Of a DNA stretch of 64,000 nucleotides, positions 1 to 64,000 are shown piece after piece. Numbering within the stretch: position 1 is the first letter of the stretch; every line of letters starts with the position of its first letter. The position numbers and the translations under genes were made by a program. The notes under the pieces are model-generated. The model was not told the DNA's origin. It saw nothing but the letters and a program-made list of their open reading frames with translations, and did not search any database. This DNA is from Candidatus Abyssobacteria bacterium SURF_17. GTDB lineage: Bacteria; Abyssobacteria; SURF-5. The stretch covers positions 1 to 64,000 of the forward strand of contig QZKI01000143.1 of NCBI GenBank assembly GCA_003598055.1, read 5' to 3'.

Positions 1-72
1 ATGCATGGTCTGATGGCCTTGTGCCACGAAACTGGAAACGGTGGAGACAACGGAAGTCATTGACCTAAACAT
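1..72 (-). CDS. N-terminus of a likely EcfT (ECF transporter T component), partial
   Basis: An open frame begins with ATG at 72, preceded by an AGG at about 6 bases, and runs off the left edge after 24 codons. The visible peptide ends in H-Q-T-M-H. EcfT proteins commonly begin with a short stretch followed by L-H-R-L-D-P-R, so the register would fit, but the diagnostic part is outside the window. The stronger argument is position: it lies directly downstream of the S component and the fused ATPase on the same strand, where the missing T component would be expected. An alternative GTG start is at 90. The call is mostly inference from context. Confidence 0.33.
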   Translation of the reverse strand, partial: MFRSMTSVVSTVSSFVAQGHQTMH

Positions 73-102
73 AACGCGCCTGCTTTCCACTCAATGGTTT
101 AT

Positions 103-213
103 TCTTTCCTTTCGTCTGTGGCTTTCGCTTTTCGTCTCATGGTGTGGCCTTGCGGTTCAATCTCCCCCTTTCGTCTTGTTCCTTTCGTCTTTCGTCTCTT
201 GTCGTCTTCTGTG
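103..213. repeat. degenerate TTTCGTC-word low-complexity repeat
   Basis: The words TTTCGTC, TTTCGTCT and CTTTCG recur many times in this stretch, reading as GACGAAA on the other strand. The repeat covers the end of the fused ATPase gene and supplies its last roughly 18 codons, giving a charged tail rich in Arg, Lys and Asp. Similar oligomer arrays sit between genes in many environmental genomes. The stop codon and tail of the gene may therefore be a late addition. Confidence 0.55.
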
Positions 214-1983
214 CAGCCAGTTTGCGTTTTCGGGGTCGGCGTCCAGATTTATTACTGGTGGCACGCAGCGCAGAAATTCTTCTACCGACAGAATCGTTGT
301 GCCGAGCGTGTTACTGAACCGGACGATTTGCGGGGCGATGATGTCGGCCTGCTCGAGCAGTTCTTCGTGCGAGAACACCTCACGCGTCGGCCCATCGGCC
401 ACAATCTTACCTTGGCTCATCAAGATGGTCCGGTGCGCGTACTCTGCGGCAATCCAGATGCAATGAGTTATCATGATGATGGTGTGGCCGCTCTCGTTGA
501 GTCGCTTAATAAGCGCCATCATTTGTTTGAGCTCGCCGTAATCGAGGCCGGTCGTCGGCTCGTCCATCACGATTGCCCGCGGCCGCGTGGCCAAGACGGA
601 TGCGACAGCCACTTTTTGCCGTAATCCCTTGGTCAGTGTGAATGGATCTTCGAGGCGGCGTTCCCATAGGCCGACGGTTTCGAGGGCATCACGTGCCTGT
701 TCCATCGCGCGTATCTCGTCTATGCCAAGTTTTCGCGGGCCGAAGATGACCTCATCGAGGATCTGCTCCTCAAAAATCTGATGGTCGGGATTCTGGAATA
801 CGTACCCGATGTGCCGGCCAAGTTCTGCCGCAGACATTTGAGTTGTGGGCGTGTTCTCGATGCGTACTGAGCCCCGCTCGGGCTTGAGCAAACCGTTAAG
901 ATGCTTCGCCAGCGTTGTCTTCCCGCTGCCATTCTGGCCGAGAATCGCGATGAATTCCCCATCCAGAATTCGCAGACTCACACCCCGAAGCGCGCTGATG
1001 CCGCCCTCATACGAATATGATACGTCGTCAACTTCTATGAGTGGTCTGCCGTAACATTGCATTCTTTTTTCGTCGGACTCTTTGAGAAGGTGAGCAGCGG
1101 TGGGGGAGAGGCCGTAGGAATTCCTCCGCCACAGTTGCTTCGCCTGGTCCACCGTGAGGGGCGGCTTATATGCGCCTAATTTCGCGAAGGCCTCCGTGAG
1201 TTGGAGCGGCATGATGCGGCATTCATCGAGTAGGCGAGCGTTACGGAGTATCTCTTCGGGAGGGCCGTCGGCAACGATGCGACCTTCGCGCAGCAGAACG
1301 GCCCGGTCAGCCGCCAGAATCTCCTCGGTGTCATGCTCCACCACGACAAGCGTTTGCTTGCTTTCTTCGAGGAGATGCCGCGTCAAATCAAAAATGCGGC
1401 GTTTGTTTTTTGGGTCGAGGTCGGTCGTCGGCTCGTCGAGACACAGAATGCTCGGCTGGAGTGACAACGTGGACGCGATGGCGAGCAGTTGCTTCTGTCC
1501 GCCGGAGAGCGTGGCCGGCTGCCTGCCCTTGAGCGAGGTCAAGCCGGTCAGCTCGAGTGCGCGGTGGATTCTGTTCCGTATCTCATCAATCGGGAGGCCA
1601 AGATTCTCCGGCCCGAATGCGACCTCAAGTTCCACTTCGGTCGAGAAGAGTTGCGACTCGAAATCCTGGAAAACAATGCCCACATGTGGGAAGAGGTCCT
1701 TGACGGTTTGCTCGCGCGTCTCCATTCCCTTGATTCTGACGCTGCCCTGAAATGCGCCTTTGACAAGGTGGGGGATAAGCCCGTTGAGCGTAAGGCAGAG
1801 AGTGGATTTACCGGCCTCGTTTGGCCCAGTGATGACGACATGCTCGCCCTCGGCGACGGTGAGGTCGATATTCTTAAGTGTGTCGTCCGAGGCGGCGCGG
1901 TACCGAAAATTGAGAGATGCTATCTCGATAATGGGCAATTCTTGGATGATTTTCGATTTTGGATTTTCGATTTTGGATTGCAA
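157..1983 (-). CDS. ECF transporter ATPase, two fused ABC domains (EcfA1-EcfA2 type)
   Basis: This is the cytoplasmic energy-coupling ATPase of an ECF vitamin/cofactor importer, with both ABC domains in one 608-residue chain instead of the usual two subunits of about 280 residues. Domain 1 (residues 17-250) has Walker A GPNEAGKST at 53-61, signature LSGGQ at 159-163 and Walker B/DEPT at 183-186. Domain 2 (315-550) has Walker A GQNGSGKTT at 349-357 and DEPT at 474-477, but its signature is degenerate (LTKGLRQ at 450-456). That leaves one intact composite ATP site and one altered one. The first codon used is TTG. Residues 1-14 come from a simple repeat, so a TTG at 1938 is an alternative start. 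The last 18 residues also come from a repeat. The gene lies 70 bases after the S-component gene, presumably in one operon. The substrate cannot be read from the ATPase. Confidence 0.88.
   Translation of the reverse strand: MQSKIENPKSKIIQELPIIEIASLNFRYRAASDDTLKNIDLTVAEGEHVVITGPNEAGKSTLCLTLNGLIPHLVKGAFQGSVRIKGMETREQTVKDLFPHVGIVFQDFESQLFSTEVELEVAFGPENLGLPIDEIRNRIHRALELTGLTSLKGRQPATLSGGQKQLLAIASTLSLQPSILCLDEPTTDLDPKNKRRIFDLTRHLLEESKQTLVVVEHDTEEILAADRAVLLREGRIVADGPPEEILRNARLLDECRIMPLQLTEAFAKLGAYKPPLTVDQAKQLWRRNSYGLSPTAAHLLKESDEKRMQCYGRPLIEVDDVSYSYEGGISALRGVSLRILDGEFIAILGQNGSGKTTLAKHLNGLLKPERGSVRIENTPTTQMSAAELGRHIGYVFQNPDHQIFEEQILDEVIFGPRKLGIDEIRAMEQARDALETVGLWERRLEDPFTLTKGLRQKVAVASVLATRPRAIVMDEPTTGLDYGELKQMMALIKRLNESGHTIIMITHCIWIAAEYAHRTILMSQGKIVADGPTREVFSHEELLEQADIIAPQIVRFSNTLGTTILSVEEFLRCVPPVINLDADPENANWLHRRRQETKDERNKTKGGD
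1948..1979. repeat. tandem TTTTCGATTTTGGA word encoding an NPKSKI peptide
   Basis: Two copies of a 16-base unit (GATTTTCGATTTTGGA) lie at the very start of the ATPase gene and are translated there as a Q-S-K-I-E-N-P-K-S-K-I peptide. From general experience, this peptide turns up at the ends of unrelated proteins in environmental genomes, which marks it as a mobile or slippage-derived word and not a functional domain. Confidence 0.6.
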
Positions 1984-2053
1984 GGAATCGCTTTACAGTT
2001 TACGGTCTAAGGTCATATCTGCGAGCAGTGATTCAGTTTGCGTTTGGCCTCAC

Positions 2054-2845
2054 CTATGCCAACAGGCATCCCACTATCAGCATGACGAGAAACGGGGTGA
2101 CGCCGAGTGCGACCGAGGGTGTTGTAGCGCCTGTGCCGAAAGTGAACGGAACGGCCTCTGTCGCCCCGAGTGATATCGAAATCCCCACAACGAAACCGCC
2201 AAGCACTCCTGCCCATATGAGCACGGCGCCTACTTTGGGACTTGGCCCCTTGGGTCGGTCGCGCTCGTCCATGATTGCGAACCACACGAGGTCCCATCGG
2301 TTCAGCCGCCGATAGAGCAGTCGCATGAGTGGTACTCCGAGCACGAGACAGGCCAGAGCGTTATTGAGCGCGATGATGGGGCCAATAACCGCGAACGGGA
2401 GCAGTCTTACCACTTCGAGCCACCAGGCAACGACCTCGGCACACACGAGGCTGCTGAGAATTGCAATAAGGATGAAATTGAGCGTTTTCTTGCCGGAGTC
2501 AATAGCAAGATCTTCCCGGGAGTTAGCTAGGCCCATGCTTGCCCACAGCTTATAGCCCACGAGTCCATAGAAGAAGTTTCCGACAAAGCCTCCCACGCTT
2601 CCGATGCCGAGCGTGCCGAAGAAGTCGTTGATGATGTTGCCGAACGCAGCTCCCCACGCGCCCGCGGGTCCGAACAGCAATCCGAAGACGACGGGCACGA
2701 CGGCGCCGGGCCGGAATTCCGTTATTCCAGGTACTATGGTAACAATCTTAAGCGGAATTACCAGGGCGGCATAGAAGGCAGCGCTCACCGCAACGAGCAC
2801 CACCATCTTCGTGTACTTCCACATCGTCCAGACTTCTCGCAGCAT
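2054..2845 (-). CDS. ECF transporter S component, membrane substrate-binding subunit
   Basis: This integral membrane protein of 263 residues has about six hydrophobic segments. They include an N-terminal helix, a segment with F-R-P-G-A-V-V-P-V-V-F-G-L-L-F-G-P, and a glycine-rich G-N-I-I-N-D-F-F-G-T-L-G-I-G loop followed by G-N-F-F-Y-G-L-V-G-Y. That layout and the loop sequence match S components of energy-coupling factor importers, which capture a vitamin, metal or nucleobase-like ligand and toggle in the membrane with EcfT. Adjacency to the fused ECF ATPase supports the assignment. The start is ATG at 2845, preceded by GAGGTG at good spacing; a second Met (residue 8) is possible. I do not recognise the ligand subfamily, and no riboswitch is evident upstream to reveal it. 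Confidence 0.8.
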   Translation of the reverse strand: MLREVWTMWKYTKMVVLVAVSAAFYAALVIPLKIVTIVPGITEFRPGAVVPVVFGLLFGPAGAWGAAFGNIINDFFGTLGIGSVGGFVGNFFYGLVGYKLWASMGLANSREDLAIDSGKKTLNFILIAILSSLVCAEVVAWWLEVVRLLPFAVIGPIIALNNALACLVLGVPLMRLLYRRLNRWDLVWFAIMDERDRPKGPSPKVGAVLIWAGVLGGFVVGISISLGATEAVPFTFGTGATTPSVALGVTPFLVMLIVGCLLA

Positions 2846-2897
2846 GATGGTCCACCTCTATCGCCGATAGGGCACCAGGAACGCGCATCCATTCACG

Positions 2898-3019
2898 GTC
2901 ATTGCGAGGGAGCGAATCCCGCTTTTAGCGGGAGAGCGACCGAAGCAATCTCGTTTTGCGAGCCGTCCGACAGGAGATTGCTTCGTCATCCCGCAGAGCG
3001 CGGGATGACTCGCAATGAC
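2898..3019. repeat. 122-bp imperfect palindrome with GTCATTGCGA ends
   Basis: The element begins GTCATTGCGAG and ends CTCGCAATGAC, perfect terminal inverted repeats. Internal arms (GAAGCAATCTC against GAGATTGCTTC, and CGGGAT/ATCCCG words) allow a long cruciform. It fills most of the 302-base gap between the S component and polX (2846-3147), and I see no gene there. Its length, terminal symmetry and intergenic location fit a MITE-like or REP-like dispersed element. No transposase is in the window. Confidence 0.75.
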
Positions 3020-3147
3020 AAAATGGAGAAGACCTGAGGCAATTTTCCTCTGTGCAGAACCAGGCCAGCAGTGGCCTGCCGAACGCTACGGAAGAATCAA
3101 ATCCAATATAATGAAAGCGTAGTGGTCTGTCAAATCGGAATCGGCCT

Positions 3148-4851
3148 TCAGCGTTTCTGCCGAAGCTTCTTTAGGGGAAGGGTGTTGAGGATGTCGGTCG
3201 CCTCGAGCCACCCACGCCGGGCGACAGCCACTCCGAGGCGAATCATGTTCATGTGGTCGAGGTGATGTGCGTCGGTTCCGATAGCAAGCTTGACCCCTAG
3301 TTCCTTGGCGCGCTTGCACCAGATGTCGTCGAGGTCGAGCCTGTCGTAGTTGGCATTGATTTCGATGGCCGTGCCCGTCTTGGCTGCGACAGCCAGGAGT
3401 TCCTCGACATCGACCTCGTATGGGCTCCGCTGACCGATAAGCCTGCCGGTAGGGTGTGCGATGCAATCAACGAATGGGTTCTCCATGGCCGAGGTGATTC
3501 GGCGCGTAATCTTTTCGCGAGGCTGCTTGAAACCCGAGTGTATGGAGGCAACCACCCAGTCGAACTTTTCCAGAAGCTTATCAGGATAATCGAGGCCGCC
3601 GTCGCCGAGTATGTCCAGTTCCGTGCCAAGAAGCAGCTTGAGACTCTTGAGTTTTGAGTTAATTTTCTGAATCTCCTTTCCTTTCTGCTCCACTCGCTCG
3701 GGCGTGAGGCCGCGTGCGATCTTAAGCGATTGGGAATGGTCCGTCACGGCGATATATTTGTAGCCAAGAGCTTCAGCCTGCTCTGCGAGCTGCTCGAGCG
3801 TAGCGCGGCCATCGCTGAAATTGGAATGCACGTGCAAATCACCCTTTATCTGCTTTGAGGTCACCAAGGCGGGTAGTGAACCCTCCTTTGCGGCCTCAAT
3901 TTCGCCTCGGTCTTCCCGTATTTCCGGTGGCATCCATTGCAGGCCAATTGCCTCGTAGATTTCCTTTTCCTCTTTGCCGCCGACTTTCTTGTCACCCCGG
4001 AAAACCCCGTATTCATTTATCTTAAGCCCAAGCCCCTTCGCGATGTCACGCAGCTTGATATTGTGTTCCTTCGAGCCGGTGAAATACTGAAGCGCTGCGC
4101 CGAAGCACTCTTCATCGACTACTCGGAGGTCAATCTGCTGATTGCCTTGTACGATTACGCTTGCCTTGGTAGTGCCAGCGGCTAGAACTCTCTTAACCTG
4201 TGGGAGCGCTGCGAACGCTTCGATCGCTTTCTTGTGGTCGGAGGCCGAGGCAAGGATATCTATATCGCCGATGGTCTCGCGCATGCGTCGCAAGCTGCCA
4301 GCCAATTCCGCTCGCCGAACGCTCTTGAACTTGCGCACCTCGTCCAGGACTTGTTCTGCTATCGGGAGCGCCACTCCGAGCGGTATTCGCTTTGAGGCCT
4401 CGCGGAGCAACTGGATACCCTTGAGGATGTTCTCTCCCTTCTTTTCACCCATTCCGGGCAACTCCGCCAAGCGTCCCGAATGGATTGCATCCTCGAGGGC
4501 CGCAAACGTGTCTATCTTGAGTCGTGAATGAATCAGGGCGAGGCTTTTTGGCCCCATTCCCGGTATCTGAAGCATGCTAATGAGTTCATCCGATAGGCCC
4601 TTCCGCTCCTCCTCGTATTTCTTGATTTTCCCCGTCTTCAGATACTCTTGAATTTTCTCCGCCGTACTCTTCCCGATGCCCGGCAGGTTCGCAAGCCGGT
4701 TCTCGGCCGCGACAACCGCGATGTCCTCGCTCGTATCACGAAGCGTGCGCGCGGCTTTTCGATACGAGTTGACCTTGAACACCATTTCACCCTTGAACTC
4801 GAGGACATCGGCGAGTTGGTCAAATACATCGGCTATCTCAGAATTTTTCAT
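3148..4851 (-). CDS. polX: DNA polymerase/3'-5' exonuclease PolX
   Basis: This bacterial family X DNA polymerase with a PHP exonuclease domain acts in base-excision or gap-filling repair. At 567 residues it has the usual family length (about 570). The N-terminal helix-hairpin-helix region (residues 1-150) includes L-P-G-I-G-K-S-T-A and I-P-G-M-G-P-K. The nucleotidyltransferase core follows, with A-G-S-L-R-R and the metal-binding G-D-I-D-I-L. The C-terminal PHP domain shows the ordered metal ligands G-D-L-H-V-H-S-N-F-S-D-G, V-T-D-H-S-Q-S, A-S-I-H-S, C-I-A-H-P and I-G-T-D-A-H-H, so the exonuclease site looks intact. It starts with ATG 18 bases after the phosphatase gene, in the same direction as dnaA, suggesting a dnaA-phosphatase-polX transcript. 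Confidence 0.95.
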   Translation of the reverse strand: MKNSEIADVFDQLADVLEFKGEMVFKVNSYRKAARTLRDTSEDIAVVAAENRLANLPGIGKSTAEKIQEYLKTGKIKKYEEERKGLSDELISMLQIPGMGPKSLALIHSRLKIDTFAALEDAIHSGRLAELPGMGEKKGENILKGIQLLREASKRIPLGVALPIAEQVLDEVRKFKSVRRAELAGSLRRMRETIGDIDILASASDHKKAIEAFAALPQVKRVLAAGTTKASVIVQGNQQIDLRVVDEECFGAALQYFTGSKEHNIKLRDIAKGLGLKINEYGVFRGDKKVGGKEEKEIYEAIGLQWMPPEIREDRGEIEAAKEGSLPALVTSKQIKGDLHVHSNFSDGRATLEQLAEQAEALGYKYIAVTDHSQSLKIARGLTPERVEQKGKEIQKINSKLKSLKLLLGTELDILGDGGLDYPDKLLEKFDWVVASIHSGFKQPREKITRRITSAMENPFVDCIAHPTGRLIGQRSPYEVDVEELLAVAAKTGTAIEINANYDRLDLDDIWCKRAKELGVKLAIGTDAHHLDHMNMIRLGVAVARRGWLEATDILNTLPLKKLRQKR

Positions 4852-4869
4852 GGAGGCCCCGAAGGTGAC

Positions 4870-5361
4870 TCAACGGTCGGTCGGCATATTCAGTCCCCAA
4901 TGCTCGACGAGATGGTCAAGAAGGGCTTCTACGTGCCGTTCAATCTCCCTATATGCGGAAACGAAATAGTCGAAGGGTGCTCCGTAGGGGTCTTCGATCT
5001 CTCTGCCCCGACTGTGGGCCGGACCGAAGTCCGATAGCAGACAATACTTACCACAACCGTCTTTCACCACGACATTAGACTCGATTATGTGATCTCGTTC
5101 CATACCAATGACAAGGTCGGCGGCATCGAGCAACTCTCTCGAAATAGGGCGGGAACGATGGGAGGAGATGTCTACTTTATGATGAAATGCCACTTCGAGT
5201 GCGAGTTCCGCAGCGGGCCAACCCGTCAGCGCAAATGTGCCTGCCGACGAAACCTTGATGGAGTTGATCCCCCTGTCTGCCAGCAGTTTCCGAAGGATTC
5301 CCTCCGCGAGCGGAGACCGACACAGGTTTCCTGTACACACAAAAAGAACATGTCTTCCCAT
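4870..5361 (-). CDS. low-molecular-weight protein-tyrosine phosphatase
   Basis: This cytoplasmic phosphatase belongs to the LMW-PTP/arsenate reductase-like family. The P-loop C-T-G-N-L-C-R-S sits at residues 9-16 right after the first beta strand (V-L-F-V), giving the C-x5-R signature with nucleophile Cys9 and Arg15. A D-P-Y-G motif near residue 118 supplies the general acid Asp. At 163 residues the length is normal. I chose ATG at 5361; a TTG six codons earlier (5379) is also open, and neither has a strong ribosome-binding site. In bacteria such enzymes often oppose BY-kinases in exopolysaccharide control or dephosphorylate sugar phosphates, but no kinase gene is nearby. It lies between dnaA and polX, with gaps of about 110 and 18 bases. 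Confidence 0.88.
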   Translation of the reverse strand: MGRHVLFVCTGNLCRSPLAEGILRKLLADRGINSIKVSSAGTFALTGWPAAELALEVAFHHKVDISSHRSRPISRELLDAADLVIGMERDHIIESNVVVKDGCGKYCLLSDFGPAHSRGREIEDPYGAPFDYFVSAYREIERHVEALLDHLVEHWGLNMPTDR

Positions 5362-5475
5362 GCCATTAATGTAAAGCAATCGTGGGATTCTGTCAAGAAC
5401 CGCAAGGCGGCTGCGTGACTGAGTAAAGCGCGGGGCAGGTTTGCGATTAATGGCGGCTCAGGCGTCGGTGATATT

Positions 5476-6549
5476 TTAGGTTGATTGGATCTGTTGCCGA
5501 ATGTCGTGAATGAGCGAGGAATAGTGGGAGTTGCTCTTGAGCATACCTTCAATTTTCCTGCATGCGTGCATGACCGTCGTATGGTCCTTGCCGCCAAAGG
5601 CCTCACCGATTGCCGAAAGTGACAGCGAGGTGAGCTCGCGGCTCATATACATGGCTATCTGTCGCGGAAGCGCAATCGAGCGCGAACGCTGCCTGGAAGA
5701 GAGGTCAGATTCTCTGATTCCAAAGAATTTCGCCGTGACTTGTTTTATCTTTCCCACGGTGATCTCGCGTATCCCACCATGCTTGATGATCTCTTGGAGC
5801 ACTTCCCGTGTCAGCTCCGGCGAAGGTGAAACCCCGCGTATGCTTGCGGTGGCGAGTAGCCTCGTCAGCACCCCCTCGAGCTCGCGCACGTTTGAGCTTG
5901 CCTGCTGCGCTATCAGTGCAAATGTCTCCTGCGAAAGGTGCGCGCTGCAACCTTCCGCCTTCTTCCTGAGAATTGCCACCCGGGTATCGAAATCAGGCGG
6001 CTCAAGGGCGGCGACAAGTCCCCACTCGAACCTGCTTACAAGCCGATTTTCAAGCGTTGGAATCTGTTTCGGAGGTCGGTCGGACGATATGACAATTTGC
6101 TTCTTCTTGTCATGGAGTGCATTGAACGTATGAAAGAACTCCTCCTGAGTGGCGTCCTTTCCCGCAATAAAGTGGATGTCGTCTATGAGCAGGAAGTCGA
6201 TGGTCCGAAATTTTTGCCGAAACTCCTCAGTGGCCCGGTTCTGGATGGCCAAGATCAATTGATTCGTGAATTGCTCCGTGGAAAGGTAGAGAGCCCTCAA
6301 GCTTCCTGTGTGGCGCTTCACTGCGTAGTGGCCAATTGCCTGCATCAGATGTGTCTTGCCAAGGCCGACTCCACCATGCAGGAAGAACGGATTGTAATAC
6401 TCTGCCGGGCGTTCAGCCACTGCTCTTGCCGCTGAATGGGCGAACAGGTTGCACGAGCCAACTACGAAGTTCTCGAACGTATATTGTGGATTGAGACGCG
6501 ATTGGATATATGGCACGGGCAGTACCAAACGGTCAGTATAAGCCGTCAA
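5476..6549 (-). CDS. dnaA: DnaA-type replication initiator lacking domains I and II
   Basis: This AAA+ ATPase binds DnaA boxes and opens the origin. Domain III is complete: it begins at the canonical N-P-x-Y-T-F-E-N-F-V (residues 20-29), with Walker A GGVGLGKT (59-66), Walker B L-L-I-D-D-I (120-125), sensor 1 (S-S-D-R-P), box VII (E-N-R-L-V-S-R-F-E) and sensor 2 (N-V-R-E-L-E-G). Domain IV has the DNA-binding signature G-G-K-D-H-T-T-V-M-H-A (319-329). Typical DnaA has about 90 more residues of domain I, which binds DnaB and DiaA/SirA, plus a linker. Here the start is TTG at 6549 with an in-frame TAA only 12 bases upstream, so those parts are absent and not simply misannotated. The upstream DNA is AT-rich with DnaA boxes. 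It is either the chromosomal initiator of a lineage that dispensed with domain I, or a paralogue. Confidence 0.9.
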   Translation of the reverse strand: MTAYTDRLVLPVPYIQSRLNPQYTFENFVVGSCNLFAHSAARAVAERPAEYYNPFFLHGGVGLGKTHLMQAIGHYAVKRHTGSLRALYLSTEQFTNQLILAIQNRATEEFRQKFRTIDFLLIDDIHFIAGKDATQEEFFHTFNALHDKKKQIVISSDRPPKQIPTLENRLVSRFEWGLVAALEPPDFDTRVAILRKKAEGCSAHLSQETFALIAQQASSNVRELEGVLTRLLATASIRGVSPSPELTREVLQEIIKHGGIREITVGKIKQVTAKFFGIRESDLSSRQRSRSIALPRQIAMYMSRELTSLSLSAIGEAFGGKDHTTVMHACRKIEGMLKSNSHYSSLIHDIRQQIQST

Positions 6550-6690
6550 AACCAGTTCTTAGACAAAAATTCACAGAATTATCAACAGTCCCGCTAGGAA
6601 ATTATAAGTCATTTAAAATTAACTGCTTAGATAGTGAGACTCGACAAACAGCCGAAATCTTATCCACAAGTTTATCCACAAAGGACATCT
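6550..6690. other. candidate replication origin (oriC) upstream of dnaA
   Basis: The gap between dnaA and the next gene (6550-6972, 423 bases) has no credible gene. Its dnaA-proximal third is AT-rich, with the richest part around 6598-6625. It contains two perfect E. coli-type DnaA boxes, TTATCCACA, at 6660-6668 and 6672-6680 in direct orientation and 12 bases apart, plus a one-mismatch box TTATCAACA at 6579-6587. A TATAAT at 6601-6606 (minus strand) could be the dnaA -10 element, so the boxes may serve autoregulation, origin firing, or both. The rest of the gap (6690-6972) shows nothing I can name. Confidence 0.6.
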
Positions 6691-6972
6691 GTAACGAATC
6701 GCTACAAATACCAGAGCTAACCAAAGCCGGCCCTGTTGAACAAACATTTGGTACAGGGAGCGCATGGGAAGGCTTTCAGCGACATGAAATCCTATCCTCT
6801 TGATCCATGACAGCTTGTCGTTAACTGCAGAGACGTAACAAAAAGTTACTGCTTCTGATTTCCGTAGAGGTTGGAAAGATGCAAGCGCGCTTCGGTGATG
6901 GATGTTCGGCAAGCAGGTTTCCAGCATATGGGTCGAGATAGTTGGTGATATGAGATGGTTCAGAGGCGGGTA

Positions 6973-8700
6973 TCAGGCGTATCCCATGGTTTCGCCGACG
7001 ACTTCTTCGATTGTGGTTATGCCCGCCAGTATCTTCCGTATGCCCGCTTCACGGAGGGACCTCATGCCCGCACGGATGGCGGCGTCCCTGATTTCGCCGG
7101 TTGCGGACCGTTGCAGGACGAGGTCGCGAGTTTCGTCGTTGAGTGTCATGAGTTCGTAGATGCCTGTTCGGCCTTTGTAACCGATGTGCGAGCATTCCTT
7201 GCATCCGCGTGCCCGATATATCTTATGCCCTTCTAGTTGTTCCTTTGTGAGGCCAATTGTGTCGAGTTCTTCTTGTGTCGGCTCATATTCCTCACGACAG
7301 AAGAGGCAGAGCTTACGGACGAGTCGTTGCGCGACGATTGCCTCAATTGTAGATGTGATGAGGAAGGGCTCGATGTCCATGTCGATGAGACGCGTGATGG
7401 TGCTCGGGGCGTCATTGGTGTGAAGGGTGCTGAATACGAGGTGACCGGTCAATGATGCCTCAACGGCGAGCGCCGCCGTCTCGATGTCACGGATCTCGCC
7501 GACCATGCAGATGTCCGGGTCTTGGCGGAGAATCGACCGCAGGCACTTTGCGAATGTCAGTCCGACCTTCTCATTGATGTTCACCTGAACGATTCCATTC
7601 ACCTGGTATTCGACGGGGTCCTCGGTGGTTATTATCTTCCATTCGGGGCTGTTGAGCTCGTTGAGGCAGGCATAGAGTGTCGTTGTTTTGCCTGAGCCGG
7701 TCGGCCCCGTTACCAGGATGATACCGCTGGGCCGCTGAATAAGGTCCGCTACCACAGTAAGTTGGTTTTCCTCGAGGCCCAGTCCCTCGAGCGCGATCAT
7801 GACCGCGCTCCGGTCGAGGATACGGATCACGACGCTCTCGCCGAACATCGTGGGCAGGAACGAGATTCGGAGGTCGATGTCCTTGCCGCCGAGCGAGAGC
7901 TGTATACGCCCGTCCTGAGGCAGCCTCCGCTCAGCTATGTCGAGGTTCGACATAACCTTGAGGCGTGAGCTCACGGCGATGCTCAGATGTTTCGGTGGTG
8001 TCGCGATAGTGTACAGCACGCCGTCAACGCGCTGGCGCACCTGGTAGTCTTCCTCGAAGGGCTCAAAATGAAGGTCGGATGCCCGGCTTTGAATCGCCTG
8101 CAGGATGACGAGATTGATGAGTTTTATGACGGGTGCTTCATGCGCGATAGCGATGAGATTGTTCGCGTCGGCTATCTCTTCGCGCGAGCCCTTGACCGTA
8201 GCGTTGTCGATGACTTTTTCCACATCGGCGAAAAGCTCGTCGATCATCGCCGCCGCCGACTCTTTCTGATACCCATAGTGTCTCTCGATAGCAGCCGCAA
8301 TTTCGCTCTGCGTGCTGACTGCTCCCTCTATCTCGCAACCGAGGATTACTTTAAGGTCGTCGATGGTGTTGATCGCGAGGGGGTCGGCCATCGCAATGGT
8401 CAAGATATTGTCGGTCTTGCGTATTGGGATTATGTTATAGAACTGGGCGATGTCGGGAGTGACGAGGTTGAGAACGTCGGGGTCGATTGATGCCTGTCCG
8501 AGGTTTGCCTGTTCCATACCCTGCTGGATACCCAGGGCATTGACGATATCCTGCTCGGTGGCGTAGCCCATGCTCACGAGGGTGCGACCCAAGAACTCAC
8601 GCGTTACCCGCTGCTTCTCGAGGGCCTCCTCAAGCTGGGCCGCAGTTATGACGCCGTTCTCAAGCAGTATCTCGCCGAGATTTCTTGTCCCGAGTGGCAA
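6973..8700 (-). CDS. GspE/PilB-family secretion ATPase (third copy in cluster)
   Basis: This hexameric traffic ATPase powers pilus or pseudopilus assembly at the inner membrane. The N-terminal MshEN-type domain (residues 7-140) carries two repeats of the L-G-x-x-L-x-x-x-G pattern that binds cyclic di-GMP in MshE, here N-L-G-E-I-L-L-E-N-G at 7-16 and F-L-G-R-T-L-V-S-M-G at 36-45. The first Arg of each pattern is replaced, so nucleotide binding is uncertain. The core has Walker A GPTGSGKT (332-339), the Asp box, Walker B around 398-403 and a tetracysteine zinc site (Cys465, 468, 500, 503). The 575-residue length is normal. It is the last gene of the T2SS convoy, 27 bases after another ATPase. 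It may drive a type IV pilus whose other genes lie elsewhere. Confidence 0.9.
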   Translation of the reverse strand: MPLGTRNLGEILLENGVITAAQLEEALEKQRVTREFLGRTLVSMGYATEQDIVNALGIQQGMEQANLGQASIDPDVLNLVTPDIAQFYNIIPIRKTDNILTIAMADPLAINTIDDLKVILGCEIEGAVSTQSEIAAAIERHYGYQKESAAAMIDELFADVEKVIDNATVKGSREEIADANNLIAIAHEAPVIKLINLVILQAIQSRASDLHFEPFEEDYQVRQRVDGVLYTIATPPKHLSIAVSSRLKVMSNLDIAERRLPQDGRIQLSLGGKDIDLRISFLPTMFGESVVIRILDRSAVMIALEGLGLEENQLTVVADLIQRPSGIILVTGPTGSGKTTTLYACLNELNSPEWKIITTEDPVEYQVNGIVQVNINEKVGLTFAKCLRSILRQDPDICMVGEIRDIETAALAVEASLTGHLVFSTLHTNDAPSTITRLIDMDIEPFLITSTIEAIVAQRLVRKLCLFCREEYEPTQEELDTIGLTKEQLEGHKIYRARGCKECSHIGYKGRTGIYELMTLNDETRDLVLQRSATGEIRDAAIRAGMRSLREAGIRKILAGITTIEEVVGETMGYA

Positions 8701-8727
8701 GGCGAATTCACCCTTTCATGTTTCGAC

Positions 8728-10521
8728 CTAAGAGACGCTTTTCACGAGTTTGTACCCCGGCAAGGGGTCGTCTTGCTGCGTGATTGAGACGGCTTCTGCG
8801 ATGGTGGTAATGCCTGCGAACACCTTGAGCCATGCGTCGTCCCGAAGTGTCCGCATACCCGCGCGGCGCGCCTGGTTCTTAAGATTGATTGTCGGCTCGT
8901 GTTTCAGCACCATGTCGCGGATCTTCTGGTTCATCACAAGGAGTTCAAGCACAGTTGTTCGGCCATGGTAGCCGGTGCGGTTGCAGCTCTCGCAGCCTGC
9001 TCCCTTGTGAAACGTGATGTCACGGACCTCGTCCGGGTCGAGGCCTACGTGGTGCAACTCATCGTCAGATGGACGGTATTCCGCTTTGCAGCTTCTGCAG
9101 ATTTTGCGGACAAGCCGCTGGGCAGATACGGCCTGCACCGCGGACGCCACGAGGAACGGTTTTATGCCCATATCGATCAATCGGTTCAGAGCGCCAGCGG
9201 CATCATTCGTATGAAGCGTGCTGAACACAAGGTGTCCGGTGAGGGCTGCGCGGATGGCGATTTCCGCGGTTTCGCTGTCGCGGATTTCTCCGACCATCAC
9301 GATGTCGGGAGACTGTCGCAGGATGGACCTCAGTCCGGCGGCGAAGGTGAGCCCTATTTCCTCTTCAATCTGCACCTGGTTGATGCCGGACAGGACGTAC
9401 TCGACGGGGTTTTCAATGGTGATTATCTTGCGCTCGGGCGTGTTTATCGTATTGAGAGAGGCGTACAAGGTAGTCGTCTTGCCGGAGCCCGTAGGCCCGG
9501 TGACAAGGACGATTCCCGTGGGGATGTGCAGCAAGCCCTCCCATTGTCTGAGCAAGTCGGGCGCATAGCCGAGGTCGCGTAAATCGAGGGCGAGGCTGCT
9601 CTTGTCAAGGATACGGAGCACGAAACTCTCGCCGAATATTGCCGGCAGCGCCGATGCACGAAGGTCGATGTCCTTACCCATCAACTGCAGCTTTATTCTG
9701 CCGTCCTGCGGAATTCTTTTCTCGGAAATGTCCATGCCGGCCATGAGCTTCAGGCGCGAGAGGATGGAATTCTGAAGCGCCTTCGGCGGCGGATTCACCT
9801 CGTGCAGAATGCCGTCAATGCGATACCGCACTTTGAGTTCGCGCTCGAACGGTTCTATATGAATATCGCTCGCACGGTGTCTGAACGCCTCCAGAATGAG
9901 CAAAGTCACCAGCTTAATTATCGGGCCTTCATCGCTCTCTTCGTCGTCGCCGCCTTCCATAATTGAGCCGTCGAACTCGATGCTCTCGACGCTCAGGCTG
10001 CTCACGCTCAGGCTGCTTACCGTGCTCAGGCTGTCTCCACTTACCTGAGACAACATCGTGTCAACGGTTACCTCTTCGAGCCCGTAGTATTTCCTGATGG
10101 CGTCCTTAATATCCCCCGGGGTGGCGACGACCGCACTGATGTTGCACTCGAGAAGCAGTCGAAGATTGTCAACGACTCCGAGGTTTGTGGGGTCTGCCAT
10201 GGCAACGTAGAGCGTTCTCCCGTCTTTTCGGACGGGGATGACTTGATATATCTTTGCTATCGAGGGTTGCACGAAATCCACGAGGTCTTGGGAGATTTCG
10301 AGGTTCGCAAGGTTGACGAGCGGAAGATTGAGCTGCGTGGCGAGGGCCTCGGCCAGATGATGAGCCGTGATGTAGCCGAAACTGACAAGAACGTCGCCCA
10401 GTCGCTTGCCACTGGCGCGGGTCTGCTGTCGCTTCAGAGCATCCCTAAGCTGTTCCTGCGTGATGGCGCCCTGCGCCAGCAGAATTTGTCCCAGTGACTT
10501 GCTACTCTCTACGACTGCCAA
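8728..10521 (-). CDS. GspE/PilB-family secretion ATPase with canonical MshEN motif
   Basis: This traffic ATPase has 597 residues. The second N-terminal repeat, R-L-G-D-V-L-V-S-F-G-Y-I-T-A-H-H-L (residues 40-56) continuing to Q63, fits the R-L-G-x-x-L-x-x-x-G-x5-L cyclic-di-GMP motif well, and the first repeat (S-L-G-Q-I-L-L-A-Q-G, 9-18) is close. A serine-rich then acidic linker (about 159-200) contains near-repeats of S-S-L-S-V, visible as repeated DNA around 9995-10035. Walker A is at 342-349 and zinc cysteines at 475, 478, 510 and 513, so the enzyme looks active. It is separated from gspM by 139 bases and may have its own promoter. Whether it replaces the cluster's GspE under some conditions or serves a pilus is unknown. 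Confidence 0.92.
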   Translation of the reverse strand: MAVVESSKSLGQILLAQGAITQEQLRDALKRQQTRASGKRLGDVLVSFGYITAHHLAEALATQLNLPLVNLANLEISQDLVDFVQPSIAKIYQVIPVRKDGRTLYVAMADPTNLGVVDNLRLLLECNISAVVATPGDIKDAIRKYYGLEEVTVDTMLSQVSGDSLSTVSSLSVSSLSVESIEFDGSIMEGGDDEESDEGPIIKLVTLLILEAFRHRASDIHIEPFERELKVRYRIDGILHEVNPPPKALQNSILSRLKLMAGMDISEKRIPQDGRIKLQLMGKDIDLRASALPAIFGESFVLRILDKSSLALDLRDLGYAPDLLRQWEGLLHIPTGIVLVTGPTGSGKTTTLYASLNTINTPERKIITIENPVEYVLSGINQVQIEEEIGLTFAAGLRSILRQSPDIVMVGEIRDSETAEIAIRAALTGHLVFSTLHTNDAAGALNRLIDMGIKPFLVASAVQAVSAQRLVRKICRSCKAEYRPSDDELHHVGLDPDEVRDITFHKGAGCESCNRTGYHGRTTVLELLVMNQKIRDMVLKHEPTINLKNQARRAGMRTLRDDAWLKVFAGITTIAEAVSITQQDDPLPGYKLVKSVS

Positions 10522-10660
10522 CCGCCTTCCCCCCTTCCACGTGGCGGATTATACCACAAAAATTATACCGCAACCCGGAAACGATGTCAACCTGAACGGC
10601 ATCTTCATCGTGGACGCGCGGCGTCTGCACTCAGTTCTTGCCCGTGGCGCAAGGAATTGC

Positions 10661-11185
10661 CTAAAGCATACTTACAGAGGTCACCAGCATGGAGACGTTC
10701 AATCCTCCGCCGAGTCGTGATTCCGGCTGGATGCGAATGCTCGCAATCGCCACGCCGGCAGCGGCGCCCTCAATTTCATGCATGTATGAGATGAGGTTTT
10801 CCAGTGAAACCCCTTCCAGTCTGACCTCGACGGCTTCCTCGGAGACATTAGCGCTGAGGTTGCGGCGGGAAGGCTTCAGTGACGTCAGGTTGTTCTTGAG
10901 ATTGAGCCGGTTGGCTGTCTGGTCGAGAAAAGAGAACAATGCAAAGTCGCGCGGACGCCGACTCACGCGTTGTTTGATGGCCTTTGATTCCTCAAGTATC
11001 TGGTCGTACTCCAGCTTGAGCAGTCTCAGCTCGACTAATTGGTCGCGCGCCCTGGTGGTTTGATCATCAAGATTCGCGCGTCTTTTCACTAACGGCGAGA
11101 TAATCAGCATATGAACGAGAATGCCGACGACAATGCAGCTCAAAGCGACGACGTATTTCTTTTCGCGGCCTTTAAGCTCAATCAT
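10661..11185 (-). CDS. gspM: type II secretion protein GspM (PilO-like)
   Basis: This bitopic inner-membrane protein of the T2SS assembly platform has 174 residues. A short cytoplasmic N-terminus (E-L-K-G-R-E-K-K-Y) precedes one membrane helix (about residues 11-33), a coiled-coil stretch with many charged residues (35-75), and a ferredoxin-like periplasmic domain (about 85-174) of the GspM/PilO type. Its start overlaps the gspL stop by 4 bases, implying translational coupling, and GspM and GspL form a complex in characterised systems. Sequence in this family is poorly conserved, so the assignment rests largely on topology and gene order. Confidence 0.82.
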   Translation of the reverse strand: MIELKGREKKYVVALSCIVVGILVHMLIISPLVKRRANLDDQTTRARDQLVELRLLKLEYDQILEESKAIKQRVSRRPRDFALFSFLDQTANRLNLKNNLTSLKPSRRNLSANVSEEAVEVRLEGVSLENLISYMHEIEGAAAGVAIASIRIQPESRLGGGLNVSMLVTSVSML

Positions 11186-12666
11186 TTTACTGCCTCGGCT
11201 TGCGCCTCCACAGTCACTGCCGGCTCGTGCGCGACGCGCGCTCTGATGCGGAAGTTGACCTTGTCTCCCTTGTCCGCCTTGGTGGCTGAATCGATCTTGA
11301 CTTCGGAAAGCAATGGCGAGGCTTCGAGACGTCCCTGAAGCACGTTGATCTTGTCAAAGGAATCGACTTCGCCCGTCATTCGGAGAACGTCCTCAGACAC
11401 TGAGAAATCATTCAAGGTTAGATTCTTCTGGTCAGGGATGCTTGAAGCAACCGCTGCGAGAACGTCGAGCGGTGAAACATAATGGGATGAGTAGTTCCTG
11501 AGCAGCTTGAACTTGTCTTGCTCTTCCCGTATCTTCTGCTGGGCGGCCTCCGGGGACTTGACCCCTGGCATCGAATCGGCGAAGATTTGGAGCATTTCGC
11601 GATTGAGCGACTCCAATTCGATTGACTGATACCGGGTCTGGGCCAACAGGCTGCCGAACCATGCGATCAATGCCACGGCAGCGATGGCGAAGCTGAAAAT
11701 AATATTGGGTTTGAGGCGTGCGAGCAGCGGGACGGGCGCATATTCCTCTTGTCTGAAGTTCACGGCATTTGCCGAGGCTCCCAAACCAACGTTTGCGAGC
11801 GCGATGGCAAGCTGGTAATCCTTGGTGTTCTCCCGGAGCGCGAGGGGAATTTCGAGCACAGCGTGCGCATCAAATTCAACGGTTCTCACGGGAAAATCCT
11901 GGAACGATGCCTGCAGCAGCCTTTGCAGGTCTTCCGCATCAGAACCGGCTACACAAAGCGCGCCGATTTCATTCTGTGCGCCTGCCGACGCCCCGAAGCC
12001 GAGGAGGGAACGCCGAAGTTCCTTAGCGAGCTGTTCTTGCGGAATCAGCGCATCAAAATGACGATAGCCGACCAATCTCTCCCCTACAAAGAACCCGAGG
12101 AAAGCGGTCTTTTCGTCTCGACGGAGCAGAGCCGTTACTTTGTCGCGCGTGAACACAAACGGGTCCATGAAAAAATCAGCAAGCGCCAGGGCATCCAGCG
12201 TCAAGACCTGCGGGTCGACACCGGCCATCTTGAGGACGTCAAGCCGCTGTGAAATATGCTCCTTGGCGACCGCTATCGCGAGCACCTCGGCGCCATCTTG
12301 CGCCATTCGTATTGTCAGAAAATCGGAGATGATCTGTTCGACGGGATAGGGGACTTGAGGCTCCATCTGAAATTTCAGCGTCTTGAGAATCTTGCCCGCG
12401 TCCTTGATGGGCATCTTCAATATGCGGTTTATGCTGTAAGCCGCAGGGAGGCATGCGACACAAACGTCGCTATCAAGCGCATTTTCCTCGAATGCCTGTC
12501 GGATGATGGAAGCGGCTACCGCCCGTGTTTCCTGCTCCGGTGCTTCGGGAATCTCCCTCTCAATCAGATTCAGCACTCTCACCTTGCCGCCCTGTTGAGC
12601 GACGACGGCTATGCGAACCCGGTTATGCTGAATGTCAATGCCTATGCTCTTGGCCTGAAAAATCAT
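11182..12666 (-). CDS. gspL: type II secretion protein GspL, PilM-PilN-like fusion
   Basis: The cytoplasmic part (residues 1-300) has the actin-like fold of PilM/GspL, opening with S-I-G-I-D-I-Q-H-N-R-V-R-I and containing V-A-C-L-P-A-A-Y. One membrane helix (about 325-345) follows, then a periplasmic coiled coil and PilN-like ferredoxin domain. GspL recruits GspE to the membrane. It has 494 residues from ATG at 12666. I chose that start because GGAAGG precedes it at 7 bases and it overlaps the gspK stop as ATGA; an ATG at 12681 is less likely. The long actin domain plus PilN-like tail matches the GspL layout more than separate PilM and PilN genes. Confidence 0.88.
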   Translation of the reverse strand: MIFQAKSIGIDIQHNRVRIAVVAQQGGKVRVLNLIEREIPEAPEQETRAVAASIIRQAFEENALDSDVCVACLPAAYSINRILKMPIKDAGKILKTLKFQMEPQVPYPVEQIISDFLTIRMAQDGAEVLAIAVAKEHISQRLDVLKMAGVDPQVLTLDALALADFFMDPFVFTRDKVTALLRRDEKTAFLGFFVGERLVGYRHFDALIPQEQLAKELRRSLLGFGASAGAQNEIGALCVAGSDAEDLQRLLQASFQDFPVRTVEFDAHAVLEIPLALRENTKDYQLAIALANVGLGASANAVNFRQEEYAPVPLLARLKPNIIFSFAIAAVALIAWFGSLLAQTRYQSIELESLNREMLQIFADSMPGVKSPEAAQQKIREEQDKFKLLRNYSSHYVSPLDVLAAVASSIPDQKNLTLNDFSVSEDVLRMTGEVDSFDKINVLQGRLEASPLLSEVKIDSATKADKGDKVNFRIRARVAHEPAVTVEAQAEAVK

Positions 12667-13703
12667 CGTTCGACCTTCCACGACGCGGTCATGATGGTTA
12701 TCTGGTCACCTTGCGGGACGCCATCTTCGCCGTACGCGCGCTTGAGGAGCGAGCGTATCTGTACACTGTGGGGCGAAGGCGACTCGGGGAGAATCCGACC
12801 GGTTGATGTGACAAGGAAATACGAGCTTCGCGTTGTGAGCTTCTGCAAGATGTCGGGAATCGAGAGGCGAGAGGATATATCTTGGGCGCTCTCGAACGGC
12901 GCGGCCTCCCTCGCGCTCACCGCCGAAGAGGCAAGGGAGTCGCTGTTGAGCAAGGCGGCAAGGACTTTCTCATCGGCGGTGTTGATATTCACCAGTCCCT
13001 GAGAGTCGCCAAAGACTGTGACGAACTTTGCCAGTCCGGGCTTCTCTTCGTCGCCGTAAAGAATCGTTTTATCGAAACCTTTTATCAACAAGAGTTCCTC
13101 GACGCTATCCAATGGGCCGTTCTTGCAGAGGATTGGCGGGTCCAACGTCTCGTAGTACGCGTTCTCCGCCCCAAAGGGTTCCTCCTGGTCATTCGTGTCA
13201 ATCCAGTCGATAACGGCTTCCACGAGGCTTGGGTCGAGTTCGAGGAGTTCGAACAGACGTCTGACGTTTTCAACCATCGTCGTGTTTACGGTTTCAGTGC
13301 CTTGTTCGTCAGTCGGTCTCCGAACGAGACGGTTGAGGTTAAGCTTTCCCATCTCGTCCGAGATGCTTGCCTCCGTTGCGGTCGAACTTGTTTCGACTTT
13401 GATTTCTGACGCCCACTCCTCGGTGAGCGCATCGAACGCGGCCGTTTTCTTCATGTCGGCAAGCGCGTCATTCAGGAGGAGCGCCTTTGCCGTCTCAACG
13501 CCCGTGAGTGCCGCCGCTTCAGCACGGAGGTCTTCTACGAGATTGCCTGAGAGGGTCGCATAGACCCTCATGAGATAATTAAATTCGAGCACAACTACCG
13601 CAAGAATGACGGTGACAAGAAGCGTAAGCAGCAGCGCTATGCCGCGCTCATCCGGCTGTTGTCGTCTGCGCCAAATTCGTCTTATTATGGTGCATTTCTT
13701 CAT
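12663..13703 (-). CDS. gspK: minor pseudopilin GspK
   Basis: This is the largest minor pseudopilin, placed at the tip of the T2SS pseudopilus with GspI and GspJ. The prepilin leader is basic (K-K-C-T-I-I-R-R-I-W-R-R-R) and ends at G-I-A-L-L-L-T-L-L-V, where GspO would cut after Gly. The residue at mature position 5 is Leu, not Glu, a known hallmark of GspK. The 346-residue length and the SAM-like inserted domain with V-N-I-N-T-A-D-E-K-V-L and a second helix-hairpin-helix-like segment fit the family. It is separated from gspJ by 128 bases, unlike the tight overlaps of the other pseudopilins. Confidence 0.88.
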   Translation of the reverse strand: MKKCTIIRRIWRRRQQPDERGIALLLTLLVTVILAVVVLEFNYLMRVYATLSGNLVEDLRAEAAALTGVETAKALLLNDALADMKKTAAFDALTEEWASEIKVETSSTATEASISDEMGKLNLNRLVRRPTDEQGTETVNTTMVENVRRLFELLELDPSLVEAVIDWIDTNDQEEPFGAENAYYETLDPPILCKNGPLDSVEELLLIKGFDKTILYGDEEKPGLAKFVTVFGDSQGLVNINTADEKVLAALLNSDSLASSAVSAREAAPFESAQDISSRLSIPDILQKLTTRSSYFLVTSTGRILPESPSPHSVQIRSLLKRAYGEDGVPQGDQITIMTASWKVER

Positions 13704-13831
13704 GTGATGTCAAGCTGCTCACGGCTGCTGGTGAATACGTTCTCCCGGCAAAAACCCGCCGAGTTTGGGCGCTATGAACGTGGCGAACAATTGTTTGCTT
13801 ATCTGCAGGGCCATATTAGTGCTTATGAGGC

Positions 13832-14800
13832 CTATCCTACGATAGGAGTCTCATCAGTTGCCTCAGGGGATTCTTCCTCCTCTAAAGGAGTCGGTGTCTC
13901 AGAGCCAGACTCTTCGGTTTCTTTGCTTCCCTCCTCTTCTTCCCCAGCATCTTCTTCCTCCTCCTCCTGCGTTTCTGCACCGGGCTCCTCGAGTTCCTCG
14001 AGAGGCGTGTCCACGTGCACGCGGGCAGTCGTGGAGAAGGTATAGACGGAGCCGTCGGCGTCAGCAAGTTCCAATTCCAGCCTGACGGCAGTTGGCAGCA
14101 TCCCTTGTTCTTCGTAACTCCATTCCTGAATCCAGTCCGAACCGTCGAAATACTCCAGGTTGAGCGAATGGATATTCAGCGTCCACTGAATCGGCTCACT
14201 ATTTTCGTCCTGCACAGAGAGAAGCGATTCGACCACGCACGTGAGCACAAGCGGGTTGTTCACGTCGGCGAGAACTTGCTCTTCCTCCGTATCTTCCACA
14301 GAAGTGGTCTCGTAGCGGACGTGCACAATTCCCGGCATCTCCTTACTGCCGAGGCCTTGGACATTGGCTGTAAATGCGCTCAGAGAATCCGCGTTGACCT
14401 CGCCAACAAAGGAATCCTCGCCGAGGAAGATGGGTTCTCCATCCTCGTTTTCCTGGTATTGTCCGCCGAAGGGCACATACGCCGAGGCAATGCTTTGAGA
14501 AAAAGTGTTCAGAATGAAGCTGGCGCGATGGTAAACTGCCGCGCGCTCCTGCTGGCTTTCGGCATTGGTCAGTGTATAGGCAAACGTCCCGAAGACAATA
14601 GTAAATATTGTCCCCAATATCGTGATGGCGACGAGGAGTTCGATAAGCGTGAAGGCTGCGCACGATGTTATCGAGGTCGCTGGGAAGTGTCGGGCTATTG
14701 CTTGCTGCCTTGTCGGAGCTTGCGGTCTGGCCGGGACTGAGTTCCTCCAAGTCATAGTATACCTTCTTACGAATTGTGGGATGGGTTCTGCTATCTTCAT
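13832..14800 (-). CDS. gspJ: minor pseudopilin GspJ with long leader and acidic tail
   Basis: The pseudopilin core is recognisable: A-F-T-L-I-E-L-L-V-A-I-T-I-L-G followed by a single hydrophobic helix and a beta-rich domain, in gspJ's usual place after gspI (stop/start overlap of 4 bases). Three things are odd. The leader before the processing point is about 48 residues long. The residue before Phe+1 is Ala, not the usual Gly. The last 60 or so residues are a Glu/Pro/Ser/Thr tail with runs of five Glu, encoded by GAG/GAA-rich DNA at 13840-14005. Without the tail the length is normal for GspJ. The real start may be further downstream, but no better Shine-Dalgarno/ATG pair is evident. Confidence 0.85.
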   Translation of the reverse strand: MKIAEPIPQFVRRYTMTWRNSVPARPQAPTRQQAIARHFPATSITSCAAFTLIELLVAITILGTIFTIVFGTFAYTLTNAESQQERAAVYHRASFILNTFSQSIASAYVPFGGQYQENEDGEPIFLGEDSFVGEVNADSLSAFTANVQGLGSKEMPGIVHVRYETTSVEDTEEEQVLADVNNPLVLTCVVESLLSVQDENSEPIQWTLNIHSLNLEYFDGSDWIQEWSYEEQGMLPTAVRLELELADADGSVYTFSTTARVHVDTPLEELEEPGAETQEEEEEDAGEEEEGSKETEESGSETPTPLEEEESPEATDETPIVG

Positions 14801-15165
14801 TCCGTCGAGGTATTTGCTAACTCTGTCATGAGTTCAAATTCGCTATCAGCGGTCGTAACCAGGATTCTGACTTTCTTAAGGTTGTCTATATCAGCATTCT
14901 CGACATCCAACTCCCATTCGTACTCCGGATGATTTGGCCCGAAGTCGCCCGAATCGCTGGCCACTTCGTCAAAGGGAAGGGTGAATATCTCCTGCATTTT
15001 TTGACGAGCCAGGATTGCGAGCATCGTCTGCTCCCTGTGTTTGTAGGACAAGTTGAGGCTGAGCAGGTGCGTTCCGAGCATGGTCACCAACACGGTGGCA
15101 ATAATGCTCAGCGCCACCATTACTTCGAGGAGGGTGAAACCGTTCTCTGAACGATGCACGGTCAT
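14797..15165 (-). CDS. gspI: minor pseudopilin GspI
   Basis: This small pseudopilin of 122 residues has a short leader (M-T-V-H-R-S-E-N-G) and the processing site G/F-T-L-L-E-V-M-V-A-L-S-I-I-A. Glu+5 is present. GspI initiates the tip complex with GspJ and GspK in studied T2SS. It overlaps both neighbours by 4 bases. The mature domain is compact and fits the usual family size. Confidence 0.9.
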   Translation of the reverse strand: MTVHRSENGFTLLEVMVALSIIATVLVTMLGTHLLSLNLSYKHREQTMLAILARQKMQEIFTLPFDEVASDSGDFGPNHPEYEWELDVENADIDNLKKVRILVTTADSEFELMTELANTSTE

Positions 15166-15758
15166 CCGATTTCGCCTGCGTGGGGAATAAGTGTGGGAAT
15201 GCCCGTTACGCCATCATAGCGAACGGTGAATTCTTGTCCATCATCGTTTGTCAGCTGAATCGTGGCAGCGCCTGCGTAGCCGAGGGGATTGAATTCGATG
15301 TATTGAGGCCCGGACGATGAAGTTTCCGGGTCGGGGAGAACAACTTCCACGGATGAAAAATGAACTCCTTCCGGCAGTTTTTTCGGTGCAAGCAGAGGCT
15401 CAGTCGGTGTGGTCTCGCTCGTGTGAGCGGGGTCTCCCACCTGTTGCAGGAGCTCGAACTGCGTCCCGATGCGGATCCCGACGGCTGAGGCCTGCTGTTC
15501 ATCGTCGGTTTCCTGGACCTCCGCTATCCAGTACTCGTCTGTGGAGGAGTCCAGGTAAAGTCGGTACGTCTTCTTCTTTGCAATTGCTTCTCCGTAGGCA
15601 AGGCTAATGGTTCCCGAAAGCGTTCGGGCTGCGCTCTTCAGCCGGCGCTCCGGGACAAACGGGTCTATCCGTGGGAGGACAATGGCGGCAATGATGCTGA
15701 TAAGCGCGATCACCGCGATAAGTTCAATGAGTGTGAAGCCTTCACTCTCGGGTTTCAT
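15162..15758 (-). CDS. gspH: minor pseudopilin GspH
   Basis: This 198-residue pseudopilin has leader M-K-P-E-S-E-G and processing site G/F-T-L-I-E-L-I-A-V-I-A-L-I-S. A GspH/FimT-type beta domain follows, with A-R-T-L-S-G-T-I-S-L-A-Y-G-E-A-I near residue 45. GspH links the tip complex to the GspG body of the pseudopilus. The stop/start overlaps with gspG and gspI (4 bases each) place it in a strictly coupled G-H-I-J block. Confidence 0.9.
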   Translation of the reverse strand: MKPESEGFTLIELIAVIALISIIAAIVLPRIDPFVPERRLKSAARTLSGTISLAYGEAIAKKKTYRLYLDSSTDEYWIAEVQETDDEQQASAVGIRIGTQFELLQQVGDPAHTSETTPTEPLLAPKKLPEGVHFSSVEVVLPDPETSSSGPQYIEFNPLGYAGAATIQLTNDDGQEFTVRYDGVTGIPTLIPHAGEIG

Positions 15759-16207
15759 TCGATATTCCAGCTTTCGATGTCCGCATTCTCGTCCTCGCCG
15801 CCTTCGACACCGTCGGCGCCCAATGAGCGTATCTCGTAATCGTAACCATGAGAGCCGGGCGATTCATACACATAGGGGTTGCCCCAAGGGTCATCGGGGA
15901 CTTTCGAGCTTTCGAGATAGCCGCCCTTCTTGTAGTTCTCCGGCTTTCTCCCGGCGGTCGGTTCGGCCACGAGCGATTGCAGCCCCTGCTCGGTGGCCGG
16001 ATAGAATCCGTTGTCGAGCCGGAACAGCTTCAGGCCTGTCTCAAAGGCACGCATCTGTGCCTTCGCGGCATTGATTTTCGCCTCTTCCGTTCTCCCGATA
16101 AATCGCGGTGCAATATACGCCGCGAGGATTCCGATGATGATAATGACCACCATCAGTTCGATGAGCGTGAATCCGCGCTCGCTCTTGCGGTCAGTGGTTG
16201 GATGCAT
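15755..16207 (-). CDS. gspG: major pseudopilin GspG
   Basis: The main subunit of the T2SS pseudopilus has 150 residues from ATG at 16207. The leader M-H-P-T-T-D-R-K-S-E-R-G is cut before F-T-L-I-E-L-M-V-V-I-I-I-I-G. The C-terminal half carries GspG hallmarks: F-R-L-D-N-G-F-Y-P-A-T-E-Q-G-L, then D-P-W-G-N-P-Y-V-Y and the calcium-site-like region with G-A-D-G-V-E-G-G-E-D. I did not use the longer open frame upstream because it adds non-pseudopilin sequence overlapping gspF. It lies 13 bases after gspF. Confidence 0.95.
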   Translation of the reverse strand: MHPTTDRKSERGFTLIELMVVIIIIGILAAYIAPRFIGRTEEAKINAAKAQMRAFETGLKLFRLDNGFYPATEQGLQSLVAEPTAGRKPENYKKGGYLESSKVPDDPWGNPYVYESPGSHGYDYEIRSLGADGVEGGEDENADIESWNIE

Positions 16208-16220
16208 CCCTCGTTCTCCC

Positions 16221-17441
16221 TTATTGAACCATCTGATTGATGTCGAATATCGGCAGGAGCACGGCCAGCACAATGAAGCCCACAACGACGGCCATGATCA
16301 CTATCATCGCTGGCTCCAGCAGGGACACGATGCCGGCGAGCGTCGTATCCACCTCGTCATCGAAGGTGTCAGCCACTTTGATGAGCATATCTTCGAGTTG
16401 GCCGCTGCGCTCTCCCAGTGCGATCATATGAGTCACGACCGGTGGAAATGCTGCGCTGCGCTTCAAAGAGGTGGCCAGGTCATCTCCTTTCCGCACGCTC
16501 TCCTGCGCCTGTTCGATGGCGCCTGCAATGATACGGTTGTTGACGATGTTCCTGACAATGTCGAGTGAGTCCATCAGTCCGACCCCGCTCTTCGTGAGCG
16601 TGCCGAGTGTGCGAGCGAAGCGCGCAACGGCCATCTTGCGGTTCAGCTTGCCGAAGATAGGCAGCCGCAGCTTCATCTTGTCCCATGCGGCGCCACCGGC
16701 CTCCGTCTTCAGATACCGGTTGAGCAATAGCAGGACGATCGCCAATGACGCGAACATCAGCAACCAATATTCCCTGAGGAAGGTGGATACATTAATGAGA
16801 ATCACCGTCGGCGTCGGGAGTGCGCGGTTCACCTGCATGAATATCTTCGTAATGGTAGGGATGATATAGGTGAGCAGGAACAAGACCACGCCTACCCCCA
16901 CCATGACCATGAGGCACGGGTAGAGGAGGGCGGAGGTTACTCGCCTTCTGAGAGCGAGTTGTTTTTCCATGTAGTCCGCAAGCCGGAACAATACGACCTC
17001 GAGCGCTCCCGATGATTCTCCGGCCTTGACCATGTTCACATAGAGTTGCGGAAAAGCGCGTCGATGCTGTGCGAGCGCCGCCGAAAGCGAGGCGCCCTCG
17101 CTGATGGTCTCCTTTATATCATAGACGGTTCTTACCAGGCCTTTGCTGTCAATTTGCTCGAGGACCGCGTTGAGCGCGTCAACGAGCGGCATGCCGGCCT
17201 GGAGCAACACGGCGAGCTGACGGGTGAACATGGCGATATCAAACGTCTTCGGCCGCGCGAAAAAATCCGAAAGCGTGATCTCGCGGGCAGGCTTCGCCGC
17301 AGGAGTCACTTCACCCACCTGCACCGGCAGAAGGCCCATCTCGCGGAGTCTCGAGCGCGCCACCTGCGCGCTCTCCGCATCAAGCACTCCCTTGACGCGC
17401 TTGCTCGCTGTATTGATAGCTACGTATTCAAAAACCGGCAT
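16221..17441 (-). CDS. gspF: inner-membrane platform protein GspF
   Basis: This polytopic inner-membrane protein couples the GspE ATPase to pseudopilus growth. It has 406 residues, normal for the family. It holds two GspF domains, each with the pattern F-x-R-Q-L-A-x-L-L-x-A-G (here F-T-R-Q-L-A-V-L-L-Q-A-G, then F-A-R-T-L-G-T-L-T-K-S-G), and three membrane helices at about 170-195, 225-245 and 375-400. The N-terminal M-P-V-F-E-Y-V-A is typical. The 145 bases between gspE and gspF contain no gene I can support. Confidence 0.95.
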   Translation of the reverse strand: MPVFEYVAINTASKRVKGVLDAESAQVARSRLREMGLLPVQVGEVTPAAKPAREITLSDFFARPKTFDIAMFTRQLAVLLQAGMPLVDALNAVLEQIDSKGLVRTVYDIKETISEGASLSAALAQHRRAFPQLYVNMVKAGESSGALEVVLFRLADYMEKQLALRRRVTSALLYPCLMVMVGVGVVLFLLTYIIPTITKIFMQVNRALPTPTVILINVSTFLREYWLLMFASLAIVLLLLNRYLKTEAGGAAWDKMKLRLPIFGKLNRKMAVARFARTLGTLTKSGVGLMDSLDIVRNIVNNRIIAGAIEQAQESVRKGDDLATSLKRSAAFPPVVTHMIALGERSGQLEDMLIKVADTFDDEVDTTLAGIVSLLEPAMIVIMAVVVGFIVLAVLLPIFDINQMVQ

Positions 17442-17586
17442 TGTGAATACTCGAACGAGAGTCCTCCTCGCAATAGATGGCGCTCAAAAATTACGGGAGC
17501 AGTCATAACCACCAACAGCCTTGGTCATGAATCCGCTCCCTTTCCCCGGGCAGGTCCGAACATATGAGACGGCGGAAGCAGAGAGC

Positions 17587-19305
17587 TCACACGATATCTT
17601 CGCGTGTTACCCGCATCACTTCCTCGACTGTGGTGATGCCGGCGATTGCCTTTTGGGCTCCGTCTTCCCGGAGCGTTTCCATTCCGCTTTTTGCCATGGC
17701 CTCTCGTTTTATGGTGTTCGAGTCAACATTCGTGAGTATCAAGCTCTGGATGTTTTCACGGACGAGGAGCAGTTCGAATATGCCCGTGCGGCCCCGGTAA
17801 CCCCTGCCGACACAGTTCGCACAGCCGCTGCCCCGCCACAGCACTCCGCTCTGGAGCCGCTCGGCCTCTATCCCTATATTCTTGATCTCGAGGTCTTCGG
17901 GCTGGTAAGAGGTCTTGCAGGCGGGACAGATGGTGCGCACCAGTCGCTGGGCAAGAACCGCGACGACGGAGGAGGATACGAGGAACGGCTCAATCCCCAT
18001 ATTCAGCAATCGCGTGATTGCGCCAGCGGCATCGTTTGTATGGAGTGTGCTGAAGACAAGGTGACCGGTAAGAGAGGCTTGAATGGCCATCTCCGCAGTT
18101 TCAACGTCTCGAATCTCCCCCACCAGAATGATGTCAGGATCCTGACGGAGGATCGACCGCAAACCATTTGCGAAGGTCAAATCTATTTTCGGCTTTACCT
18201 GTATCTGCGCAATACCATCCATCATATACTCGATGGGGTCCTCGACCGTGATAATGTTCTTCTCCTTCGCGTTGAGGCGATTGAGAGCGGCATACTGAGT
18301 CGTGGTCTTGCCGCTGCCTGTAGGGCCGGTCATGAGGATAATCCCGTGAGAACATTCCAGCAGGCGGGCGAACTGGTTTAGGTTTTCGGTGCTGAGGCCC
18401 AGCTCTTCGAGTGTGAGGAGGAACGTGCCTTTGTCGAGAAGCCGCATCACGACTCTCTCCCCAAAGGCGGTAGGCACAATCGATACCCGAATGTCTATCT
18501 CGCGACCGCTCAGCATGATCTTTATCCGGCCATCCTGGGGAAGTCGCCGTTCCGCGATATTCAAATTTGCCATTATTTTTATGCGGGACACGATGGCCCC
18601 GTGATACGAGCGCGGAGGCGTGAGCACTTGATAGAGCACGCCATCGATGCGATACCGCACGCGCAATTCCTTCTCATACGGTTCTATATGAATATCGCTC
18701 GCCCTCTCCTTGACTGCCTGCGAGATAATGACGTTCACGAGCTTGATAATCGGCGCTTCGTTGGCGAGGTCGAGCAGGTCCCTACGCTCTTCGAGTGCCT
18801 CCGTCGTGAGCAGTCCCATTTCTTCCTCGTCCATATCCATGATCACCTGTGCCGCGCTGTGGTTCTGCATGTCGAAGTAGTGCGTGGTAATGCGTTCGAT
18901 CTCGGCCAACGGGCAAATCATCACCGTTACCGGCATTCCGAGCAGCATTTTGAGGTCGTCTACCGGTGCGAGGTTGAGCGGGTCATGCACGGCGACCACG
19001 CAGTTACCGTTTTCCTCCTCGCAGATAGGGACCAGCCGGTTCTCCTTGATGAAGGAGAGGGGTACCTTGGAGAGAATGCTTGGATTGACTTGTATGTCGA
19101 TTTTGGGCCGGTAAGGGATATCGAGAAACTCGGCCAAAGCGCTCAGATATTGCTCCTCCGAAAGGCTCCCGTTCTCGACAGAGGCTTCGAAGAAACTTAT
19201 GTTTCTCTCAGCTTGAGTTCGCACGATTTCCTCGAGCTGTTCCCGCAAGACATATCCCTTCTGCAAGAGAAAGCTTCCGATTGCCTTTGTTGCTGCCGTC
19301 GTCAT
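17587..19305 (-). CDS. gspE: type II secretion ATPase GspE
   Basis: This traffic ATPase has 572 residues and lies between gspD and gspF, so it is the best candidate for the dedicated T2SS motor. Walker A GPTGSGKT is at 327-334, the Asp/Walker B region L-V-G-E-I-R-D at about 394-400, and a tetracysteine zinc site at Cys460, 463, 495 and 498. The N-terminal domain (residues 8-70) has lost most of the cyclic-di-GMP pattern seen in the cluster's other two ATPases (S-F-L-L-Q-K-G-Y-V-L, then A-S-V-E-N-G-S-L-S). It starts inside the gspD stop with a 4-base overlap. Confidence 0.93.
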   Translation of the reverse strand: MTTAATKAIGSFLLQKGYVLREQLEEIVRTQAERNISFFEASVENGSLSEEQYLSALAEFLDIPYRPKIDIQVNPSILSKVPLSFIKENRLVPICEEENGNCVVAVHDPLNLAPVDDLKMLLGMPVTVMICPLAEIERITTHYFDMQNHSAAQVIMDMDEEEMGLLTTEALEERRDLLDLANEAPIIKLVNVIISQAVKERASDIHIEPYEKELRVRYRIDGVLYQVLTPPRSYHGAIVSRIKIMANLNIAERRLPQDGRIKIMLSGREIDIRVSIVPTAFGERVVMRLLDKGTFLLTLEELGLSTENLNQFARLLECSHGIILMTGPTGSGKTTTQYAALNRLNAKEKNIITVEDPIEYMMDGIAQIQVKPKIDLTFANGLRSILRQDPDIILVGEIRDVETAEMAIQASLTGHLVFSTLHTNDAAGAITRLLNMGIEPFLVSSSVVAVLAQRLVRTICPACKTSYQPEDLEIKNIGIEAERLQSGVLWRGSGCANCVGRGYRGRTGIFELLLVRENIQSLILTNVDSNTIKREAMAKSGMETLREDGAQKAIAGITTVEEVMRVTREDIV

Positions 19306-21689
19306 TTGGGACCTGCTTCCTGGAAGGAACTATTGGCGCCGCTCTCGCCTAACGTAACGCACCGGCGCATTGCCGCGGAACTTTCCATGCGTTTCTGCAG
19401 TTGTTCGCCTGCCTCGCCCCTCTTTTCAAGAGTTAGTTCGGTGGCCTCCGCAACGTTGGTCACGATGCTCGGTGTGACGAAGATGAGGAGGTTGGTCTTC
19501 CTGTGGTTGGTTGACGTGCTCTTAAATGCCCACCCGAGCACCGGAATATCGCCCAGAAAGGGAACCTTGCTCGTATTGACCGTATCCGTATCTCTGATGA
19601 GTCCGCCGAGAACGAGTGTGTACCGGTCCTTGACCATGACGCTCGTGTTGGCCTCGCGTTTCTTTTCGGAAAGAGCGCCCGCCGCGGTCCCGGTTGTCAA
19701 CTCCGCCACATCGTTGACCTTCTGGACTATCTCGAGACGCACCATCCGGTCCGGGCTGATGTGCGGGGTTATCTCGAGTATTATGCCGACGTCGCGGTAT
19801 TCGAACGTCTCGTTCGTGGTCGTAGTGCCCCCTGAAGGCACGTCCGTCACCCGTTGTGTGATAAAGGGCACATTATCCGAGATGTTTATCACTGCCTTTT
19901 GGTTATCCAGCGTGAGCACATGCGGCGCCGACAAAACGTTGAAGTCATCATTGCCCTCTGATGCGCTGATTTCCACAAACGCCCGTATAAAGTCTTCGTC
20001 AATATTCACGTACCCGATGCTCATACCCGAGAAGGTTGACGGCAGCCCAATAACGGGTGTCCCTTCTGCAATTGCCGTGCCGACAGTCCCGAGCAGGGAG
20101 TTGCCCGTGGACTGACCGACTCCTGCAAAGCCATGGTCCTGACCATGGGGATTTGCCGCCAGCCATTGGATTCCAAGGTCGCGCGCGAAGTCGAGGCTGA
20201 CCTCCGCGATGAGCGTTTCAACGAGGACCTGCGGCCGCATGACGTCGAGTTGCTCGATGACCCTGCTTATCACGGCGTAATCCTGCGGAGTCGCGATGAT
20301 GATGAGCGAGTTCGTTGTCTTGTCCGCGACGACCGACACCTCTTTATAGAATGTTCGGACGCCGGTGGTCAGTCCGGGCGCCGCCGCCCCTGCCTGCCCG
20401 GCGGCGGGGGTGGTAGTGCCGGCAAGGCTCGTGAGGACGGCCGCCACTTCTTCGGCGAGCGCATTCTCAAGCCGGTACACATGAATGTTGTTAGCCTCGA
20501 CCGGCGTGATCTTGTCGAGCTCGCGGACGAGGAACTGCACCTGTTCTGTGTCGAATTCGTTCGCCACCACAATCAAGGAATTCGTGCGTGAGTCGGGAAT
20601 AATCTTCAGTTGGGTGGATGTCGTTCCCGCGAGAGCGGCTTGAGGCTGTGCGGAAACGCGACGACGGGTGGTGCGCGGCGTGGGCACTCCCGGCGCGGCT
20701 GCGGCGCTGGGCTCGAGCGCCTGGAGTATTTCCTGTGCCAATACGTCCGCTTGCGCATTGACGAGAGGGATAATAGTGATGGCCAGCTCGAAGCCCGGCA
20801 CATCGATTTCCTTCACGATGTCCAGAAGCCTCTTGATGTTCGACGAGGTCTCGGTGAGGATGATGGTGTTCGTGTTGGGATAGGCTGTGATATTCGCGTC
20901 GCGCGATATGAGCGGCGTCATTATTGTTACGATCGCCTGGGCATCGGTATACTTCACGGGTATCAATTGCGTTATTATCTGGTCCCCTTCATGGACTTTC
21001 GTTGCCTCTCGTCCAACGCTTACCGGAATGCTTTTCTGCGTCGCAGTCCTGCTGGGGACGACCTTTATCACTGCCCCCATCGGCACAAGAGAGAATCCAT
21101 TGAGCTCGAGGATTGACTCAAACACGCCGTAAACCTCGGTCTTGGGAACCCGCTTCGGCGCTATCACGGTGACCGTTCCCTTGACTCCCGGGTCAATGAT
21201 GAAATTCTTGCCGGTCACTCGGCTCATAACATCAATGACTTCTATTATGGGAGCATTATCGAAGTTGATAGAGATATCATTGTTGCTCTCAATTGACAGT
21301 GGCCGACGCGGCTCCGGACGCGGTGCGACCGTGCGCTCACTTGGGGCCTGGGGAGGCGATGTCGGCCTCGGAGGCGCAGTTCTACGCGGTGTGGGCGGCC
21401 TTGCAGGCGTCTCCGGCTGGGCGGCGGGCGCGGGCGGTTGCTCTCGTACGGGCGGTTCTTGCTGCTCTGTCTCCTCAACAGGTGTTTGTCCCAATGGTGC
21501 TTGCTCCGGACTGGGCGGCTGAGGCGACGCCGGGAACAGTGAATCTTCTTCGCCGACGGCAGGCTCGGTGGGTTCCTGGTTGTCCGTTTCCTGCTCTGCG
21601 GCTTGCTCCTGCGCGAGAGCATGAGAACCAAAGGTGAGAGCGAGAACGAGAAGAATAAACACGAGGATACACATCCGATCCCTAATCAT
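19302..21689 (-). CDS. gspD: outer-membrane secretin GspD
   Basis: The secretin channel of the T2SS has 795 residues: a signal peptide (about 1-26, ending S-H-A-L-A), an unusually long Pro/Glu/Gln-rich segment (27-130), an N0 domain (from about 133; I-S-I-N-F-D-N-A-P-I-I-E-V), N1-N3 domains with a low-complexity Ala/Thr insert near residue 345, and the secretin domain with V-A-E-L-T-T-G and N-T-S-V-M-V-K-D. The end is L-L-I-F-V-T-P-S-I-V followed by a tail that could bind a pilotin, though no lipobox is present. The proline-rich spacer before N0 is not typical of GspD and may span cell wall or extend toward GspC. Confidence 0.95.
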   Translation of the reverse strand: MIRDRMCILVFILLVLALTFGSHALAQEQAAEQETDNQEPTEPAVGEEDSLFPASPQPPSPEQAPLGQTPVEETEQQEPPVREQPPAPAAQPETPARPPTPRRTAPPRPTSPPQAPSERTVAPRPEPRRPLSIESNNDISINFDNAPIIEVIDVMSRVTGKNFIIDPGVKGTVTVIAPKRVPKTEVYGVFESILELNGFSLVPMGAVIKVVPSRTATQKSIPVSVGREATKVHEGDQIITQLIPVKYTDAQAIVTIMTPLISRDANITAYPNTNTIILTETSSNIKRLLDIVKEIDVPGFELAITIIPLVNAQADVLAQEILQALEPSAAAAPGVPTPRTTRRRVSAQPQAALAGTTSTQLKIIPDSRTNSLIVVANEFDTEQVQFLVRELDKITPVEANNIHVYRLENALAEEVAAVLTSLAGTTTPAAGQAGAAAPGLTTGVRTFYKEVSVVADKTTNSLIIIATPQDYAVISRVIEQLDVMRPQVLVETLIAEVSLDFARDLGIQWLAANPHGQDHGFAGVGQSTGNSLLGTVGTAIAEGTPVIGLPSTFSGMSIGYVNIDEDFIRAFVEISASEGNDDFNVLSAPHVLTLDNQKAVINISDNVPFITQRVTDVPSGGTTTTNETFEYRDVGIILEITPHISPDRMVRLEIVQKVNDVAELTTGTAAGALSEKKREANTSVMVKDRYTLVLGGLIRDTDTVNTSKVPFLGDIPVLGWAFKSTSTNHRKTNLLIFVTPSIVTNVAEATELTLEKRGEAGEQLQKRMESSAAMRRCVTLGESGANSSFQEAGPK

Positions 21690-21742
21690 TCGATTGATTC
21701 TCCCGCTGTGGGTCCTTCGCTGTCCATCCTGCTGAGTGCGCC

Positions 21743-22678
21743 TTATCGTATCTTGTATACGAGCGTTCTGTGGCGTCCATCTCGCTCAACCACTACGCGT
21801 ATCTCAGGCGCATTTTGGAGACGGCTGCCCAGACCAAGGACATCATCAAATGTATTGACGCGAATTCCATTGACGCTCTTTATGACATCTCCGGACTGAA
21901 TGCCGGACTGCTCGACGACCGGGCCGGAACCAAGCGCGTCGATTCGGATGCCGGAAGGCTTGTTGTCCACGGTATTTGGACTTGTCCGGAATTGGTTCAG
22001 AACCTGACCGATATTCGAGCCCACTTCCTCCATCAGTTTGCTCCGATTGATGTAGCGCAGGTTTTCATTCACCACCCGTAGCGCTTCCTCTTGCGGCGGC
22101 GAAGAACTTCGGGCGGGAGGACGGAACGCAGCGGTTCGGTCGACGCGGGAAAACGGCGCAGCCATTTGGGGCCCTTCTTCTACGAACGACATTGGGAGAA
22201 TCTCGCGTCTCCCGGCGCGGGATATTACCACTTCGTTCTCGCGCACTTCCTCCAGCTTCGCGTCCGCCACGATGAAATCACCGGTTCCGTATGTGTCCTC
22301 GACTCTGCTTCTCTTGTCGCGAATGACGGCGAAGCTCAGGTCGGGTGAGTCCGCTGCGACGCATCCGAGCAGCTCCAGATCGAGTGTTGTCTCCGGCAGC
22401 TTCTCCTCGGTCGCTTTCTGCGCGGCGACGTTGGCCAAAGAGCGTGCTCCGAATAGATTGCTGTTCTTGAGAGACGCATATTCGGCGGCCGGCTTCACCG
22501 TAGTGCGGTTTACGACGGCCGGGTTAAGAGAGGGCGGCTCTGTCAGCGGTTCAGGTATGGCCGGTTGACCCGCAAACAAAAAGCGGATTGCCTGGAAAAG
22601 AAAAAATACCACCACGCCTGTGAGCAGAATGTCAACCACCCAAAATCCTGCCCGTATGTGTTGAATTCTCGCCGGCAA
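21743..22678 (-). CDS. gspC: inner-membrane coupling protein GspC with PDZ domain
   Basis: This bitopic protein joins the inner-membrane platform to the secretin. It has a short N-terminus, one membrane helix (about residues 14-33), a homology-region domain (60-160; N-L-F-G-A-R-S, then L-L-G-C-V-A) and a C-terminal PDZ domain (about 235-311; G-P-V-V-E-Q-S-G-I-Q-S-G-D-V-I-K-S-V-N-G). The start is TTG at 22678, chosen for the strong GGAGG 6 bases before it. As first gene of the cluster it sits about 30 bases downstream of the predicted transcription start of the 22714-22742 promoter. Confidence 0.92.
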   Translation of the reverse strand: MPARIQHIRAGFWVVDILLTGVVVFFLFQAIRFLFAGQPAIPEPLTEPPSLNPAVVNRTTVKPAAEYASLKNSNLFGARSLANVAAQKATEEKLPETTLDLELLGCVAADSPDLSFAVIRDKRSRVEDTYGTGDFIVADAKLEEVRENEVVISRAGRREILPMSFVEEGPQMAAPFSRVDRTAAFRPPARSSSPPQEEALRVVNENLRYINRSKLMEEVGSNIGQVLNQFRTSPNTVDNKPSGIRIDALGSGPVVEQSGIQSGDVIKSVNGIRVNTFDDVLGLGSRLQNAPEIRVVVERDGRHRTLVYKIR

Positions 22679-22713
22679 GTAATTCCTCCGACAGCAACAT
22701 TGCCGTTTTCATA

Positions 22714-22742
22714 ATTATAAACTCTACCAAAAGCAAAGTCAA
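22714..22742 (-). promoter_or_regulatory. near-consensus sigma-70 promoter of the gsp operon
   Basis: On the minus strand TTGACT (22742-22737) is followed by a 17-base spacer and a perfect TATAAT (22719-22714). Transcription would start near 22707, about 30 bases before gspC. It is one of the best promoter matches in the window and predicts strong constitutive expression of the secretion genes. Confidence 0.75.
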
Positions 22743-22880
22743 TTGGCTAATACGGATAAGCTATGCGACGAGGATGATGATCATACGGTGCGAAAGTCCT
22801 GCGGGGGGTGCGGCGCGTCATGCCCTGCGTTGCATGATGAATTGCGGGTTATCCCCGGTGAAAGCAGGAGGATTTTCATA

Positions 22881-23426
22881 CTAGGCAAGGCCGCGTTGGG
22901 GAATGACGTAGGGACCCTCGGGAATGACGGCTATTGCGCTTTCGCATGCTTCATTCGCAAGCGCACGTGAGACAGCATCTGTGACATTCGCAACTCGAGT
23001 AGCAAAGGTGAAGGGCCACTCGTCGTCGGCCAGGCCAGTCGAGAAGAGATATATCTTGCCTTTGCGCAACGCTTTCACGAGCATTTCCACTTCCCATTGG
23101 TCAACGACGAAGTTGTCCGGATTTGAGATGTGAGTCAGAAATTCGTCATAGGTACCGAATAGGGCCAAATCTTCGAGCATATGACGGAATTCGATGCTGC
23201 CAAGTCCCTGAGAACACTCTGCCGCGAGGATAATGCTCCCGCCGGGCCTGAGAATGTCAAGGGCGCCCACAAGTCCTTTGATGGCCTGATAGTAGGTGGT
23301 ATCGAGCGGATACCCTGCGGCCGTCGTCACGACCACGTCAAAAAACTCTTCGGAGCGTACCACGCAATATCGCTTGGCGAATGCGCACGCATGCTCGTGC
23401 GCAACTCTGTGGTCACCGAATGGCCG
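22881..23426 (-). pseudogene. C-terminal remnant of a LarA-type (DUF2088) nickel-dependent racemase family gene
   Basis: The frame encodes about 181 residues matching the C-terminal part of LarA-family lactate racemases: V-A-H-E-H-A-C-A-F-A-K leads into F-D-V-V-V-T-T-A-A-G-Y-P-L-D and Y-Y-Q-A-I-K-G-L-V-G-A, then G-G-S-I-I-L-A-A-E-C-S-Q-G-L-G. Full LarA is about 420 residues; the N-terminal catalytic half with the nickel-pincer lysine is missing. The homology begins immediately after the TAA of the TIR gene and in the same frame, so the two are separated only by that stop. A GTG at 23363 could start a shortened product of 160 residues. This is best read as a gene truncated by the arrival of the neighbouring island. 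Confidence 0.72.
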
Positions 23427-24611
23427 TTAACCTGCCGCGCCAGTGAGATGGTCCTCAAGTTTTGGACGAATCTGAAAGAGATGCCCCTCAGGCAGAAGCG
23501 CTTTCATTTCGTCACAGCAGCGACCATAACGGGCATACGAGCCGCAGCCATAGTCGCAAGCTGGTTCATGACAAACTACATAAAGCGATCTCTCTGTGCG
23601 GCGTCTCGAAAGTATCGATCGCCATTCCTTCACTTGCATCACAGGCTGGTTGACCGCCTTCAAGAACTTTTCTCCCTGGAGAACGATCACAACACGTGGC
23701 GCGTGACGCAGAATGGTTGCACGGAACTCAGAGAACAGAGGGCTATCCGCGCTGAGACCGGCATCTGGATCAATGGCGTTCGCGGCCAGCAGGGCAAGCT
23801 CGACCCACGGCTTTGTTTGTGCCCGCAGATAGGGCAGCACGGCATTCACTGTGAGATCGCCTCCGACACCTTGGGTCCGTGTGTCTAGCTCGCCAGGGAG
23901 AATCGTTACCGGATAATGGATCGCCTCGCGAAGGCGTCCAGCAATTGCCAAGTTGTTCGTAACAACGGGAATGCGAAGTCCGCTCTCGATGAGTTGGTCC
24001 GCAATGACAAGGGTCAGGGAACCTGAATCCAGAAGGATCCCGTGAATTTCTGGAAGCACGAATTTCTCCAAAACCAATCGAGCGATTCTCATTTTCGCTT
24101 CATAGTTTGTGTAGAGGCGAGAATCGTAGAAATCACCGTACTCCTCGATTGACTTTTCGGATGCGGAACCGCTTGAGACCACCTCGAGCAGCTTTTTCGT
24201 GGCAATAGAACGAGCGCTCTCACAGAATGTTACTGCTTTGTCCGTAACCTCTTGGAGACGCTCTCGATTGAATCGAATATATTCCGTGATTGAGGGAATC
24301 ATGCCTAGATCCTCAATGCCCTCTTCGACGAACGCAAGAATCGGTAATGCCAAGGCGTAAGCCATTCCAACCTCTGAGCTAATCCAGCTGCTTGTCATTG
24401 ACCCCGCCAAAGAGGATGGTGTGACGATGGCGACCAAACATGATGATTTCATTATTTCTGAACGAACCTTCACTGGGACTGGGCTCGGACTTGGTCGATC
24501 TGCGATGATTGGGGAAAGCCCAGCCGAACGCGCAATTGACTTGAAATAGTCGATCAGAAATTCGTCTTTCTCTGAGAAAGAACAACTGAAGAATGCTCTG
24601 ATCTCATTCAT
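23427..24611 (-). CDS. TIR domain fused to a DeoR-type ISOCOT sensor domain
   Basis: I do not know a named family with this layout. Residues 3-120 look like a TIR domain: strand A and box 1 (I-R-A-F-F-S-C-S-F-S-E-K-D), a BB-loop-like segment, V-A-I-V-T-P-S-S, and the helix with W76 and E80 (W-I-S-S-E-V-G-M-A), where Glu is the catalytic residue of NADase TIRs. Residues 174-325 match the C-terminal sensor of DeoR regulators: L-L-D-S-G-S-L-T-L, V-V-T-N-N-L-A-I-A, I-L-P-G-E-L-D-T-R-T, N-A-I-D-P-D-A-G-L-S. This fold binds sugar phosphates, and no DNA-binding HTH is present. The tail has Cys347, 352, 356, 365, 366 and His348, possibly a metal site. ATG at 24611 has GGGAG 5 bases upstream; an ATG at 24623 is also open. 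The 394-residue protein is probably cytoplasmic. My inference is a metabolite-gated NAD-cleaving or signalling effector. Confidence 0.72.
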   Translation of the reverse strand: MNEIRAFFSCSFSEKDEFLIDYFKSIARSAGLSPIIADRPSPSPVPVKVRSEIMKSSCLVAIVTPSSLAGSMTSSWISSEVGMAYALALPILAFVEEGIEDLGMIPSITEYIRFNRERLQEVTDKAVTFCESARSIATKKLLEVVSSGSASEKSIEEYGDFYDSRLYTNYEAKMRIARLVLEKFVLPEIHGILLDSGSLTLVIADQLIESGLRIPVVTNNLAIAGRLREAIHYPVTILPGELDTRTQGVGGDLTVNAVLPYLRAQTKPWVELALLAANAIDPDAGLSADSPLFSEFRATILRHAPRVVIVLQGEKFLKAVNQPVMQVKEWRSILSRRRTERSLYVVCHEPACDYGCGSYARYGRCCDEMKALLPEGHLFQIRPKLEDHLTGAAG

Positions 24612-24922
24612 ATTCTCTCCCATTCTGCGACATAGCGGGTGTACTCGTCACCCCATCCCGCTGAATCGCTAGGAGACTTTAACTCGGGGAATCGACGAAA
24701 TAACAAGAAAGACATGCAACGCCCTGAAAAAGGGTCAGGGCATAGACTTCTCCATGTTCGTGAACGAGAGCCAGTGTTTGGTCTCTTCTCCTTTCGGCGG
24801 CCTCCCATTGTCGGTCGTGCGACGCGGAGATAGCTAGGCTCGCAGAGCTTCTCCTGTGCACCGACGATGGGGTGTCTGGTCCTCACAAGAGCTCTTTTCT
24901 TCGCCGCTTGCGAGGGCACATG
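24612..24922. other. 311-base gap between the TIR-ISOCOT and RipA-like genes
   Basis: No convincing gene is seen. A 103-codon open frame on the minus strand (24919-24608) fills the gap but is rich in Arg and Pro, has no recognisable motif and lacks a good ribosome-binding site. The gap separates two genes on the same strand and could hold a promoter for the TIR gene or a decayed third component. Confidence 0.4.
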
Positions 24923-25468
24923 TTATTGTTGCGAGCATTTCATCATTCCTATGATCCTCATCCATGGAAACAAATAGACCACTAACATTACATACATGGT
25001 GATGAACAATCGTGGAACCCAAATCTCGACTTGGGTGAGCGGTACGTACTTCGAGGAATCCTTACCGCTACCCAGAGCCGCCCATTCGGCTCTGTACGGG
25101 GCTGTCGGGAGATGCTTTTCCATACGGTGGACTATATTGAATTTCTCATTGCTTAATTGGCGATACGATGCCACAAGCCGGTGCCAGAACACCGATACCA
25201 CGATTCCAGCAAATGGGATGACGAAGAGCAAACGCCTTATTTCCTCGGCTGTTTCCTTTGAACAGAGGAAGGCAATTGCCGCACAAAGGCCAGTATTGAG
25301 CGTGAGAAAGAAGGTGTTTGAGGATTGCCTTCGGTCTGCGAGTTTGTCCAAATAGCTCAAGTAGAGTTTGTATTGCTCTAAGTACGATTCCGAAGGTTCG
25401 CCCGGTTTCAGAATATCCGGCGGAACGTTAAAGAGAGCGTCATCGGCAGATGTATTGTCGCGCGCCAT
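24923..25468 (-). CDS. RipA-family-like small integral membrane protein
   Basis: The protein has 181 residues. A conserved-looking amphipathic N-terminal part, L-E-Q-Y-K-L-Y-L-S-Y-L-D-K-L-A-D-R-R (residues 30-47), precedes two membrane helices (about 52-69 and 79-98) and the motif S-Y-R-Q-L-S-N-E-K-F-N-I-V-H-R-M-E-K (101-118). P-Y-R-A-E-W (124-129), a short linker, P-L-T-Q-V-E-I-W-V-P and a third helix (152-170) follow. This pattern matches what is annotated as the RipA family of octameric membrane proteins. It also resembles SLATT-type membrane effectors of bacterial conflict systems. The start has AGAGG at 7 bases. Same-strand placement upstream of the TIR gene suggests a membrane partner or pore for that system; this is inference. 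Confidence 0.65.
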   Translation of the reverse strand: MARDNTSADDALFNVPPDILKPGEPSESYLEQYKLYLSYLDKLADRRQSSNTFFLTLNTGLCAAIAFLCSKETAEEIRRLLFVIPFAGIVVSVFWHRLVASYRQLSNEKFNIVHRMEKHLPTAPYRAEWAALGSGKDSSKYVPLTQVEIWVPRLFITMYVMLVVYLFPWMRIIGMMKCSQQ

Positions 25469-25602
25469 TGTTCAGCCTCTTGAGATTGTTCTTTGTCCAC
25501 TTGTGAATCTTGTCGTTGTACAAGGCTGTATTTGGTCTGACACACGCCCTATCGCTACGTCTGGCCTGTACAGACTTCATCAACGTCCGACAACGTAACT
25601 GC

Positions 25603-25845
25603 CTATCCAGTGGCCAGGCTTTTGCAAATCGCTTCGTCCTTTCGGAGCAGTTCAGAAAGCGTCGGGGTTAACAGCAGTGGACTTATTATAGCATAGCGGC
25701 CAAATATGTTCAACCCGTGGCGCCGAGAGTATTTGGCGACGGGGTCCTGAAGATAAGGCATCTCTCCCGTTCGAAAAACCGTGACTGCATCAGCTCTTAG
25801 CTCTATATCGAGCCCCTGCCGATCATACTTAAGTTTCAGTCTCAT
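25603..25845 (-). CDS. small hypothetical protein
   Basis: This is an 80-residue open frame starting at ATG 25845 with AAGGAG about 10 bases upstream. It begins M-R-L-K-L-K-Y-D-R-Q-G-L-D-I-E-L and contains V-F-R-T-G-E-M-P-Y-L and a C-terminal P-T-L-S-E-L-L-R-K-D. I recognise no family. The frame is open for another 120 codons upstream, but that part crosses the palindromic repeat at 25904-25976. A promoter-like sequence at 26014-26042 points toward it. It could equally be a decayed fragment. Confidence 0.3.
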   Translation of the reverse strand: MRLKLKYDRQGLDIELRADAVTVFRTGEMPYLQDPVAKYSRRHGLNIFGRYAIISPLLLTPTLSELLRKDEAICKSLATG

Positions 25846-25903
25846 CCTGCGCTCATACTCCTTGATGAATCTGTTCCGCGATTCGCGATTGGGGACACTC
25901 TTC

Positions 25904-25976
25904 TGCAGGTGCAAACTCATTCGCATGGTTTTTCGGCCTTTTTCACCATGCAAATGCGAATGAATTCGCACCTGCA
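25904..25976 (-). repeat. palindromic dispersed element, copy 1
   Basis: The arms TGCAGGTGC and GCACCTGCA close a hairpin in which CATTCGCAT-type words pair over about 25 bases. The loop has GCCGAAAAACC on the minus strand. The same arms and loop words recur at 45361-45428 on the opposite strand, so this is a dispersed element and not a local terminator. It lies in the largely gene-free stretch 25846-26242, which otherwise holds the two promoters noted here. Confidence 0.72.
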
Positions 25977-26013
25977 AAATTGCAGGACGCATTCTGATGA
26001 GGGCCACTCTTGC

Positions 26014-26042
26014 ATTTAACCATACATCTCTCCTGAAGTCAA
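26014..26042 (-). promoter_or_regulatory. sigma-70-like promoter toward the accessory island
   Basis: On the minus strand TTGACT (26042-26037), a 17-base spacer, then TTAAAT (26019-26014). It would transcribe through the palindrome at 25904-25976 and the small ORF at 25603-25845 toward the RipA-like and TIR genes. The -10 has two mismatches to consensus. Confidence 0.4.
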
Positions 26043-26098
26043 CAAGTTGCAGCGCCTCAAGACCACTTGCCGGCACTGCCCCCGGCACTGGCCGCCAG

Positions 26099-26127
26099 TT
26101 GAATGCGGTCGCCGATTGTGGTATCCT
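26099..26127 (+). promoter_or_regulatory. sigma-70-like promoter of mdh-alr
   Basis: TTGAAT (26099-26104), a 17-base spacer and TATCCT (26122-26127) lie about 115 bases upstream of malate dehydrogenase. The match is moderate. No other promoter candidate is better in this gap. Confidence 0.4.
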
Positions 26128-26242
26128 TTGAATGGTGTCAAGATTGGGTGATTTTGCCGCAGACCATGGCACAAGAGAGTGATTCTCGTTCCGAACGGAA
26201 AGACGACGCAATCCTAGCTATTCGGGTCCAGAGGAGGCTGAA

Positions 26243-27172
26243 ATGAGCAAGATCACGATGGTTGGAGCGGGCAATGTCGGGGCGACCGCAGTTCAGCATA
26301 TTGCACAAAAAGAGCTGTGCGAGGAACTGGTGATGATTGATGTCGTGGAGGGTTTACCTCAAGGGAAAGGGCTGGACATGTGGGAGTCGGCTCCCCTTTG
26401 CGGGTCGGACACGCATGTCGAGGGAACCAACGACATGAAGGCTATGAAGGATTCGGACCTCGTCCTGATAACGGCGGGTTTAGCGCGGAAACCCGGCATG
26501 TCACGTTCTGACCTGTTGGATAAGAATGCCGAAATAGTTGGCGGAATCGTCGAGCACATAGTTCGGCATGCGCCCAAGGCGATCATTATGGTGGTCACCA
26601 ATCCGCTTGACGTAATGACATACCTTGCGTATCGGGTCTCCGGCTTTGCGAGAGAGCGCGTCTTCGGGATGGCCGGCGTGCTGGACTCGGCAAGGTTGTG
26701 CAGCTTCGTCGCCATGGAGCTGGGGGTATCCGTGAAAGACACTCAGGCGCTTGTCCTCGGGGGACATGGCGACTCCATGGTTCCGTTGCCTCGATATACA
26801 ACCGTTGCAGGCATCCCGATTACTCAACTGATGGACCAGGCTGCAATCGATAGAATCCTTGACCGAACGCGCAAAGCCGGCGGTGAAATTGTGGCTTTGT
26901 TGAAAACCGGGAGCGCTTATTATTCGCCCGGCGCATCTCTGGCCGAGATGGTCGAGGCGGTTGTGAAGAACAAGAGAAGAGTGCTCCCTTGCGCGGCTAT
27001 CCTTCAGGGAGAATATGGCCTCAAGGATGTCTGTGCGGGAGTGCCTGTGTTGCTGGGGCAAAAGGGCATTGAGAAAATCGTCGAAGTGAAACTCGAACCC
27101 TCCGAAATCGAGACACTAAGAAAGTCGGCTGAGGATGTGAAACAGGACATAGCCCGCCTGAAGCTGCCATGA
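26243..27172 (+). CDS. mdh: malate dehydrogenase
   Basis: NAD-dependent malate/oxaloacetate dehydrogenase of the LDH-like (type III) family has 309 residues, the usual length. The Rossmann motif V-G-A-G-N-V-G-A-T lies at residues 6-14; the strand ending D-V-V-E-G-L-P-Q-G-K (about 35-44) supplies the NAD-ribose Asp; the substrate loop with R-K-P-G-M-S-R follows (about 81-87); and the catalytic His is in L-G-G-H-G-D-S-M-V-P-L. These loop arginines favour malate over lactate. ATG at 26243 is preceded by GAGGAGG, a strong ribosome-binding site. Its stop overlaps the start of alanine racemase by 4 bases, so the two are co-translated, an unusual pairing of TCA cycle and cell-wall enzyme. Confidence 0.95.
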   Translation: MSKITMVGAGNVGATAVQHIAQKELCEELVMIDVVEGLPQGKGLDMWESAPLCGSDTHVEGTNDMKAMKDSDLVLITAGLARKPGMSRSDLLDKNAEIVGGIVEHIVRHAPKAIIMVVTNPLDVMTYLAYRVSGFARERVFGMAGVLDSARLCSFVAMELGVSVKDTQALVLGGHGDSMVPLPRYTTVAGIPITQLMDQAAIDRILDRTRKAGGEIVALLKTGSAYYSPGASLAEMVEAVVKNKRRVLPCAAILQGEYGLKDVCAGVPVLLGQKGIEKIVEVKLEPSEIETLRKSAEDVKQDIARLKLP

Positions 27173-28320
27173 GCGCTCCAGACCGACTTACAGAGCTTCG
27201 GTCCACGAGGGCGGTTGTTGACCTCTCGGCCGTCGAGCATAATGTGTCCAGGATTCGGGACCTTATAGGCGGACGTACCGAACTGCTGGCCGTGGTGAAG
27301 GCTGATGCCTACGGGCATGGAGCGGTTCCGGTCGCTCGCGCATGCGAGCGCGCGGGGGCGGCAGCGCTCGGCGTGGCGATGGTGGAGGAGGGCATCGAAC
27401 TGCGGAGAGTCGGGATTCGGCTGCCCATATTGGTTCAGTGCTGCGTCGCGGAACGCGAGATAGACGCCGCCTTGGAACACGGTCTGATGCTGACAGTCGG
27501 CTCATCTGATTTTGCGGAGAGGATCTCGCAGGGGGCGTTGGCTGCTGGCGTCACGGCGGTGGTTCACGCCGATATTGATACAGGCATGGGAAGAATCGGC
27601 TTCGCGGCAGAGACAGCCGTCAGAGAGATTGAAAGAGTCAACAGGCTGCCGGGCGTGATGCTGGATGGTGTATACACGCATTTTTCGAGCTCCGAAATCG
27701 AGAATGATTCGTTTACCTTGAACCAGTTGCAGCTTTTCAAGAAACTCGTGAGCGAACTTGCCGAGTGCGGCATCAGGCCGTCGAGGGTACATGCGGCCAA
27801 CAGCGGAGGCGTCATCAATTACCCGGAATCGCACCTTGACATGGTCAGGCCCGGGCTTATTCTGTACGGCATCTATCCGCATCCGGCTTTGAAAAACAAA
27901 ATCGACCTCAAACCAGCACTCAGATTCGTGACCGCCATCGTCTTCTTGAAGGATGTTCTTGCCGGCACGCCGCTCGGGTACGGTCAGACGTTTGTCGCGT
28001 CACGACGGATGAAGGTCGCGACAGTCAACGTCGGCTATGCGGACGGCTACCCATGGCGGCTCTCGAACAATGCCAAGGTGATTGTGAGAGACGTGCTCGT
28101 GCCCGTGGTAGGTAGAGTGAGCATGGACCAATTGCTCATTGATGTGAGTGGCGTTAACGAGGTCGCGCTTGGGGACAGGGTGACACTGCTGGGACGCGAT
28201 GAGTCACAGTGCATTACGGCGGAGGAAATGGCCGTATGGGCGGGGACAATTCCTTATGAGATAGCATGCGGTATCAGCAAGCGAGTGCCACGAGAATATC
28301 GGGGCGAACAAGGAACTTGA
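27169..28320 (+). CDS. alr: alanine racemase
   Basis: This PLP enzyme makes D-alanine for peptidoglycan. At 383 residues it is typical. The PLP lysine lies in A-V-V-K-A-D-A-Y-G-H-G (about 38-48). The phosphate-binding/TIM-barrel motif V-H-A-A-N-S-G-G (about residue 206) follows, and the C-terminal beta domain carries N-V-G-Y-A-D-G-Y with the second catalytic Tyr and V-G-R-V-S-M-D-Q. All expected active-site blocks are present. It starts inside the mdh stop codon (4-base overlap). Confidence 0.95.
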   Translation: MSAPDRLTELRSTRAVVDLSAVEHNVSRIRDLIGGRTELLAVVKADAYGHGAVPVARACERAGAAALGVAMVEEGIELRRVGIRLPILVQCCVAEREIDAALEHGLMLTVGSSDFAERISQGALAAGVTAVVHADIDTGMGRIGFAAETAVREIERVNRLPGVMLDGVYTHFSSSEIENDSFTLNQLQLFKKLVSELAECGIRPSRVHAANSGGVINYPESHLDMVRPGLILYGIYPHPALKNKIDLKPALRFVTAIVFLKDVLAGTPLGYGQTFVASRRMKVATVNVGYADGYPWRLSNNAKVIVRDVLVPVVGRVSMDQLLIDVSGVNEVALGDRVTLLGRDESQCITAEEMAVWAGTIPYEIACGISKRVPREYRGEQGT

Positions 28321-28439
28321 CCGGAACCCCATTTTGGAGACACACTTAAGGGGGAGTGCAAAGGCCGGGCTAATCATGGATTCCCCGACTGTGACACTTT
28401 CATGGAAAGGGTTGAAAGGGTAGAGAGAGTAAGAGGAGA

Positions 28440-29399
28440 ATGGCTATTAAAGGTTTGACAAAGGCTACAGAATCAGTACGCGCGCTTGAGGAAAACATTT
28501 CGTTGGTCATCTTCGGAAAGCAGCACGTGGTCCAGCAAGCCCTTGCTGCTCTGCTAGCGCGCGGGCACTTGCTCATAGAAGATGTGCCCGGCATCGGCAA
28601 GACCACTCTTGCGCGCGCGATCGCGCGGTCGATAGATTGCACGTTTCAGCGCATCCAGTTCACGAGCGATTTGCTTCCATCGGACATAATCGGTGTCACT
28701 ATTTACAATCAGCATACGCATCAATTCGAGTTCAAGGCGGGTCCGATATTTGCTAATGTGATTCTTGCGGACGAGATCAATCGCACCACACCCAAGACGC
28801 AGAGCTGCCTGCTTGAGGCCATGAACGAGATGCAGGTCTCGGTAGATAGCGTCACCTATCCGCTGCCGCAACCGTTTCTTGTGCTGGCGACGCAGAATCC
28901 CATAGAGTTTCACGGGACCTATCCGCTTCCCGAGTCGCAACTTGACAGATTTATGCTCAAGATACGGATTGGCTATCCGCCTAGCGAGGACGAGAAAAAG
29001 ATGATAACTGGAAGGCAGTTGACGCCCCCGGTTGAGAGTCTTCAGCCGGTGATTCATGCGGATGACGTCCGCGTGATGCAGGCCATGGTCACCGAGGTGA
29101 GCGTGGATTCTGCGCTCGTCAATTACCTTATGGCAATCGTAGAGGCGACACGGCATGCGCCGGCGATTGAGCTCGGCGTAAGCCCACGCGGTGCGATGAA
29201 CTTCTACCGCGCGGCACAGGCGAACGCGCTCGTTATGGGACGCGATTACTGTGTTCCCGATGACATCAAGGAGATGGCAGTCCCATGCCTTTCCCACCGG
29301 ATTATTCCTGCGACCAGGCTCGATGTAGAAGGCCCCCGCACCGAAGCTGCAGAACGCGCGATCGCCGAGATTCTGAATCAGACCCCCGTTCCACTGTGA
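28440..29399 (+). CDS. MoxR-family AAA+ ATPase
   Basis: This chaperone-like AAA+ ATPase of the MoxR (RavA/APE2220) group has 319 residues. Walker A E-D-V-P-G-I-G-K-T-T lies near residue 47, Walker B I-L-A-D-E-I-N-R-T near 109 with the pore-loop region after it, sensor 1 A-T-Q-N-P-I-E near 150 and arginine-finger region S-Q-L-D-R-F. It leads an operon with a DUF58 protein and a transglutaminase-like membrane protein, a widely conserved trio thought to act in cofactor insertion or envelope protein maturation. The ATG at 28440 has a GGAG only 2 bases upstream, so initiation a few codons later is possible. Confidence 0.93.
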   Translation: MAIKGLTKATESVRALEENISLVIFGKQHVVQQALAALLARGHLLIEDVPGIGKTTLARAIARSIDCTFQRIQFTSDLLPSDIIGVTIYNQHTHQFEFKAGPIFANVILADEINRTTPKTQSCLLEAMNEMQVSVDSVTYPLPQPFLVLATQNPIEFHGTYPLPESQLDRFMLKIRIGYPPSEDEKKMITGRQLTPPVESLQPVIHADDVRVMQAMVTEVSVDSALVNYLMAIVEATRHAPAIELGVSPRGAMNFYRAAQANALVMGRDYCVPDDIKEMAVPCLSHRIIPATRLDVEGPRTEAAERAIAEILNQTPVPL

Positions 29400-29427
29400 C
29401 ATACCGCCGAGGAAAGAGCGAATAAGA

Positions 29428-30513
29428 GTGAATAGTTTACAGAAAACAGCGCTCTCACGCCCCTTTAAGACGATGACGTGGGAAGCGGTAGGCTTCTTCG
29501 CATTGACGGCCGCAATATTTCTCGCAGGCTTCAATAGCGGCAACAATCTCCTCTATCTGATTGCCGCCGTTATGCTCGGCGGCGCCATTGTCTCGATTAT
29601 TGCGGGGCGCATCAACCTTGCCCATCTGGACGTCTGCCGACAAGTTCCGAGTTACCTTTTCGCGGGGCATCCGTTCTCCATTACGGTCGAAATAGCAAAC
29701 AGGAAAAGGTTTCTTGATTCGTTCGGGGTCGAGGTCGAGGGCATAAACGAGGCGCACGAGCCGGTCTTCTTTCTCTCCATTGGACGAAGAAGCGTGCGAC
29801 TGTACGATACGCGGACCGCTGTGCCGAAACGTGGGCTGCAAACGCTCCCGCCGTTGACACTCCGCTCGCAATTTCCGTGGGGCATCTTCACGTTTAGTAA
29901 GAAAGCGGCCGACTCCCGTGAGGTAATCGTTTACCCGCACATCCGCGACGTAAGAGAGATGACCTCCGGTTCGGGCTTTCTGCGTGATGAATACCCGCGT
30001 CACGCAAAAGGCGCAGGCAGCGGTTTGTATGGCGTTCGCGAGTATCGGCATGGAGAAGATTCCGCGAACATAAACTGGAAACTTTCGGCAAAGCTGGACC
30101 GATTGATAGTGAGGGAGACCGAACGCGAAGAGGAGCGCAGGGTGTGCATTGTCCTCGACAACCTTTTGCAGGATAACTCGGAGAGGGCGGTCGAGTTATT
30201 TGAAAAGGCCGTCAGCACCGTGGCTTCGCTCGTATGGCATTTCTGCAGAAGCGGCTATTGGGTGAAGTTATTGACGCACACCGTAGTTGTGGGATATGAC
30301 CAGGGACTTGACCACATGCACAGGATGCTCATCGCGCTGGCGCTCATCCAGTCCGTCACCGCTGACCCGGAGAAGCATTCGCTTGAAAGAGAAGCGCTCG
30401 ATGGTGCGACATGCATCTCCGTCAGGTGCGACGGGGAAGTACATATTACTGGGCAACGCAACGGCGTTGCCGCTCGGAAGTTTTCTCAACGTATAGAGGC
30501 GGAAGACGCATGA
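29428..30513 (+). CDS. DUF58 domain protein of the MoxR operon
   Basis: The 361-residue protein has two N-terminal membrane helices (about 14-33 and 36-55), an immunoglobulin-like middle part, and the DUF58/VWA-like domain with G-V-R-E-Y-R-H-G-E-D-S-A-N-I-N-W-K-L-S-A (about 203-222), then V-C-I-V-L-D-N-L, the metal-site-like strand. DUF58 proteins accompany MoxR ATPases and are believed to be their adaptors or substrates. It is followed by the transglutaminase gene with an ATGA overlap. Confidence 0.92.
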   Translation: MNSLQKTALSRPFKTMTWEAVGFFALTAAIFLAGFNSGNNLLYLIAAVMLGGAIVSIIAGRINLAHLDVCRQVPSYLFAGHPFSITVEIANRKRFLDSFGVEVEGINEAHEPVFFLSIGRRSVRLYDTRTAVPKRGLQTLPPLTLRSQFPWGIFTFSKKAADSREVIVYPHIRDVREMTSGSGFLRDEYPRHAKGAGSGLYGVREYRHGEDSANINWKLSAKLDRLIVRETEREEERRVCIVLDNLLQDNSERAVELFEKAVSTVASLVWHFCRSGYWVKLLTHTVVVGYDQGLDHMHRMLIALALIQSVTADPEKHSLEREALDGATCISVRCDGEVHITGQRNGVAARKFSQRIEAEDA

Positions 30514-32807
30514 GTCTGGATACACGCCTACGGCTTTGTGGATACATTCTGGCTTTGCTTGGCCTATGGGCGGTCACGCTGACGGAATACTTCTCTCCCC
30601 TGTGGTTGATTGGCGGCACTGCGATTGTTGTTATCGCTTGGTTCTATGAGGGTTCGAGGACATACCGGGACGCCGCGAAGCGAATCTGGCTGGCGCTGGC
30701 CGTTTGCATGCTCCTGTTTTTTCCGTTCGATGTGGCGCTTTTCGGTAACCTCCTGATACCAGCAGTACACCTTTCGATGTTTGCCCAGGCATATTCCCTT
30801 TTGAACCCCAAGGGCATGAAGGCGTATCGCCGCATGCTCCTCGTGAGCTTCGTACAATTGCTCGCTGCAACCAATCTGACATCGGGCATGGCTTTTGCCG
30901 TGATTCTGACTGCATACTGCATCACCGCCGTCTACTGTGTAGCGCTCATGTACCTCCAGCGCGGCATGCAGACATTCGGCAAATCGGCGAACGGGGCCGA
31001 CGGTGAACAGCGTGCTCCGGCCGGACTGCTTGCCTCCTCAGCCTTCTGGTCAATCGTGCTCGTTCCTGTTTCGCTGGCCCTCTTTTACAGCGCGCCCCGC
31101 ATGCACTATGCCCTCATTGCCCGTGGCAATCCTACGGAAGTGCTCAACCAGATGAATCGCGCCGGGCAGCGAGCGGGCTTCACGAAGACCATTGAACTGG
31201 GAACATTCGGCCGCATCCAGCAAGACCAGACACTTGTCCTGCGGGTTGATGTGTCGGGCGGACCGGCTGCCCTGAAGGGGCCTGTCCGCTGGCGAGGCGG
31301 CGCCCTGAACATTTACGACGGCGTGGCATGGGGTTCCAGCAGGGATTACTTCCCATATTACAATGGCAAGCGATGGGACACGGGCGGCAGGAATTTCGGA
31401 ATGATATTCCCTCGTGGAAACGACCTCTACATACTGGACGAAGATTTTGCCAATTACGAAGATGTAGCGCAGTTCGACGCCGTTCCGAATCTTGTAAAGC
31501 AGGTGTTTTATGTCGAGATCCCCTATTCCGACACCGTCTTTGGAACAGGCAAACTGAAGGCTATCCACGGGCCTTTCCGCTTCGGAATCGGACAGGACTT
31601 CAATCAGTCGCTAACCATGAACAACCGGCAAGCTTTGCCGGAGCTCATCAGCTACACGGTGTATGCTGCTGTCGAACAGCCGGATGGATCAAAGCTCAGG
31701 GAAATCTCGTACGAAGAAATGCAGGAATTGATCGAAGATGAAAGCTACGGATACTATACTGCGACTCACTACCTCCAGTTGCCCACGAGTTTGAACCCGC
31801 GCGTAAGGGAATTGGCTCAGGAGGTCGCCAGGAGGGCCGAGACGCCGTATGACAAGGTTGCATCGCTTCAAAAATTTCTTGAGACCGAGTTCACATATAG
31901 CCTCGACCTTGCTCGCCCCATGACTGACGATCCGCTCTATGACTTCCTCTTCATCAGCCGAAGCGGCCACTGCGAATATTTTGCCACCGCAATGACCATC
32001 ATGACTCGGTGCATTGGCATTCCTTCGCGTCTTGCCAGAGGATTCCAGCAAGGCGACTGGAACGAGGACGGCGGATTTTTCGAGGTGCGCCAGCGTGATG
32101 CGCACGCATGGGTTGAGGTTTACTTTCCCGGTTACGGTTGGGTGCCATTCGATCCCTCACCGCGTGGCGAGGCAGACCAGTATTTCGACAGTCGACAGTC
32201 GCCCGTCATGAAGGCGTTGACGAGACGCCTTCTCACGCTTCAGATTTTATGGCGAAGACATGTCGTCGGTTACAATGAGACCGCCAGACTCCGCCTCTTC
32301 GGGGAAATAAGAGATTTGGTATTCCGTCGGGTTCCGCAGGGCATCATGCGTCTGCCGGGCATGATTCTGCACGTCGTTCTTAGTTTGAGCCCGGGACAGT
32401 GGGTTCTGCTCGCTCTGCCTGTGGCGCTGGCGGTGGGAATCATCGCTGCTTTAAGGCGAGCGAGAGCAGACATTCTTTTCGCGCTTCCATGGCCGAGAAA
32501 GCGCTTGGGACGCGTACACCATCACATCATTTTCTACGGACACATGCTTCGTCTCCTCGAAAAAGTGAAGATACGAAAGCCCGCGCATATGACTCCACAT
32601 GAATTTCTCGAGGTGCCTGCAGTGAGTAATCATCCGATGTTCGATGACATCAGGCAACTCACCGCTCTCTATTATCGAGTCCGCTTCGGCAATACGTCGC
32701 TGGCGGCGGCGGAGGCTACTGCAATCAAAGATGGCCTGCGCCGTTTACGGCAGTCCACTCCGGGAATTCTCCGGAGCCACTTTTTCAAACTGCATCAGAC
32801 TGAGTGA
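30510..32807 (+). CDS. transglutaminase-like membrane protein (TgpA type)
   Basis: This membrane protein of 765 residues has about six N-terminal helices (residues 5-200) with a DUF3488-like region, a large extracytoplasmic domain with the papain-like transglutaminase core, and a last membrane helix around 625-650 before a cytoplasmic DUF4129-like tail. Catalytic residues are visible: Cys in S-G-H-C-E-Y-F-A-T-A, His in R-D-A-H-A-W-V-E-V-Y, and Asp in V-P-F-D-P-S. TgpA in Pseudomonas is essential, though its substrate is unknown. I chose ATG at 30510, which overlaps the DUF58 stop; an open frame 33 codons upstream lies inside that gene. Confidence 0.9.
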   Translation: MSLDTRLRLCGYILALLGLWAVTLTEYFSPLWLIGGTAIVVIAWFYEGSRTYRDAAKRIWLALAVCMLLFFPFDVALFGNLLIPAVHLSMFAQAYSLLNPKGMKAYRRMLLVSFVQLLAATNLTSGMAFAVILTAYCITAVYCVALMYLQRGMQTFGKSANGADGEQRAPAGLLASSAFWSIVLVPVSLALFYSAPRMHYALIARGNPTEVLNQMNRAGQRAGFTKTIELGTFGRIQQDQTLVLRVDVSGGPAALKGPVRWRGGALNIYDGVAWGSSRDYFPYYNGKRWDTGGRNFGMIFPRGNDLYILDEDFANYEDVAQFDAVPNLVKQVFYVEIPYSDTVFGTGKLKAIHGPFRFGIGQDFNQSLTMNNRQALPELISYTVYAAVEQPDGSKLREISYEEMQELIEDESYGYYTATHYLQLPTSLNPRVRELAQEVARRAETPYDKVASLQKFLETEFTYSLDLARPMTDDPLYDFLFISRSGHCEYFATAMTIMTRCIGIPSRLARGFQQGDWNEDGGFFEVRQRDAHAWVEVYFPGYGWVPFDPSPRGEADQYFDSRQSPVMKALTRRLLTLQILWRRHVVGYNETARLRLFGEIRDLVFRRVPQGIMRLPGMILHVVLSLSPGQWVLLALPVALAVGIIAALRRARADILFALPWPRKRLGRVHHHIIFYGHMLRLLEKVKIRKPAHMTPHEFLEVPAVSNHPMFDDIRQLTALYYRVRFGNTSLAAAEATAIKDGLRRLRQSTPGILRSHFFKLHQTE

Positions 32808-32810
32808 TTC

Positions 32811-32826
32811 AGGGGAAGAATCCCCT
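32811..32826 (+). terminator. weak hairpin after the MoxR operon
   Basis: AGGGGA and TCCCCT form a 6-bp stem with an AGAA loop, starting 4 bases after the transglutaminase stop and followed by CTTTACTC. The T-tract is poor, so this is at best a weak terminator between convergent genes. Confidence 0.3.
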
Positions 32827-32926
32827 CTTTACTCTTGGAGCCTCACCGTACGAGAACGAAACACGGCCAGTGGAACTCGCTTCCCATGCGAGATCCACGG
32901 CGTGGAGTCGGGCGTTCTCCCTGATG

Positions 32927-34417
32927 TCATGGGCAAATAACGGAAACCTCCGCCCAATCGCTCGTGCCGCCTTGTGTGTCGACTGCCCTCACGCGGTACT
33001 GATTCAAGCCGACCTCGGCTTGCCCATCCCGATAGGTGAAAGGTCGCAAAGTTGTCTGAGGCGCATGGGGTACTTCAGCCATCTTTTGACCGCCTCGGGA
33101 AATTTCGTAGTGCGAGAGTGCCGCGCGGCCTGCGTAGCTCGTATCCCACGCGAGATACACCGCTGGCGCCCCACTGACATAATCCATGTAACTGCTATCC
33201 ATCATTGCTCTCAGTCCACGCGGTGGAGTAAGCCCAACTGATGGATGCTGGAAATAGTTTGTATCGGCCCCCGCGACCTCGGCTGTTCTTTCCTCAATCT
33301 CACGCATTTTCATGGGAGAAAGCGGCTCGCGAATTTGAGCGGCCTCGATGTTCGCAACGAGCTGGTCTTCCTCGGGATTGTCGGAAGCGCTTACATGTCC
33401 TATTCCGATGATGACGCAGTCAACGCCCGGAACGCTCAGCGAGTAGTGAACCAGCGGGGCGGACGGAAGTTCCTTCGAGCCCACTCGCATATAAACATCG
33501 TCGGGCTCGTTCGAGAAGGAAGTCGTCGTTCGCCCGTAATATTTGGCGTCGGCGAAGACCTTCATTCCGATAACACCCATCCCCTTTGCCTTGGCGACCG
33601 GTATCACATTATGCTGGTGATTGAAGTAGAGCCTGTCGTTCGAGTTAATGGCCACCAGGAGGGTATCGATTATTCCTTTGGTGTCTCTCTGAATCGCCTC
33701 CATCAACGCGGCCGAATTCCAATGACCGGTGATGCCGATGTGTCGGATGAGCTTTTCTCCACGCGGATTCACGCCCGTGCGATTGGTGCCGTCGCGGAGG
33801 TCCAAGAGGCCGGCAAGCGCTCCTATGTGGTCGGCTGTTGGGTCAGGATTGTCCAGGCCTTCGTAGAAGGCATCCACTTCCTCGATGGTGTTGATGCTGT
33901 GAATCTGCACCAGGTCGAGATATGCATCCGGAGGATAGTTGCCTCTCCCATCGCCGAATATCTGCGAGAGCGACCGGCGTACGTCGTCGGCCGCGGTCTT
34001 CACGTGCTCGCCATTCGACGCCGGGCTTGGTCCAAGGTCACCATCGCGGACCACGGCTCGTCGCATATGAGTCTTTGTAGCGAGAAATATTCTCTCGCGG
34101 CGACTGCTATCAAATCCCGGCACGCCGGGAACAAGATGAAGGCGTCGGAAAGCCTTGCCATAAGTCAGTTGACTCGGCCCATAGATATTCGAGGTGTCGA
34201 AATACGTAACCCCTTTCTCAATCGCCTTCAGAATAATCACCTCTGAATCCACTCCGTCCTTCGGCCATTGAATCGATGCCTGGCCGCCAAGCCCGAACGT
34301 TGTGATAACGCGGCCGGTCCTGCCGAGCATCCGCGTCACCAATTGTTCCTTCTTTATGGTTGTTCGAGGCTTCCTCTGAATTGCCGCCACGTTTTTTTTT
34401 GTAGTCTTGCTATTCAT
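32927..34417 (-). CDS. aldo/keto reductase with C-terminal fibronectin type III-like domain
   Basis: Residues 30-330 are an aldo/keto reductase TIM barrel with the catalytic tetrad in place: Asp74 and Tyr79 (F-D-T-S-N-I-Y-G), Lys115 (A-T-K-T) and His173 (V-Q-I-H-S). NADPH-loop residues occur in V-I-I-G-I-G-H-V-S near 335. The remaining 100 residues (about 400-496) form a beta-rich FnIII-like module: V-Y-L-A-W-D-T-S, L-S-H-Y-E-I-S-R-G, Y-R-V-R-A-V-D-T-Q-G-G-T-S-D-W-A. Such modules are typical of extracellular enzymes, whereas AKRs are cytoplasmic, so the fusion is odd. The N-terminus is basic but not a clear signal peptide. The start has a textbook AGGAGG 7 bases upstream. The substrate is unknown. 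Confidence 0.9.
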   Translation of the reverse strand: MNSKTTKKNVAAIQRKPRTTIKKEQLVTRMLGRTGRVITTFGLGGQASIQWPKDGVDSEVIILKAIEKGVTYFDTSNIYGPSQLTYGKAFRRLHLVPGVPGFDSSRRERIFLATKTHMRRAVVRDGDLGPSPASNGEHVKTAADDVRRSLSQIFGDGRGNYPPDAYLDLVQIHSINTIEEVDAFYEGLDNPDPTADHIGALAGLLDLRDGTNRTGVNPRGEKLIRHIGITGHWNSAALMEAIQRDTKGIIDTLLVAINSNDRLYFNHQHNVIPVAKAKGMGVIGMKVFADAKYYGRTTTSFSNEPDDVYMRVGSKELPSAPLVHYSLSVPGVDCVIIGIGHVSASDNPEEDQLVANIEAAQIREPLSPMKMREIEERTAEVAGADTNYFQHPSVGLTPPRGLRAMMDSSYMDYVSGAPAVYLAWDTSYAGRAALSHYEISRGGQKMAEVPHAPQTTLRPFTYRDGQAEVGLNQYRVRAVDTQGGTSDWAEVSVICP

Positions 34418-34619
34418 TGCGTGCCTCCTGCAATTGTTTTCGCAACGGTTATTATGAATTCTTCCTATCTTAAAACTATGGTGAAAAAGCCCTCATGATG
34501 CCAGTCGGGACTCTGCGTTTTCACAAATACTGAAGGGGATGCGGGAAGGGAACAAAAGGGAAAGACGAGCAAAGGAGAACGAGAATTGACCGGGATAATC
34601 CAGAACAGGGTTCTTGCGG

Positions 34620-36302
34620 TTACGATATTTTGGTGGGTGTGACTGCGCCAGGCAACGAGAAGGTGAAACAGCTTCCCTTTCCCGGCTGGCTGTCTACGGT
34701 GATGGCGCCCCCAAGCGTCTCGACGGCCATTTTGCAGAATGCCAGCCCAAGCCCGGTATCGGTTCGGTGTCCGAGTTCCCTAAGTCCCGCCTGACAGAAC
34801 TTCTCGAAGATTTTCTGATGGAACTCTTTGGGGATACCCTGCCCGAAGTCTTTCACGGAAAAGGCAACACCGGCATCATCTGCGACGGGCGCGACGTTGA
34901 GAATAATCTCTCCCTTGGGATGGGAATGCTTGATGGCATTGGAAAGGATATTCGAGAGGATACGGTCGAGCAGGCGTTCGTCCGTGGTAATCGTACCCGC
35001 TGCCGGGTCAACCGACACGCGAACCGTCTGTTCTTCCTTCCTGATTGTTGCCGCATAACGCTCGACGGTACGGTTGATGAGGTCGAGCGTATCGACCGGC
35101 CCTTTGGTGATTTGAATTGCACCGCTCTCGAGCTTCGATATTTCGAGAAGATTCATGATCATCTCCGACAGCTTGAACTGATTGCGTTTCGCCATCTGGA
35201 GAAATTCGGTCTGCTGTTCCGTGAGGTGCGTGTTGGGGTCGAAGGCAAACATGTCGAGGGCCAGCATGGTATTGGAAACAGGATTCTTCATATCATGCAC
35301 GACCATGTTGATGAGGTCTTCCTTGAGCGATTCCAGCTCCATCAGCTTGCGGTTCGTGTCCCGCATCTCTTCATTGACGGCCTTCAACACGTGAATCTTG
35401 AGGTTTTCCTCATAGAGGCGGATGTTGTCAACAGCGAATCCCGTGGAATTTGCCACCATGGTAAGGAGCTGCAATTGGTCCTCGGAAAAATGCCCCAGTT
35501 CTCCTCGGTGGTCTACGTAAATGATGCCGAGCTTTTCTGTTCGGCCGCGGATGGGGACACACATGGCCGATTGGATATGCGCGTCCATGATGCTTTTTCG
35601 CCCGGAAAACCGGCGGTCTTCCAGAGCGTTCGAGGTGATGACCGACTCCTCTTTCTCAAGCACGCGCTGAGCAATGGTATGGCTGAATGCCACTTCCGCA
35701 GCCACGTCGACCATGCCTTCCCTTTTCTTTGTCGCCACAAGCTCGAGCTCACCGCTATCTGAATTGAGAAGCATGATATAGCCGCGGTCGGCGTCGAACA
35801 AGGGGAAAATGATGTCGAGAATCTTTCCTGCAAGCTCCTTCACCTGGAAGATTGATGAGATGATGTGGTTTATTTCATAGACGCGCCTGAGGTTTTCGTG
35901 TGCCTGGCGAAGTGCCTCAATGCTTTTGGGAGAAGGCGTTGAGGGCGCAAAACGCTTGATGATCTCCTTGGAATCCCGCCGCTTGGTCGGAATCTCGGCT
36001 GCCTCTCCAATCAAGGGCGATTCACAGAACCGAAAGCATGTTTTTCCTACCACTATCTCATCTTTGTCACGCAGGCGCCTCCGGTCAATCTTCACACCGT
36101 TCACGTGCGTTCCATTGGCCGAGCCCGAGTCTTCGATGAAGTAGCTACGATTTAGATAAGAAATGACAGCGTGGGATGATGAAACTGTTTCGTCTCTTAT
36201 CGGTATATCATTCTGTGTGGAGCGCCCGATCGACACACGCTCAGTTCGGATAGGATAGACTGTACCCTTATCCGATCCTGATTCAATCCGTAGAAATGAC
36301 AT
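34620..36302 (-). CDS. FHA-GAF sensor histidine kinase
   Basis: This soluble sensor kinase has 560 residues. An FHA domain (about 1-95) carries the phosphothreonine-binding pattern S-I-G-R-S, then S-S-S-H-A and G-S-A-N-G-T-H-V-N-G. A GAF domain spans about 130-290. The HisKA box is V-V-H-D-M-K-N-P-V-S-N with the phospho-accepting His (about residue 334). The HATPase domain shows N-box L-S-N-A-I-K-H-S, G1 K-D-F-G-Q-G-I-P and G2 G-L-G-L-A-F. No transmembrane segment is visible, so inputs are probably a phosphorylated partner and a small ligand. There is no response regulator beside it: an orphan kinase. ATG at 36302 is used; another is at 36317. Confidence 0.92.
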   Translation of the reverse strand: MSFLRIESGSDKGTVYPIRTERVSIGRSTQNDIPIRDETVSSSHAVISYLNRSYFIEDSGSANGTHVNGVKIDRRRLRDKDEIVVGKTCFRFCESPLIGEAAEIPTKRRDSKEIIKRFAPSTPSPKSIEALRQAHENLRRVYEINHIISSIFQVKELAGKILDIIFPLFDADRGYIMLLNSDSGELELVATKKREGMVDVAAEVAFSHTIAQRVLEKEESVITSNALEDRRFSGRKSIMDAHIQSAMCVPIRGRTEKLGIIYVDHRGELGHFSEDQLQLLTMVANSTGFAVDNIRLYEENLKIHVLKAVNEEMRDTNRKLMELESLKEDLINMVVHDMKNPVSNTMLALDMFAFDPNTHLTEQQTEFLQMAKRNQFKLSEMIMNLLEISKLESGAIQITKGPVDTLDLINRTVERYAATIRKEEQTVRVSVDPAAGTITTDERLLDRILSNILSNAIKHSHPKGEIILNVAPVADDAGVAFSVKDFGQGIPKEFHQKIFEKFCQAGLRELGHRTDTGLGLAFCKMAVETLGGAITVDSQPGKGSCFTFSLPGAVTPTKIS

Positions 36303-36317
36303 CCGGCTTTCTCGCAT

Positions 36318-36617
36318 TCTGTAATATACAACCCGCTGACTCAGAAGAGATTATACACTGGTATCATAAGAAATGGCAACCGCGCTTGATGGCTGCCTCA
36401 AATAGGGGATTTTGTTCTCGCAAACGTGCAAAGAACGAGAGATCGATGAAGGCTAGAGGAACCATCGCTACACGCGGATTTTCATGGATTGTTCAATCAT
36501 CTGAACCCTAAGCCTTGGACTGTCGTTCGTGGACTTTGAACTGCGGACCGTGGACTCTTGACTCCGGATTCTAGTTGGATTGCGGGGCCATTTCTTGCCC
36601 GTTTTCCCCAACCTTAA
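36318..36617. other. 300-base non-coding stretch with GGACT-word repeat
   Basis: No gene is visible. Positions 36516-36566 hold four spaced copies of (G)TGGACT or GGACCG/TGACTCC-type words (TTGGACTGTCG, CGTGGACTTTGAACT, GCGGACCGTGGACT, TTGACTCC). This is the kind of short-word array seen between genes in many environmental genomes, and distinct from the TTTCGTC array at 103-213. The kinase promoter must lie here, but I see no strong match. Confidence 0.45.
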
Positions 36618-37238
36618 TCAGGACAGCCGTTCAAGGAGCGCTCCGAGGCGCTCGCCCTTTATACCGTTGGCGAGGAGTAGCTCTATTGCTTTCCGGAGGC
36701 ACTCAACAACTTCATCCACCGTTTCGAATTGCCCGAGGGATTCTGCCATGTGCGGATGGCGGCCGAGTTTGCCGCCGACGGTAACTTCATAGCGCTGCTC
36801 TCCGACCGAAAGCGCGTCGCTCTGACACGAGCGCACGCAGTCCGAACATCCGATGCACCGCGTTCTGTCAAAACGCGGCACGCCCTCCGTCATCGTTATT
36901 GCATTTTCCTTGCATGCATTGGCGCAGAATCCGCAGCCGGAGCAGCGCGATTCTTCAAACGCGATTTGGGCGCGGCCAATAACGCCGAAATCCTTGATTT
37001 GCGGCTGTGCGCATGCATTCGGACATCCCGTGACCGCGACGCAGAACTGGCTATGGAAGAGAAACGGCTTCGCGAGCTTTTCATTCAGCTTGTGCTTGTA
37101 TTCGGGCTCTGCGAGCACTTCCGCCAGTGCCTCGGCGACGGCCTTGACGTCTATTATCGCCATCGGACAGCCGCTCGAGCCCGCTCGACAGGTTACGACT
37201 TCGGTTACGTCCTTCGTTTCTGAATTCTTAATGTTCAT
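36618..37238 (-). CDS. small sulfite/nitrite reductase-like protein with two [4Fe-4S] clusters
   Basis: The protein has 206 residues. The sirohaem/[4Fe-4S] half-site is G-C-P-N-A-C-A-Q-P (Cys72, Cys76, with Cys66 before and Cys17/Cys24 near the N-terminus). It is followed by two ferredoxin motifs, C-x2-C-x2-C-x3-C at 99-109 and 128-138. It lacks most of a full sulfite reductase and resembles the small Dsr-like proteins of anaerobes, whose role (sulfite, nitrite or an electron-transfer step) is mostly unproven. A CRP/FNR-type palindrome at 37288-37305 sits at -41.5 relative to a predicted start, implying activation by anaerobiosis, nitrosative stress or cAMP. AGAGG precedes the ATG. Confidence 0.8.
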   Translation of the reverse strand: MNIKNSETKDVTEVVTCRAGSSGCPMAIIDVKAVAEALAEVLAEPEYKHKLNEKLAKPFLFHSQFCVAVTGCPNACAQPQIKDFGVIGRAQIAFEESRCSGCGFCANACKENAITMTEGVPRFDRTRCIGCSDCVRSCQSDALSVGEQRYEVTVGGKLGRHPHMAESLGQFETVDEVVECLRKAIELLLANGIKGERLGALLERLS

Positions 37239-37287
37239 GAGTGGCTAATCCTCTTGATCTTATCTTAGTCCCGAATCTTCTCTTTGC

Positions 37288-37305
37288 CTGTGATTTATAT
37301 CACAG
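37288..37305. promoter_or_regulatory. CRP/FNR-family operator
   Basis: CTGTGATTTATATCACAG is an 18-base perfect palindrome of 7-base arms around TTAT. It matches the TGTGA-N6-TCACA pattern of CRP and the related HcpR-type sites. On the minus strand a TAAGAT at 37267-37262 would give a start near 37255, placing the operator centre at about -41.5, the class II activator position for the Dsr-like gene. For the divergent gene it would lie near -55. Confidence 0.65.
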
Positions 37306-37316
37306 ATTGCGGATTT

Positions 37317-37345
37317 TTGAAGATACCTTTCCCCTGTGATAAAAT
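37317..37345 (+). promoter_or_regulatory. sigma-70-like promoter of the pRiA4b Orf3-like gene
   Basis: TTGAAG (37317-37322), a 17-base spacer and TAAAAT (37340-37345). Start of transcription near 37352, about 95 bases before the chosen start codon, with the CRP/FNR-like palindrome just upstream. Confidence 0.45.
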
Positions 37346-37447
37346 CCGAACTGCGGCAAGTCAGACGCGTTGTACACGATTGCCGCTCTTATTGGGAAGT
37401 TACTATCAGAACACGCCGACGGCAAGAACTGTGAAAGGATGAATCAG

Positions 37448-38128
37448 ATGGCACGGACCATGACGAAAGGCGCGTGCATGTTGTGTAACGCGAACGTAAG
37501 CAAGGCTGGAATGACCAAACATCTGGCAGCATGCGTAGCAAAGGAAATCAATCCGGGACGGGCGTCCGACACTCAGAAGGCGACAGAAGGGAGGATATTT
37601 CATCTTATAGTGGAAGGTCGGGATCAGCCGCAATACTGGATGCATCTCGAAATGCCGCATGACGCAACCCTCAAGAAGCTCGACTCTTTCCTCAGAGACA
37701 AGTGGTTGGAATGTTGCGGACACTTAAGCGCGTTCACGTTTCAAAATGAGCGGTATGCATCGCATCCTTCGCCGGACTTCGACAGGAGAGGCATGAATGC
37801 TACATTGGGCAAAGTGCTCACGCAGGGAATGAAATTCTATCATGAGTATGATTTCGGCACCACTACAGATTTGGTCATCAAGGTGGTGGGCGAAAGACAG
37901 GGCAAGATGAAGGGAACCGTCCGTCTCCTGGCTGTGAACGATCCTCCGCTAATACCGTGCGGGACATGCGGAAAGGAAGCGGTGCACGTGTGCAGCGAAT
38001 GCGTTTGGTCGAGCGACAAGGCGTGGTTGTGTGAGGAATGCGCCGAACAGCATGAGTGCGGCGAAGACATGCTCTTGCCAGTGGTTAACTCACCACGGGT
38101 CGGAATGTGCGGATATACAGGACCTTAA
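37448..38128 (+). CDS. pRiA4b Orf3-like protein flanked by zinc-finger motifs
   Basis: The middle (residues 40-150) matches the plasmid pRiA4b Orf3-like fold: I-F-H-L-I-V-E-G, then A-T-L-K-K-L-D-S-F-L, H-L-S-A-F-T-F and Y-H-E-Y-D-F-G-T-T-T-D-L. Such proteins often travel with mobile elements, and their function is unknown. At the N-terminus C10-x2-C13-x11-H25-x3-C29 forms a C2HC-type finger. At the C-terminus C-x2-C, then C-x2-C, C-x2-C and H-E-C give a B-box/MYND-like double zinc site. This arrangement suggests nucleic-acid or protein binding. I chose ATG at 37448 because AAAGGA lies 7 bases upstream; ATG at 37439 and TTG at 37370 are alternatives. Confidence 0.78.
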   Translation: MARTMTKGACMLCNANVSKAGMTKHLAACVAKEINPGRASDTQKATEGRIFHLIVEGRDQPQYWMHLEMPHDATLKKLDSFLRDKWLECCGHLSAFTFQNERYASHPSPDFDRRGMNATLGKVLTQGMKFYHEYDFGTTTDLVIKVVGERQGKMKGTVRLLAVNDPPLIPCGTCGKEAVHVCSECVWSSDKAWLCEECAEQHECGEDMLLPVVNSPRVGMCGYTGP

Positions 38129-38171
38129 CTGCGAAAAATCCCGTCACGAACCCTGATAGAGAGGAGCTTCA

Positions 38172-38972
38172 ATGCCAAAGGTGTCTGTCAACGGTGTGAA
38201 CCTGTATTATGAAATCCACGGGTCGGGCGAACCGATTGTGTTGTTTATGGGGCTGGGCGGAAACATCGCGATATGGGACATCGAACTCATTAACGCCTTG
38301 GCAGAGAGGTTCAAGGTTATCATATTTGATAATCGTGGCACCGGGCGGTCGGACATGCCCGATGAAGAATACTCGATCGAGCTATTCGCGGACGATTCGG
38401 CGGCTCTGTTAGATGCGCTCGGAATCGAATCGGCATATATCCTGGGCGCATCGATGGGCGGGATGACGGCTCAGGAGTTCGCTCTCAAGTATCCGCGGAA
38501 ATGCCGGAAGCTCATCCTGTGCTGCACGCTTGCGGGCGGCGAGAACTCTGTTCCACCAACCGGCGAAGCGCTCGCAATCCTGATGAGTGTCAAAGACCTG
38601 TCACCCGAGGAAGGCACGCGCGCGATGCGGCCTGCCGCATTCACGAAGCGATTCATCGAGACGAATGGGGATTGGCTCGAAGAGAAGCTCAAGAGGGAGA
38701 TTGCGTACCCGACGCCGCCGCATGCGTTCGAGCGACACCTGCAAGCCGCTATGACCTTTGATGCTTACGACCGGTTGCCCCGCATTTCCTGCCCGACGCT
38801 TGTCATGACAGGCGTCGAGGATATCCTCATCCCCGCCAGGAACTCGGAAATTCTTGCTCAGAGAATCCCCGGCGCGAAGCTTATTCTTTTTGACAATTCT
38901 GCTCATGGCTTCATGAGCGAGCGACGGGATGGCGTGCTGGCAGCCATATTTCAATTCATTGAAGAGGGCTGA
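38172..38972 (+). CDS. alpha/beta hydrolase
   Basis: This cytoplasmic alpha/beta-fold hydrolase of 266 residues is close in length and motif order to 3-oxoadipate enol-lactonase/haloperoxidase-like enzymes. The oxyanion strand F-M-G-L-G-G-N is followed by D-N-R-G-T-G-R-S-D, the nucleophile elbow G-A-S-M-G-G with Ser near residue 97, an acid in G-V-E-D-I-L-I-P, and the catalytic His in N-S-A-H-G-F. All three catalytic residues are present. GAGGAG precedes the ATG. No pathway partner is adjacent, so the substrate is unknown. Confidence 0.9.
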   Translation: MPKVSVNGVNLYYEIHGSGEPIVLFMGLGGNIAIWDIELINALAERFKVIIFDNRGTGRSDMPDEEYSIELFADDSAALLDALGIESAYILGASMGGMTAQEFALKYPRKCRKLILCCTLAGGENSVPPTGEALAILMSVKDLSPEEGTRAMRPAAFTKRFIETNGDWLEEKLKREIAYPTPPHAFERHLQAAMTFDAYDRLPRISCPTLVMTGVEDILIPARNSEILAQRIPGAKLILFDNSAHGFMSERRDGVLAAIFQFIEEG

Positions 38973-39035
38973 AGTGGGAAGTCTTGCGGGCGGAGGAAGT
39001 CGGTCGCATTGCGGAAGCGCAAGCGGGGAAGAGAC

Positions 39036-39347
39036 TCAACCCGTCATATCAATCTGCTGGCCAACTGGTTTTCCCTCGGCCTTTTTCTGCGTCGAAGGTG
39101 AGCCGGGCTTCTCTGCTTCAATGAGAGAAGGCTCTTCCCCCGTGATACGTGCAGTGTTTGAGATTGCCTTGCGAAGCGGTTGGCGGTTTCCCGAGTTGGA
39201 ATTGGGACTTTCCTCAGGGTTGTTCTCCGCTCCAGTGACGCTCTCGACTATCTCGAGAAAATTCAGGCCGCTTTCAGGGATGGCCTGACCGGGCGCGGTT
39301 CGACGCGCCAGCAGCGATTGCGATAATGGTCTGAATCGCACTTCCAT
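39036..39347 (-). CDS. small hypothetical protein, probably real
   Basis: This 103-residue protein is polar and low in hydrophobics, with segments such as N-F-L-E-I-V-E-S-V-T-G, S-N-S-G-N-R-Q and S-T-Q-K-K-A-E-G-K. I recognise no family, signal peptide or membrane helix, and it is likely disordered. The case for a gene is the ribosome-binding site: AGGAG lies 9 bases before ATG at 39347, in an otherwise gene-poor gap. It is antisense to nothing annotated and points toward the convergent hydrolase gene. Confidence 0.42.
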   Translation of the reverse strand: MEVRFRPLSQSLLARRTAPGQAIPESGLNFLEIVESVTGAENNPEESPNSNSGNRQPLRKAISNTARITGEEPSLIEAEKPGSPSTQKKAEGKPVGQQIDMTG

Positions 39348-39729
39348 GGGTGCAAGCTCCTGATCCAGGGACTGGTATCTCCAAGGTTTGGCAAATTCAA
39401 TGCCACAGAGGGTGGCCAGAAACGTTGGCAGTTTATAAAATGCTTATTAGAATAGAGTTACGTAGCTAAAGCTAAAGTAATTTCTCGGGCGGAGTCCGAA
39501 GTTCAAACTGAGCAAGGTAGGCAAAAATTCACGCATTCCGGGAAGGTTTTTCATGGTTGCGGGCCTTGTATGCTCGATGTCGGAGTTGTAGGGTCGTTCG
39601 CGAACGACCCCTACAATCTTCGGATGAGGCCTGCTGGCTCAGGGCACAATTTTTCTCGGACGCTTTGCGCCGCATAGGTGATTGTTCTTTACTTATGTGG
39701 TAGAATCGTGCGAAATGAGGAGGTGAACG
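39348..39729. other. 382-base intergenic stretch upstream of purN
   Basis: It contains the palindrome at 39586-39616, an AT-rich patch around 39431-39480 and the purN leader. I see no gene, no T-box/riboswitch-like long helix and no clear promoter beyond a TAGAAT at 39701-39706 that might be a -10 element for purN. Confidence 0.4.
39586..39616. repeat. near-perfect 31-base palindrome
   Basis: The left arm TTGTAGGGTCGTTCG is followed at once by its complement CGAACGACCCCTACAA (one extra C). It has the length and composition of REP-type elements found between genes, and GTAGGG.. ends are shared in spirit with the elements at 45361 and 46812. It is too symmetric and lacks a T-tract, so it is not a simple terminator. 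Confidence 0.65.
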
Positions 39730-40347
39730 ATGGCAGAGAAATTACGAATCGGCGTTTTGGGCTCGGGCAAGGGGTCCAACCTGCAGTCCATTATTGACAA
39801 TGTGGCCGCCGGGAAGATACCGGTGAAGATAGCCTGCGTGGTGAGCGATGTGGAGGAGGCGTACATCCTTGAGCGTGCTCGCAAACACGGGATTGAGGCC
39901 ATCTACATTCCGCCGGGCAAACACAAGACGAAACTCGACGCGGAGAGCGAGGCTCAATATGTGAAGTGCTTGAAAGATAGAGGGGTCGGTCTGGGTGTCT
40001 TGGCTGGTTTCATGCGCATGCTGAAGGAGCCTTTTATCGAGGCATTTCCCAATCGCATTATTAATATTCATCCTTCGTTACTACCGGCATTTCGCGGACT
40101 CGAGGCATGGAAACAGGCACTCGATTACGGCGTGAGGTACACCGGTTGCACTGTCCACTTTATCGAGATGGGGATGGATACCGGGCCCATAATCATGCAG
40201 GCAGTCGTCGAAGTGAAGGACGACGACACACCAGAGACGCTGCACCAGCGCATTCAGGTGCAAGAGCACCGGATATACCCGGAAGTGATTCGCTTGATAG
40301 CCGAGGGGCGGGTGGCAGTGAAAGGAAGGAAGGTAATCGTGCGGTGA
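39730..40347 (+). CDS. purN: phosphoribosylglycinamide formyltransferase (GART)
   Basis: PurN transfers the formyl group of 10-formyl-tetrahydrofolate to GAR in purine synthesis. It has 205 residues, the family norm. The N-terminal G-S-G-K-G-S-N-L-Q-S binds the phosphate. The catalytic Asn-His pair lies in R-I-I-N-I-H-P-S-L-L-P-A-F and the Asp in M-D-T-G-P-I-I. The core is intact. GAGGAGG sits 6 bases before the ATG. It is alone here, not in a pur operon. Confidence 0.96.
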   Translation: MAEKLRIGVLGSGKGSNLQSIIDNVAAGKIPVKIACVVSDVEEAYILERARKHGIEAIYIPPGKHKTKLDAESEAQYVKCLKDRGVGLGVLAGFMRMLKEPFIEAFPNRIINIHPSLLPAFRGLEAWKQALDYGVRYTGCTVHFIEMGMDTGPIIMQAVVEVKDDDTPETLHQRIQVQEHRIYPEVIRLIAEGRVAVKGRKVIVR

Positions 40348-40701
40348 CCGGAGGGTTCCTGCGCCTCGTTCGCCAATCCTTGGCCGGGCCGCGGGGTTGA
40401 ACCGCTTTTGTGTTTTCCGGGTTGACGGCATGGAGAAAATCCGCTATTATGTCTTGCGATGAACTTGGGTTATGACTCTTTACTACAAACAAAGTGGGAG
40501 GCGCTGAGTCGAGATTTGATCATTCCTTCCTTGTAATGGGGCGTCGGAAAGTCTGGAGGCCTCTTCAGACGAGGTATCCGGCGGCTCCGGTCAATTGTTC
40601 ATCCCATACGTTGTCACCCCCTGTAAAATCGTAATCATGCCGGATTGCCCATCGGCAAGAACCGTCACATACTGTTGATGCGGAATAAAGGAGCCCATCG
40701 A
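40348..40701. other. 354-base leader region of the cytochrome operon
   Basis: It contains the promoter at 40422-40450, an 8-bp hairpin (GTCTGGAG/CTTCAGAC, 40551-40570) and a 25-codon open frame from ATG at 40459 that begins within 2 bases of the predicted transcription start. No family is recognisable in the short frame. The long leader (about 245 bases) before the cytochrome gene could carry regulation, but I cannot name a structure. Confidence 0.4.
40422..40450 (+). promoter_or_regulatory. sigma-70 promoter of the cytochrome operon
   Basis: TTGACG (40422-40427), a 17-base spacer and TATTAT (40445-40450), one mismatch each from consensus. Start expected near 40457. Confidence 0.6.
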
Positions 40702-41850
40702 ATGAGAAAGCTCTTTCTGATCGGTAGTCTCATGCTGCTGACGGCGATAGCGGGAGACGTGCAGGCGCAGATAGAGGTGAAGACGAATTCGGGCGCCGCG
40801 CCTGAATTCGCATCGAGTGTGAGTTGCGCGAAGTGTCATCTTGACATCTATAACTACTGGAAGGATTCGCTCCATGCGGGAGCGCTGTCGGATTACATTT
40901 TTCAGGCAGCCTTTATGATTGCGCTTAAAGATAAGGGTGACGGCGTCCGTCGTGTATGCCTGGATTGTCACGCTCCCGTCACTCTCGTCAATGACGACGT
41001 GATGCTTGAGCAGCCGATCTCGACCGAGGCAATCACGTGCGATTTCTGCCACCGCATAGCCAATGTGGATTTGGGAAGGGGAGAAAATACGGTTACTCTG
41101 ACTGCGGGCAAGGAGAAATACGGGCCGCTCAAGCCACAAGGCTCAGCGGATTCGCATCCGTCTGTTCAATCGAACTTATTCGAGGATTCCAAGTTTTGTG
41201 CAACCTGTCATCAGTGGAATAACGAGCAGGGGGTGGCCATATTTGATACCTATCGCGAGTGGTCGGTCGGTCGATATGCCGAGAAAGGAGTGCACTGTCA
41301 GGATTGTCATATGCCCTTGGTGGAGGGTGCGCTCGTTACGGGGAAACCGAGGAAGCCGGGTGAACGAATAAACTCCCATAATCTCTCCGGCGGACACTCG
41401 ATAGTGCAGGTTGCCTCTGCCGCTACCGTCAAGATTGTGTCCGTTGACCGTGTTGCAGGCGGGCTGCATGTGGTTGTCGAGGTCAGCAACGTTGGGTCGG
41501 GGCATATGATTCCGACCGGCATACCCTCACGCGCTCTCGTGCTTGAGGTGCAGTTGCTGGATGCACGCGGCAATGTTGTCGAAACAGAAAGATATACCTT
41601 CAGAAAAATTGTTCTCGACAGCCAGCATAACGAGATCACGGTAGACGCAGACATTATTCTCAATGGCGCTCTTATTTCGAAGGACAACAGAATTCCTCCG
41701 GGGGCGACGGTTTCGATTCCGTTTGATTTTGCAGCGTCTCAGCAGCAGAACTATCTTGTTCGCGCATTGCTCCGTTACACGTATAAGCCGCTCGTGCTTA
41801 AGGAAGAAGAGATAAACATTGAAATGGGTTCCGACGCAAAGAGACCATGA
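40702..41850 (+). CDS. pentahaem cytochrome c of the bc-type operon
   Basis: This exported multihaem cytochrome has 382 residues from ATG at 40702 (AAAGGAG 9 bases upstream). A signal peptide ends about residue 23 (G-D-V-Q-A-Q). Five C-x2-C-H haem sites follow: C-A-K-C-H, C-L-D-C-H, C-D-F-C-H, C-A-T-C-H and C-Q-D-C-H, all in the first 220 residues. The rest is a beta-rich domain with no haem, as in cytochrome c-554-like proteins. It overlaps the Rieske gene by 4 bases, so it is likely a subunit or the direct redox partner of the membrane complex, taking the place of cytochrome c1 or f. Location: periplasm. Confidence 0.88.
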   Translation: MRKLFLIGSLMLLTAIAGDVQAQIEVKTNSGAAPEFASSVSCAKCHLDIYNYWKDSLHAGALSDYIFQAAFMIALKDKGDGVRRVCLDCHAPVTLVNDDVMLEQPISTEAITCDFCHRIANVDLGRGENTVTLTAGKEKYGPLKPQGSADSHPSVQSNLFEDSKFCATCHQWNNEQGVAIFDTYREWSVGRYAEKGVHCQDCHMPLVEGALVTGKPRKPGERINSHNLSGGHSIVQVASAATVKIVSVDRVAGGLHVVVEVSNVGSGHMIPTGIPSRALVLEVQLLDARGNVVETERYTFRKIVLDSQHNEITVDADIILNGALISKDNRIPPGATVSIPFDFAASQQQNYLVRALLRYTYKPLVLKEEEINIEMGSDAKRP

Positions 41851-42359
41851 AGGATACGAGCATACTTGCGCGAAGGCTTATGGAAGGAGGCTCACATTTG
41901 CAGGCTCAGAATGGAGAGGAAGGCAACAAGGCTATTAAGCGGCGGTCATTCTTGAATTATTGGCTCGGCGTTTCGCTGGCCACGTTTGGCGGATTCTCGG
42001 CCTACGCTCTTGCACGATACCTTTTCCCTCCGGGATTGGCCGGCGCCGAAGCGGCGGGCGAGGATGTTCGCATCATGCTTTCAGAGCTTCCTGTCGGCAC
42101 TGCGAAGGTTTTCCGGTATAAGGGAGAGCCGAGCGTGGCTGTCCGAACGGGAGAAAAGGCGGTTCGTGTGCTGTCGGCGGTATGCCCGCACTTGGGATGT
42201 ATCGTGAAATGGGATAGCGGCAAGAGCTTACTCGTGTGCCCTTGTCATGCCGCCGTGTTTGATGTCAACGGCAACGTCGTCAGCGGGCCTGCTCCGAGAC
42301 CATTGGCCAGCTACCCTGCGCGGATTGTGCAGGATGAGGTCATCGTGGGGGAAACATAG
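41847..42359 (+). CDS. Rieske [2Fe-2S] protein of a bc/b6f-type complex
   Basis: The 170-residue protein has an N-terminal anchor with twin Arg (K-R-R-S-F-L-N-Y-W) that may use the Tat route, followed by a single helix (about 36-56). The Rieske fold carries cluster ligands C-P-H-L-G-C and C-P-C-H-A, including the disulphide cysteines typical of high-potential Rieske proteins of quinol oxidoreductases. It takes the first electron from quinol in the complex formed with the two cytochrome b genes downstream. Confidence 0.95.
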   Translation: MKDTSILARRLMEGGSHLQAQNGEEGNKAIKRRSFLNYWLGVSLATFGGFSAYALARYLFPPGLAGAEAAGEDVRIMLSELPVGTAKVFRYKGEPSVAVRTGEKAVRVLSAVCPHLGCIVKWDSGKSLLVCPCHAAVFDVNGNVVSGPAPRPLASYPARIVQDEVIVGET

Positions 42360-42362
42360 CAT

Positions 42363-43106
42363 ATGGTTGAACAAGAGCAAAAAGAAACAAAGCCGCAAAC
42401 CCAACCCAGCTTCGAACAGCGGTCGGGATTGCGCGAGTTGTTCGAATTGTTCTCGCTGACCGGCTTCGTTTACGGCCCGCTCGATGAGCGGCTTGATATT
42501 CGCGATGCGCTCGAGAAGAACCTGAAGAAGCCGGTGCCGCATCATGTCAATTGGCTGTTCTGTTTCGGCGGAATCTCTCTGTTTTTGTTCGTTGTTCAGG
42601 GGGTAACCGGCATCATGCTGCTCATGTATTACCGGCCGACAGTGGCCGAGGCATATAAGAGTGTGGTTTTCATAACTAACAATGTGCCGTTCGGATGGCT
42701 GGTTCGGGGGCTGCATCATTGGGCTGCGAATCTCATGATTATCATGGTGTTTTTGCATATGGCTCGCGTGTTCTTTTATGGGGCATATAAGCCTCCGCGC
42801 GATTTCAACTGGGTCACGGGCGTGATATTGCTGACGCTTACGCTCGGTTTCGGGTTCACCGGTTACCTGCTGCCGTGGAGTCAGATATCGTACTGGGCCA
42901 CAACCGTTGGCACGGAGGTGCCCGCAGCGGTGCCGTTCATCGGAGGCTTTCTGAGCACGCTTATTCGCGGAGGGCAAGCGGTTGGTCAGTCGACGCTCAC
43001 GCGCTTCTTCGCAGTTCATGTTGTTATCCTGCCTCTTGTCATCAGCTTCTTCTTGCTCGGCCACTTTTTTATGATACGAAAGCAAGGCATTTCAGGACCG
43101 CTCTAA
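42363..43106 (+). CDS. cytochrome b, N-terminal haem-binding half
   Basis: This 247-residue protein has four membrane helices. Its His ligands for two b haems are visible in R-G-L-H-H-W-A and F-L-H-M-A-R on the second helix and F-F-A-V-H-V-V and L-G-H-F-F on the fourth. This is the split b6f-like form: the haem-bearing half and subunit IV are separate genes. It follows the Rieske gene by 3 bases. A short cytoplasmic tail ends after I-R-K-Q-G. Confidence 0.94.
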   Translation: MVEQEQKETKPQTQPSFEQRSGLRELFELFSLTGFVYGPLDERLDIRDALEKNLKKPVPHHVNWLFCFGGISLFLFVVQGVTGIMLLMYYRPTVAEAYKSVVFITNNVPFGWLVRGLHHWAANLMIIMVFLHMARVFFYGAYKPPRDFNWVTGVILLTLTLGFGFTGYLLPWSQISYWATTVGTEVPAAVPFIGGFLSTLIRGGQAVGQSTLTRFFAVHVVILPLVISFFLLGHFFMIRKQGISGPL

Positions 43107-43138
43107 TGGAAAATCGATACAATGGAGGAATAGCGCGC

Positions 43139-43567
43139 ATGTCCGCAAAGTTGGAGAAAGATTGGAGGGAAGAGGGGGAGCCCTTTTTCCCCAATCACAT
43201 GCTCGACCAGGGGATGGTAGTATTTGTCACTCTGGCGATACTCGTAACCCTCGTAATGTTTTTTCCTGCTCCCATGGAGCCGCCGGCCGACCCATTCGAA
43301 ACGCCGGAACACATCAAGCCGGAATGGTATTTTCTTTCGGCCTATCAGGCGCTCAAGGTGGCCGAATATTTTTCTTTTCTGGGCGCATGGGCTCCGAAGG
43401 CTCTTGGCATTCTCATGCAGGCAGTAGGAATTCTCGCGCTTATTCTCTTGCCGTTTCTCGACAAGAATCCCGAGAGACACCCACGCAAAAGGCCGGTCGT
43501 AATCGGTATCGGAATTCTTGCGCTTATCCTGCTCGCAGCGCTGACGATATGGGGGAAACTCTCATGA
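43139..43567 (+). CDS. cytochrome b C-terminal half (subunit IV-like)
   Basis: The 142-residue protein has three membrane helices and the quinol-oxidation motif P-E-W-Y-F-L (about residue 62). This is the PEWY variant of the Qo site, typical of b6f-type and many anaerobe complexes, in contrast to PEWF or PDWY. P-F-F-P-N-H-M near the N-terminus is also family-typical. I chose ATG at 43139 for its GGAGG; an ATG at 43106 overlaps the previous stop and would add 11 residues. Confidence 0.92.
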   Translation: MSAKLEKDWREEGEPFFPNHMLDQGMVVFVTLAILVTLVMFFPAPMEPPADPFETPEHIKPEWYFLSAYQALKVAEYFSFLGAWAPKALGILMQAVGILALILLPFLDKNPERHPRKRPVVIGIGILALILLAALTIWGKLS

Positions 43568-44829
43568 GGGGCCTTCGCCGGAGAACGTGCCTGATAAACG
43601 CGATGAGTGCGGCTGCGTGTCTGCTGCTGATGTGGTCGATATGTGCAAGCGCACAGGAGAGTTCTTGCGTTTCCTGTCATGGAGACCTGGAGGACGAGAG
43701 ACTGACGCCGCCGGTTCAGGACTGGCTCGCAAGCGTGCACAAGGATGCAGGAGTCGGCTGTGAATCGTGCCATGGCGGCGACCCGCGCGTGAATGACATC
43801 GAGGCCATGGCGACCAGCGACTACATTGGCGTACCGTTTGTGAAGCAGATTCCTGAGCTCTGTGCTTCATGCCACTCGAATCCGGATAAAATGCGGAAGT
43901 ACAATCTCCGCGTGGACGAGTACGACCTTTTCAAGCGCAGCGGGCACGGACGCGCGCTTTACGAACGCGGTGACACGAAGGTGGCCACCTGCGTCAGCTG
44001 TCACGGCGCGCACAAGGTGCTGAGTAAGACGGACGTTGACTCGCTTGTGCATTACACGAACATCGCTCGCACCTGCGGTGCGTGTCACTCCGACGCCGAC
44101 TATATGAAGGGGTATGACCTTCCAGTGGACCAGGTCGAAAGATACAACGAGAGCTACCATGCGCAAATTCTCTATGGAAAGGTGGAAGGGAAGAACCCTG
44201 CGCTCGCTCCCACATGCGCAAGCTGCCACACGCACAGCCCGTTGCTTCCCGGGGCTGCGGAAGTACCCGAGCTTTGTGGCAGGTGCCACTCGGTCACGGC
44301 AAAGTATTTCAAAGACAGTCCCCACTACGTGGCTTTGACGGAGGTAGGCGTGCCAAGATGCGTTGACTGTCACGGGAATCACGACATCCGCTATCCGGGA
44401 ATCGAGATGCTTTCGGGAACGGAGGAAGGCCACTGCGGATTCTGTCATGACGCGAGCTCGACTCAGTATCAGACAGCCCAGCAAATAAAAGGCCTTCTGG
44501 AGTCGGCGTCGGAAGATTTGGAATTGGTAGAGCGAGAATTGGCCGACATAGAACACTCGGGCCGAAATCTCGACGACCTGAAGACGCTGAGAGACGAGGC
44601 ACAGACAAGTCTCACCGAAGTTCTACCCATCACGCACACGCTCTCAGTTGAGAAAATAGAGGGAAAGACCGCCCGGGTTGACGAGAACGCGGAAAAGGTT
44701 CTTCAGAAGGTAAGTGAGTTCAAGGGGGAACTCAAGGCCCGGAAACGGAATCTGGGAATCATCCTTGCGGTCATTCTCGTGAATGTCGGCTTCCTGTGGC
44801 TGAAGCGCCGGTCTATCGGTCGTTCTTAG
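43564..44829 (+). CDS. nonahaem cytochrome c, membrane anchored
   Basis: This 421-residue exported cytochrome has nine C-x2-C-H haem sites: C-V-S-C-H, C-E-S-C-H, C-A-S-C-H, C-V-S-C-H, C-G-A-C-H, C-A-S-C-H, C-G-R-C-H, C-V-D-C-H and C-G-F-C-H, in residues 33-300. The C-terminal part is a charged coiled coil followed by one helix (about 395-415), so it is held to the membrane. It starts with an overlap of 4 bases with the subunit IV stop. Its likely job is to carry electrons from the Rieske/cytochrome b complex onward, replacing small soluble cytochromes. Confidence 0.88.
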   Translation: MRGLRRRTCLINAMSAAACLLLMWSICASAQESSCVSCHGDLEDERLTPPVQDWLASVHKDAGVGCESCHGGDPRVNDIEAMATSDYIGVPFVKQIPELCASCHSNPDKMRKYNLRVDEYDLFKRSGHGRALYERGDTKVATCVSCHGAHKVLSKTDVDSLVHYTNIARTCGACHSDADYMKGYDLPVDQVERYNESYHAQILYGKVEGKNPALAPTCASCHTHSPLLPGAAEVPELCGRCHSVTAKYFKDSPHYVALTEVGVPRCVDCHGNHDIRYPGIEMLSGTEEGHCGFCHDASSTQYQTAQQIKGLLESASEDLELVERELADIEHSGRNLDDLKTLRDEAQTSLTEVLPITHTLSVEKIEGKTARVDENAEKVLQKVSEFKGELKARKRNLGIILAVILVNVGFLWLKRRSIGRS

Positions 44830-44901
44830 CAAGCGCTGTCCCCACGCGAGAGAGTCTCGTCCGGGGTCAGGTCACGCGGTCAATTTCCGTTGCGGAGGCG
44901 G

Positions 44902-45297
44902 TCACTCTGTTGAAAGCTGTTGAAGGATGCCGGTATCCCAATATCCGCAGTAAGAACTTATCTTTCCCTCACGCATCTTGAAGAAGGCCGCGCCGGGAAA
45001 CTCGAATCTCTTCCCGCCGACATCGAGCGCGGTCTTGACGACCCATTCCACGGCAGCTTGCTGTCCCTCAGCAATGATAGTAACGAACTCCCACTTCACC
45101 TGGAGCGCTTGATTCTCTCCGGCAAGCTGTTTGAGGTACCCCTTCAACGCTTCCTTTCCCCTGAAAGCGGGAAAGCGTGGGTCACGATACACCACATCGT
45201 CTGTGAAAAGGCCCAACGTTTGCGGTTGGTCCGCCAGGTAACTGTTGTAGGCGTCCCGTAACTGCTTGGCCAGTTGGACAACCAATGGCTCGGGCAT
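44902..45297 (-). CDS. SnoaL-like/NTF2-fold protein
   Basis: The 131-residue protein has the NTF2-like cone fold pattern: helix L-R-D-A-Y-N-S-Y-L, then F-T-D-D-V-V-Y-R-D-P-R-F-P-A-F-R-G-K-E, a strand V-K-W-E-F-V-T, and C-terminal R-E-G-K-I-S-S-Y-C-G-Y-W-D. Proteins like it include SnoaL polyketide cyclases and ketosteroid isomerase-like enzymes, but most are of unknown function. The gene stands alone, converging on the cytochrome operon. Confidence 0.85.
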   Translation of the reverse strand: MPEPLVVQLAKQLRDAYNSYLADQPQTLGLFTDDVVYRDPRFPAFRGKEALKGYLKQLAGENQALQVKWEFVTIIAEGQQAAVEWVVKTALDVGGKRFEFPGAAFFKMREGKISSYCGYWDTGILQQLSTE

Positions 45298-45360
45298 GTC
45301 TCATCCCCTCCTTCGAGCAGCATACGTGAACACTCATTCAGGAGACCGTCCCGCGAGTGT

Positions 45361-45428
45361 GTAGGTGCGAATTCATTCGCATACGCATGCCGAAAAAAAC
45401 GGCGGAAACCATGCGAATAAACTCGGAC
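45361..45428 (+). repeat. palindromic dispersed element, copy 2
   Basis: GTAGGTGCGAATTCATTCGC and its partner around CATGCGAATAAACTCGGACC close a hairpin with a loop GCCGAAAAAAACGGCGG. The arms and loop match the element at 25904-25976 in inverse orientation. It lies in the gap before the tRNA gene. Confidence 0.7.
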
Positions 45429-45588
45429 CGACACGTTTTCGTCTCCCATATCCGATTACGGAACAGAGGCAATTCCATCATCGACTGTCAGTATCGGCGA
45501 AAGGCGTGTTTAAGTCAAGTACATTTATCCGGTTCCAACCGCTTGACTTCGCTGAGCCTCTTGAGTAAAATTATCAATGAGCAAGAGC

Positions 45589-45673
45589 GCGGAAGTGGTG
45601 GAATTGGCAGACGCGCTGGATTCAGGGTCCAGTGGGATTAGATCCCGTGGGGGTTCAAGTCCCCCCTTCCGCA
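45589..45673 (+). tRNA. tRNA-Leu (CAG)
   Basis: The 7-bp acceptor stem GCGGAAG/CTTCCGC, D-arm GGTGGAATTGGCAGACGC, anticodon loop TTCAGGG (anticodon CAG), a long variable arm (GGGATTAGATCCC region) and T-arm GGGGGTTCAAGTCCCCC are all present. Class II size (85 bases) fits leucine. CCA is not encoded. It decodes CUG. No other tRNA was seen in the window. Confidence 0.96.
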
Positions 45674-45764
45674 CACAGGGATTGTGGCGTGAGGCTGCAA
45701 TCCCTTCGCTGTTTTGAGGCGATACGCACGGCCAGCGGATCTCGGGGCGGGAAAGTTGCTCAGT

Positions 45765-46133
45765 ATGCGGATGAACCGAAAAAAGTTTGAGAAGGTAGTC
45801 GAGGAAGCGCTGGACGAACTTCCCGAAGAGATTGCGGAAGCCCTCAGCAATGTTTATGTCGTTGTCGAGGACTGGCCATCGCGTGAAGCGCTCGAGTCGA
45901 CCGGGCTCCGGGATCGCTACGAGCTCCTGGCGCTCTATGAAGGAGTTCCGCTCACGGATAGGGGCACAAGCTACGCCGCGCTTCCCGACAGGATCACGAT
46001 ATTTCAGGGGCCGATTGAATCAATCAGCCGAACAGATCCCGAGCTGCTAGGACAGATAAAGAAGGCAGTGGTTCACGAGATTGCGCACCACTTTGGCATC
46101 GATGACGACAGAATACATGAACTTGGATACTGA
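45765..46133 (+). CDS. minimal zincin-type metallopeptidase (DUF1025-like)
   Basis: This protein has 122 residues, similar to the small metallopeptidase family often seen next to tRNA genes. The active-site H-E-I-A-H-H-F-G-I (HExxH plus third ligand region) lies near residue 106, preceded by I-K-K-A-V-V-H and followed by D-D-D-R-I-H-E-L. The N-terminus is charged with no signal peptide. I chose ATG at 45765, but ATG at 45771 is possible. Function in cells is unknown. Confidence 0.85.
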   Translation: MRMNRKKFEKVVEEALDELPEEIAEALSNVYVVVEDWPSREALESTGLRDRYELLALYEGVPLTDRGTSYAALPDRITIFQGPIESISRTDPELLGQIKKAVVHEIAHHFGIDDDRIHELGY

Positions 46134-46178
46134 GCGGGTAATGCTTCGTAAAGAAAACGATGACGACGAATAGGTAGG

Positions 46179-46733
46179 CTACTTAACGATCTTGAGAACC
46201 TCTCGAAATTCGGGCACATCAGATCGTCCGAGAATTTCATACATTGCCATTTCGGTGCACGTTACAAGTGCGCCGGCTCCTTCCATCTTGCGCAGCCCGA
46301 TGTGGTGGTCGTGAATTTTTCGTGATGCGCACGCGTCGGCGACAATGTGCACCTGATAGCCCGCATTGACGGCATCCAAGGCGGTCTGCTCGACACAGAT
46401 ATGTGTCTCGATACCGCAGAGCATCAATTGCGTTGATGAATGTCGCGAAAGCTGTTCGACAAATGCCGGCTCGCCAAAGCAACTGAAGCTCAGCTTTTCG
46501 ACCGGCTTGAGCCGCGAAAGTTCTTTGCTTACCTCCTCAACCGTTTTTCCGAGGCCCTTCGGGTATTGCTCGGTCCAAAGGATGGGGAGCTTCAAAATCT
46601 TTGCGAACTTTATCAGCTTGGCGCAGTTCTGCAGGAGTTCTTCGGTATCATTGAAGGCAGCAAGGAGTTTTTCCTGATAATCAATAACGAGCAGTAGCGC
46701 TTTCTCTTTCTTGAGTATGTGTTCGTGACGCAT
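46179..46733 (-). CDS. isochorismatase-like cysteine hydrolase
   Basis: This 184-residue protein has the cysteine hydrolase triad: Asp in L-L-V-I-D-Y-Q-E, Lys in T-E-Q-Y-P-K-G, Cys in I-E-T-H-I-C-V-E-Q-T. The layout is close to YcaC-type hydrolases. Substrate is not readable; relatives act on nicotinamide, N-carbamoyl amides or isochorismate. It has no operon partner, with 203 bases to the next upstream gene. Confidence 0.88.
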   Translation of the reverse strand: MRHEHILKKEKALLLVIDYQEKLLAAFNDTEELLQNCAKLIKFAKILKLPILWTEQYPKGLGKTVEEVSKELSRLKPVEKLSFSCFGEPAFVEQLSRHSSTQLMLCGIETHICVEQTALDAVNAGYQVHIVADACASRKIHDHHIGLRKMEGAGALVTCTEMAMYEILGRSDVPEFREVLKIVK

Positions 46734-46811
46734 CTGATTTCTCCCAAGGACCGCGATAGGCTCTGTCTTTGCGACCCGGTCGCATGTTTCTGCGTTGCTT
46801 TCGCCGCCTGT

Positions 46812-46866
46812 CTGTAAGGTGCGAAGTTATTCGCAAGACGATAGCCGAATGAATTCGGCCCTACAG
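46812..46866. repeat. palindromic dispersed element, diverged relative
   Basis: CTGTAAGGTGCGAAGTTATT and the end GAATTCGGCCCTACAG make inverted ends around a short loop. The CGAATTCATTCG word links it to the elements at 25904 and 45361, though the arms have diverged. It is intergenic. Confidence 0.5.
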
Positions 46867-46936
46867 AAAGTAGTTTCTTGACGATCCTAAGATTTGACGC
46901 GAGTCGTCACAGCCAGGCGCCAACGCATATTACGTT

Positions 46937-47503
46937 TCATTCACGTGGCTTGGCGAGTATCTCGAGCACCTTGAGCTCGTGAAATCTCTTTGAGGCTGCT
47001 GAGCGGAGGAGGGCGACCGTATCTGCGCCTCTTCCGGTGCCTGCTATGGCGAGAACCTCTTCATTTTCCGGTATCAGGCCCGCATCGCAGGCCTCCATGA
47101 CTATTTCGCAGACGACTTTTGCTCCCTGTCCGAAACGCCTCAGTGTGAGGGCGATGAGAGTCGTTGGATAGACTCCCTGAAATTGAGTCGCCAACGATGT
47201 CTCAATCGAGTGGGTAAGGATGGTACCCGTATAGATTTTCGCGCCTGCCTTGAGGATTCGCTGGCGGTTCTCCTCGATAAGCTCAAGTTCACTCGGAGAC
47301 TTAAAGCCGGCACTATGAGTGACTGCCACCAGATTGACCCCGCTGCCCGAAAGGGCCTCCGCCAGAGCGACGCCTGTGTCCCCGCATGTCGTTGCCACAA
47401 CGACATGTTTGATACCTTCCTGCACCGCCTGCTTGGCGATCTCGATGCAGCGTGTTGTGTTTGTCGGCCCAGGTTTTTCGAAATAATCAACCAATCTCTG
47501 CAT
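46937..47503 (-). CDS. stand-alone pyruvate kinase C-terminal-like domain protein
   Basis: This 188-residue protein is like the pyruvate kinase alpha/beta (C) domain without the catalytic barrel: T-N-T-T-R-C-I-E-I-A, H-V-V-V-A-T-T-C-G-D-T-G, T-H-S-A-G-F, I-A-G-T-G-R-G-A-D-T. The last resembles the effector phosphate-binding part of pyruvate kinase. Such lone domains are common in anaerobes and of unknown role, perhaps binding a phosphorylated effector. It follows the deacetylase gene by 29 bases, so they likely share a transcript. AGGA lies 9 bases upstream of the ATG. Confidence 0.85.
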   Translation of the reverse strand: MQRLVDYFEKPGPTNTTRCIEIAKQAVQEGIKHVVVATTCGDTGVALAEALSGSGVNLVAVTHSAGFKSPSELELIEENRQRILKAGAKIYTGTILTHSIETSLATQFQGVYPTTLIALTLRRFGQGAKVVCEIVMEACDAGLIPENEEVLAIAGTGRGADTVALLRSAASKRFHELKVLEILAKPRE

Positions 47504-47532
47504 TGTCTCAATTCCTGTGGAAGAGCAGGAAG

Positions 47533-48489
47533 TTACCCCGATTGCCGTTTGCCGGACAGAACCTCGAGATGCGCGGTGACGGATGCCCCAAGCGCGCGAA
47601 GGTCATACCCTCCTTCGAGCATTGAGACGAGTCTGCCGTTGCAGTGTTTCTGGGCGATGTCCACGACTAATTTGGTGAGCCAGGCATATCCTTCGTCGGT
47701 CAGCCCCATGGACGCGAGGGGGTCATCTCTATGCGCATCGAAGCCGGCGGAAACGAGAACGAAGTCGGGCTTGAAGACGTCGGCTATCGGCGGGAGCATC
47801 TTTGTGTAAACCTGTTGATATTCCGCGTCGCCGCAGCCTGCTCTGAGCGGGGCGTTCACGGTAAATGTTTCGCCTTTGCCGCTGCCGCCTTCATTCATGC
47901 TGCCGGTCCCGGGATAATGCGGATACTGATGCGAGCTGAAGTAGAGCACTGTCGGGTCATCATAAAAGATTTCCTGGGTTCCGTTGCCGTGGTGGACATC
48001 CCAGTCGACGATGACAACCCGTTCGAGACCTTTTTCCCGCTGCAGGTATCGCGCCAGTATGGCGACATTATTGAATAGACAAAAGCCCATAGCGCGGTCG
48101 GTCTCTGCATGATGGCCGGGTGGTCTGACTGCGCAGAAGGCGTTGTCAATTGTACCCTCAAATATCGCGTCCGCCGCCGCAATGCCGGCTCCCGCCGCGT
48201 GGAGGGCCGCTTCAAAGGACTTTCCGGAAACAGCAGTATCGGCGTCAATGTGTTGAGGTGAAGCGCTCGATGAGAGGCGCTTTATCGAGTTTATCAACCG
48301 GTCGCTATGAATTGCTTTGATGTATTCCAGCGGGCATGCTTTAGGAGTCAGTTGAACGAGCGTGTTCTTGAGGCCTGCAGCCTCCACCGCTTGAAGTATC
48401 GCAGTCAGTCGTTCCGGACGTTCCGGATGCCATGAGCCGGTCTGGTGTTCCAGGTAGATGGGGTGATATACAAGTCCCGTTTTTTGCAT
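47533..48489 (-). CDS. histone deacetylase-family (AcuC/APAH-like) amidohydrolase
   Basis: This zinc-dependent deacetylase of the class II HDAC superfamily has 318 residues. Motifs include R-P-P-G-H-H-A-E-T, with the catalytic His pair, V-D-W-D-V-H-H-G-N-G-T-Q, with the zinc ligands Asp and His, and F-V-L-V-S-A-G-F-D-A-H. Related proteins deacetylate polyamines, acetoin-pathway proteins or lysines. I used ATG at 48489, giving the typical L-V-Y-H-P start; a much longer frame upstream adds sequence unlike the family. The next gene is the lone pyruvate kinase-like domain. Confidence 0.9.
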   Translation of the reverse strand: MQKTGLVYHPIYLEHQTGSWHPERPERLTAILQAVEAAGLKNTLVQLTPKACPLEYIKAIHSDRLINSIKRLSSSASPQHIDADTAVSGKSFEAALHAAGAGIAAADAIFEGTIDNAFCAVRPPGHHAETDRAMGFCLFNNVAILARYLQREKGLERVVIVDWDVHHGNGTQEIFYDDPTVLYFSSHQYPHYPGTGSMNEGGSGKGETFTVNAPLRAGCGDAEYQQVYTKMLPPIADVFKPDFVLVSAGFDAHRDDPLASMGLTDEGYAWLTKLVVDIAQKHCNGRLVSMLEGGYDLRALGASVTAHLEVLSGKRQSG

Positions 48490-48771
48490 GGTTTCCCAGA
48501 TGAAAAGTTCACGATAGGGGTGCTTAAAGACGAACTTTATGATATCACACGGTCGGCGGAAAAGGCAACCATCTGCGCAGACGGTAGAGCCTCCGTAAAT
48601 CATAACAGTGTCACATTGTTTTCTGTCTCCGGGGCCATTTTGCGTCTGCGGCTGTTTGCGGCTTGACACAATGAACATAATAGTGTTAAGAAGTTAAAGA
48701 CAACTGCGCGGCGAAGCATGTGAAACTTCTATCTCCGCGTAGGACCACACGGAACAGCAGAGACACGGCTT

Positions 48772-50931
48772 ATGGCCGAATCAGAGGCTCTCTTGAATAA
48801 ACAGGCGCTTATGACTGAAAAGGCTGGTCTGGGTAAATTGTTCTCACCGAAATCCGTCGCAGTGGTTGGTGCGTCTCGGGAAAAAGGAAAAGTCGGCCAC
48901 ACGGTCTTGCGCAACCTGATCAACCATGGATTCTCGGGCAAGATATATCCAGTAAACCCGCAGGCGAAGTCAATACTCGGAAAGAAATGCTTTCCATCGC
49001 TGCTCGAGATTCCCGGCGAAGTTGATCTTGCGGTTTTCGCGATTCCGGCCGAGGCGGTTGTCGCCACATTCGAGCAATGCGGGGGGAAAAACATTCCTGC
49101 GTCGATCATCATTTCGGCGGGATTCAAGGAGAGCGGCAGAAAAGGCGCGTCACTTGAGGCGAAGCTCGCGCAGAAGGCGGCCGAAGACAACATCCGGGTG
49201 CTTGGCCCGAACTGTCTCGGTGTCATAGACACATCCTCGAGTGTGAATGCCACGTTTGCTGCAGGGATGCCGCCGAAGGGCAACATAGGATTTTTTTCGC
49301 AGTCTGGGGCGCTTTGCACAGCCATCCTCGATTGGGCGATTGGAGAGGGCATCGGATTTTCCAAGTTCGTGAGTTTGGGCAACAAGCTCGATATCGATGA
49401 GACCGATATGCTGCGCGCGATGGGGGAGGATGAGCATACGGAGGTAATACTCGGCTATCTCGAGGGCGTCAAGGACGGTGTGAGATTCTTGGAAGCGGCG
49501 GGCTCGGTGACGCAAAGGAAGCCGGTGATCATGCTGAAGTCGGGCGGAACAGAGGCGGGCGCCCGTGCCGCCTCATCGCACACAGGTTCGCTCGCGGGCT
49601 CGGAGAAAGCCTTTGCGGCCGCGTTTACTCAGAGCGGCATCATCCGGGCCGTTGCAATCGAGGACCTATTCGAATACGCGCGCGCCTTCTCATCGCGGAG
49701 GTATCCGAAAGGTAATCGTGTTGCGATTGTAACGAATGCGGGCGGCCCAGCCATCATTGCATCCGATGCGGTAGAGCGTTCATCTCTCAGAATGGCCAGC
49801 TTCGAGAAGGAGACCATAGAATCCCTCCGTACATCGCTGCCGCCGAGCGCAAATGTGTACAATCCCGTGGACCTGATTGGCGACGCGAAGCATGACCGAT
49901 ATGCGGCTGCACTCGAGGCTGTGCTGAAGGACCCCAATGTTGACGGCGTTTTCGTTATCTTTACTCCTCAGGCGATGAGCGGGCCAGAAGAGGTTGCGCG
50001 TGCGGTGGCACGGTGCGGCTCCAACGGCAAACCGATCTTGCCAGTATTCATGGGTGGTCCCGCGGTGGAAGGAAGCGCAGAGATTCTCTCGAAGGCGTCT
50101 ATGCCGAACTATCGCTATCCGGAACCCGCGATTTCGGCGATGGAAGCGATGGTTCGTTATGAAACCTGGCGTGCGCGACCTGCGCCGGAGTATAAGAGCT
50201 TTTCCGTCGATAAGAAGCAGGTTCAGCGCCTTCTCGAGGAGGCATGGGCGAGTGGTCAAACGGAAATCGGCGAATACACCGCGCGCGAGATCATCTCCGC
50301 CTATGGGTTCAAGGTGCCGGGAAGTGTGATTGCCAACAACGTGTCCGATGCCGAGTTCATCGCCGAGAAAATCGGCTTCCCGGTCGTCTTAAAGATAGCA
50401 TCGCCTGATATTCTCCATAAGTCGGATTTCGGCGGTGTGCGCGTGGGCGTGAGGAGTCGCGAAGAGGTGCGAGAAGTATTCCACGAAATGAAGGAGCGCG
50501 TCAAGCGTCTGCTCCCCGATGCAGACCTGTGGGGCATTTCCGTGCAAGAGATGATTCAGGGAGGGAAGGAAGTCATTATTGGAATGGTTCGCGACCCACA
50601 ATTCGGGCCCGTTGTGATGTTCGGTCTCGGCGGTATTTATGTTGAGATCATGAAGGACGTGGCCTTTCGCATTGCCCCCTTGAGCATCGATAATGCACAG
50701 GAGATGGTGCGTGAAATAAAATCTTTTCCCTTGTTGCAGGGAGCGCGCGGAGAGAAACCGGTACACATCGAAGCGATTGTCGAAGCGTTGCTGCGGTTTT
50801 CGCAACTTGTGACGGATTTCCCCGAAATCTATGAGATGGATATTAATCCATTGAAAGTATTCCCGCAAGGACGCGAGCCGGTTGCGCTCGATGCGCGGCT
50901 GGCCTTGAAACGAAATGAGGTGAGCCAATGA
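48772..50931 (+). CDS. ADP-forming acetyl/acyl-CoA synthetase, fused alpha-beta
   Basis: This protein makes ATP from an acyl-CoA, ADP and phosphate, a route used by fermentative anaerobes, and has 719 residues. A CoA-binding domain (about 18-140: V-A-V-V-G-A-S-R-E-K-G-K-V-G) leads into a succinyl-CoA-ligase-like part with catalytic H270 in S-S-H-T-G-S-L-A-G, then the ATP-grasp domain (about 490-715: F-P-V-V-L-K-I-A-S-P-D, H-K-S-D-F-G-G-V). Subunits alpha and beta are joined in one chain. The next gene overlaps by 4 bases. ATG at 48772 has no strong ribosome-binding site; an ATG eleven codons on is possible. Confidence 0.93.
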   Translation: MAESEALLNKQALMTEKAGLGKLFSPKSVAVVGASREKGKVGHTVLRNLINHGFSGKIYPVNPQAKSILGKKCFPSLLEIPGEVDLAVFAIPAEAVVATFEQCGGKNIPASIIISAGFKESGRKGASLEAKLAQKAAEDNIRVLGPNCLGVIDTSSSVNATFAAGMPPKGNIGFFSQSGALCTAILDWAIGEGIGFSKFVSLGNKLDIDETDMLRAMGEDEHTEVILGYLEGVKDGVRFLEAAGSVTQRKPVIMLKSGGTEAGARAASSHTGSLAGSEKAFAAAFTQSGIIRAVAIEDLFEYARAFSSRRYPKGNRVAIVTNAGGPAIIASDAVERSSLRMASFEKETIESLRTSLPPSANVYNPVDLIGDAKHDRYAAALEAVLKDPNVDGVFVIFTPQAMSGPEEVARAVARCGSNGKPILPVFMGGPAVEGSAEILSKASMPNYRYPEPAISAMEAMVRYETWRARPAPEYKSFSVDKKQVQRLLEEAWASGQTEIGEYTAREIISAYGFKVPGSVIANNVSDAEFIAEKIGFPVVLKIASPDILHKSDFGGVRVGVRSREEVREVFHEMKERVKRLLPDADLWGISVQEMIQGGKEVIIGMVRDPQFGPVVMFGLGGIYVEIMKDVAFRIAPLSIDNAQEMVREIKSFPLLQGARGEKPVHIEAIVEALLRFSQLVTDFPEIYEMDINPLKVFPQGREPVALDARLALKRNEVSQ

Positions 50932-51995
50932 CTGTCCTGTTTGTCGATTCGCTCTCGGAATACACGGGCAGAAACACGATATGCCTGTCCCTGGGCATTA
51001 AACTGCGGGGAGCCGGCAAGTCGGTGGGCTTCTTTAAGCCGCTCGGCGTGTTTCCTACCCGCGTGGATGGTGTTCCCACCGATGAGGATATGGTCTTCTT
51101 TAAAGAGGCGCTCGGGCTTGGAGAAGCGCTTGATGACCTATGCCCCGTTGTGCTCACGCAGGAGTTGTTGAATGAGGTTCTCGCGGGGAAGCTGGCCGAC
51201 TCATACGCAGAGAGAACCCGCGATGCATTCAAGAAAGTGTCTGCGAACAAGGACATCACCATCGTTGTCGGCATCGGTTATGTGCGGAGCGGGATGATCA
51301 TCGGATTATCTGAGGCGGATTTCCTGAAAGAGACAGACGGCAAGCTGCTGCTCACGGACCGGTTCGGATGGGTGAACCGCACCGTCGACCGTCTCCTTGC
51401 AACGAAACAAGACTTTGGGGACAGGCTGCTGGGAGTCGTCTTCAATCGGATGGAGCCGAAGAAAATGGATTTTGTCACGCGGGTCGCAGCCCCGTACCTG
51501 AAGGGGAAGGGCATTGACGTGTTGGGGGTCGTGCCGGAAGACTCAAAGCTCGGCGCCGTCACGGTGGATGAAATACTTCACATGCTAAACGGGGAGTTGT
51601 TATGTTGCGAGGATAAGTTGGACGAAGTTGTCGAGAGGTTCTCGATTGGGGCCATGACTGCCGACGCCGCGCTCCGGCATTTCATGAAGATTCGCGACAA
51701 GGCCGTTATCACCGGAGGTGACCGTGCCGATATCGTCCTCGCCGCCTTGGACACTCCGACAAAATGTCTCGTGCTTACCGGCAACCTGTACCCAAACGAT
51801 GTCGTTCTCGCGAGAGCGCAAGCGGCGGGTGTGCCCGTTATCGTCGTGCCCGGTGACACGCTGGAGGCCGTGGAGAAGTTTGAAGCGATGATGGGGCGCT
51901 TGAGTATCCGTGAGACAAGAAAAGTCGATTATGCCGTGCAATTGATGGAGCAGCATATTGATTACCACGCGATTTTCCGCAAACTGGGCTTGTAA
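50928..51995 (+). CDS. BioD-like/DRTGG-domain protein (phosphotransacetylase N-terminal-like)
   Basis: This 355-residue protein has an N-terminal P-loop-like NTPase of the dethiobiotin synthetase/CobB type (V-D-S-L-S-E-Y-T-G-R-N-T-I, then V-G-F-F-K-P-L-G) and a C-terminal DRTGG domain (about 210-330; A-V-I-T-G-G-D-R-A-D, C-L-V-L-T-G-N). It resembles the N-terminal half of long phosphotransacetylases but lacks the PTA catalytic domain. Its 4-base overlap with the acyl-CoA synthetase suggests it regulates or assists that enzyme. The Walker A motif looks degenerate. Confidence 0.88.
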   Translation: MTVLFVDSLSEYTGRNTICLSLGIKLRGAGKSVGFFKPLGVFPTRVDGVPTDEDMVFFKEALGLGEALDDLCPVVLTQELLNEVLAGKLADSYAERTRDAFKKVSANKDITIVVGIGYVRSGMIIGLSEADFLKETDGKLLLTDRFGWVNRTVDRLLATKQDFGDRLLGVVFNRMEPKKMDFVTRVAAPYLKGKGIDVLGVVPEDSKLGAVTVDEILHMLNGELLCCEDKLDEVVERFSIGAMTADAALRHFMKIRDKAVITGGDRADIVLAALDTPTKCLVLTGNLYPNDVVLARAQAAGVPVIVVPGDTLEAVEKFEAMMGRLSIRETRKVDYAVQLMEQHIDYHAIFRKLGL

Positions 51996-52012
51996 GACAT
52001 CGGAGGGCCGCC

Positions 52013-52384
52013 GTGGGGAAAAAGATTATCATCGAAGCCGGTGACGTGCGCGCCGAAGCCGAGCTGAACGAGTCCAAAACTGCCCAGCTTATCTGGGACT
52101 GCTTGCCCATAGAATCAGTCGCGAATACCTGGGGTGACGAAGTCTACTTTGCTATTCCGGTGAAGACCGGCTTGGAGAATGCGGTGGATGTTGTCGAGGT
52201 CGGCGACTTGGGATATTGGCCCAAAGGGCCTGCCTTCTGCATTTTCTTCGGGCCGACGCCGATGAGCCGTGGCAACGAGATCAAGCCTGCCAGCGCAGTG
52301 AATCCTGTCGGAAAAGTGCTGGGGGATGCGCGCACATTTCGGTCCGTAAGGGAAGGTCAGAAGGTGCGGGTGTCCCGCTCATAG
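52013..52384 (+). CDS. cyclophilin-like fold protein (TM1367-like)
   Basis: This 123-residue protein matches the small cyclophilin-like family known from TM1367: I-I-I-E-A-G, A-E-L-N-E-S-K-T-A-Q-L-I-W, W-G-D-E-V-Y-F-A-I-P-V, G-D-L-G-Y-W-P-K-G-P-A-F-C-I-F-F-G-P-T-P. No peptidyl-prolyl isomerase activity is established for the group. The start is GTG at 52013 with GGAGG 9 bases upstream. It follows the DRTGG gene by 17 bases and may share its operon. Confidence 0.88.
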   Translation: MGKKIIIEAGDVRAEAELNESKTAQLIWDCLPIESVANTWGDEVYFAIPVKTGLENAVDVVEVGDLGYWPKGPAFCIFFGPTPMSRGNEIKPASAVNPVGKVLGDARTFRSVREGQKVRVSRS

Positions 52385-52435
52385 GACTCACGAATCCTCT
52401 GCGTCGCACGTTGTTCCTGTCACATGTCCCTCGGG

Positions 52436-52465
52436 TTGCTTTTCGCCGAACAGGTGCTGTATAAT
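52436..52465 (+). promoter_or_regulatory. sigma-70-like promoter
   Basis: TTGCTT (52436-52441), an 18-base spacer and a perfect TATAAT (52460-52465). Start near 52472 leaves a leader of about 50 bases before ATG at 52524, which supports that start over one at 52473. Confidence 0.55.
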
Positions 52466-52523
52466 TCGTTCAATGGAGTCCTTACAAAAGATTACGTCTT
52501 CTCTATTGATACCAACGTCCAGA

Positions 52524-53267
52524 ATGAAGATGGGAGAAAGTGCGCGAATCAAACTGGTCTTTGCCCTTGTTGTAGTTAGTCTCTCGCCCATTTGCGCGTT
52601 CGCGGAGAGTCGGCAGGGGGCGCAGCCCAAACCGGATTCCGTATACATGGAACAGGAGCAGGGGTCTGACGATGAGCAAGGCGGCGGGTTGTTCGGTTTT
52701 CTTCCATTCGTAGGCGACCGCCGCAAGAACGTTCCAGCGGAGGAGTTGGCTCCATCGCCTCTGCCGCAGGAGAGCAAGCCGGTACTTTCCGATAAAGACC
52801 TTGGGCAACTGCGCATGGCGGCTGACGAGTGGCTCTTGACGTCTGAATTTACGCAGCCAAAACTCAGGGAGGATGCAGAGGGTCGATATTACCGGGATTA
52901 CATCGTGTTCAGCGATGAATATCGGGTAGAGGTGCTGCGGGGCGATACACAGGAACGGCCGTTCCTCGCGTACGTTTATGTGGGCGGGGATTATTTCAGA
53001 ACCAGGCCGAGCGATGAACCGAGCAAGGCTGCAGCGGACTTCAGTTTCGACTATGAGCCGCTCGAGTTCAAAGTTGTCTTTGAGCGTGTGGAAGAATGGG
53101 CATACTCCGAGAATCCGAATGACGAGCCGATCCGATTCAAAGAAACGTGGGAATTTCGCAAACTGCAGTCGCGTCTGAAGATTGACCTCCCCGAAAAAAC
53201 CGGTGGCGTAACCACAGTCCCCGAAAAGGATGAACAGACTGAGGCGCAGCCGCCTGCGAACGAGTAG
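52524..53267 (+). CDS. secreted hypothetical protein
   Basis: The 247-residue protein has a signal peptide (about 1-28, ending C-A-F-A-E), then a Gln/Glu/Pro-rich segment with G-G-G-L-F-G-F-L-P, then a compact region rich in aromatic residues: L-L-T-S-E-F-T-Q-P-K, Y-Y-R-D-Y-I-V-F, Y-V-G-G-D-Y-F-R-T-R, F-K-E-T-W-E-F-R. The tail is acidic. I recognise no family. It likely acts in the periplasm. Its own promoter makes it a separate transcription unit. Confidence 0.75.
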   Translation: MKMGESARIKLVFALVVVSLSPICAFAESRQGAQPKPDSVYMEQEQGSDDEQGGGLFGFLPFVGDRRKNVPAEELAPSPLPQESKPVLSDKDLGQLRMAADEWLLTSEFTQPKLREDAEGRYYRDYIVFSDEYRVEVLRGDTQERPFLAYVYVGGDYFRTRPSDEPSKAAADFSFDYEPLEFKVVFERVEEWAYSENPNDEPIRFKETWEFRKLQSRLKIDLPEKTGGVTTVPEKDEQTEAQPPANE

Positions 53268-53344
53268 CTCATCATCTTCCTTCCTTCTCCATGGGATTTC
53301 GTGAATGCGAGTCGGTCTTGCGATTTCACGTAGAAGGTAACAGC

Positions 53345-54265
53345 ATGCACGCAATATCAACATGTTGGAAATCCGCTGGCGCGAAGGCGGGGAATGACAT
53401 TATCGGGCCCATAATGGACTTGGGTGTCACTGCCATCGAACTCGATTATAGAATTACCGAAGAGGTATTCAATGATATGCTGCCTGCCCTCAGACGCGGG
53501 AAGCCAGCGGTAGTGAGCGTGCACAACTATTTTCCCGTTCCCGCAGTCTTGACTCCCGCAGAGGCGAGTGGCGATGCATTCTTACTTTCTTCAACCGAGA
53601 GGGAAGAGCGTGAGCGTGCGGTCAGGTATACTCTTCGCACGCTTCAGTGTGCCCATGAAGTGGGAGCCTCAGCCGTCGTCTTGCACCTGGGCAAGACGGA
53701 CATTGAAGACGACTTTTCAGGTCTAAAGGAAGAATATGAGAAAGGAACGCTCGCGAGCGAACGCACGCAGGCACATGTCCGTGAGATACTGGAGACAAGG
53801 GCAAGGGCCGGTAGAAAACATGTGGAGGCCGCATTGTTCAGCCTGGACAGGCTCTGGAAACCGGCCGAACGGCTTGGAATTACGCTCGGCGTCGAAAATC
53901 GCTATTATGTGAGGGAGTTTCCGAATTGTGACGACTTGACCATTATCCTGGAAAAATTTGAAGGGAGCAACATCGCTTATTGGCATGACGTCGGACACGC
54001 CGTCGTTCAGGAAACGCTCTACGGCATTAATCATGAAGACCTCCTCTCGCGTTTTGCGGCGACTCTTATCGGCATTCATCTCCACGATGCGGCGGGCACC
54101 CGGGACCATCGGGCTCCAGGGAAAGGCAACGTGGATTTCGGCTTCGTGGCGAAGTACCTTCTGCAAGACGCGATTCATGTTATTGAGGTTTCCCCGGATG
54201 TAAGCGCTGAGGAGCTGGAGGAAGGGATCCAATTTCTTTCAGGAAATGTATTGCCTCGTGGTTGA
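53345..54265 (+). CDS. sugar phosphate isomerase/epimerase-like TIM barrel protein
   Basis: This 306-residue TIM barrel is of the AP-endonuclease-2/xylose isomerase-like superfamily. Typical strands are visible: V-T-A-I-E-L-D-Y-R, V-V-S-V-H-N-Y-F-P-V-P, V-V-L-H-L-G-K-T-D, L-G-V-E-N-R-Y-Y-V, W-H-D-V-G-H-A-V, G-I-H-L-H-D-A-A-G. The metal-binding Glu, Asp and His positions are kept. I chose ATG at 53345, with AAGG 7 bases upstream. Substrate is unknown; relatives convert sugars or inositols. Confidence 0.88.
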   Translation: MHAISTCWKSAGAKAGNDIIGPIMDLGVTAIELDYRITEEVFNDMLPALRRGKPAVVSVHNYFPVPAVLTPAEASGDAFLLSSTEREERERAVRYTLRTLQCAHEVGASAVVLHLGKTDIEDDFSGLKEEYEKGTLASERTQAHVREILETRARAGRKHVEAALFSLDRLWKPAERLGITLGVENRYYVREFPNCDDLTIILEKFEGSNIAYWHDVGHAVVQETLYGINHEDLLSRFAATLIGIHLHDAAGTRDHRAPGKGNVDFGFVAKYLLQDAIHVIEVSPDVSAEELEEGIQFLSGNVLPRG

Positions 54266-54339
54266 CATGGCCTGAAGCATCGAGATGATGTGCGTAAACG
54301 CGACGGGGCAATGAGAAGGAAAAGAAGTTGCCCGGAGGC

Positions 54340-54369
54340 TTGATTTTTCGTTCAGGCAATGGCTATAAT
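54340..54369 (+). promoter_or_regulatory. sigma-70-like promoter
   Basis: TTGATT (54340-54345), an 18-base spacer and TATAAT (54364-54369) lie about 80 bases upstream of the membrane protein gene and could drive the following TPR lipoprotein genes. Confidence 0.5.
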
Positions 54370-54451
54370 ACGCCTACGACGGGTTGGTCTCGCATGTGTG
54401 CAACGCCAGCCTGCGTGAGTCGCTACGGCGTTTCGGATATTGTGTTCTGAC

Positions 54452-54799
54452 ATGAAAGAAGCATCAAAACGGTTTCTCCTGCTAAGCAGTTTGCTTCTTT
54501 GCCTCGTCTTGGCTGCCATATTGGTCGCCATCGGCCTGCTGGCTCCTGTGCTGCAGGTAGTATTCGTTCCGTACCAGTTTTTCCTCACCGGCATCTGTGT
54601 GGGGGCGTTGCTGGCGGCAACGGCGGGGCTGATTGTGGAGCGAAACGGATGGACCAACTATCGGCTCTATTTTTGTACAGTCATGGTGAGTGTGTTTCTG
54701 CTCGTCGTCGCCAATCTTGTCATTTTCAGGGTGCTTGGCGGTGAGCAATTCATTCGGCGACTCATGAAAATCTTTTTGGTGGTTTTCAACCTGCGCTGA
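54452..54799 (+). CDS. four-helix membrane protein, hypothetical
   Basis: The 115-residue protein has three or four hydrophobic helices: about 12-34, 39-60, 73-92 and 98-110. The sequence F-V-P-Y-Q-F-F-L-T-G-I-C-V-G is between helices 1 and 2. I recognise no family. It stands 69 bases before a TPR lipoprotein gene. ATG at 54452 lies just after a TGA; a start 12 bases earlier is possible. Confidence 0.72.
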   Translation: MKEASKRFLLLSSLLLCLVLAAILVAIGLLAPVLQVVFVPYQFFLTGICVGALLAATAGLIVERNGWTNYRLYFCTVMVSVFLLVVANLVIFRVLGGEQFIRRLMKIFLVVFNLR

Positions 54800-54868
54800 G
54801 GAGGCACGGCTGAGGGTAGTGGCCCGTGGCCTTGAAGATACGGGGTCAAGTCAACAAGGAGGAAACCA

Positions 54869-55765
54869 ATGGGGAATAACGTGCGCCGGACACTGGTTTT
54901 GATATTCGGAGTTTCGCTCGTGCTGTTAAGTGGATGTGGCGATGCGAACCTCAAGAAGGCCAGGCGCTTCCAGGAAGCAAAAGATTATGAACAGGCCATT
55001 CATTATTATAAGCTGGCTTTGGATAAGAACCCGGACAACCAGACCGCCCGCTACGGTTTGATTGAGTCGTATGCGTTGAGTGTGACGAGCTTGCCTCCGG
55101 AAGAAGTCACTCCGGAGAAGGTTGAAGAAGCGATGGAGGAGATGAAGCCCATTGCTCAGCCGCTCAAGGATGACGTTAACATCAGACGTTACATGTCCCT
55201 TATTTATCAGATGCTGGCGAAGAGATATGCCGAAGTCGGCCGCGATGATAAGGCGCTGGAAGCGTGGACCGAAGTCACGAAATTGGACCCCTCTTATTCG
55301 GAAGCGTATTTCAATCTGGGTATTGCGGTCGCGAAAACCGGGCGCGTGGAGGAGTCGCTACCTCACTTTCAAAAGGCTGTGGACCTGAACCCATATTTCA
55401 TCAAGGGATACTATGCGATGGGCCGCGCGTTGCTATCGTTGAATCGGACTGACGAGGCAATAAAGCAATTTACAAGGGCACTGGAGCTTAATCCCGAAGA
55501 CCCTATGATACGTCACGACCTGGGATTGGCGTATTCCCAGGCTGGTGACAACAAGAAAGCGATTGAACAATATTTGAAAGCGCTCGAGGTGGAACCTCGT
55601 TTTTCGGTTGTCTACAAGAGCCTTGCCGAAGCCTACAAGGCAATCGGAGATACGAAAAAGGCACAGGAAGCCGAACAAAAATGGAACGAGTATGTCGAGG
55701 CGCTCAAGGAAGCTCAGAAGGGGCAGATGAATGAGCCTCAATCAGGAGGCGACAGCTTAGATTGA
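54869..55765 (+). CDS. TPR-repeat lipoprotein
   Basis: The 298-residue protein has a signal peptide with lipobox L-L-S-G-C (Cys about 24), so it is probably anchored to a membrane facing the periplasm. Five to six tetratricopeptide repeats follow, for example Y-E-Q-A-I-H-Y-Y-K-L-A-L-D, S-E-A-Y-F-N-L-G-I-A, D-E-A-I-K-Q-F-T-R-A-L-E-L-N-P and K-K-A-I-E-Q-Y-L-K-A-L-E-V. TPR proteins scaffold complexes; the partner is unknown. The gene pairs with a similar TPR lipoprotein (56253). Confidence 0.9.
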   Translation: MGNNVRRTLVLIFGVSLVLLSGCGDANLKKARRFQEAKDYEQAIHYYKLALDKNPDNQTARYGLIESYALSVTSLPPEEVTPEKVEEAMEEMKPIAQPLKDDVNIRRYMSLIYQMLAKRYAEVGRDDKALEAWTEVTKLDPSYSEAYFNLGIAVAKTGRVEESLPHFQKAVDLNPYFIKGYYAMGRALLSLNRTDEAIKQFTRALELNPEDPMIRHDLGLAYSQAGDNKKAIEQYLKALEVEPRFSVVYKSLAEAYKAIGDTKKAQEAEQKWNEYVEALKEAQKGQMNEPQSGGDSLD

Positions 55766-55847
55766 TGGAGGGCTCGCGCAGCCGGCTGGAAAGCACAGCA
55801 AGAAATCTGAGCGGTCGCGCGCAGCGGCTGCAGGCATAGGTAGTTGT

Positions 55848-56207
55848 ATGAAGATCAAGTTGAACATGAAACAGATGCAGGAAGTCCGGAACAAGCTCAG
55901 GGAAACCGACCGGAAGGATTTCGACTTGACCGACATCTCCGAAGTGTTCCGGATGCTCAAGTATTGGGCGAAGAGCATCGGTGCGGGCGAGGAGAAGATC
56001 AAGTCGGTGACCGAGTTGGCCGACGGTTATCTCTGCAGAGTAAATGAGAAATTCCACGACACGATGAAAGCGTACCTGAAGCAGATTCGGGAACAGCGGT
56101 TCTCCGAGGGAATGAAGGAAAGGAAAGTACAAGGTGCCCTTGACAAGTATGACCGGCTGATCAGGGAAGCCGAGGAGAAAAAGACTCAGTTGGGTGAGAA
56201 TGAATGA
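55848..56207 (+). CDS. small charged coiled-coil protein, hypothetical
   Basis: The 119-residue protein is Lys/Glu/Arg-rich and helical, without signal peptide. It contains L-R-E-T-D-R-K-D-F-D-L-T-D, Y-W-A-K-S-I-G-A-G-E-E-K and I-R-E-A-E-E-K-K-T. No family recognised. It sits between two TPR lipoprotein genes in the same direction and may be a cytoplasmic companion of them. Confidence 0.65.
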   Translation: MKIKLNMKQMQEVRNKLRETDRKDFDLTDISEVFRMLKYWAKSIGAGEEKIKSVTELADGYLCRVNEKFHDTMKAYLKQIREQRFSEGMKERKVQGALDKYDRLIREAEEKKTQLGENE

Positions 56208-56252
56208 CCATTTCATGGATGGGCTGTTTTAAACGAGGAAGGGAGTAAGACG

Positions 56253-57323
56253 ATGAAAGGTCTGCTATGCCGGATGGCATCACTTACAGTGCTTTTGGTG
56301 CTTATTGGCTGCGCCTCGAAGGAGCCCCCCGTTTTCAAGCTCATTGAGCTTTACCAGCAAAAGAAATTCGACGAGGTGATGACACTCGCCGAAAAAGCCA
56401 TACAAAAAGACCCGAACGATACCCAAGCGCACAGGTTTCTCGTGAGAGCCGCGCATGAGAAGGGTGAATTGGAAAAGCATAAACAGAAATATCAGCAACT
56501 CATTCAGGAAAACCCCAACACTGCAGGCTACCATTTCGGGCTCGGATATGTTTACACCCACTTGGAGGACTTTGAGGCTGCCATAGCTGAATTGAACAAG
56601 GCAGTCGAACTGAAACCGGACGTCGGCTACGCTCACTATGTGCTCGGATGGATTCATCTGAATACGGAATATGACGGTGCGAATGTGGAAGAAGGGTTAG
56701 CCAATTGGAAGAAGGAAGAGGAACTTGACGCCAAGTCGCTTGGGGCACTCCAGGTCTACTATGACAGAGCGAATTACCATTTGCGAGTCGGCGATGGGGA
56801 GGCGGCTGAAAAGGACTATGAGAAAATCACATATTACGCATTCGCCCCCAGCGACATAGCGTTCGCACGAAATGCGATTTCGCAGATACGGGCGCTGCGT
56901 GATGAACTGGCCAGATTGGAGGCGGAGGTTGAGCGCAACCCGAGTGAAGCCGACCCGCGGTTCAAATTAGGGGTGGCTCAGTACAAGAACGGCAAGGTGA
57001 AGGAGGCGATCGAAACGTGGCACAAGGCCACAGAACTCGCCCCGGACAATACTGAAATTCGAAACCAACTGGGGAAGGCTCTCATCGAAGATGGCCGGTA
57101 TGCTGAGGCGGCCGAGCAGTTGAACAAAGTTATTGAGTTAGACCCGAAAATGGCGATTGCTTACTATAACCTTGCGACGGCAGAGGAGCTTCTGGGTAAG
57201 AACACGACGGCTGTGAAGTATTACAAGAAGTATCTCGAGCTGAATCCAATGGCGCCAAGAGGCGACGAGGTCAAACAGAAGATAGCTACGCTCGAGGCGC
57301 AGACCGCCGCACCCCAAGGATGA
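56253..57323 (+). CDS. TPR-repeat lipoprotein
   Basis: This 356-residue protein has a signal peptide and lipobox L-I-G-C-A (Cys about 22). TPR repeats occur in two blocks: 30-130 and 230-345 (for example F-D-E-V-M-T-L-A-E-K-A-I-Q-K-D-P, F-E-A-A-I-A-E-L-N-K-A-V-E-L-K-P, Y-A-E-A-A-E-Q-L-N-K-V-I-E-L-D-P), split by a charged middle part. It differs from the 54869 gene but shares its design. Its ribosome-binding site is GAAGGGAG. Confidence 0.9.
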   Translation: MKGLLCRMASLTVLLVLIGCASKEPPVFKLIELYQQKKFDEVMTLAEKAIQKDPNDTQAHRFLVRAAHEKGELEKHKQKYQQLIQENPNTAGYHFGLGYVYTHLEDFEAAIAELNKAVELKPDVGYAHYVLGWIHLNTEYDGANVEEGLANWKKEEELDAKSLGALQVYYDRANYHLRVGDGEAAEKDYEKITYYAFAPSDIAFARNAISQIRALRDELARLEAEVERNPSEADPRFKLGVAQYKNGKVKEAIETWHKATELAPDNTEIRNQLGKALIEDGRYAEAAEQLNKVIELDPKMAIAYYNLATAEELLGKNTTAVKYYKKYLELNPMAPRGDEVKQKIATLEAQTAAPQG

Positions 57324-57332
57324 CGGCGGAAA

Positions 57333-57653
57333 CTACAACAGATTTTTCATTTGGTTGTAATACGGCAGGAAAATAACGGCGACGAGGTAGTAGATCAGCC
57401 ATATGATGATTCCGGTATAGATGACCGTGGCAAGCGAGACGAGGACCTTCTGTGTTGGGGAGAACCGCGGGCTCTTCCAGAGCAGAGGCAATCCAAAAAT
57501 GGCCAGCACAAGGAATATCGTGAGGAGTACGAAGACGGGCTCATAGTACCACTCCGAAGTCCTTACGGCCGTGTCGGGCGGAAGCTCAAGACCGCAGTGA
57601 TGGCAAAATCGCGCTTCCGAGACCAATTTATGCTTGCATTTCGGGCACTGCAT
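57333..57653 (-). CDS. zinc-ribbon membrane protein
   Basis: The 106-residue protein has an N-terminal zinc ribbon C-P-K-C-K-H-K-L and C-H-H-C-G-L-E-L (four Cys), then two membrane helices (about 40-60 and 70-95). Such short proteins are common and uncharacterised. I chose ATG at 57653 because GGAG lies 10 bases upstream. It converges on the TPR lipoprotein gene, with only 9 bases between stops. Confidence 0.75.
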   Translation of the reverse strand: MQCPKCKHKLVSEARFCHHCGLELPPDTAVRTSEWYYEPVFVLLTIFLVLAIFGLPLLWKSPRFSPTQKVLVSLATVIYTGIIIWLIYYLVAVIFLPYYNQMKNLL

Positions 57654-57775
57654 CGGGCACGTTCTCCAGAACCACCCCATGGATCAATGGGATTTCCAGC
57701 AATCGTATCATTGTTCTTGACTTCAGTCAAGCGCGGCTCGGAAGCTCAAAGTTTGCGAAAGGCAGGGGTCAGCCG

Positions 57776-58498
57776 GTGTTGAAGGGTGGAGACAGGGCGG
57801 AGCCATCTCTTCGGGATGCAAAGCTTTCTGTTGTCGTGCCCGTCTACAATGAGATGAAAACCATCGAGACGATTCTTGAGCGCATTGAGCAAACCGGCCT
57901 GAACGTGGAAGTAGTCGTTGTGGATGATTTCTCCACCGATGGGACCCGCGAGCTTCTCCAGAAGAAGTATGACGGCAAATTCAAGCTCTTATACCATGAC
58001 CGGAATAAGGGGAAAGGGGCGGCACTAAGGACTGGCTTTGAACATATCAGTGGAGATATCGTAATCATACAAGACGCCGACCTGGAATACGACCCATCGG
58101 AATACGAAAAATTGATTGCGCCGATTATACGGGGAGAGGCCGATGTTGTCTTCGGTTCCCGATTTCTCGGCGGCCCGCACCGCGTGCTCTTCTTCTGGCA
58201 TTTTCTCGGCAACAAATTACTGACGCTTTTTTCGAACGTGCTCAACAACATCAATCTCTCCGATATGGAAACATGTTATAAGGCGTTCAGCGCACATATT
58301 CTTCGGGATATTAAGTTCCGCTCCATGCGATTCGGCTTCGAGCCCGAGTTCACGGCAAAAATCGCTCGAAAGAGACTGCGCATTTATGAAGTGCCGATCT
58401 CATACTATGGCCGCACCTATGAAGAAGGCAAGAAGATAACGTGGAAGGACGGGATTGTCGCCGTCTATTGCATCGTTCGATACAGGTTCTTCGATTAA
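57776..58498 (+). CDS. family 2 glycosyltransferase (dolichyl-phosphate mannose synthase-like)
   Basis: This 240-residue GT-A fold enzyme transfers a sugar from a nucleotide sugar, probably to a polyprenyl phosphate, at the cytoplasmic membrane face. It opens with S-V-V-V-P-V-Y-N-E-M-K-T-I and has V-V-D-D-F-S-T-D-G-T-R and the metal site I-Q-D-A-D-L-E-Y-D-P. F-G-S-R-F-L-G-G and the Y-K-A-F-S motif follow. It has no C-terminal membrane helices. The start is GTG at 57776 with AGGGG upstream. Confidence 0.92.
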   Translation: MLKGGDRAEPSLRDAKLSVVVPVYNEMKTIETILERIEQTGLNVEVVVVDDFSTDGTRELLQKKYDGKFKLLYHDRNKGKGAALRTGFEHISGDIVIIQDADLEYDPSEYEKLIAPIIRGEADVVFGSRFLGGPHRVLFFWHFLGNKLLTLFSNVLNNINLSDMETCYKAFSAHILRDIKFRSMRFGFEPEFTAKIARKRLRIYEVPISYYGRTYEEGKKITWKDGIVAVYCIVRYRFFD

Positions 58499-58547
58499 CC
58501 ACCCCTATGCGTTGTCCTGAATGCGTCCGCTTGTTGGAGTGCGTCTT

Positions 58548-59285
58548 ATGTTCCAGCGCGTAGCGATAGTGGCTGCGATGGAGCGTGAGATATCCTTTCT
58601 GCGCAGAGCAATGGCGCCCCCTGACCGCTCGCGAGGAAAGTTGGCCGTCGGCTCGATGAAAGGCAAGGTTGTCCATGTGCTGCGAACGGGCGTTGGGCCG
58701 CTCAAGACGAGCCAACGACTGACGGAGTTGCTGACGCCAGCCTCTCCTGAGTGCGTCCTCTCTATCGGCTGTGCCGGCGCGTTGCGCTCTGACATCAATG
58801 TCGGTGATATTATTATTTCCGATAAGCTTGCCGATGACACGTTGAACGGACGCGCATATTATCCCTCGGTCGCTCTGCTTGAAACTGCGAAAGAGTGCTG
58901 CCGAAGCCTGAAGCTCCCATTCCATTCGGGGTGTACGGTATCGACATCAAGCGTCGCGGCCACCACCGAGCAGAAGAAGAGTCTGGCCGAAAAGTACGGC
59001 GCTGTCGCCGTTGACATGGAGAGCGCGCGGGTCGCCGCATGGGCTCAGGATAACGGGGTCAGCATGGTATCTATCCGCACGGTTTCTGACAGCGCAGTTG
59101 ACCGACTTCCTCCGGAACTCGCGCTGATTATTGACCGCAACGGAAGGCTGCAAGTGGGCAAGATTCTTGCGCTGTTTCTTGAGCAGCCGCGTTTAATGCC
59201 CGAACTTCTCCGTCTCACATGGAAATTTGACCATAGCCTGAGGACGCTTCAGAAAGGTGTGATGGCGCTGCTCGCGAGCATTTGA
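58548..59285 (+). CDS. nucleoside phosphorylase/MTA-SAH nucleosidase-like protein
   Basis: This 245-residue PNP/UDP-superfamily enzyme has A-A-M-E-R-E-I-S-F-L near the start, G-V-G-P-L-K-T-S, I-G-C-A-G-A-L-R-S-D-I-N-V-G-D-I and V-D-M-E-S-A-R-V-A with the Glu that binds ribose. The set of motifs fits MTA/SAH nucleosidase or the hopanoid-linked HpnG phosphorylase, but there are no hopanoid genes beside it. I chose ATG at 58548 with GGAG 8 bases upstream; ATG at 58521 is open too. Confidence 0.85.
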   Translation: MFQRVAIVAAMEREISFLRRAMAPPDRSRGKLAVGSMKGKVVHVLRTGVGPLKTSQRLTELLTPASPECVLSIGCAGALRSDINVGDIIISDKLADDTLNGRAYYPSVALLETAKECCRSLKLPFHSGCTVSTSSVAATTEQKKSLAEKYGAVAVDMESARVAAWAQDNGVSMVSIRTVSDSAVDRLPPELALIIDRNGRLQVGKILALFLEQPRLMPELLRLTWKFDHSLRTLQKGVMALLASI

Positions 59286-59405
59286 CGAAAGGCGAAAAGG
59301 CGACTGCAGTTCAGAGCTTCGGGAATGAGGGTCCCTCGATGTTCTGAACCGTGTGAATCCAGAGGTTAGCCAACAGTTGCAAGGCCTTGTCGTGCAAGAA
59401 TTTGT

Positions 59406-59434
59406 TTGACAAAATGGAGATGGTGAAGTATAAT
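59406..59434 (+). promoter_or_regulatory. perfect consensus sigma-70 promoter
   Basis: TTGACA (59406-59411), a 17-base spacer and TATAAT (59429-59434): both hexamers and the spacing are ideal. Start near 59441, 47 bases before the lipoprotein gene. Strong constitutive expression is predicted. Confidence 0.8.
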
Positions 59435-59487
59435 TTATAAAGGGTTCGGCGCAGAGGGAGTACGGACCGAAAGGAAGAGAGTGCAAT

Positions 59488-59997
59488 ATGAGCAGAATGC
59501 TGATTGCCCTATGCATTGTTGTCCTCATGATATCCGGTTGTGTGACTGCTCCGCCTGCTACGTCGGTGGGAAGCTCGGTGACGCCCAAAGTGATCGGTCC
59601 TGAGTCAGGCTATTCGGGTATGGGTATGGCTGGCGCGCATGATTGGACTGACGACGACGCCCGGAGCGCCTTGTGGTTTCAAAGGAATCTTCCGGAAGGA
59701 TGGGCCGGGGTCCCATTCTCAATCATGAAACTCTTTAGCTATAACATTCATGATGATAGTGGGCAGTTTACGCTCATGCCGTTTGAGTGGGAGTATTATT
59801 TCGCAGATATCGACGACCCGTCCTTGCAGGTGCGGATGTTTACAGTTGAAGCTCGTGACCGCAATCGCGTGCGCCAGGAGCAAATACTGGAGAAACAAGC
59901 GGTTGAGGGAGCCGCTGCTGAAAAAGCAGTCACGGGAGATGTCTCTGTGCTCTCGGATGAGGCAGTGCAAGAGCAACTTCAGATAGTGTATCCGTAA
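59488..59997 (+). CDS. small lipoprotein, hypothetical
   Basis: The 169-residue protein has a signal peptide and lipobox M-I-S-G-C (Cys18). The mature part has Gly/Ser-rich start (S-G-M-G-M-A-G-A-H-D-W-T-D-D), then F-Q-R-N-L-P-E-G-W and E-W-E-Y-Y-F-A-D-I-D, and a helical C-terminus rich in Glu/Ala. I recognise no family. Its own perfect promoter and an intrinsic terminator make it a single-gene unit, so it may be an abundant surface or periplasmic protein. Confidence 0.8.
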   Translation: MSRMLIALCIVVLMISGCVTAPPATSVGSSVTPKVIGPESGYSGMGMAGAHDWTDDDARSALWFQRNLPEGWAGVPFSIMKLFSYNIHDDSGQFTLMPFEWEYYFADIDDPSLQVRMFTVEARDRNRVRQEQILEKQAVEGAAAEKAVTGDVSVLSDEAVQEQLQIVYP

Positions 59998-60020
59998 CGC
60001 GATAGTGCGTTAATATTCAG

Positions 60021-60052
60021 AGCGGGAAGAATGCTTACTTCCCGCTTTTTTT
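60021..60052 (+). terminator. intrinsic terminator of the lipoprotein gene
   Basis: AGCGGGAAG (60021-60029) pairs with CTTCCCGCT (60038-60046) around an 8-base loop, followed by a run of T to 60052. This is a textbook rho-independent terminator placed 24 bases after the stop. Confidence 0.9.
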
Positions 60053-60053
60053 G

Positions 60054-60083
60054 TGGACGCAAGGGAATCGGCGCCTGTATAAT
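60054..60083 (+). promoter_or_regulatory. sigma-70-like promoter of the cyclase gene
   Basis: TGGACG (60054-60059), an 18-base spacer and perfect TATAAT (60078-60083), just after the terminator. Start near 60090, about 75 bases before the cyclase start. Confidence 0.5.
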
Positions 60084-60165
60084 CCTTGACGCATGCATCG
60101 GTCGCCTTGGACGACGGTAGAAGTATTGCGTGTCGGGAGTGTGGTTTCCACAGGTGTGAATCGAA

Positions 60166-62931
60166 ATGTCGAAAATGTCCGAGGAAACAAGGCACAGTCT
60201 TATCGAACTCGGCACGGCATGTGTGATTACCCTGGCTGTCTTCCTGCTTTCTTTCACTTCTCAGTATGAGCGGCTTGAACTCCTTTCCCTCGATGCCAGG
60301 TTTAACTTACGCCCGCTGATCAAGACTAATCCGGACGTTGCCACCATCGATATTGATGACAGAGCGCTGAAAGAAGAAGGGAGGTGGCAGGATTGGACCC
60401 GCGACAAACATGCTGAAGTTATAGATGTAATCCGTCGGGGACACGGGGCGCTTCTCGGGTTCGATGTTTACTTCTCGGAAGAGAGCGAAAAAGTGCTCCA
60501 CCCTGAGGATGTTGCTCGGGTTCAAACTATCGAGGAAATTGAGGCAGCTTTTCGCGATTATGACGGCGAACTCGCGGAGGCTGCTCGCAAAGCCGGCAGC
60601 GTTTTCTGGGGAGCAACTTTCATACTGAAGGAACAAAGTTCGAGCCCGGAGCGCGCACCTGATTCGACCTATACGGAGCTTGCGTGGAAGAGCCTCGAGG
60701 CCTTGATGAACGCCGGCTACTGTCTTTCCGCCGAGAAGTCGAAAGTGATTCAGATGATAGAGGCTACCGCCCCGCAGGCACTACCGATTCCCCGATTGGT
60801 TGAGACTGCGCGCGGAGTGGGATTCGCCCAGGTTCTGCTCGAGACTGACGGGGTTGTCAGAAAATATCCGACGTTCATCCGATGTGACGCCCCGTCACAG
60901 GCTGGAAGTGGAGAAACATGCCTGTTCCCGTCAATCGCGCTGGCCATGGCGTGCGATTACTTTCAAGTTCCCATCGAGAATATACGCATGAAAATGGGAG
61001 AGTATGTGGAGATCCCCAACGCCAGCATGCCCGACGGCTCGAGAAAGAACGTGCGGATTCCCGTCAATGCCAGGGGCGAAATGATAATCAATTGGGCAGG
61101 CGACTATAAGGATGCATTTCGTCATTTCCCATACTCAAGTCTTCCTCGGCTGGCCGAACAACATACACTTGAAGAAATGAAAAGATTCCTCTCGGCGCAA
61201 GACTCGTCGATATTCCGCGAGCCCGGTCGGCTGCTCGCAACGGTTTATGAGGCCTTCCCCGATGAGCGGCAGTTCGCCACGTATGTAGCATATCTGTATG
61301 GCGCTCACTGGTATGAGACTCTCATCCAGGAGGGTGCTGTTGATAGTTTTGGCCCCGAACTTTTCGGTCAACTATTCGGTCTTTCCGAAACGGATGACCC
61401 GATTCTCTACGAAAGTCAGAAAGAGGTGTTCGAGAATGTTCGTCTCAATCACGCCATGCTCAGACTGTTCTCAGAAAAGCCGTCAGCGTCGCTCCTGGAA
61501 GCGGCGGTAATGCTTAACATTTCCGAGGAAGATGCAGAAGACTCATATGTAGTAGTCAAGGAGCTGCTTGTCAAGGGAGGACCGACTGCGAGCGATAGAC
61601 CCCTGTTCTTCGCTTCGCCGATTGTGGTGGACGGCAAGACGATCTCCCTCGGCGACTTGAGCGGCGGCGTATTCTTCTACGGACTGACCGCGGCAGGCAC
61701 GCATGACCTCAATCCAATGCCGTTCAGCCCGCGATATCCCATGGTGGGCGCCCTCGCAAATGTATTCAACACGATAGTGACCGAGCAATTCATCGTGAAT
61801 CTGGAAGGGTATTGGCGTCTGCCTCTTTTCCTGGCGGTCGGCCTATTCGCCGGATACATCCTGTCATCGCGAACAACCATCCGCGGCTCGTTGTTCACCA
61901 TTCTCTTCTTGATCGCTTATCTTCTTCTTGCTTACTGGCTCTTTGCCAGCCGGGGGGTATGGATCGATGTCGTGGGACCTGCCGGCATCATACTCGTCAC
62001 TGATGCAGCGATAGTATGGTACAAGTTCAGTACCGCCGAGAAGAAAAGGAAATTCATCAAGAGCGCATTCGAGCACTACATGAATCCCAAGGTGGTTGAC
62101 CAAATAGCGAAAAACCCCGAGATGCTCGGGCTCGGCGGGAAGGAAATGGTGCTTACCGCGTTCTTCTCGGATGTAGCAGGCTTCACGACGATATCTGAAC
62201 AGCTCACTCCGCATGAGCTGGTGGAGCTTCTCAATGAATACCTTACGGCCATGACCGATATCGTCTTTAAGTACGATGGGCTGCTCGATAAGTATGAAGG
62301 AGACGCCATCATGGCAGTGTTCGGGGCGCCGATCCATTTCCCCGACCATGCGACTAAGGCATGCTATGCCTCGCTTGAAATGCAGGCTGAGCTGAAACGC
62401 CTGCGTGAAAAATGGAAATCGGAGAATCGACCGGAGCTCAGGGCGCGGATCGGTCTCAACACCGGAGCGATGATCGTCGGCAACATGGGTTCGCGCACCC
62501 GCTTTGATTACACCGTGATGGGCGATTCCGTCAACCTTGCGTCGCGGCTCGAGGGCGTGAACAAACAATATTCCACTGAAATCATGATTAGCGAGTTTAC
62601 GCTCGAACACTGCAAATCGGATGTTGTGGTGCGTGAGGTGGACTTGATACGGGTGAAGGGCAAGACGGCGCCGGTAAGGATATATGAGGTTTTGGGGCGC
62701 GCGGACGACGGCCTGCCGGAAGAACTGAAAAAGGCAGTAGAATACTATATGCGCGGACTCGGGGCGTACCGGTCACAGCAATGGCAGGCGGGCATCGAGG
62801 AGTTCCGACGGGTTCTTGAGATGAGACCGGATGACGGGCCGTCGCTCACGTATTTGAAGAGATGCAACGAGTACATTGCCGCGCCGCCTCCGGAAGACTG
62901 GGACGGCGTCTATGTGATGACGACGAAGTAA
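60166..62931 (+). CDS. CHASE2-domain adenylate/guanylate cyclase
   Basis: This class III nucleotide cyclase has 921 residues. An N-terminal helix (about 12-30) leads to a large extracytoplasmic CHASE2 sensor (about 35-545: S-L-D-A-R-F-N-L-R-P, V-A-T-I-D-I-D-D-R-A-L, G-F-D-V-Y-F-S-E), then three membrane helices (about 545-620). The cyclase domain (660-830) has both metal Asp residues, F-S-D-V-A-G-F-T (about 666) and G-D-A-I-M-A-V-F-G (about 712), and D-Y-T-V-M-G-D-S-V-N-L-A. A TPR-like tail (850-910) follows. ATP or GTP use cannot be fixed by eye; the Asp in F-D-Y-T fits cAMP. The CHASE2 part is unusually long. Confidence 0.93.
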   Translation: MSKMSEETRHSLIELGTACVITLAVFLLSFTSQYERLELLSLDARFNLRPLIKTNPDVATIDIDDRALKEEGRWQDWTRDKHAEVIDVIRRGHGALLGFDVYFSEESEKVLHPEDVARVQTIEEIEAAFRDYDGELAEAARKAGSVFWGATFILKEQSSSPERAPDSTYTELAWKSLEALMNAGYCLSAEKSKVIQMIEATAPQALPIPRLVETARGVGFAQVLLETDGVVRKYPTFIRCDAPSQAGSGETCLFPSIALAMACDYFQVPIENIRMKMGEYVEIPNASMPDGSRKNVRIPVNARGEMIINWAGDYKDAFRHFPYSSLPRLAEQHTLEEMKRFLSAQDSSIFREPGRLLATVYEAFPDERQFATYVAYLYGAHWYETLIQEGAVDSFGPELFGQLFGLSETDDPILYESQKEVFENVRLNHAMLRLFSEKPSASLLEAAVMLNISEEDAEDSYVVVKELLVKGGPTASDRPLFFASPIVVDGKTISLGDLSGGVFFYGLTAAGTHDLNPMPFSPRYPMVGALANVFNTIVTEQFIVNLEGYWRLPLFLAVGLFAGYILSSRTTIRGSLFTILFLIAYLLLAYWLFASRGVWIDVVGPAGIILVTDAAIVWYKFSTAEKKRKFIKSAFEHYMNPKVVDQIAKNPEMLGLGGKEMVLTAFFSDVAGFTTISEQLTPHELVELLNEYLTAMTDIVFKYDGLLDKYEGDAIMAVFGAPIHFPDHATKACYASLEMQAELKRLREKWKSENRPELRARIGLNTGAMIVGNMGSRTRFDYTVMGDSVNLASRLEGVNKQYSTEIMISEFTLEHCKSDVVVREVDLIRVKGKTAPVRIYEVLGRADDGLPEELKKAVEYYMRGLGAYRSQQWQAGIEEFRRVLEMRPDDGPSLTYLKRCNEYIAAPPPEDWDGVYVMTTK

Positions 62932-62955
62932 CATCTGAAAGATGCACCGAACGAC

Positions 62956-63405
62956 ATGAGAGCGGTTATCCAGAGAGTGAAGCGGGCAAGCGTCAGCGTG
63001 GGTGGCGGCATCGTTGCCGAAATAGGGAAAGGGTTGCTCGTGCTCGTTGGAGTCGGGAAGGAGGATGCTGAAGAGGATGCCCGCTACATCGCCGAGAAAC
63101 TGTCATTTCTCCGAATCTTTGAGGATTCTGAGGGCAAGATGAATCTGTCGGTCCGCGACGTCGGAGGTTCTGTTCTGGTCGTCTCGCAATTCACTCTGTT
63201 TGCAGACTGTCGAAAGGGCAGGCGTCCATCGTTCACTGATGCCGGCGAGCCCGAGCAAGCGCAGCAGTTGTACCAACGGGTGATTGATTTGCTCAACGAG
63301 TCAGGGCTGACTGCTTATGGAGGTATCTTCCAGGCGTCAATGGACGTTGAACTTGTCAATGACGGGCCCGTAACCATTCTGCTTGATAGTAAGAAAGGGT
63401 TCTGA
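62956..63405 (+). CDS. dtd: D-aminoacyl-tRNA deacylase
   Basis: Dtd removes D-amino acids or glycine wrongly attached to tRNA. It has 149 residues, full length. M-R-A-V-I-Q-R-V begins the protein; the active-site motif S-Q-F-T-L-F-A-D lies near residue 78 and N-D-G-P-V-T-I (the Gly-cisPro motif) near 137. Both are intact. It lies 24 bases after the cyclase. Confidence 0.96.
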
Positions 63406-63427
63406 GCACAAAAGAAAGATTCATACG

Positions 63428-64000
63428 ATGGGAAAGAAACTTGACACACATTATGAACGGATTTATTTCGTAAACCATTCTCATATCGACCATACATGGT
63501 GGAATTCGCCCGAGGTCTGCCGCGAGCGCAACGAAACTATCATTAATCGCATGCTCGAGCTGTGCAGCGCGAATCCGGAATTCAAGTTCTCATATGAGAC
63601 AACCGCCTCGCTCATGGATTATCTGGAAAAACACCCTGAGCGGAAGATGGAGATCGCTCAACTTCTGAGAGAACGTCGGCTCGACATCGGCGGGCTCTTT
63701 GTATCCGCCAACGCTGATGCGTGTTCGGAGGAGGCCATCGCCCGCAACTTCTATTATGGTAAACGGTGGCTTGAGGAAACGTTCGGGTATTCGCCAGCGG
63801 TTGCAAAGGAATTGGATGCGCCGGGGCACCCTCTCCAGATGCCTCAACTCGTGAAGAGCGCGGGAATGGATACGCTCATGATTTCCCGAGGACCACAGGG
63901 AGGCTTTCGCTGGAAGGGCCCGGATGGCTCCGAGGTTCTGGTCTACTGTGTTCCCTATAACTGGTCATACTGGCGCAAGCTTGGCGTGAGCTTCGAGGAG
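63428..64000 (+). CDS. glycoside hydrolase family 38 alpha-mannosidase, N-terminal part
   Basis: The visible 191 codons run off the right edge. It starts at ATG 63428. The zinc/sugar motif N-H-S-H-I-D-H-T-W-W (residues 15-24) and the segment D-A-P-G-H-P-L-Q-M-P-Q-L, which should contain the catalytic Asp, are family hallmarks of GH38. It shows no signal peptide, so the enzyme is probably cytoplasmic. The expected full length is 800-1000 residues. No carbohydrate gene beside it defines the substrate. Confidence 0.85.
   Translation, partial: MGKKLDTHYERIYFVNHSHIDHTWWNSPEVCRERNETIINRMLELCSANPEFKFSYETTASLMDYLEKHPERKMEIAQLLRERRLDIGGLFVSANADACSEEAIARNFYYGKRWLEETFGYSPAVAKELDAPGHPLQMPQLVKSAGMDTLMISRGPQGGFRWKGPDGSEVLVYCVPYNWSYWRKLGVSFEE

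Follow-up and report, generated by a model that had tools for sequence, protein, structure and literature searches.

The 64,000-nucleotide stretch of DNA analyzed here (the window) contains an intact 394-codon open reading frame (23427..24611, minus strand) whose 394-aa product joins a TIR domain to the ligand-sensing half of a DeoR regulator, without a DNA-binding domain. This TIR-DeoRC fusion is genuine but very rare; a full-length homologue is encoded by G036, a genome from a different phylum. The model favored here, which is given about an even chance of being correct, is that the fusion is a putative self-contained TIR NADase gated by a metabolite and that it lies beside an orphaned gene for a membrane protein of the RipA-type octameric family (8xMP). 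In this model, the DeoR-type C-terminal domain would bind a phosphorylated sugar or a product of nucleotide breakdown, and the bound ligand would control both the assembly of the TIR domain and the cleavage of NAD. Infection or stress, signaled metabolically, would then lead to loss of NAD and, in turn, to growth arrest. The fusion would have arrived on a small foreign segment also bearing 8xMP, which would be the surviving half of a common pair, composed of a ThsB-type TIR and 8xMP, whose TIR gene was cut at the edge of the segment. The NADase activity of the fusion, its ligand, the direction of control, and its role in defense are all predictions of the model. If the model holds, a sensor taken over from a transcription factor would allow a ligand of the sugar-phosphate type to gate an NADase directly in bacteria, and the metabolite sensed by a bacterial TIR would be approachable at once through the known DeoR ligands.

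The sensor and TIR domains of the fusion

An earlier note on this DNA, made from the sequence, had described a TIR domain fused to the DeoR sensor half and had proposed that the C-terminal part be compared with DeoR sensor profiles. This comparison identifies residues 169-319 (23655..24107, minus strand) as a DeoR C-terminal (ISOCOT-type) sensor, PF00455, with an E value of 2.7e-16 and a score of 60.3 bits (cut-off, 31.8). The best NCBIfam matches of the fusion are likewise DeoR/GlpR regulators, aligned beyond their helix-turn-helix. No helix-turn-helix was detected in the fusion protein with Pfam or NCBIfam, and in both members of the family the N-terminus is a TIR domain. The phosphate-loop motif DSGS.T, the VTN motif, and the invariant lysine 315 of canonical DeoRs are retained in the sensor, but its GG and DSS positions are altered, and it has a Cys/His C-terminal extension that is not present in canonical DeoRs. 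Thus, the fusion resembles DeoR/GlpR regulators in its above-threshold sensor and its retained ligand-loop motifs, whereas it differs from them in having a TIR domain where the helix-turn-helix stands. The C-terminal domains of known DeoR regulators bind sugar phosphates, and it is this property, together with the retention of the ligand-loop residues, that suggests gating by a metabolite.

The TIR domain occupies residues 5-115 (24267..24599, minus strand). When the fusion alone is compared with Pfam, TIR_2 is matched at an E value of 0.0068, which is under the cut-off, and nucleoside deoxyribosyltransferase at 0.046. A profile of the fusion family, compared by hhalign with an alignment of TIR proteins in which three members have TIR_2 E values of 5e-17 to 3e-22, gives a match with a probability of 98% and an E value of 1.6e-13 over columns 5-115, and the W...E helix is aligned in both. 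Furthermore, the nearest sequence relatives found in whole-genome searches include clear TIR_2 proteins (E 5e-17 to 3e-22). The putative catalytic residue, E80 (24374-24372, minus strand), is invariant in an alignment of 13 TIRs, in which it is the sole fully conserved residue. Both E80 and W76, which lies four residues ahead of it, are kept in the two fusion proteins; the W76/E80 helix expected of NAD-cleaving TIRs, to which the earlier note had drawn attention, is therefore present and conserved.

An AlphaFold model of the full protein, another check that had been suggested, lends weak support to the TIR assignment. Its mean pLDDT is 58, with a shallow alignment of 9 rows, and it stayed at this value because scans of viral contigs for DeoRs, meant to deepen the alignment, yielded three proteins. 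The N-terminal domain of the model is an alternating beta-alpha fold, and, at this pLDDT, plant TIRs, SARM1, TIR-1, Cat1, and SpbK are among its fold matches, as are flavodoxin-like proteins and BcmB. Among solved structures, no sequence relative of either the fusion or the 8xMP protein was found.

The match to BcmB bears on a different reading of the N-terminal domain, namely that it is a related N-glycosidase (a nucleoside deoxyribosyltransferase or a BcmB-like enzyme) whose substrates would be nucleosides or nucleotides and whose product would be sensed by the DeoR-type domain. The TIR and N-glycosidase families both use a Glu in the same helix, and the G036 homologue scores PF05014 at E 1.4e-4 compared with 2.2e-3 for TIR_2. 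However, the PF05014 scores of 14.3 bits for the fusion and 22.4 bits for the G036 protein fall short of the cut-off of 28.8, the nearest sequence relatives are the clear TIR_2 proteins, and the W four residues ahead of the E is a TIR-like feature. An N-glycosidase is accordingly considered quite improbable, and the domain is treated below as a TIR.

A family of two members

In the searches made here, the TIR-DeoRC family has two members. The G036 homologue is collinear with the fusion over its full length, with 47% identity over residues 5-381, and it begins at the same residue; in the window, GGGAGAG precedes the ATG at 24611 and provides a plausible ribosome-binding site. W76, E80, DSGS.T, VTNN, PGE, QGEK, K315, and C347/H348/C365 are common to both proteins. 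The G036 gene adjoins a glycosyltransferase gene and has ordinary neighbors, and its contig stops ~290 bp downstream of it.

Two motif scans covering ~85,000 species genomes, a method that would miss diverged members, turned up no further TIR-DeoRC protein; in the second of these, artificial decoy rows were put into the alignment solely to steer the choice of motifs. Similarly, whole searches of ~1,270 genomes, covering diverse relatives and two smaller phyla as well as samples of two large phyla, yielded no third member, with G036 as the sole find. Collections of plasmids, phages, and viral contigs returned either an ordinary DeoR regulator or nothing. Of the other genome matches obtained at the looser threshold, those inspected proved to be ordinary DeoRs or differently built TIRs.

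A probably foreign segment within larA

The fusion gene lies within an inserted, probably foreign segment of ~2.19 kb (23418..25608, minus strand) that splits larA. In a related genome (G002), larA is intact and is located between mdh and gspC-gspD-gspE, and the split gene in the window is flanked by these same neighbors. A tblastn search of the whole window with the G002 LarA protein identified the 5' fragment (25609..25863, minus strand; LarA residues 17-93; 35% identity, E 4e-5), and the 3' fragment (22899..23417, minus strand; LarA residues 273-445) is 57% identical to G002 LarA and matches LarA_C, PF21113, at E 6.5e-23. The segment replaces ~180 codons in the middle of larA and contains a TIR gene remnant, 8xMP, a spacer, and the fusion, with a segment edge within ~10 bp of the fusion stop codon. 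GC3 is 0.53-0.57 for the fusion and 8xMP, compared with 0.60-0.68 for the neighboring genes, the larA 5' fragment being low too. Given the split larA, the intact larA in G002, and the lower GC3, the fusion and 8xMP are probably foreign, and the segment probably derives from a larger locus truncated at the 8xMP end. An open reading frame at 25603-26211 was rejected as a separate gene, since the 5' part of larA makes up its 3' portion. A 26-bp inverted repeat (25901-25979), 88% complementary with a 27-bp loop, lies upstream of the larA 5' fragment, and a related motif recurs a single time, near 45369. This repeat is possibly a small mobile or REP-like element.

The 8xMP gene (24923..25468, minus strand) encodes a protein of 181 aa and matches PF24838 at E 2.5e-40. 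Consequently, the three-helix protein of RipA type that had been noted upstream of the fusion on the same strand is indeed a member of this family; its model (pLDDT 75) has three long helices and adds a fourth, short one at the C-terminus. A fold comparison with this model gave nothing at an E value of 0.001 or lower, and no match to 8xMP was found in phage records. The 181-codon open reading frame is intact, AAGAGG precedes its ATG, and the protein carries the residues that are invariant across the family. Both it and the fusion gene have the coordinates and strand assigned to them earlier, each as an intact open reading frame.

Directly upstream of 8xMP, an intact TIR gene is absent; there is only the tail of a ThsB-type TIR gene, comprising its final ~34 codons (25458..25559, minus strand). 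This tail was identified with an HMM built from the TIR partners of 8xMP; it corresponds to HMM positions 96-129 of 129 (E 1.7e-7) and is the single match across the six frames of the window. The remnant runs into the 8xMP start codon, as in the usual overlap of TIR-8xMP pairs. Judged by its sequence, it is the tail of this 8xMP's own TIR partner, the remainder of which has been lost.

Between 8xMP and the fusion is a 311-bp spacer (24612..24922, minus strand) with no recognizable gene or promoter: no promoter-like site was seen, no convincing match was obtained in the fetched loci, a 103-aa open reading frame has no match in Pfam or NCBIfam, and one of 60 aa has no match in plasmids. By eye, the open frames of the spacer look gene-like (e.g., ...FPELKSPSDSAGWGDEYTRYVAEWERI), without any match. 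The spacer is possibly another gene remnant.

The truncated TIR gene, the broken larA around the fusion, and the ordinary surroundings of the G036 homologue are all consistent with the idea that the fusion belongs to a decaying fragment of a defense locus, or that it is a housekeeping signaling gene, with no present immune function in either case. Against this, neither open reading frame is truncated, each has a good ribosome-binding site and conserved residues, and a copy with 47% identity persists in another phylum. Decay or a housekeeping role is therefore regarded as improbable.

A TIR-8xMP module in bacteria and archaea

A survey of 36 8xMP loci (7 in whole genomes, 22 on plasmids, and 7 in viral contigs) provides a context for the remnant. 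In 24 of these loci, a TIR gene lies immediately upstream of 8xMP on the same strand, either overlapping it or separated from it by ~25 bp or less in 21 cases and by ~210 bp in the other three, which are haloarchaeal. These loci come from cyanobacteria, alpha- and betaproteobacteria, an actinobacterium, many haloarchaea, two further bacteria, and viral contigs; because several of the haloarchaeal copies are closely related, the 24 are not independent. The two-gene module is seen in L034, L035, L042-L044, L048, L049, L051, and L052 and in L062, L063, L065, L068-L070, and L072-L076; Polaromonas pH8NP2 and Synechococcus pIITB6_1 are examples of sources of a natural intact pair. The finding that a TIR precedes 8xMP in two-thirds of the loci indicates that the two genes form a real module, and the association of a TIR with this membrane protein that the earlier note had sensed thus holds in general.

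Most of the TIR partners that were scanned score as ThsB_TIR, PF08937, and PADLOC-DB 2.0.0 calls the TIR partners ThsB-like; the same database has no model for 8xMP and gives no match to it. In addition, no description of the TIR-8xMP pair was found in the open-access papers searched. Thus, the survey reveals a pair that is widespread in bacteria and archaea and whose membrane component is without a PADLOC-DB match, and 8xMP can be regarded as a good candidate membrane effector for TIRs of the ThsB type.

The partners of 8xMP vary, since the gene upstream of it in the viral contig L076 encodes a TIR-TPR protein. In Leptolyngbya, the product of the upstream gene matches TIR_2 weakly. On a plasmid of Rhizobium leguminosarum (L047, 1-3435), a gene for an NB-ARC/WD40 protein abuts 8xMP; this locus was left out of the 24, and it suggests that 8xMP may also serve STAND-type sensors. 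Restriction-modification or helicase/nuclease genes are often found beside TIR-8xMP pairs. In Streptomyces and Embleya (L046, L050), a DUF4328-type membrane protein is encoded upstream of 8xMP, and a small Rossmann-like protein, which looks like SLOG by eye and has no Pfam match, follows 8xMP in place of the TIR. On four haloarchaeal plasmids (L062, L063, L065, L069; 125-562), a second, divergent TIR gene is located just upstream of the TIR-8xMP pair.

The relationship between the fusion and 8xMP

The earlier note had treated the fusion and 8xMP as a candidate two-gene system. This is not borne out: 8xMP has the tail of its own TIR, and no 8xMP was found anywhere in the 98%-complete G036 assembly, although the contig with the fusion stops ~290 bp beyond it. 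Consequently, the pairing in the window looks secondary, and 8xMP seems to be left over from another TIR-membrane-protein pair, a widespread one, rather than being the true partner of the fusion. Elsewhere, co-occurrence of the fusion with 8xMP stands at zero so far in a sample of one other genome; judged by the refuting condition of the earlier note, the two-gene system has thus failed to date.

The alternative is that the two genes do function as a pair, in which the metabolite-sensing TIR would make an NAD-derived signal or touch 8xMP, 8xMP would disrupt the membrane, and the fusion would have been substituted for the lost ThsB-type TIR in a partner swap. The two genes are on the same strand of the same inserted segment of ~2.2 kb, 8xMP is intact with all of the family-invariant residues, and the partners of 8xMP in the 24 TIR loci vary, as the TIR-TPR protein demonstrates. 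An intact 8xMP despite the loss of its TIR is what use by the fusion would predict and thus counts against a solitary fusion. Furthermore, a search of the source assembly (92% complete) for a further ThsB-type TIR found none; therefore, 8xMP has been either orphaned or adopted by the fusion. However, the gene order, with 8xMP first and the fusion 311 bp downstream, is the reverse of that of the usual module and the spacing is wide, the TIR remnant directly upstream of 8xMP is that of a different TIR, and the sole other genome with the fusion is without 8xMP. A working pair is thus thought rather unlikely. The fuller version of this idea, that TIR-DeoRC has replaced the lost ThsB-type TIR and drives a membrane-disrupting 8xMP octamer in a Thoeris-like pathway switched on by a phosphorylated metabolite, is thought unlikely. 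The solitary, metabolite-gated NADase is retained as the favored model.

Comparison with known systems

TIR domains fused to sensors and systems composed of a TIR and a membrane effector are already known kinds; type II Thoeris is an example of the latter, and SpbK is a TIR NADase defense protein (PMC12847820). A DeoR-type sensor on a TIR, which the earlier note had called unfamiliar, was not found described in the open-access papers or the libraries searched, although absence from an open-access collection and from a 2023 defense database is not proof of novelty.

Thoeris consists of a ThsB TIR and a ThsA effector (types I, II, and IV). The fusion resembles it in that its TIR has a catalytic-type Glu, and the TIRs upstream of 8xMP elsewhere score as ThsB_TIR. 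In contrast, the fusion itself does not score as ThsB (its best PADLOC ThsB model gives E 0.038, and there is no PF08937 match), and no SIR2-SLOG, TM-macro, or caspase-like ThsA is seen beside it, its immediate neighbors being 8xMP and larA/gspC/mdh. Like the single-protein TIR NADases with fused sensors, the fusion has a TIR together with a second domain that is likely to control it, and the SpbK TIR is among the fold matches of the predicted structure; the difference is that the putative sensor of the fusion is a DeoR C-terminal domain. Finally, the 8xMP protein of the window is a clear member of the 8xMP/RipA family (PF24838), differing from the usual arrangement in that its upstream TIR gene has been reduced to ~34 codons.
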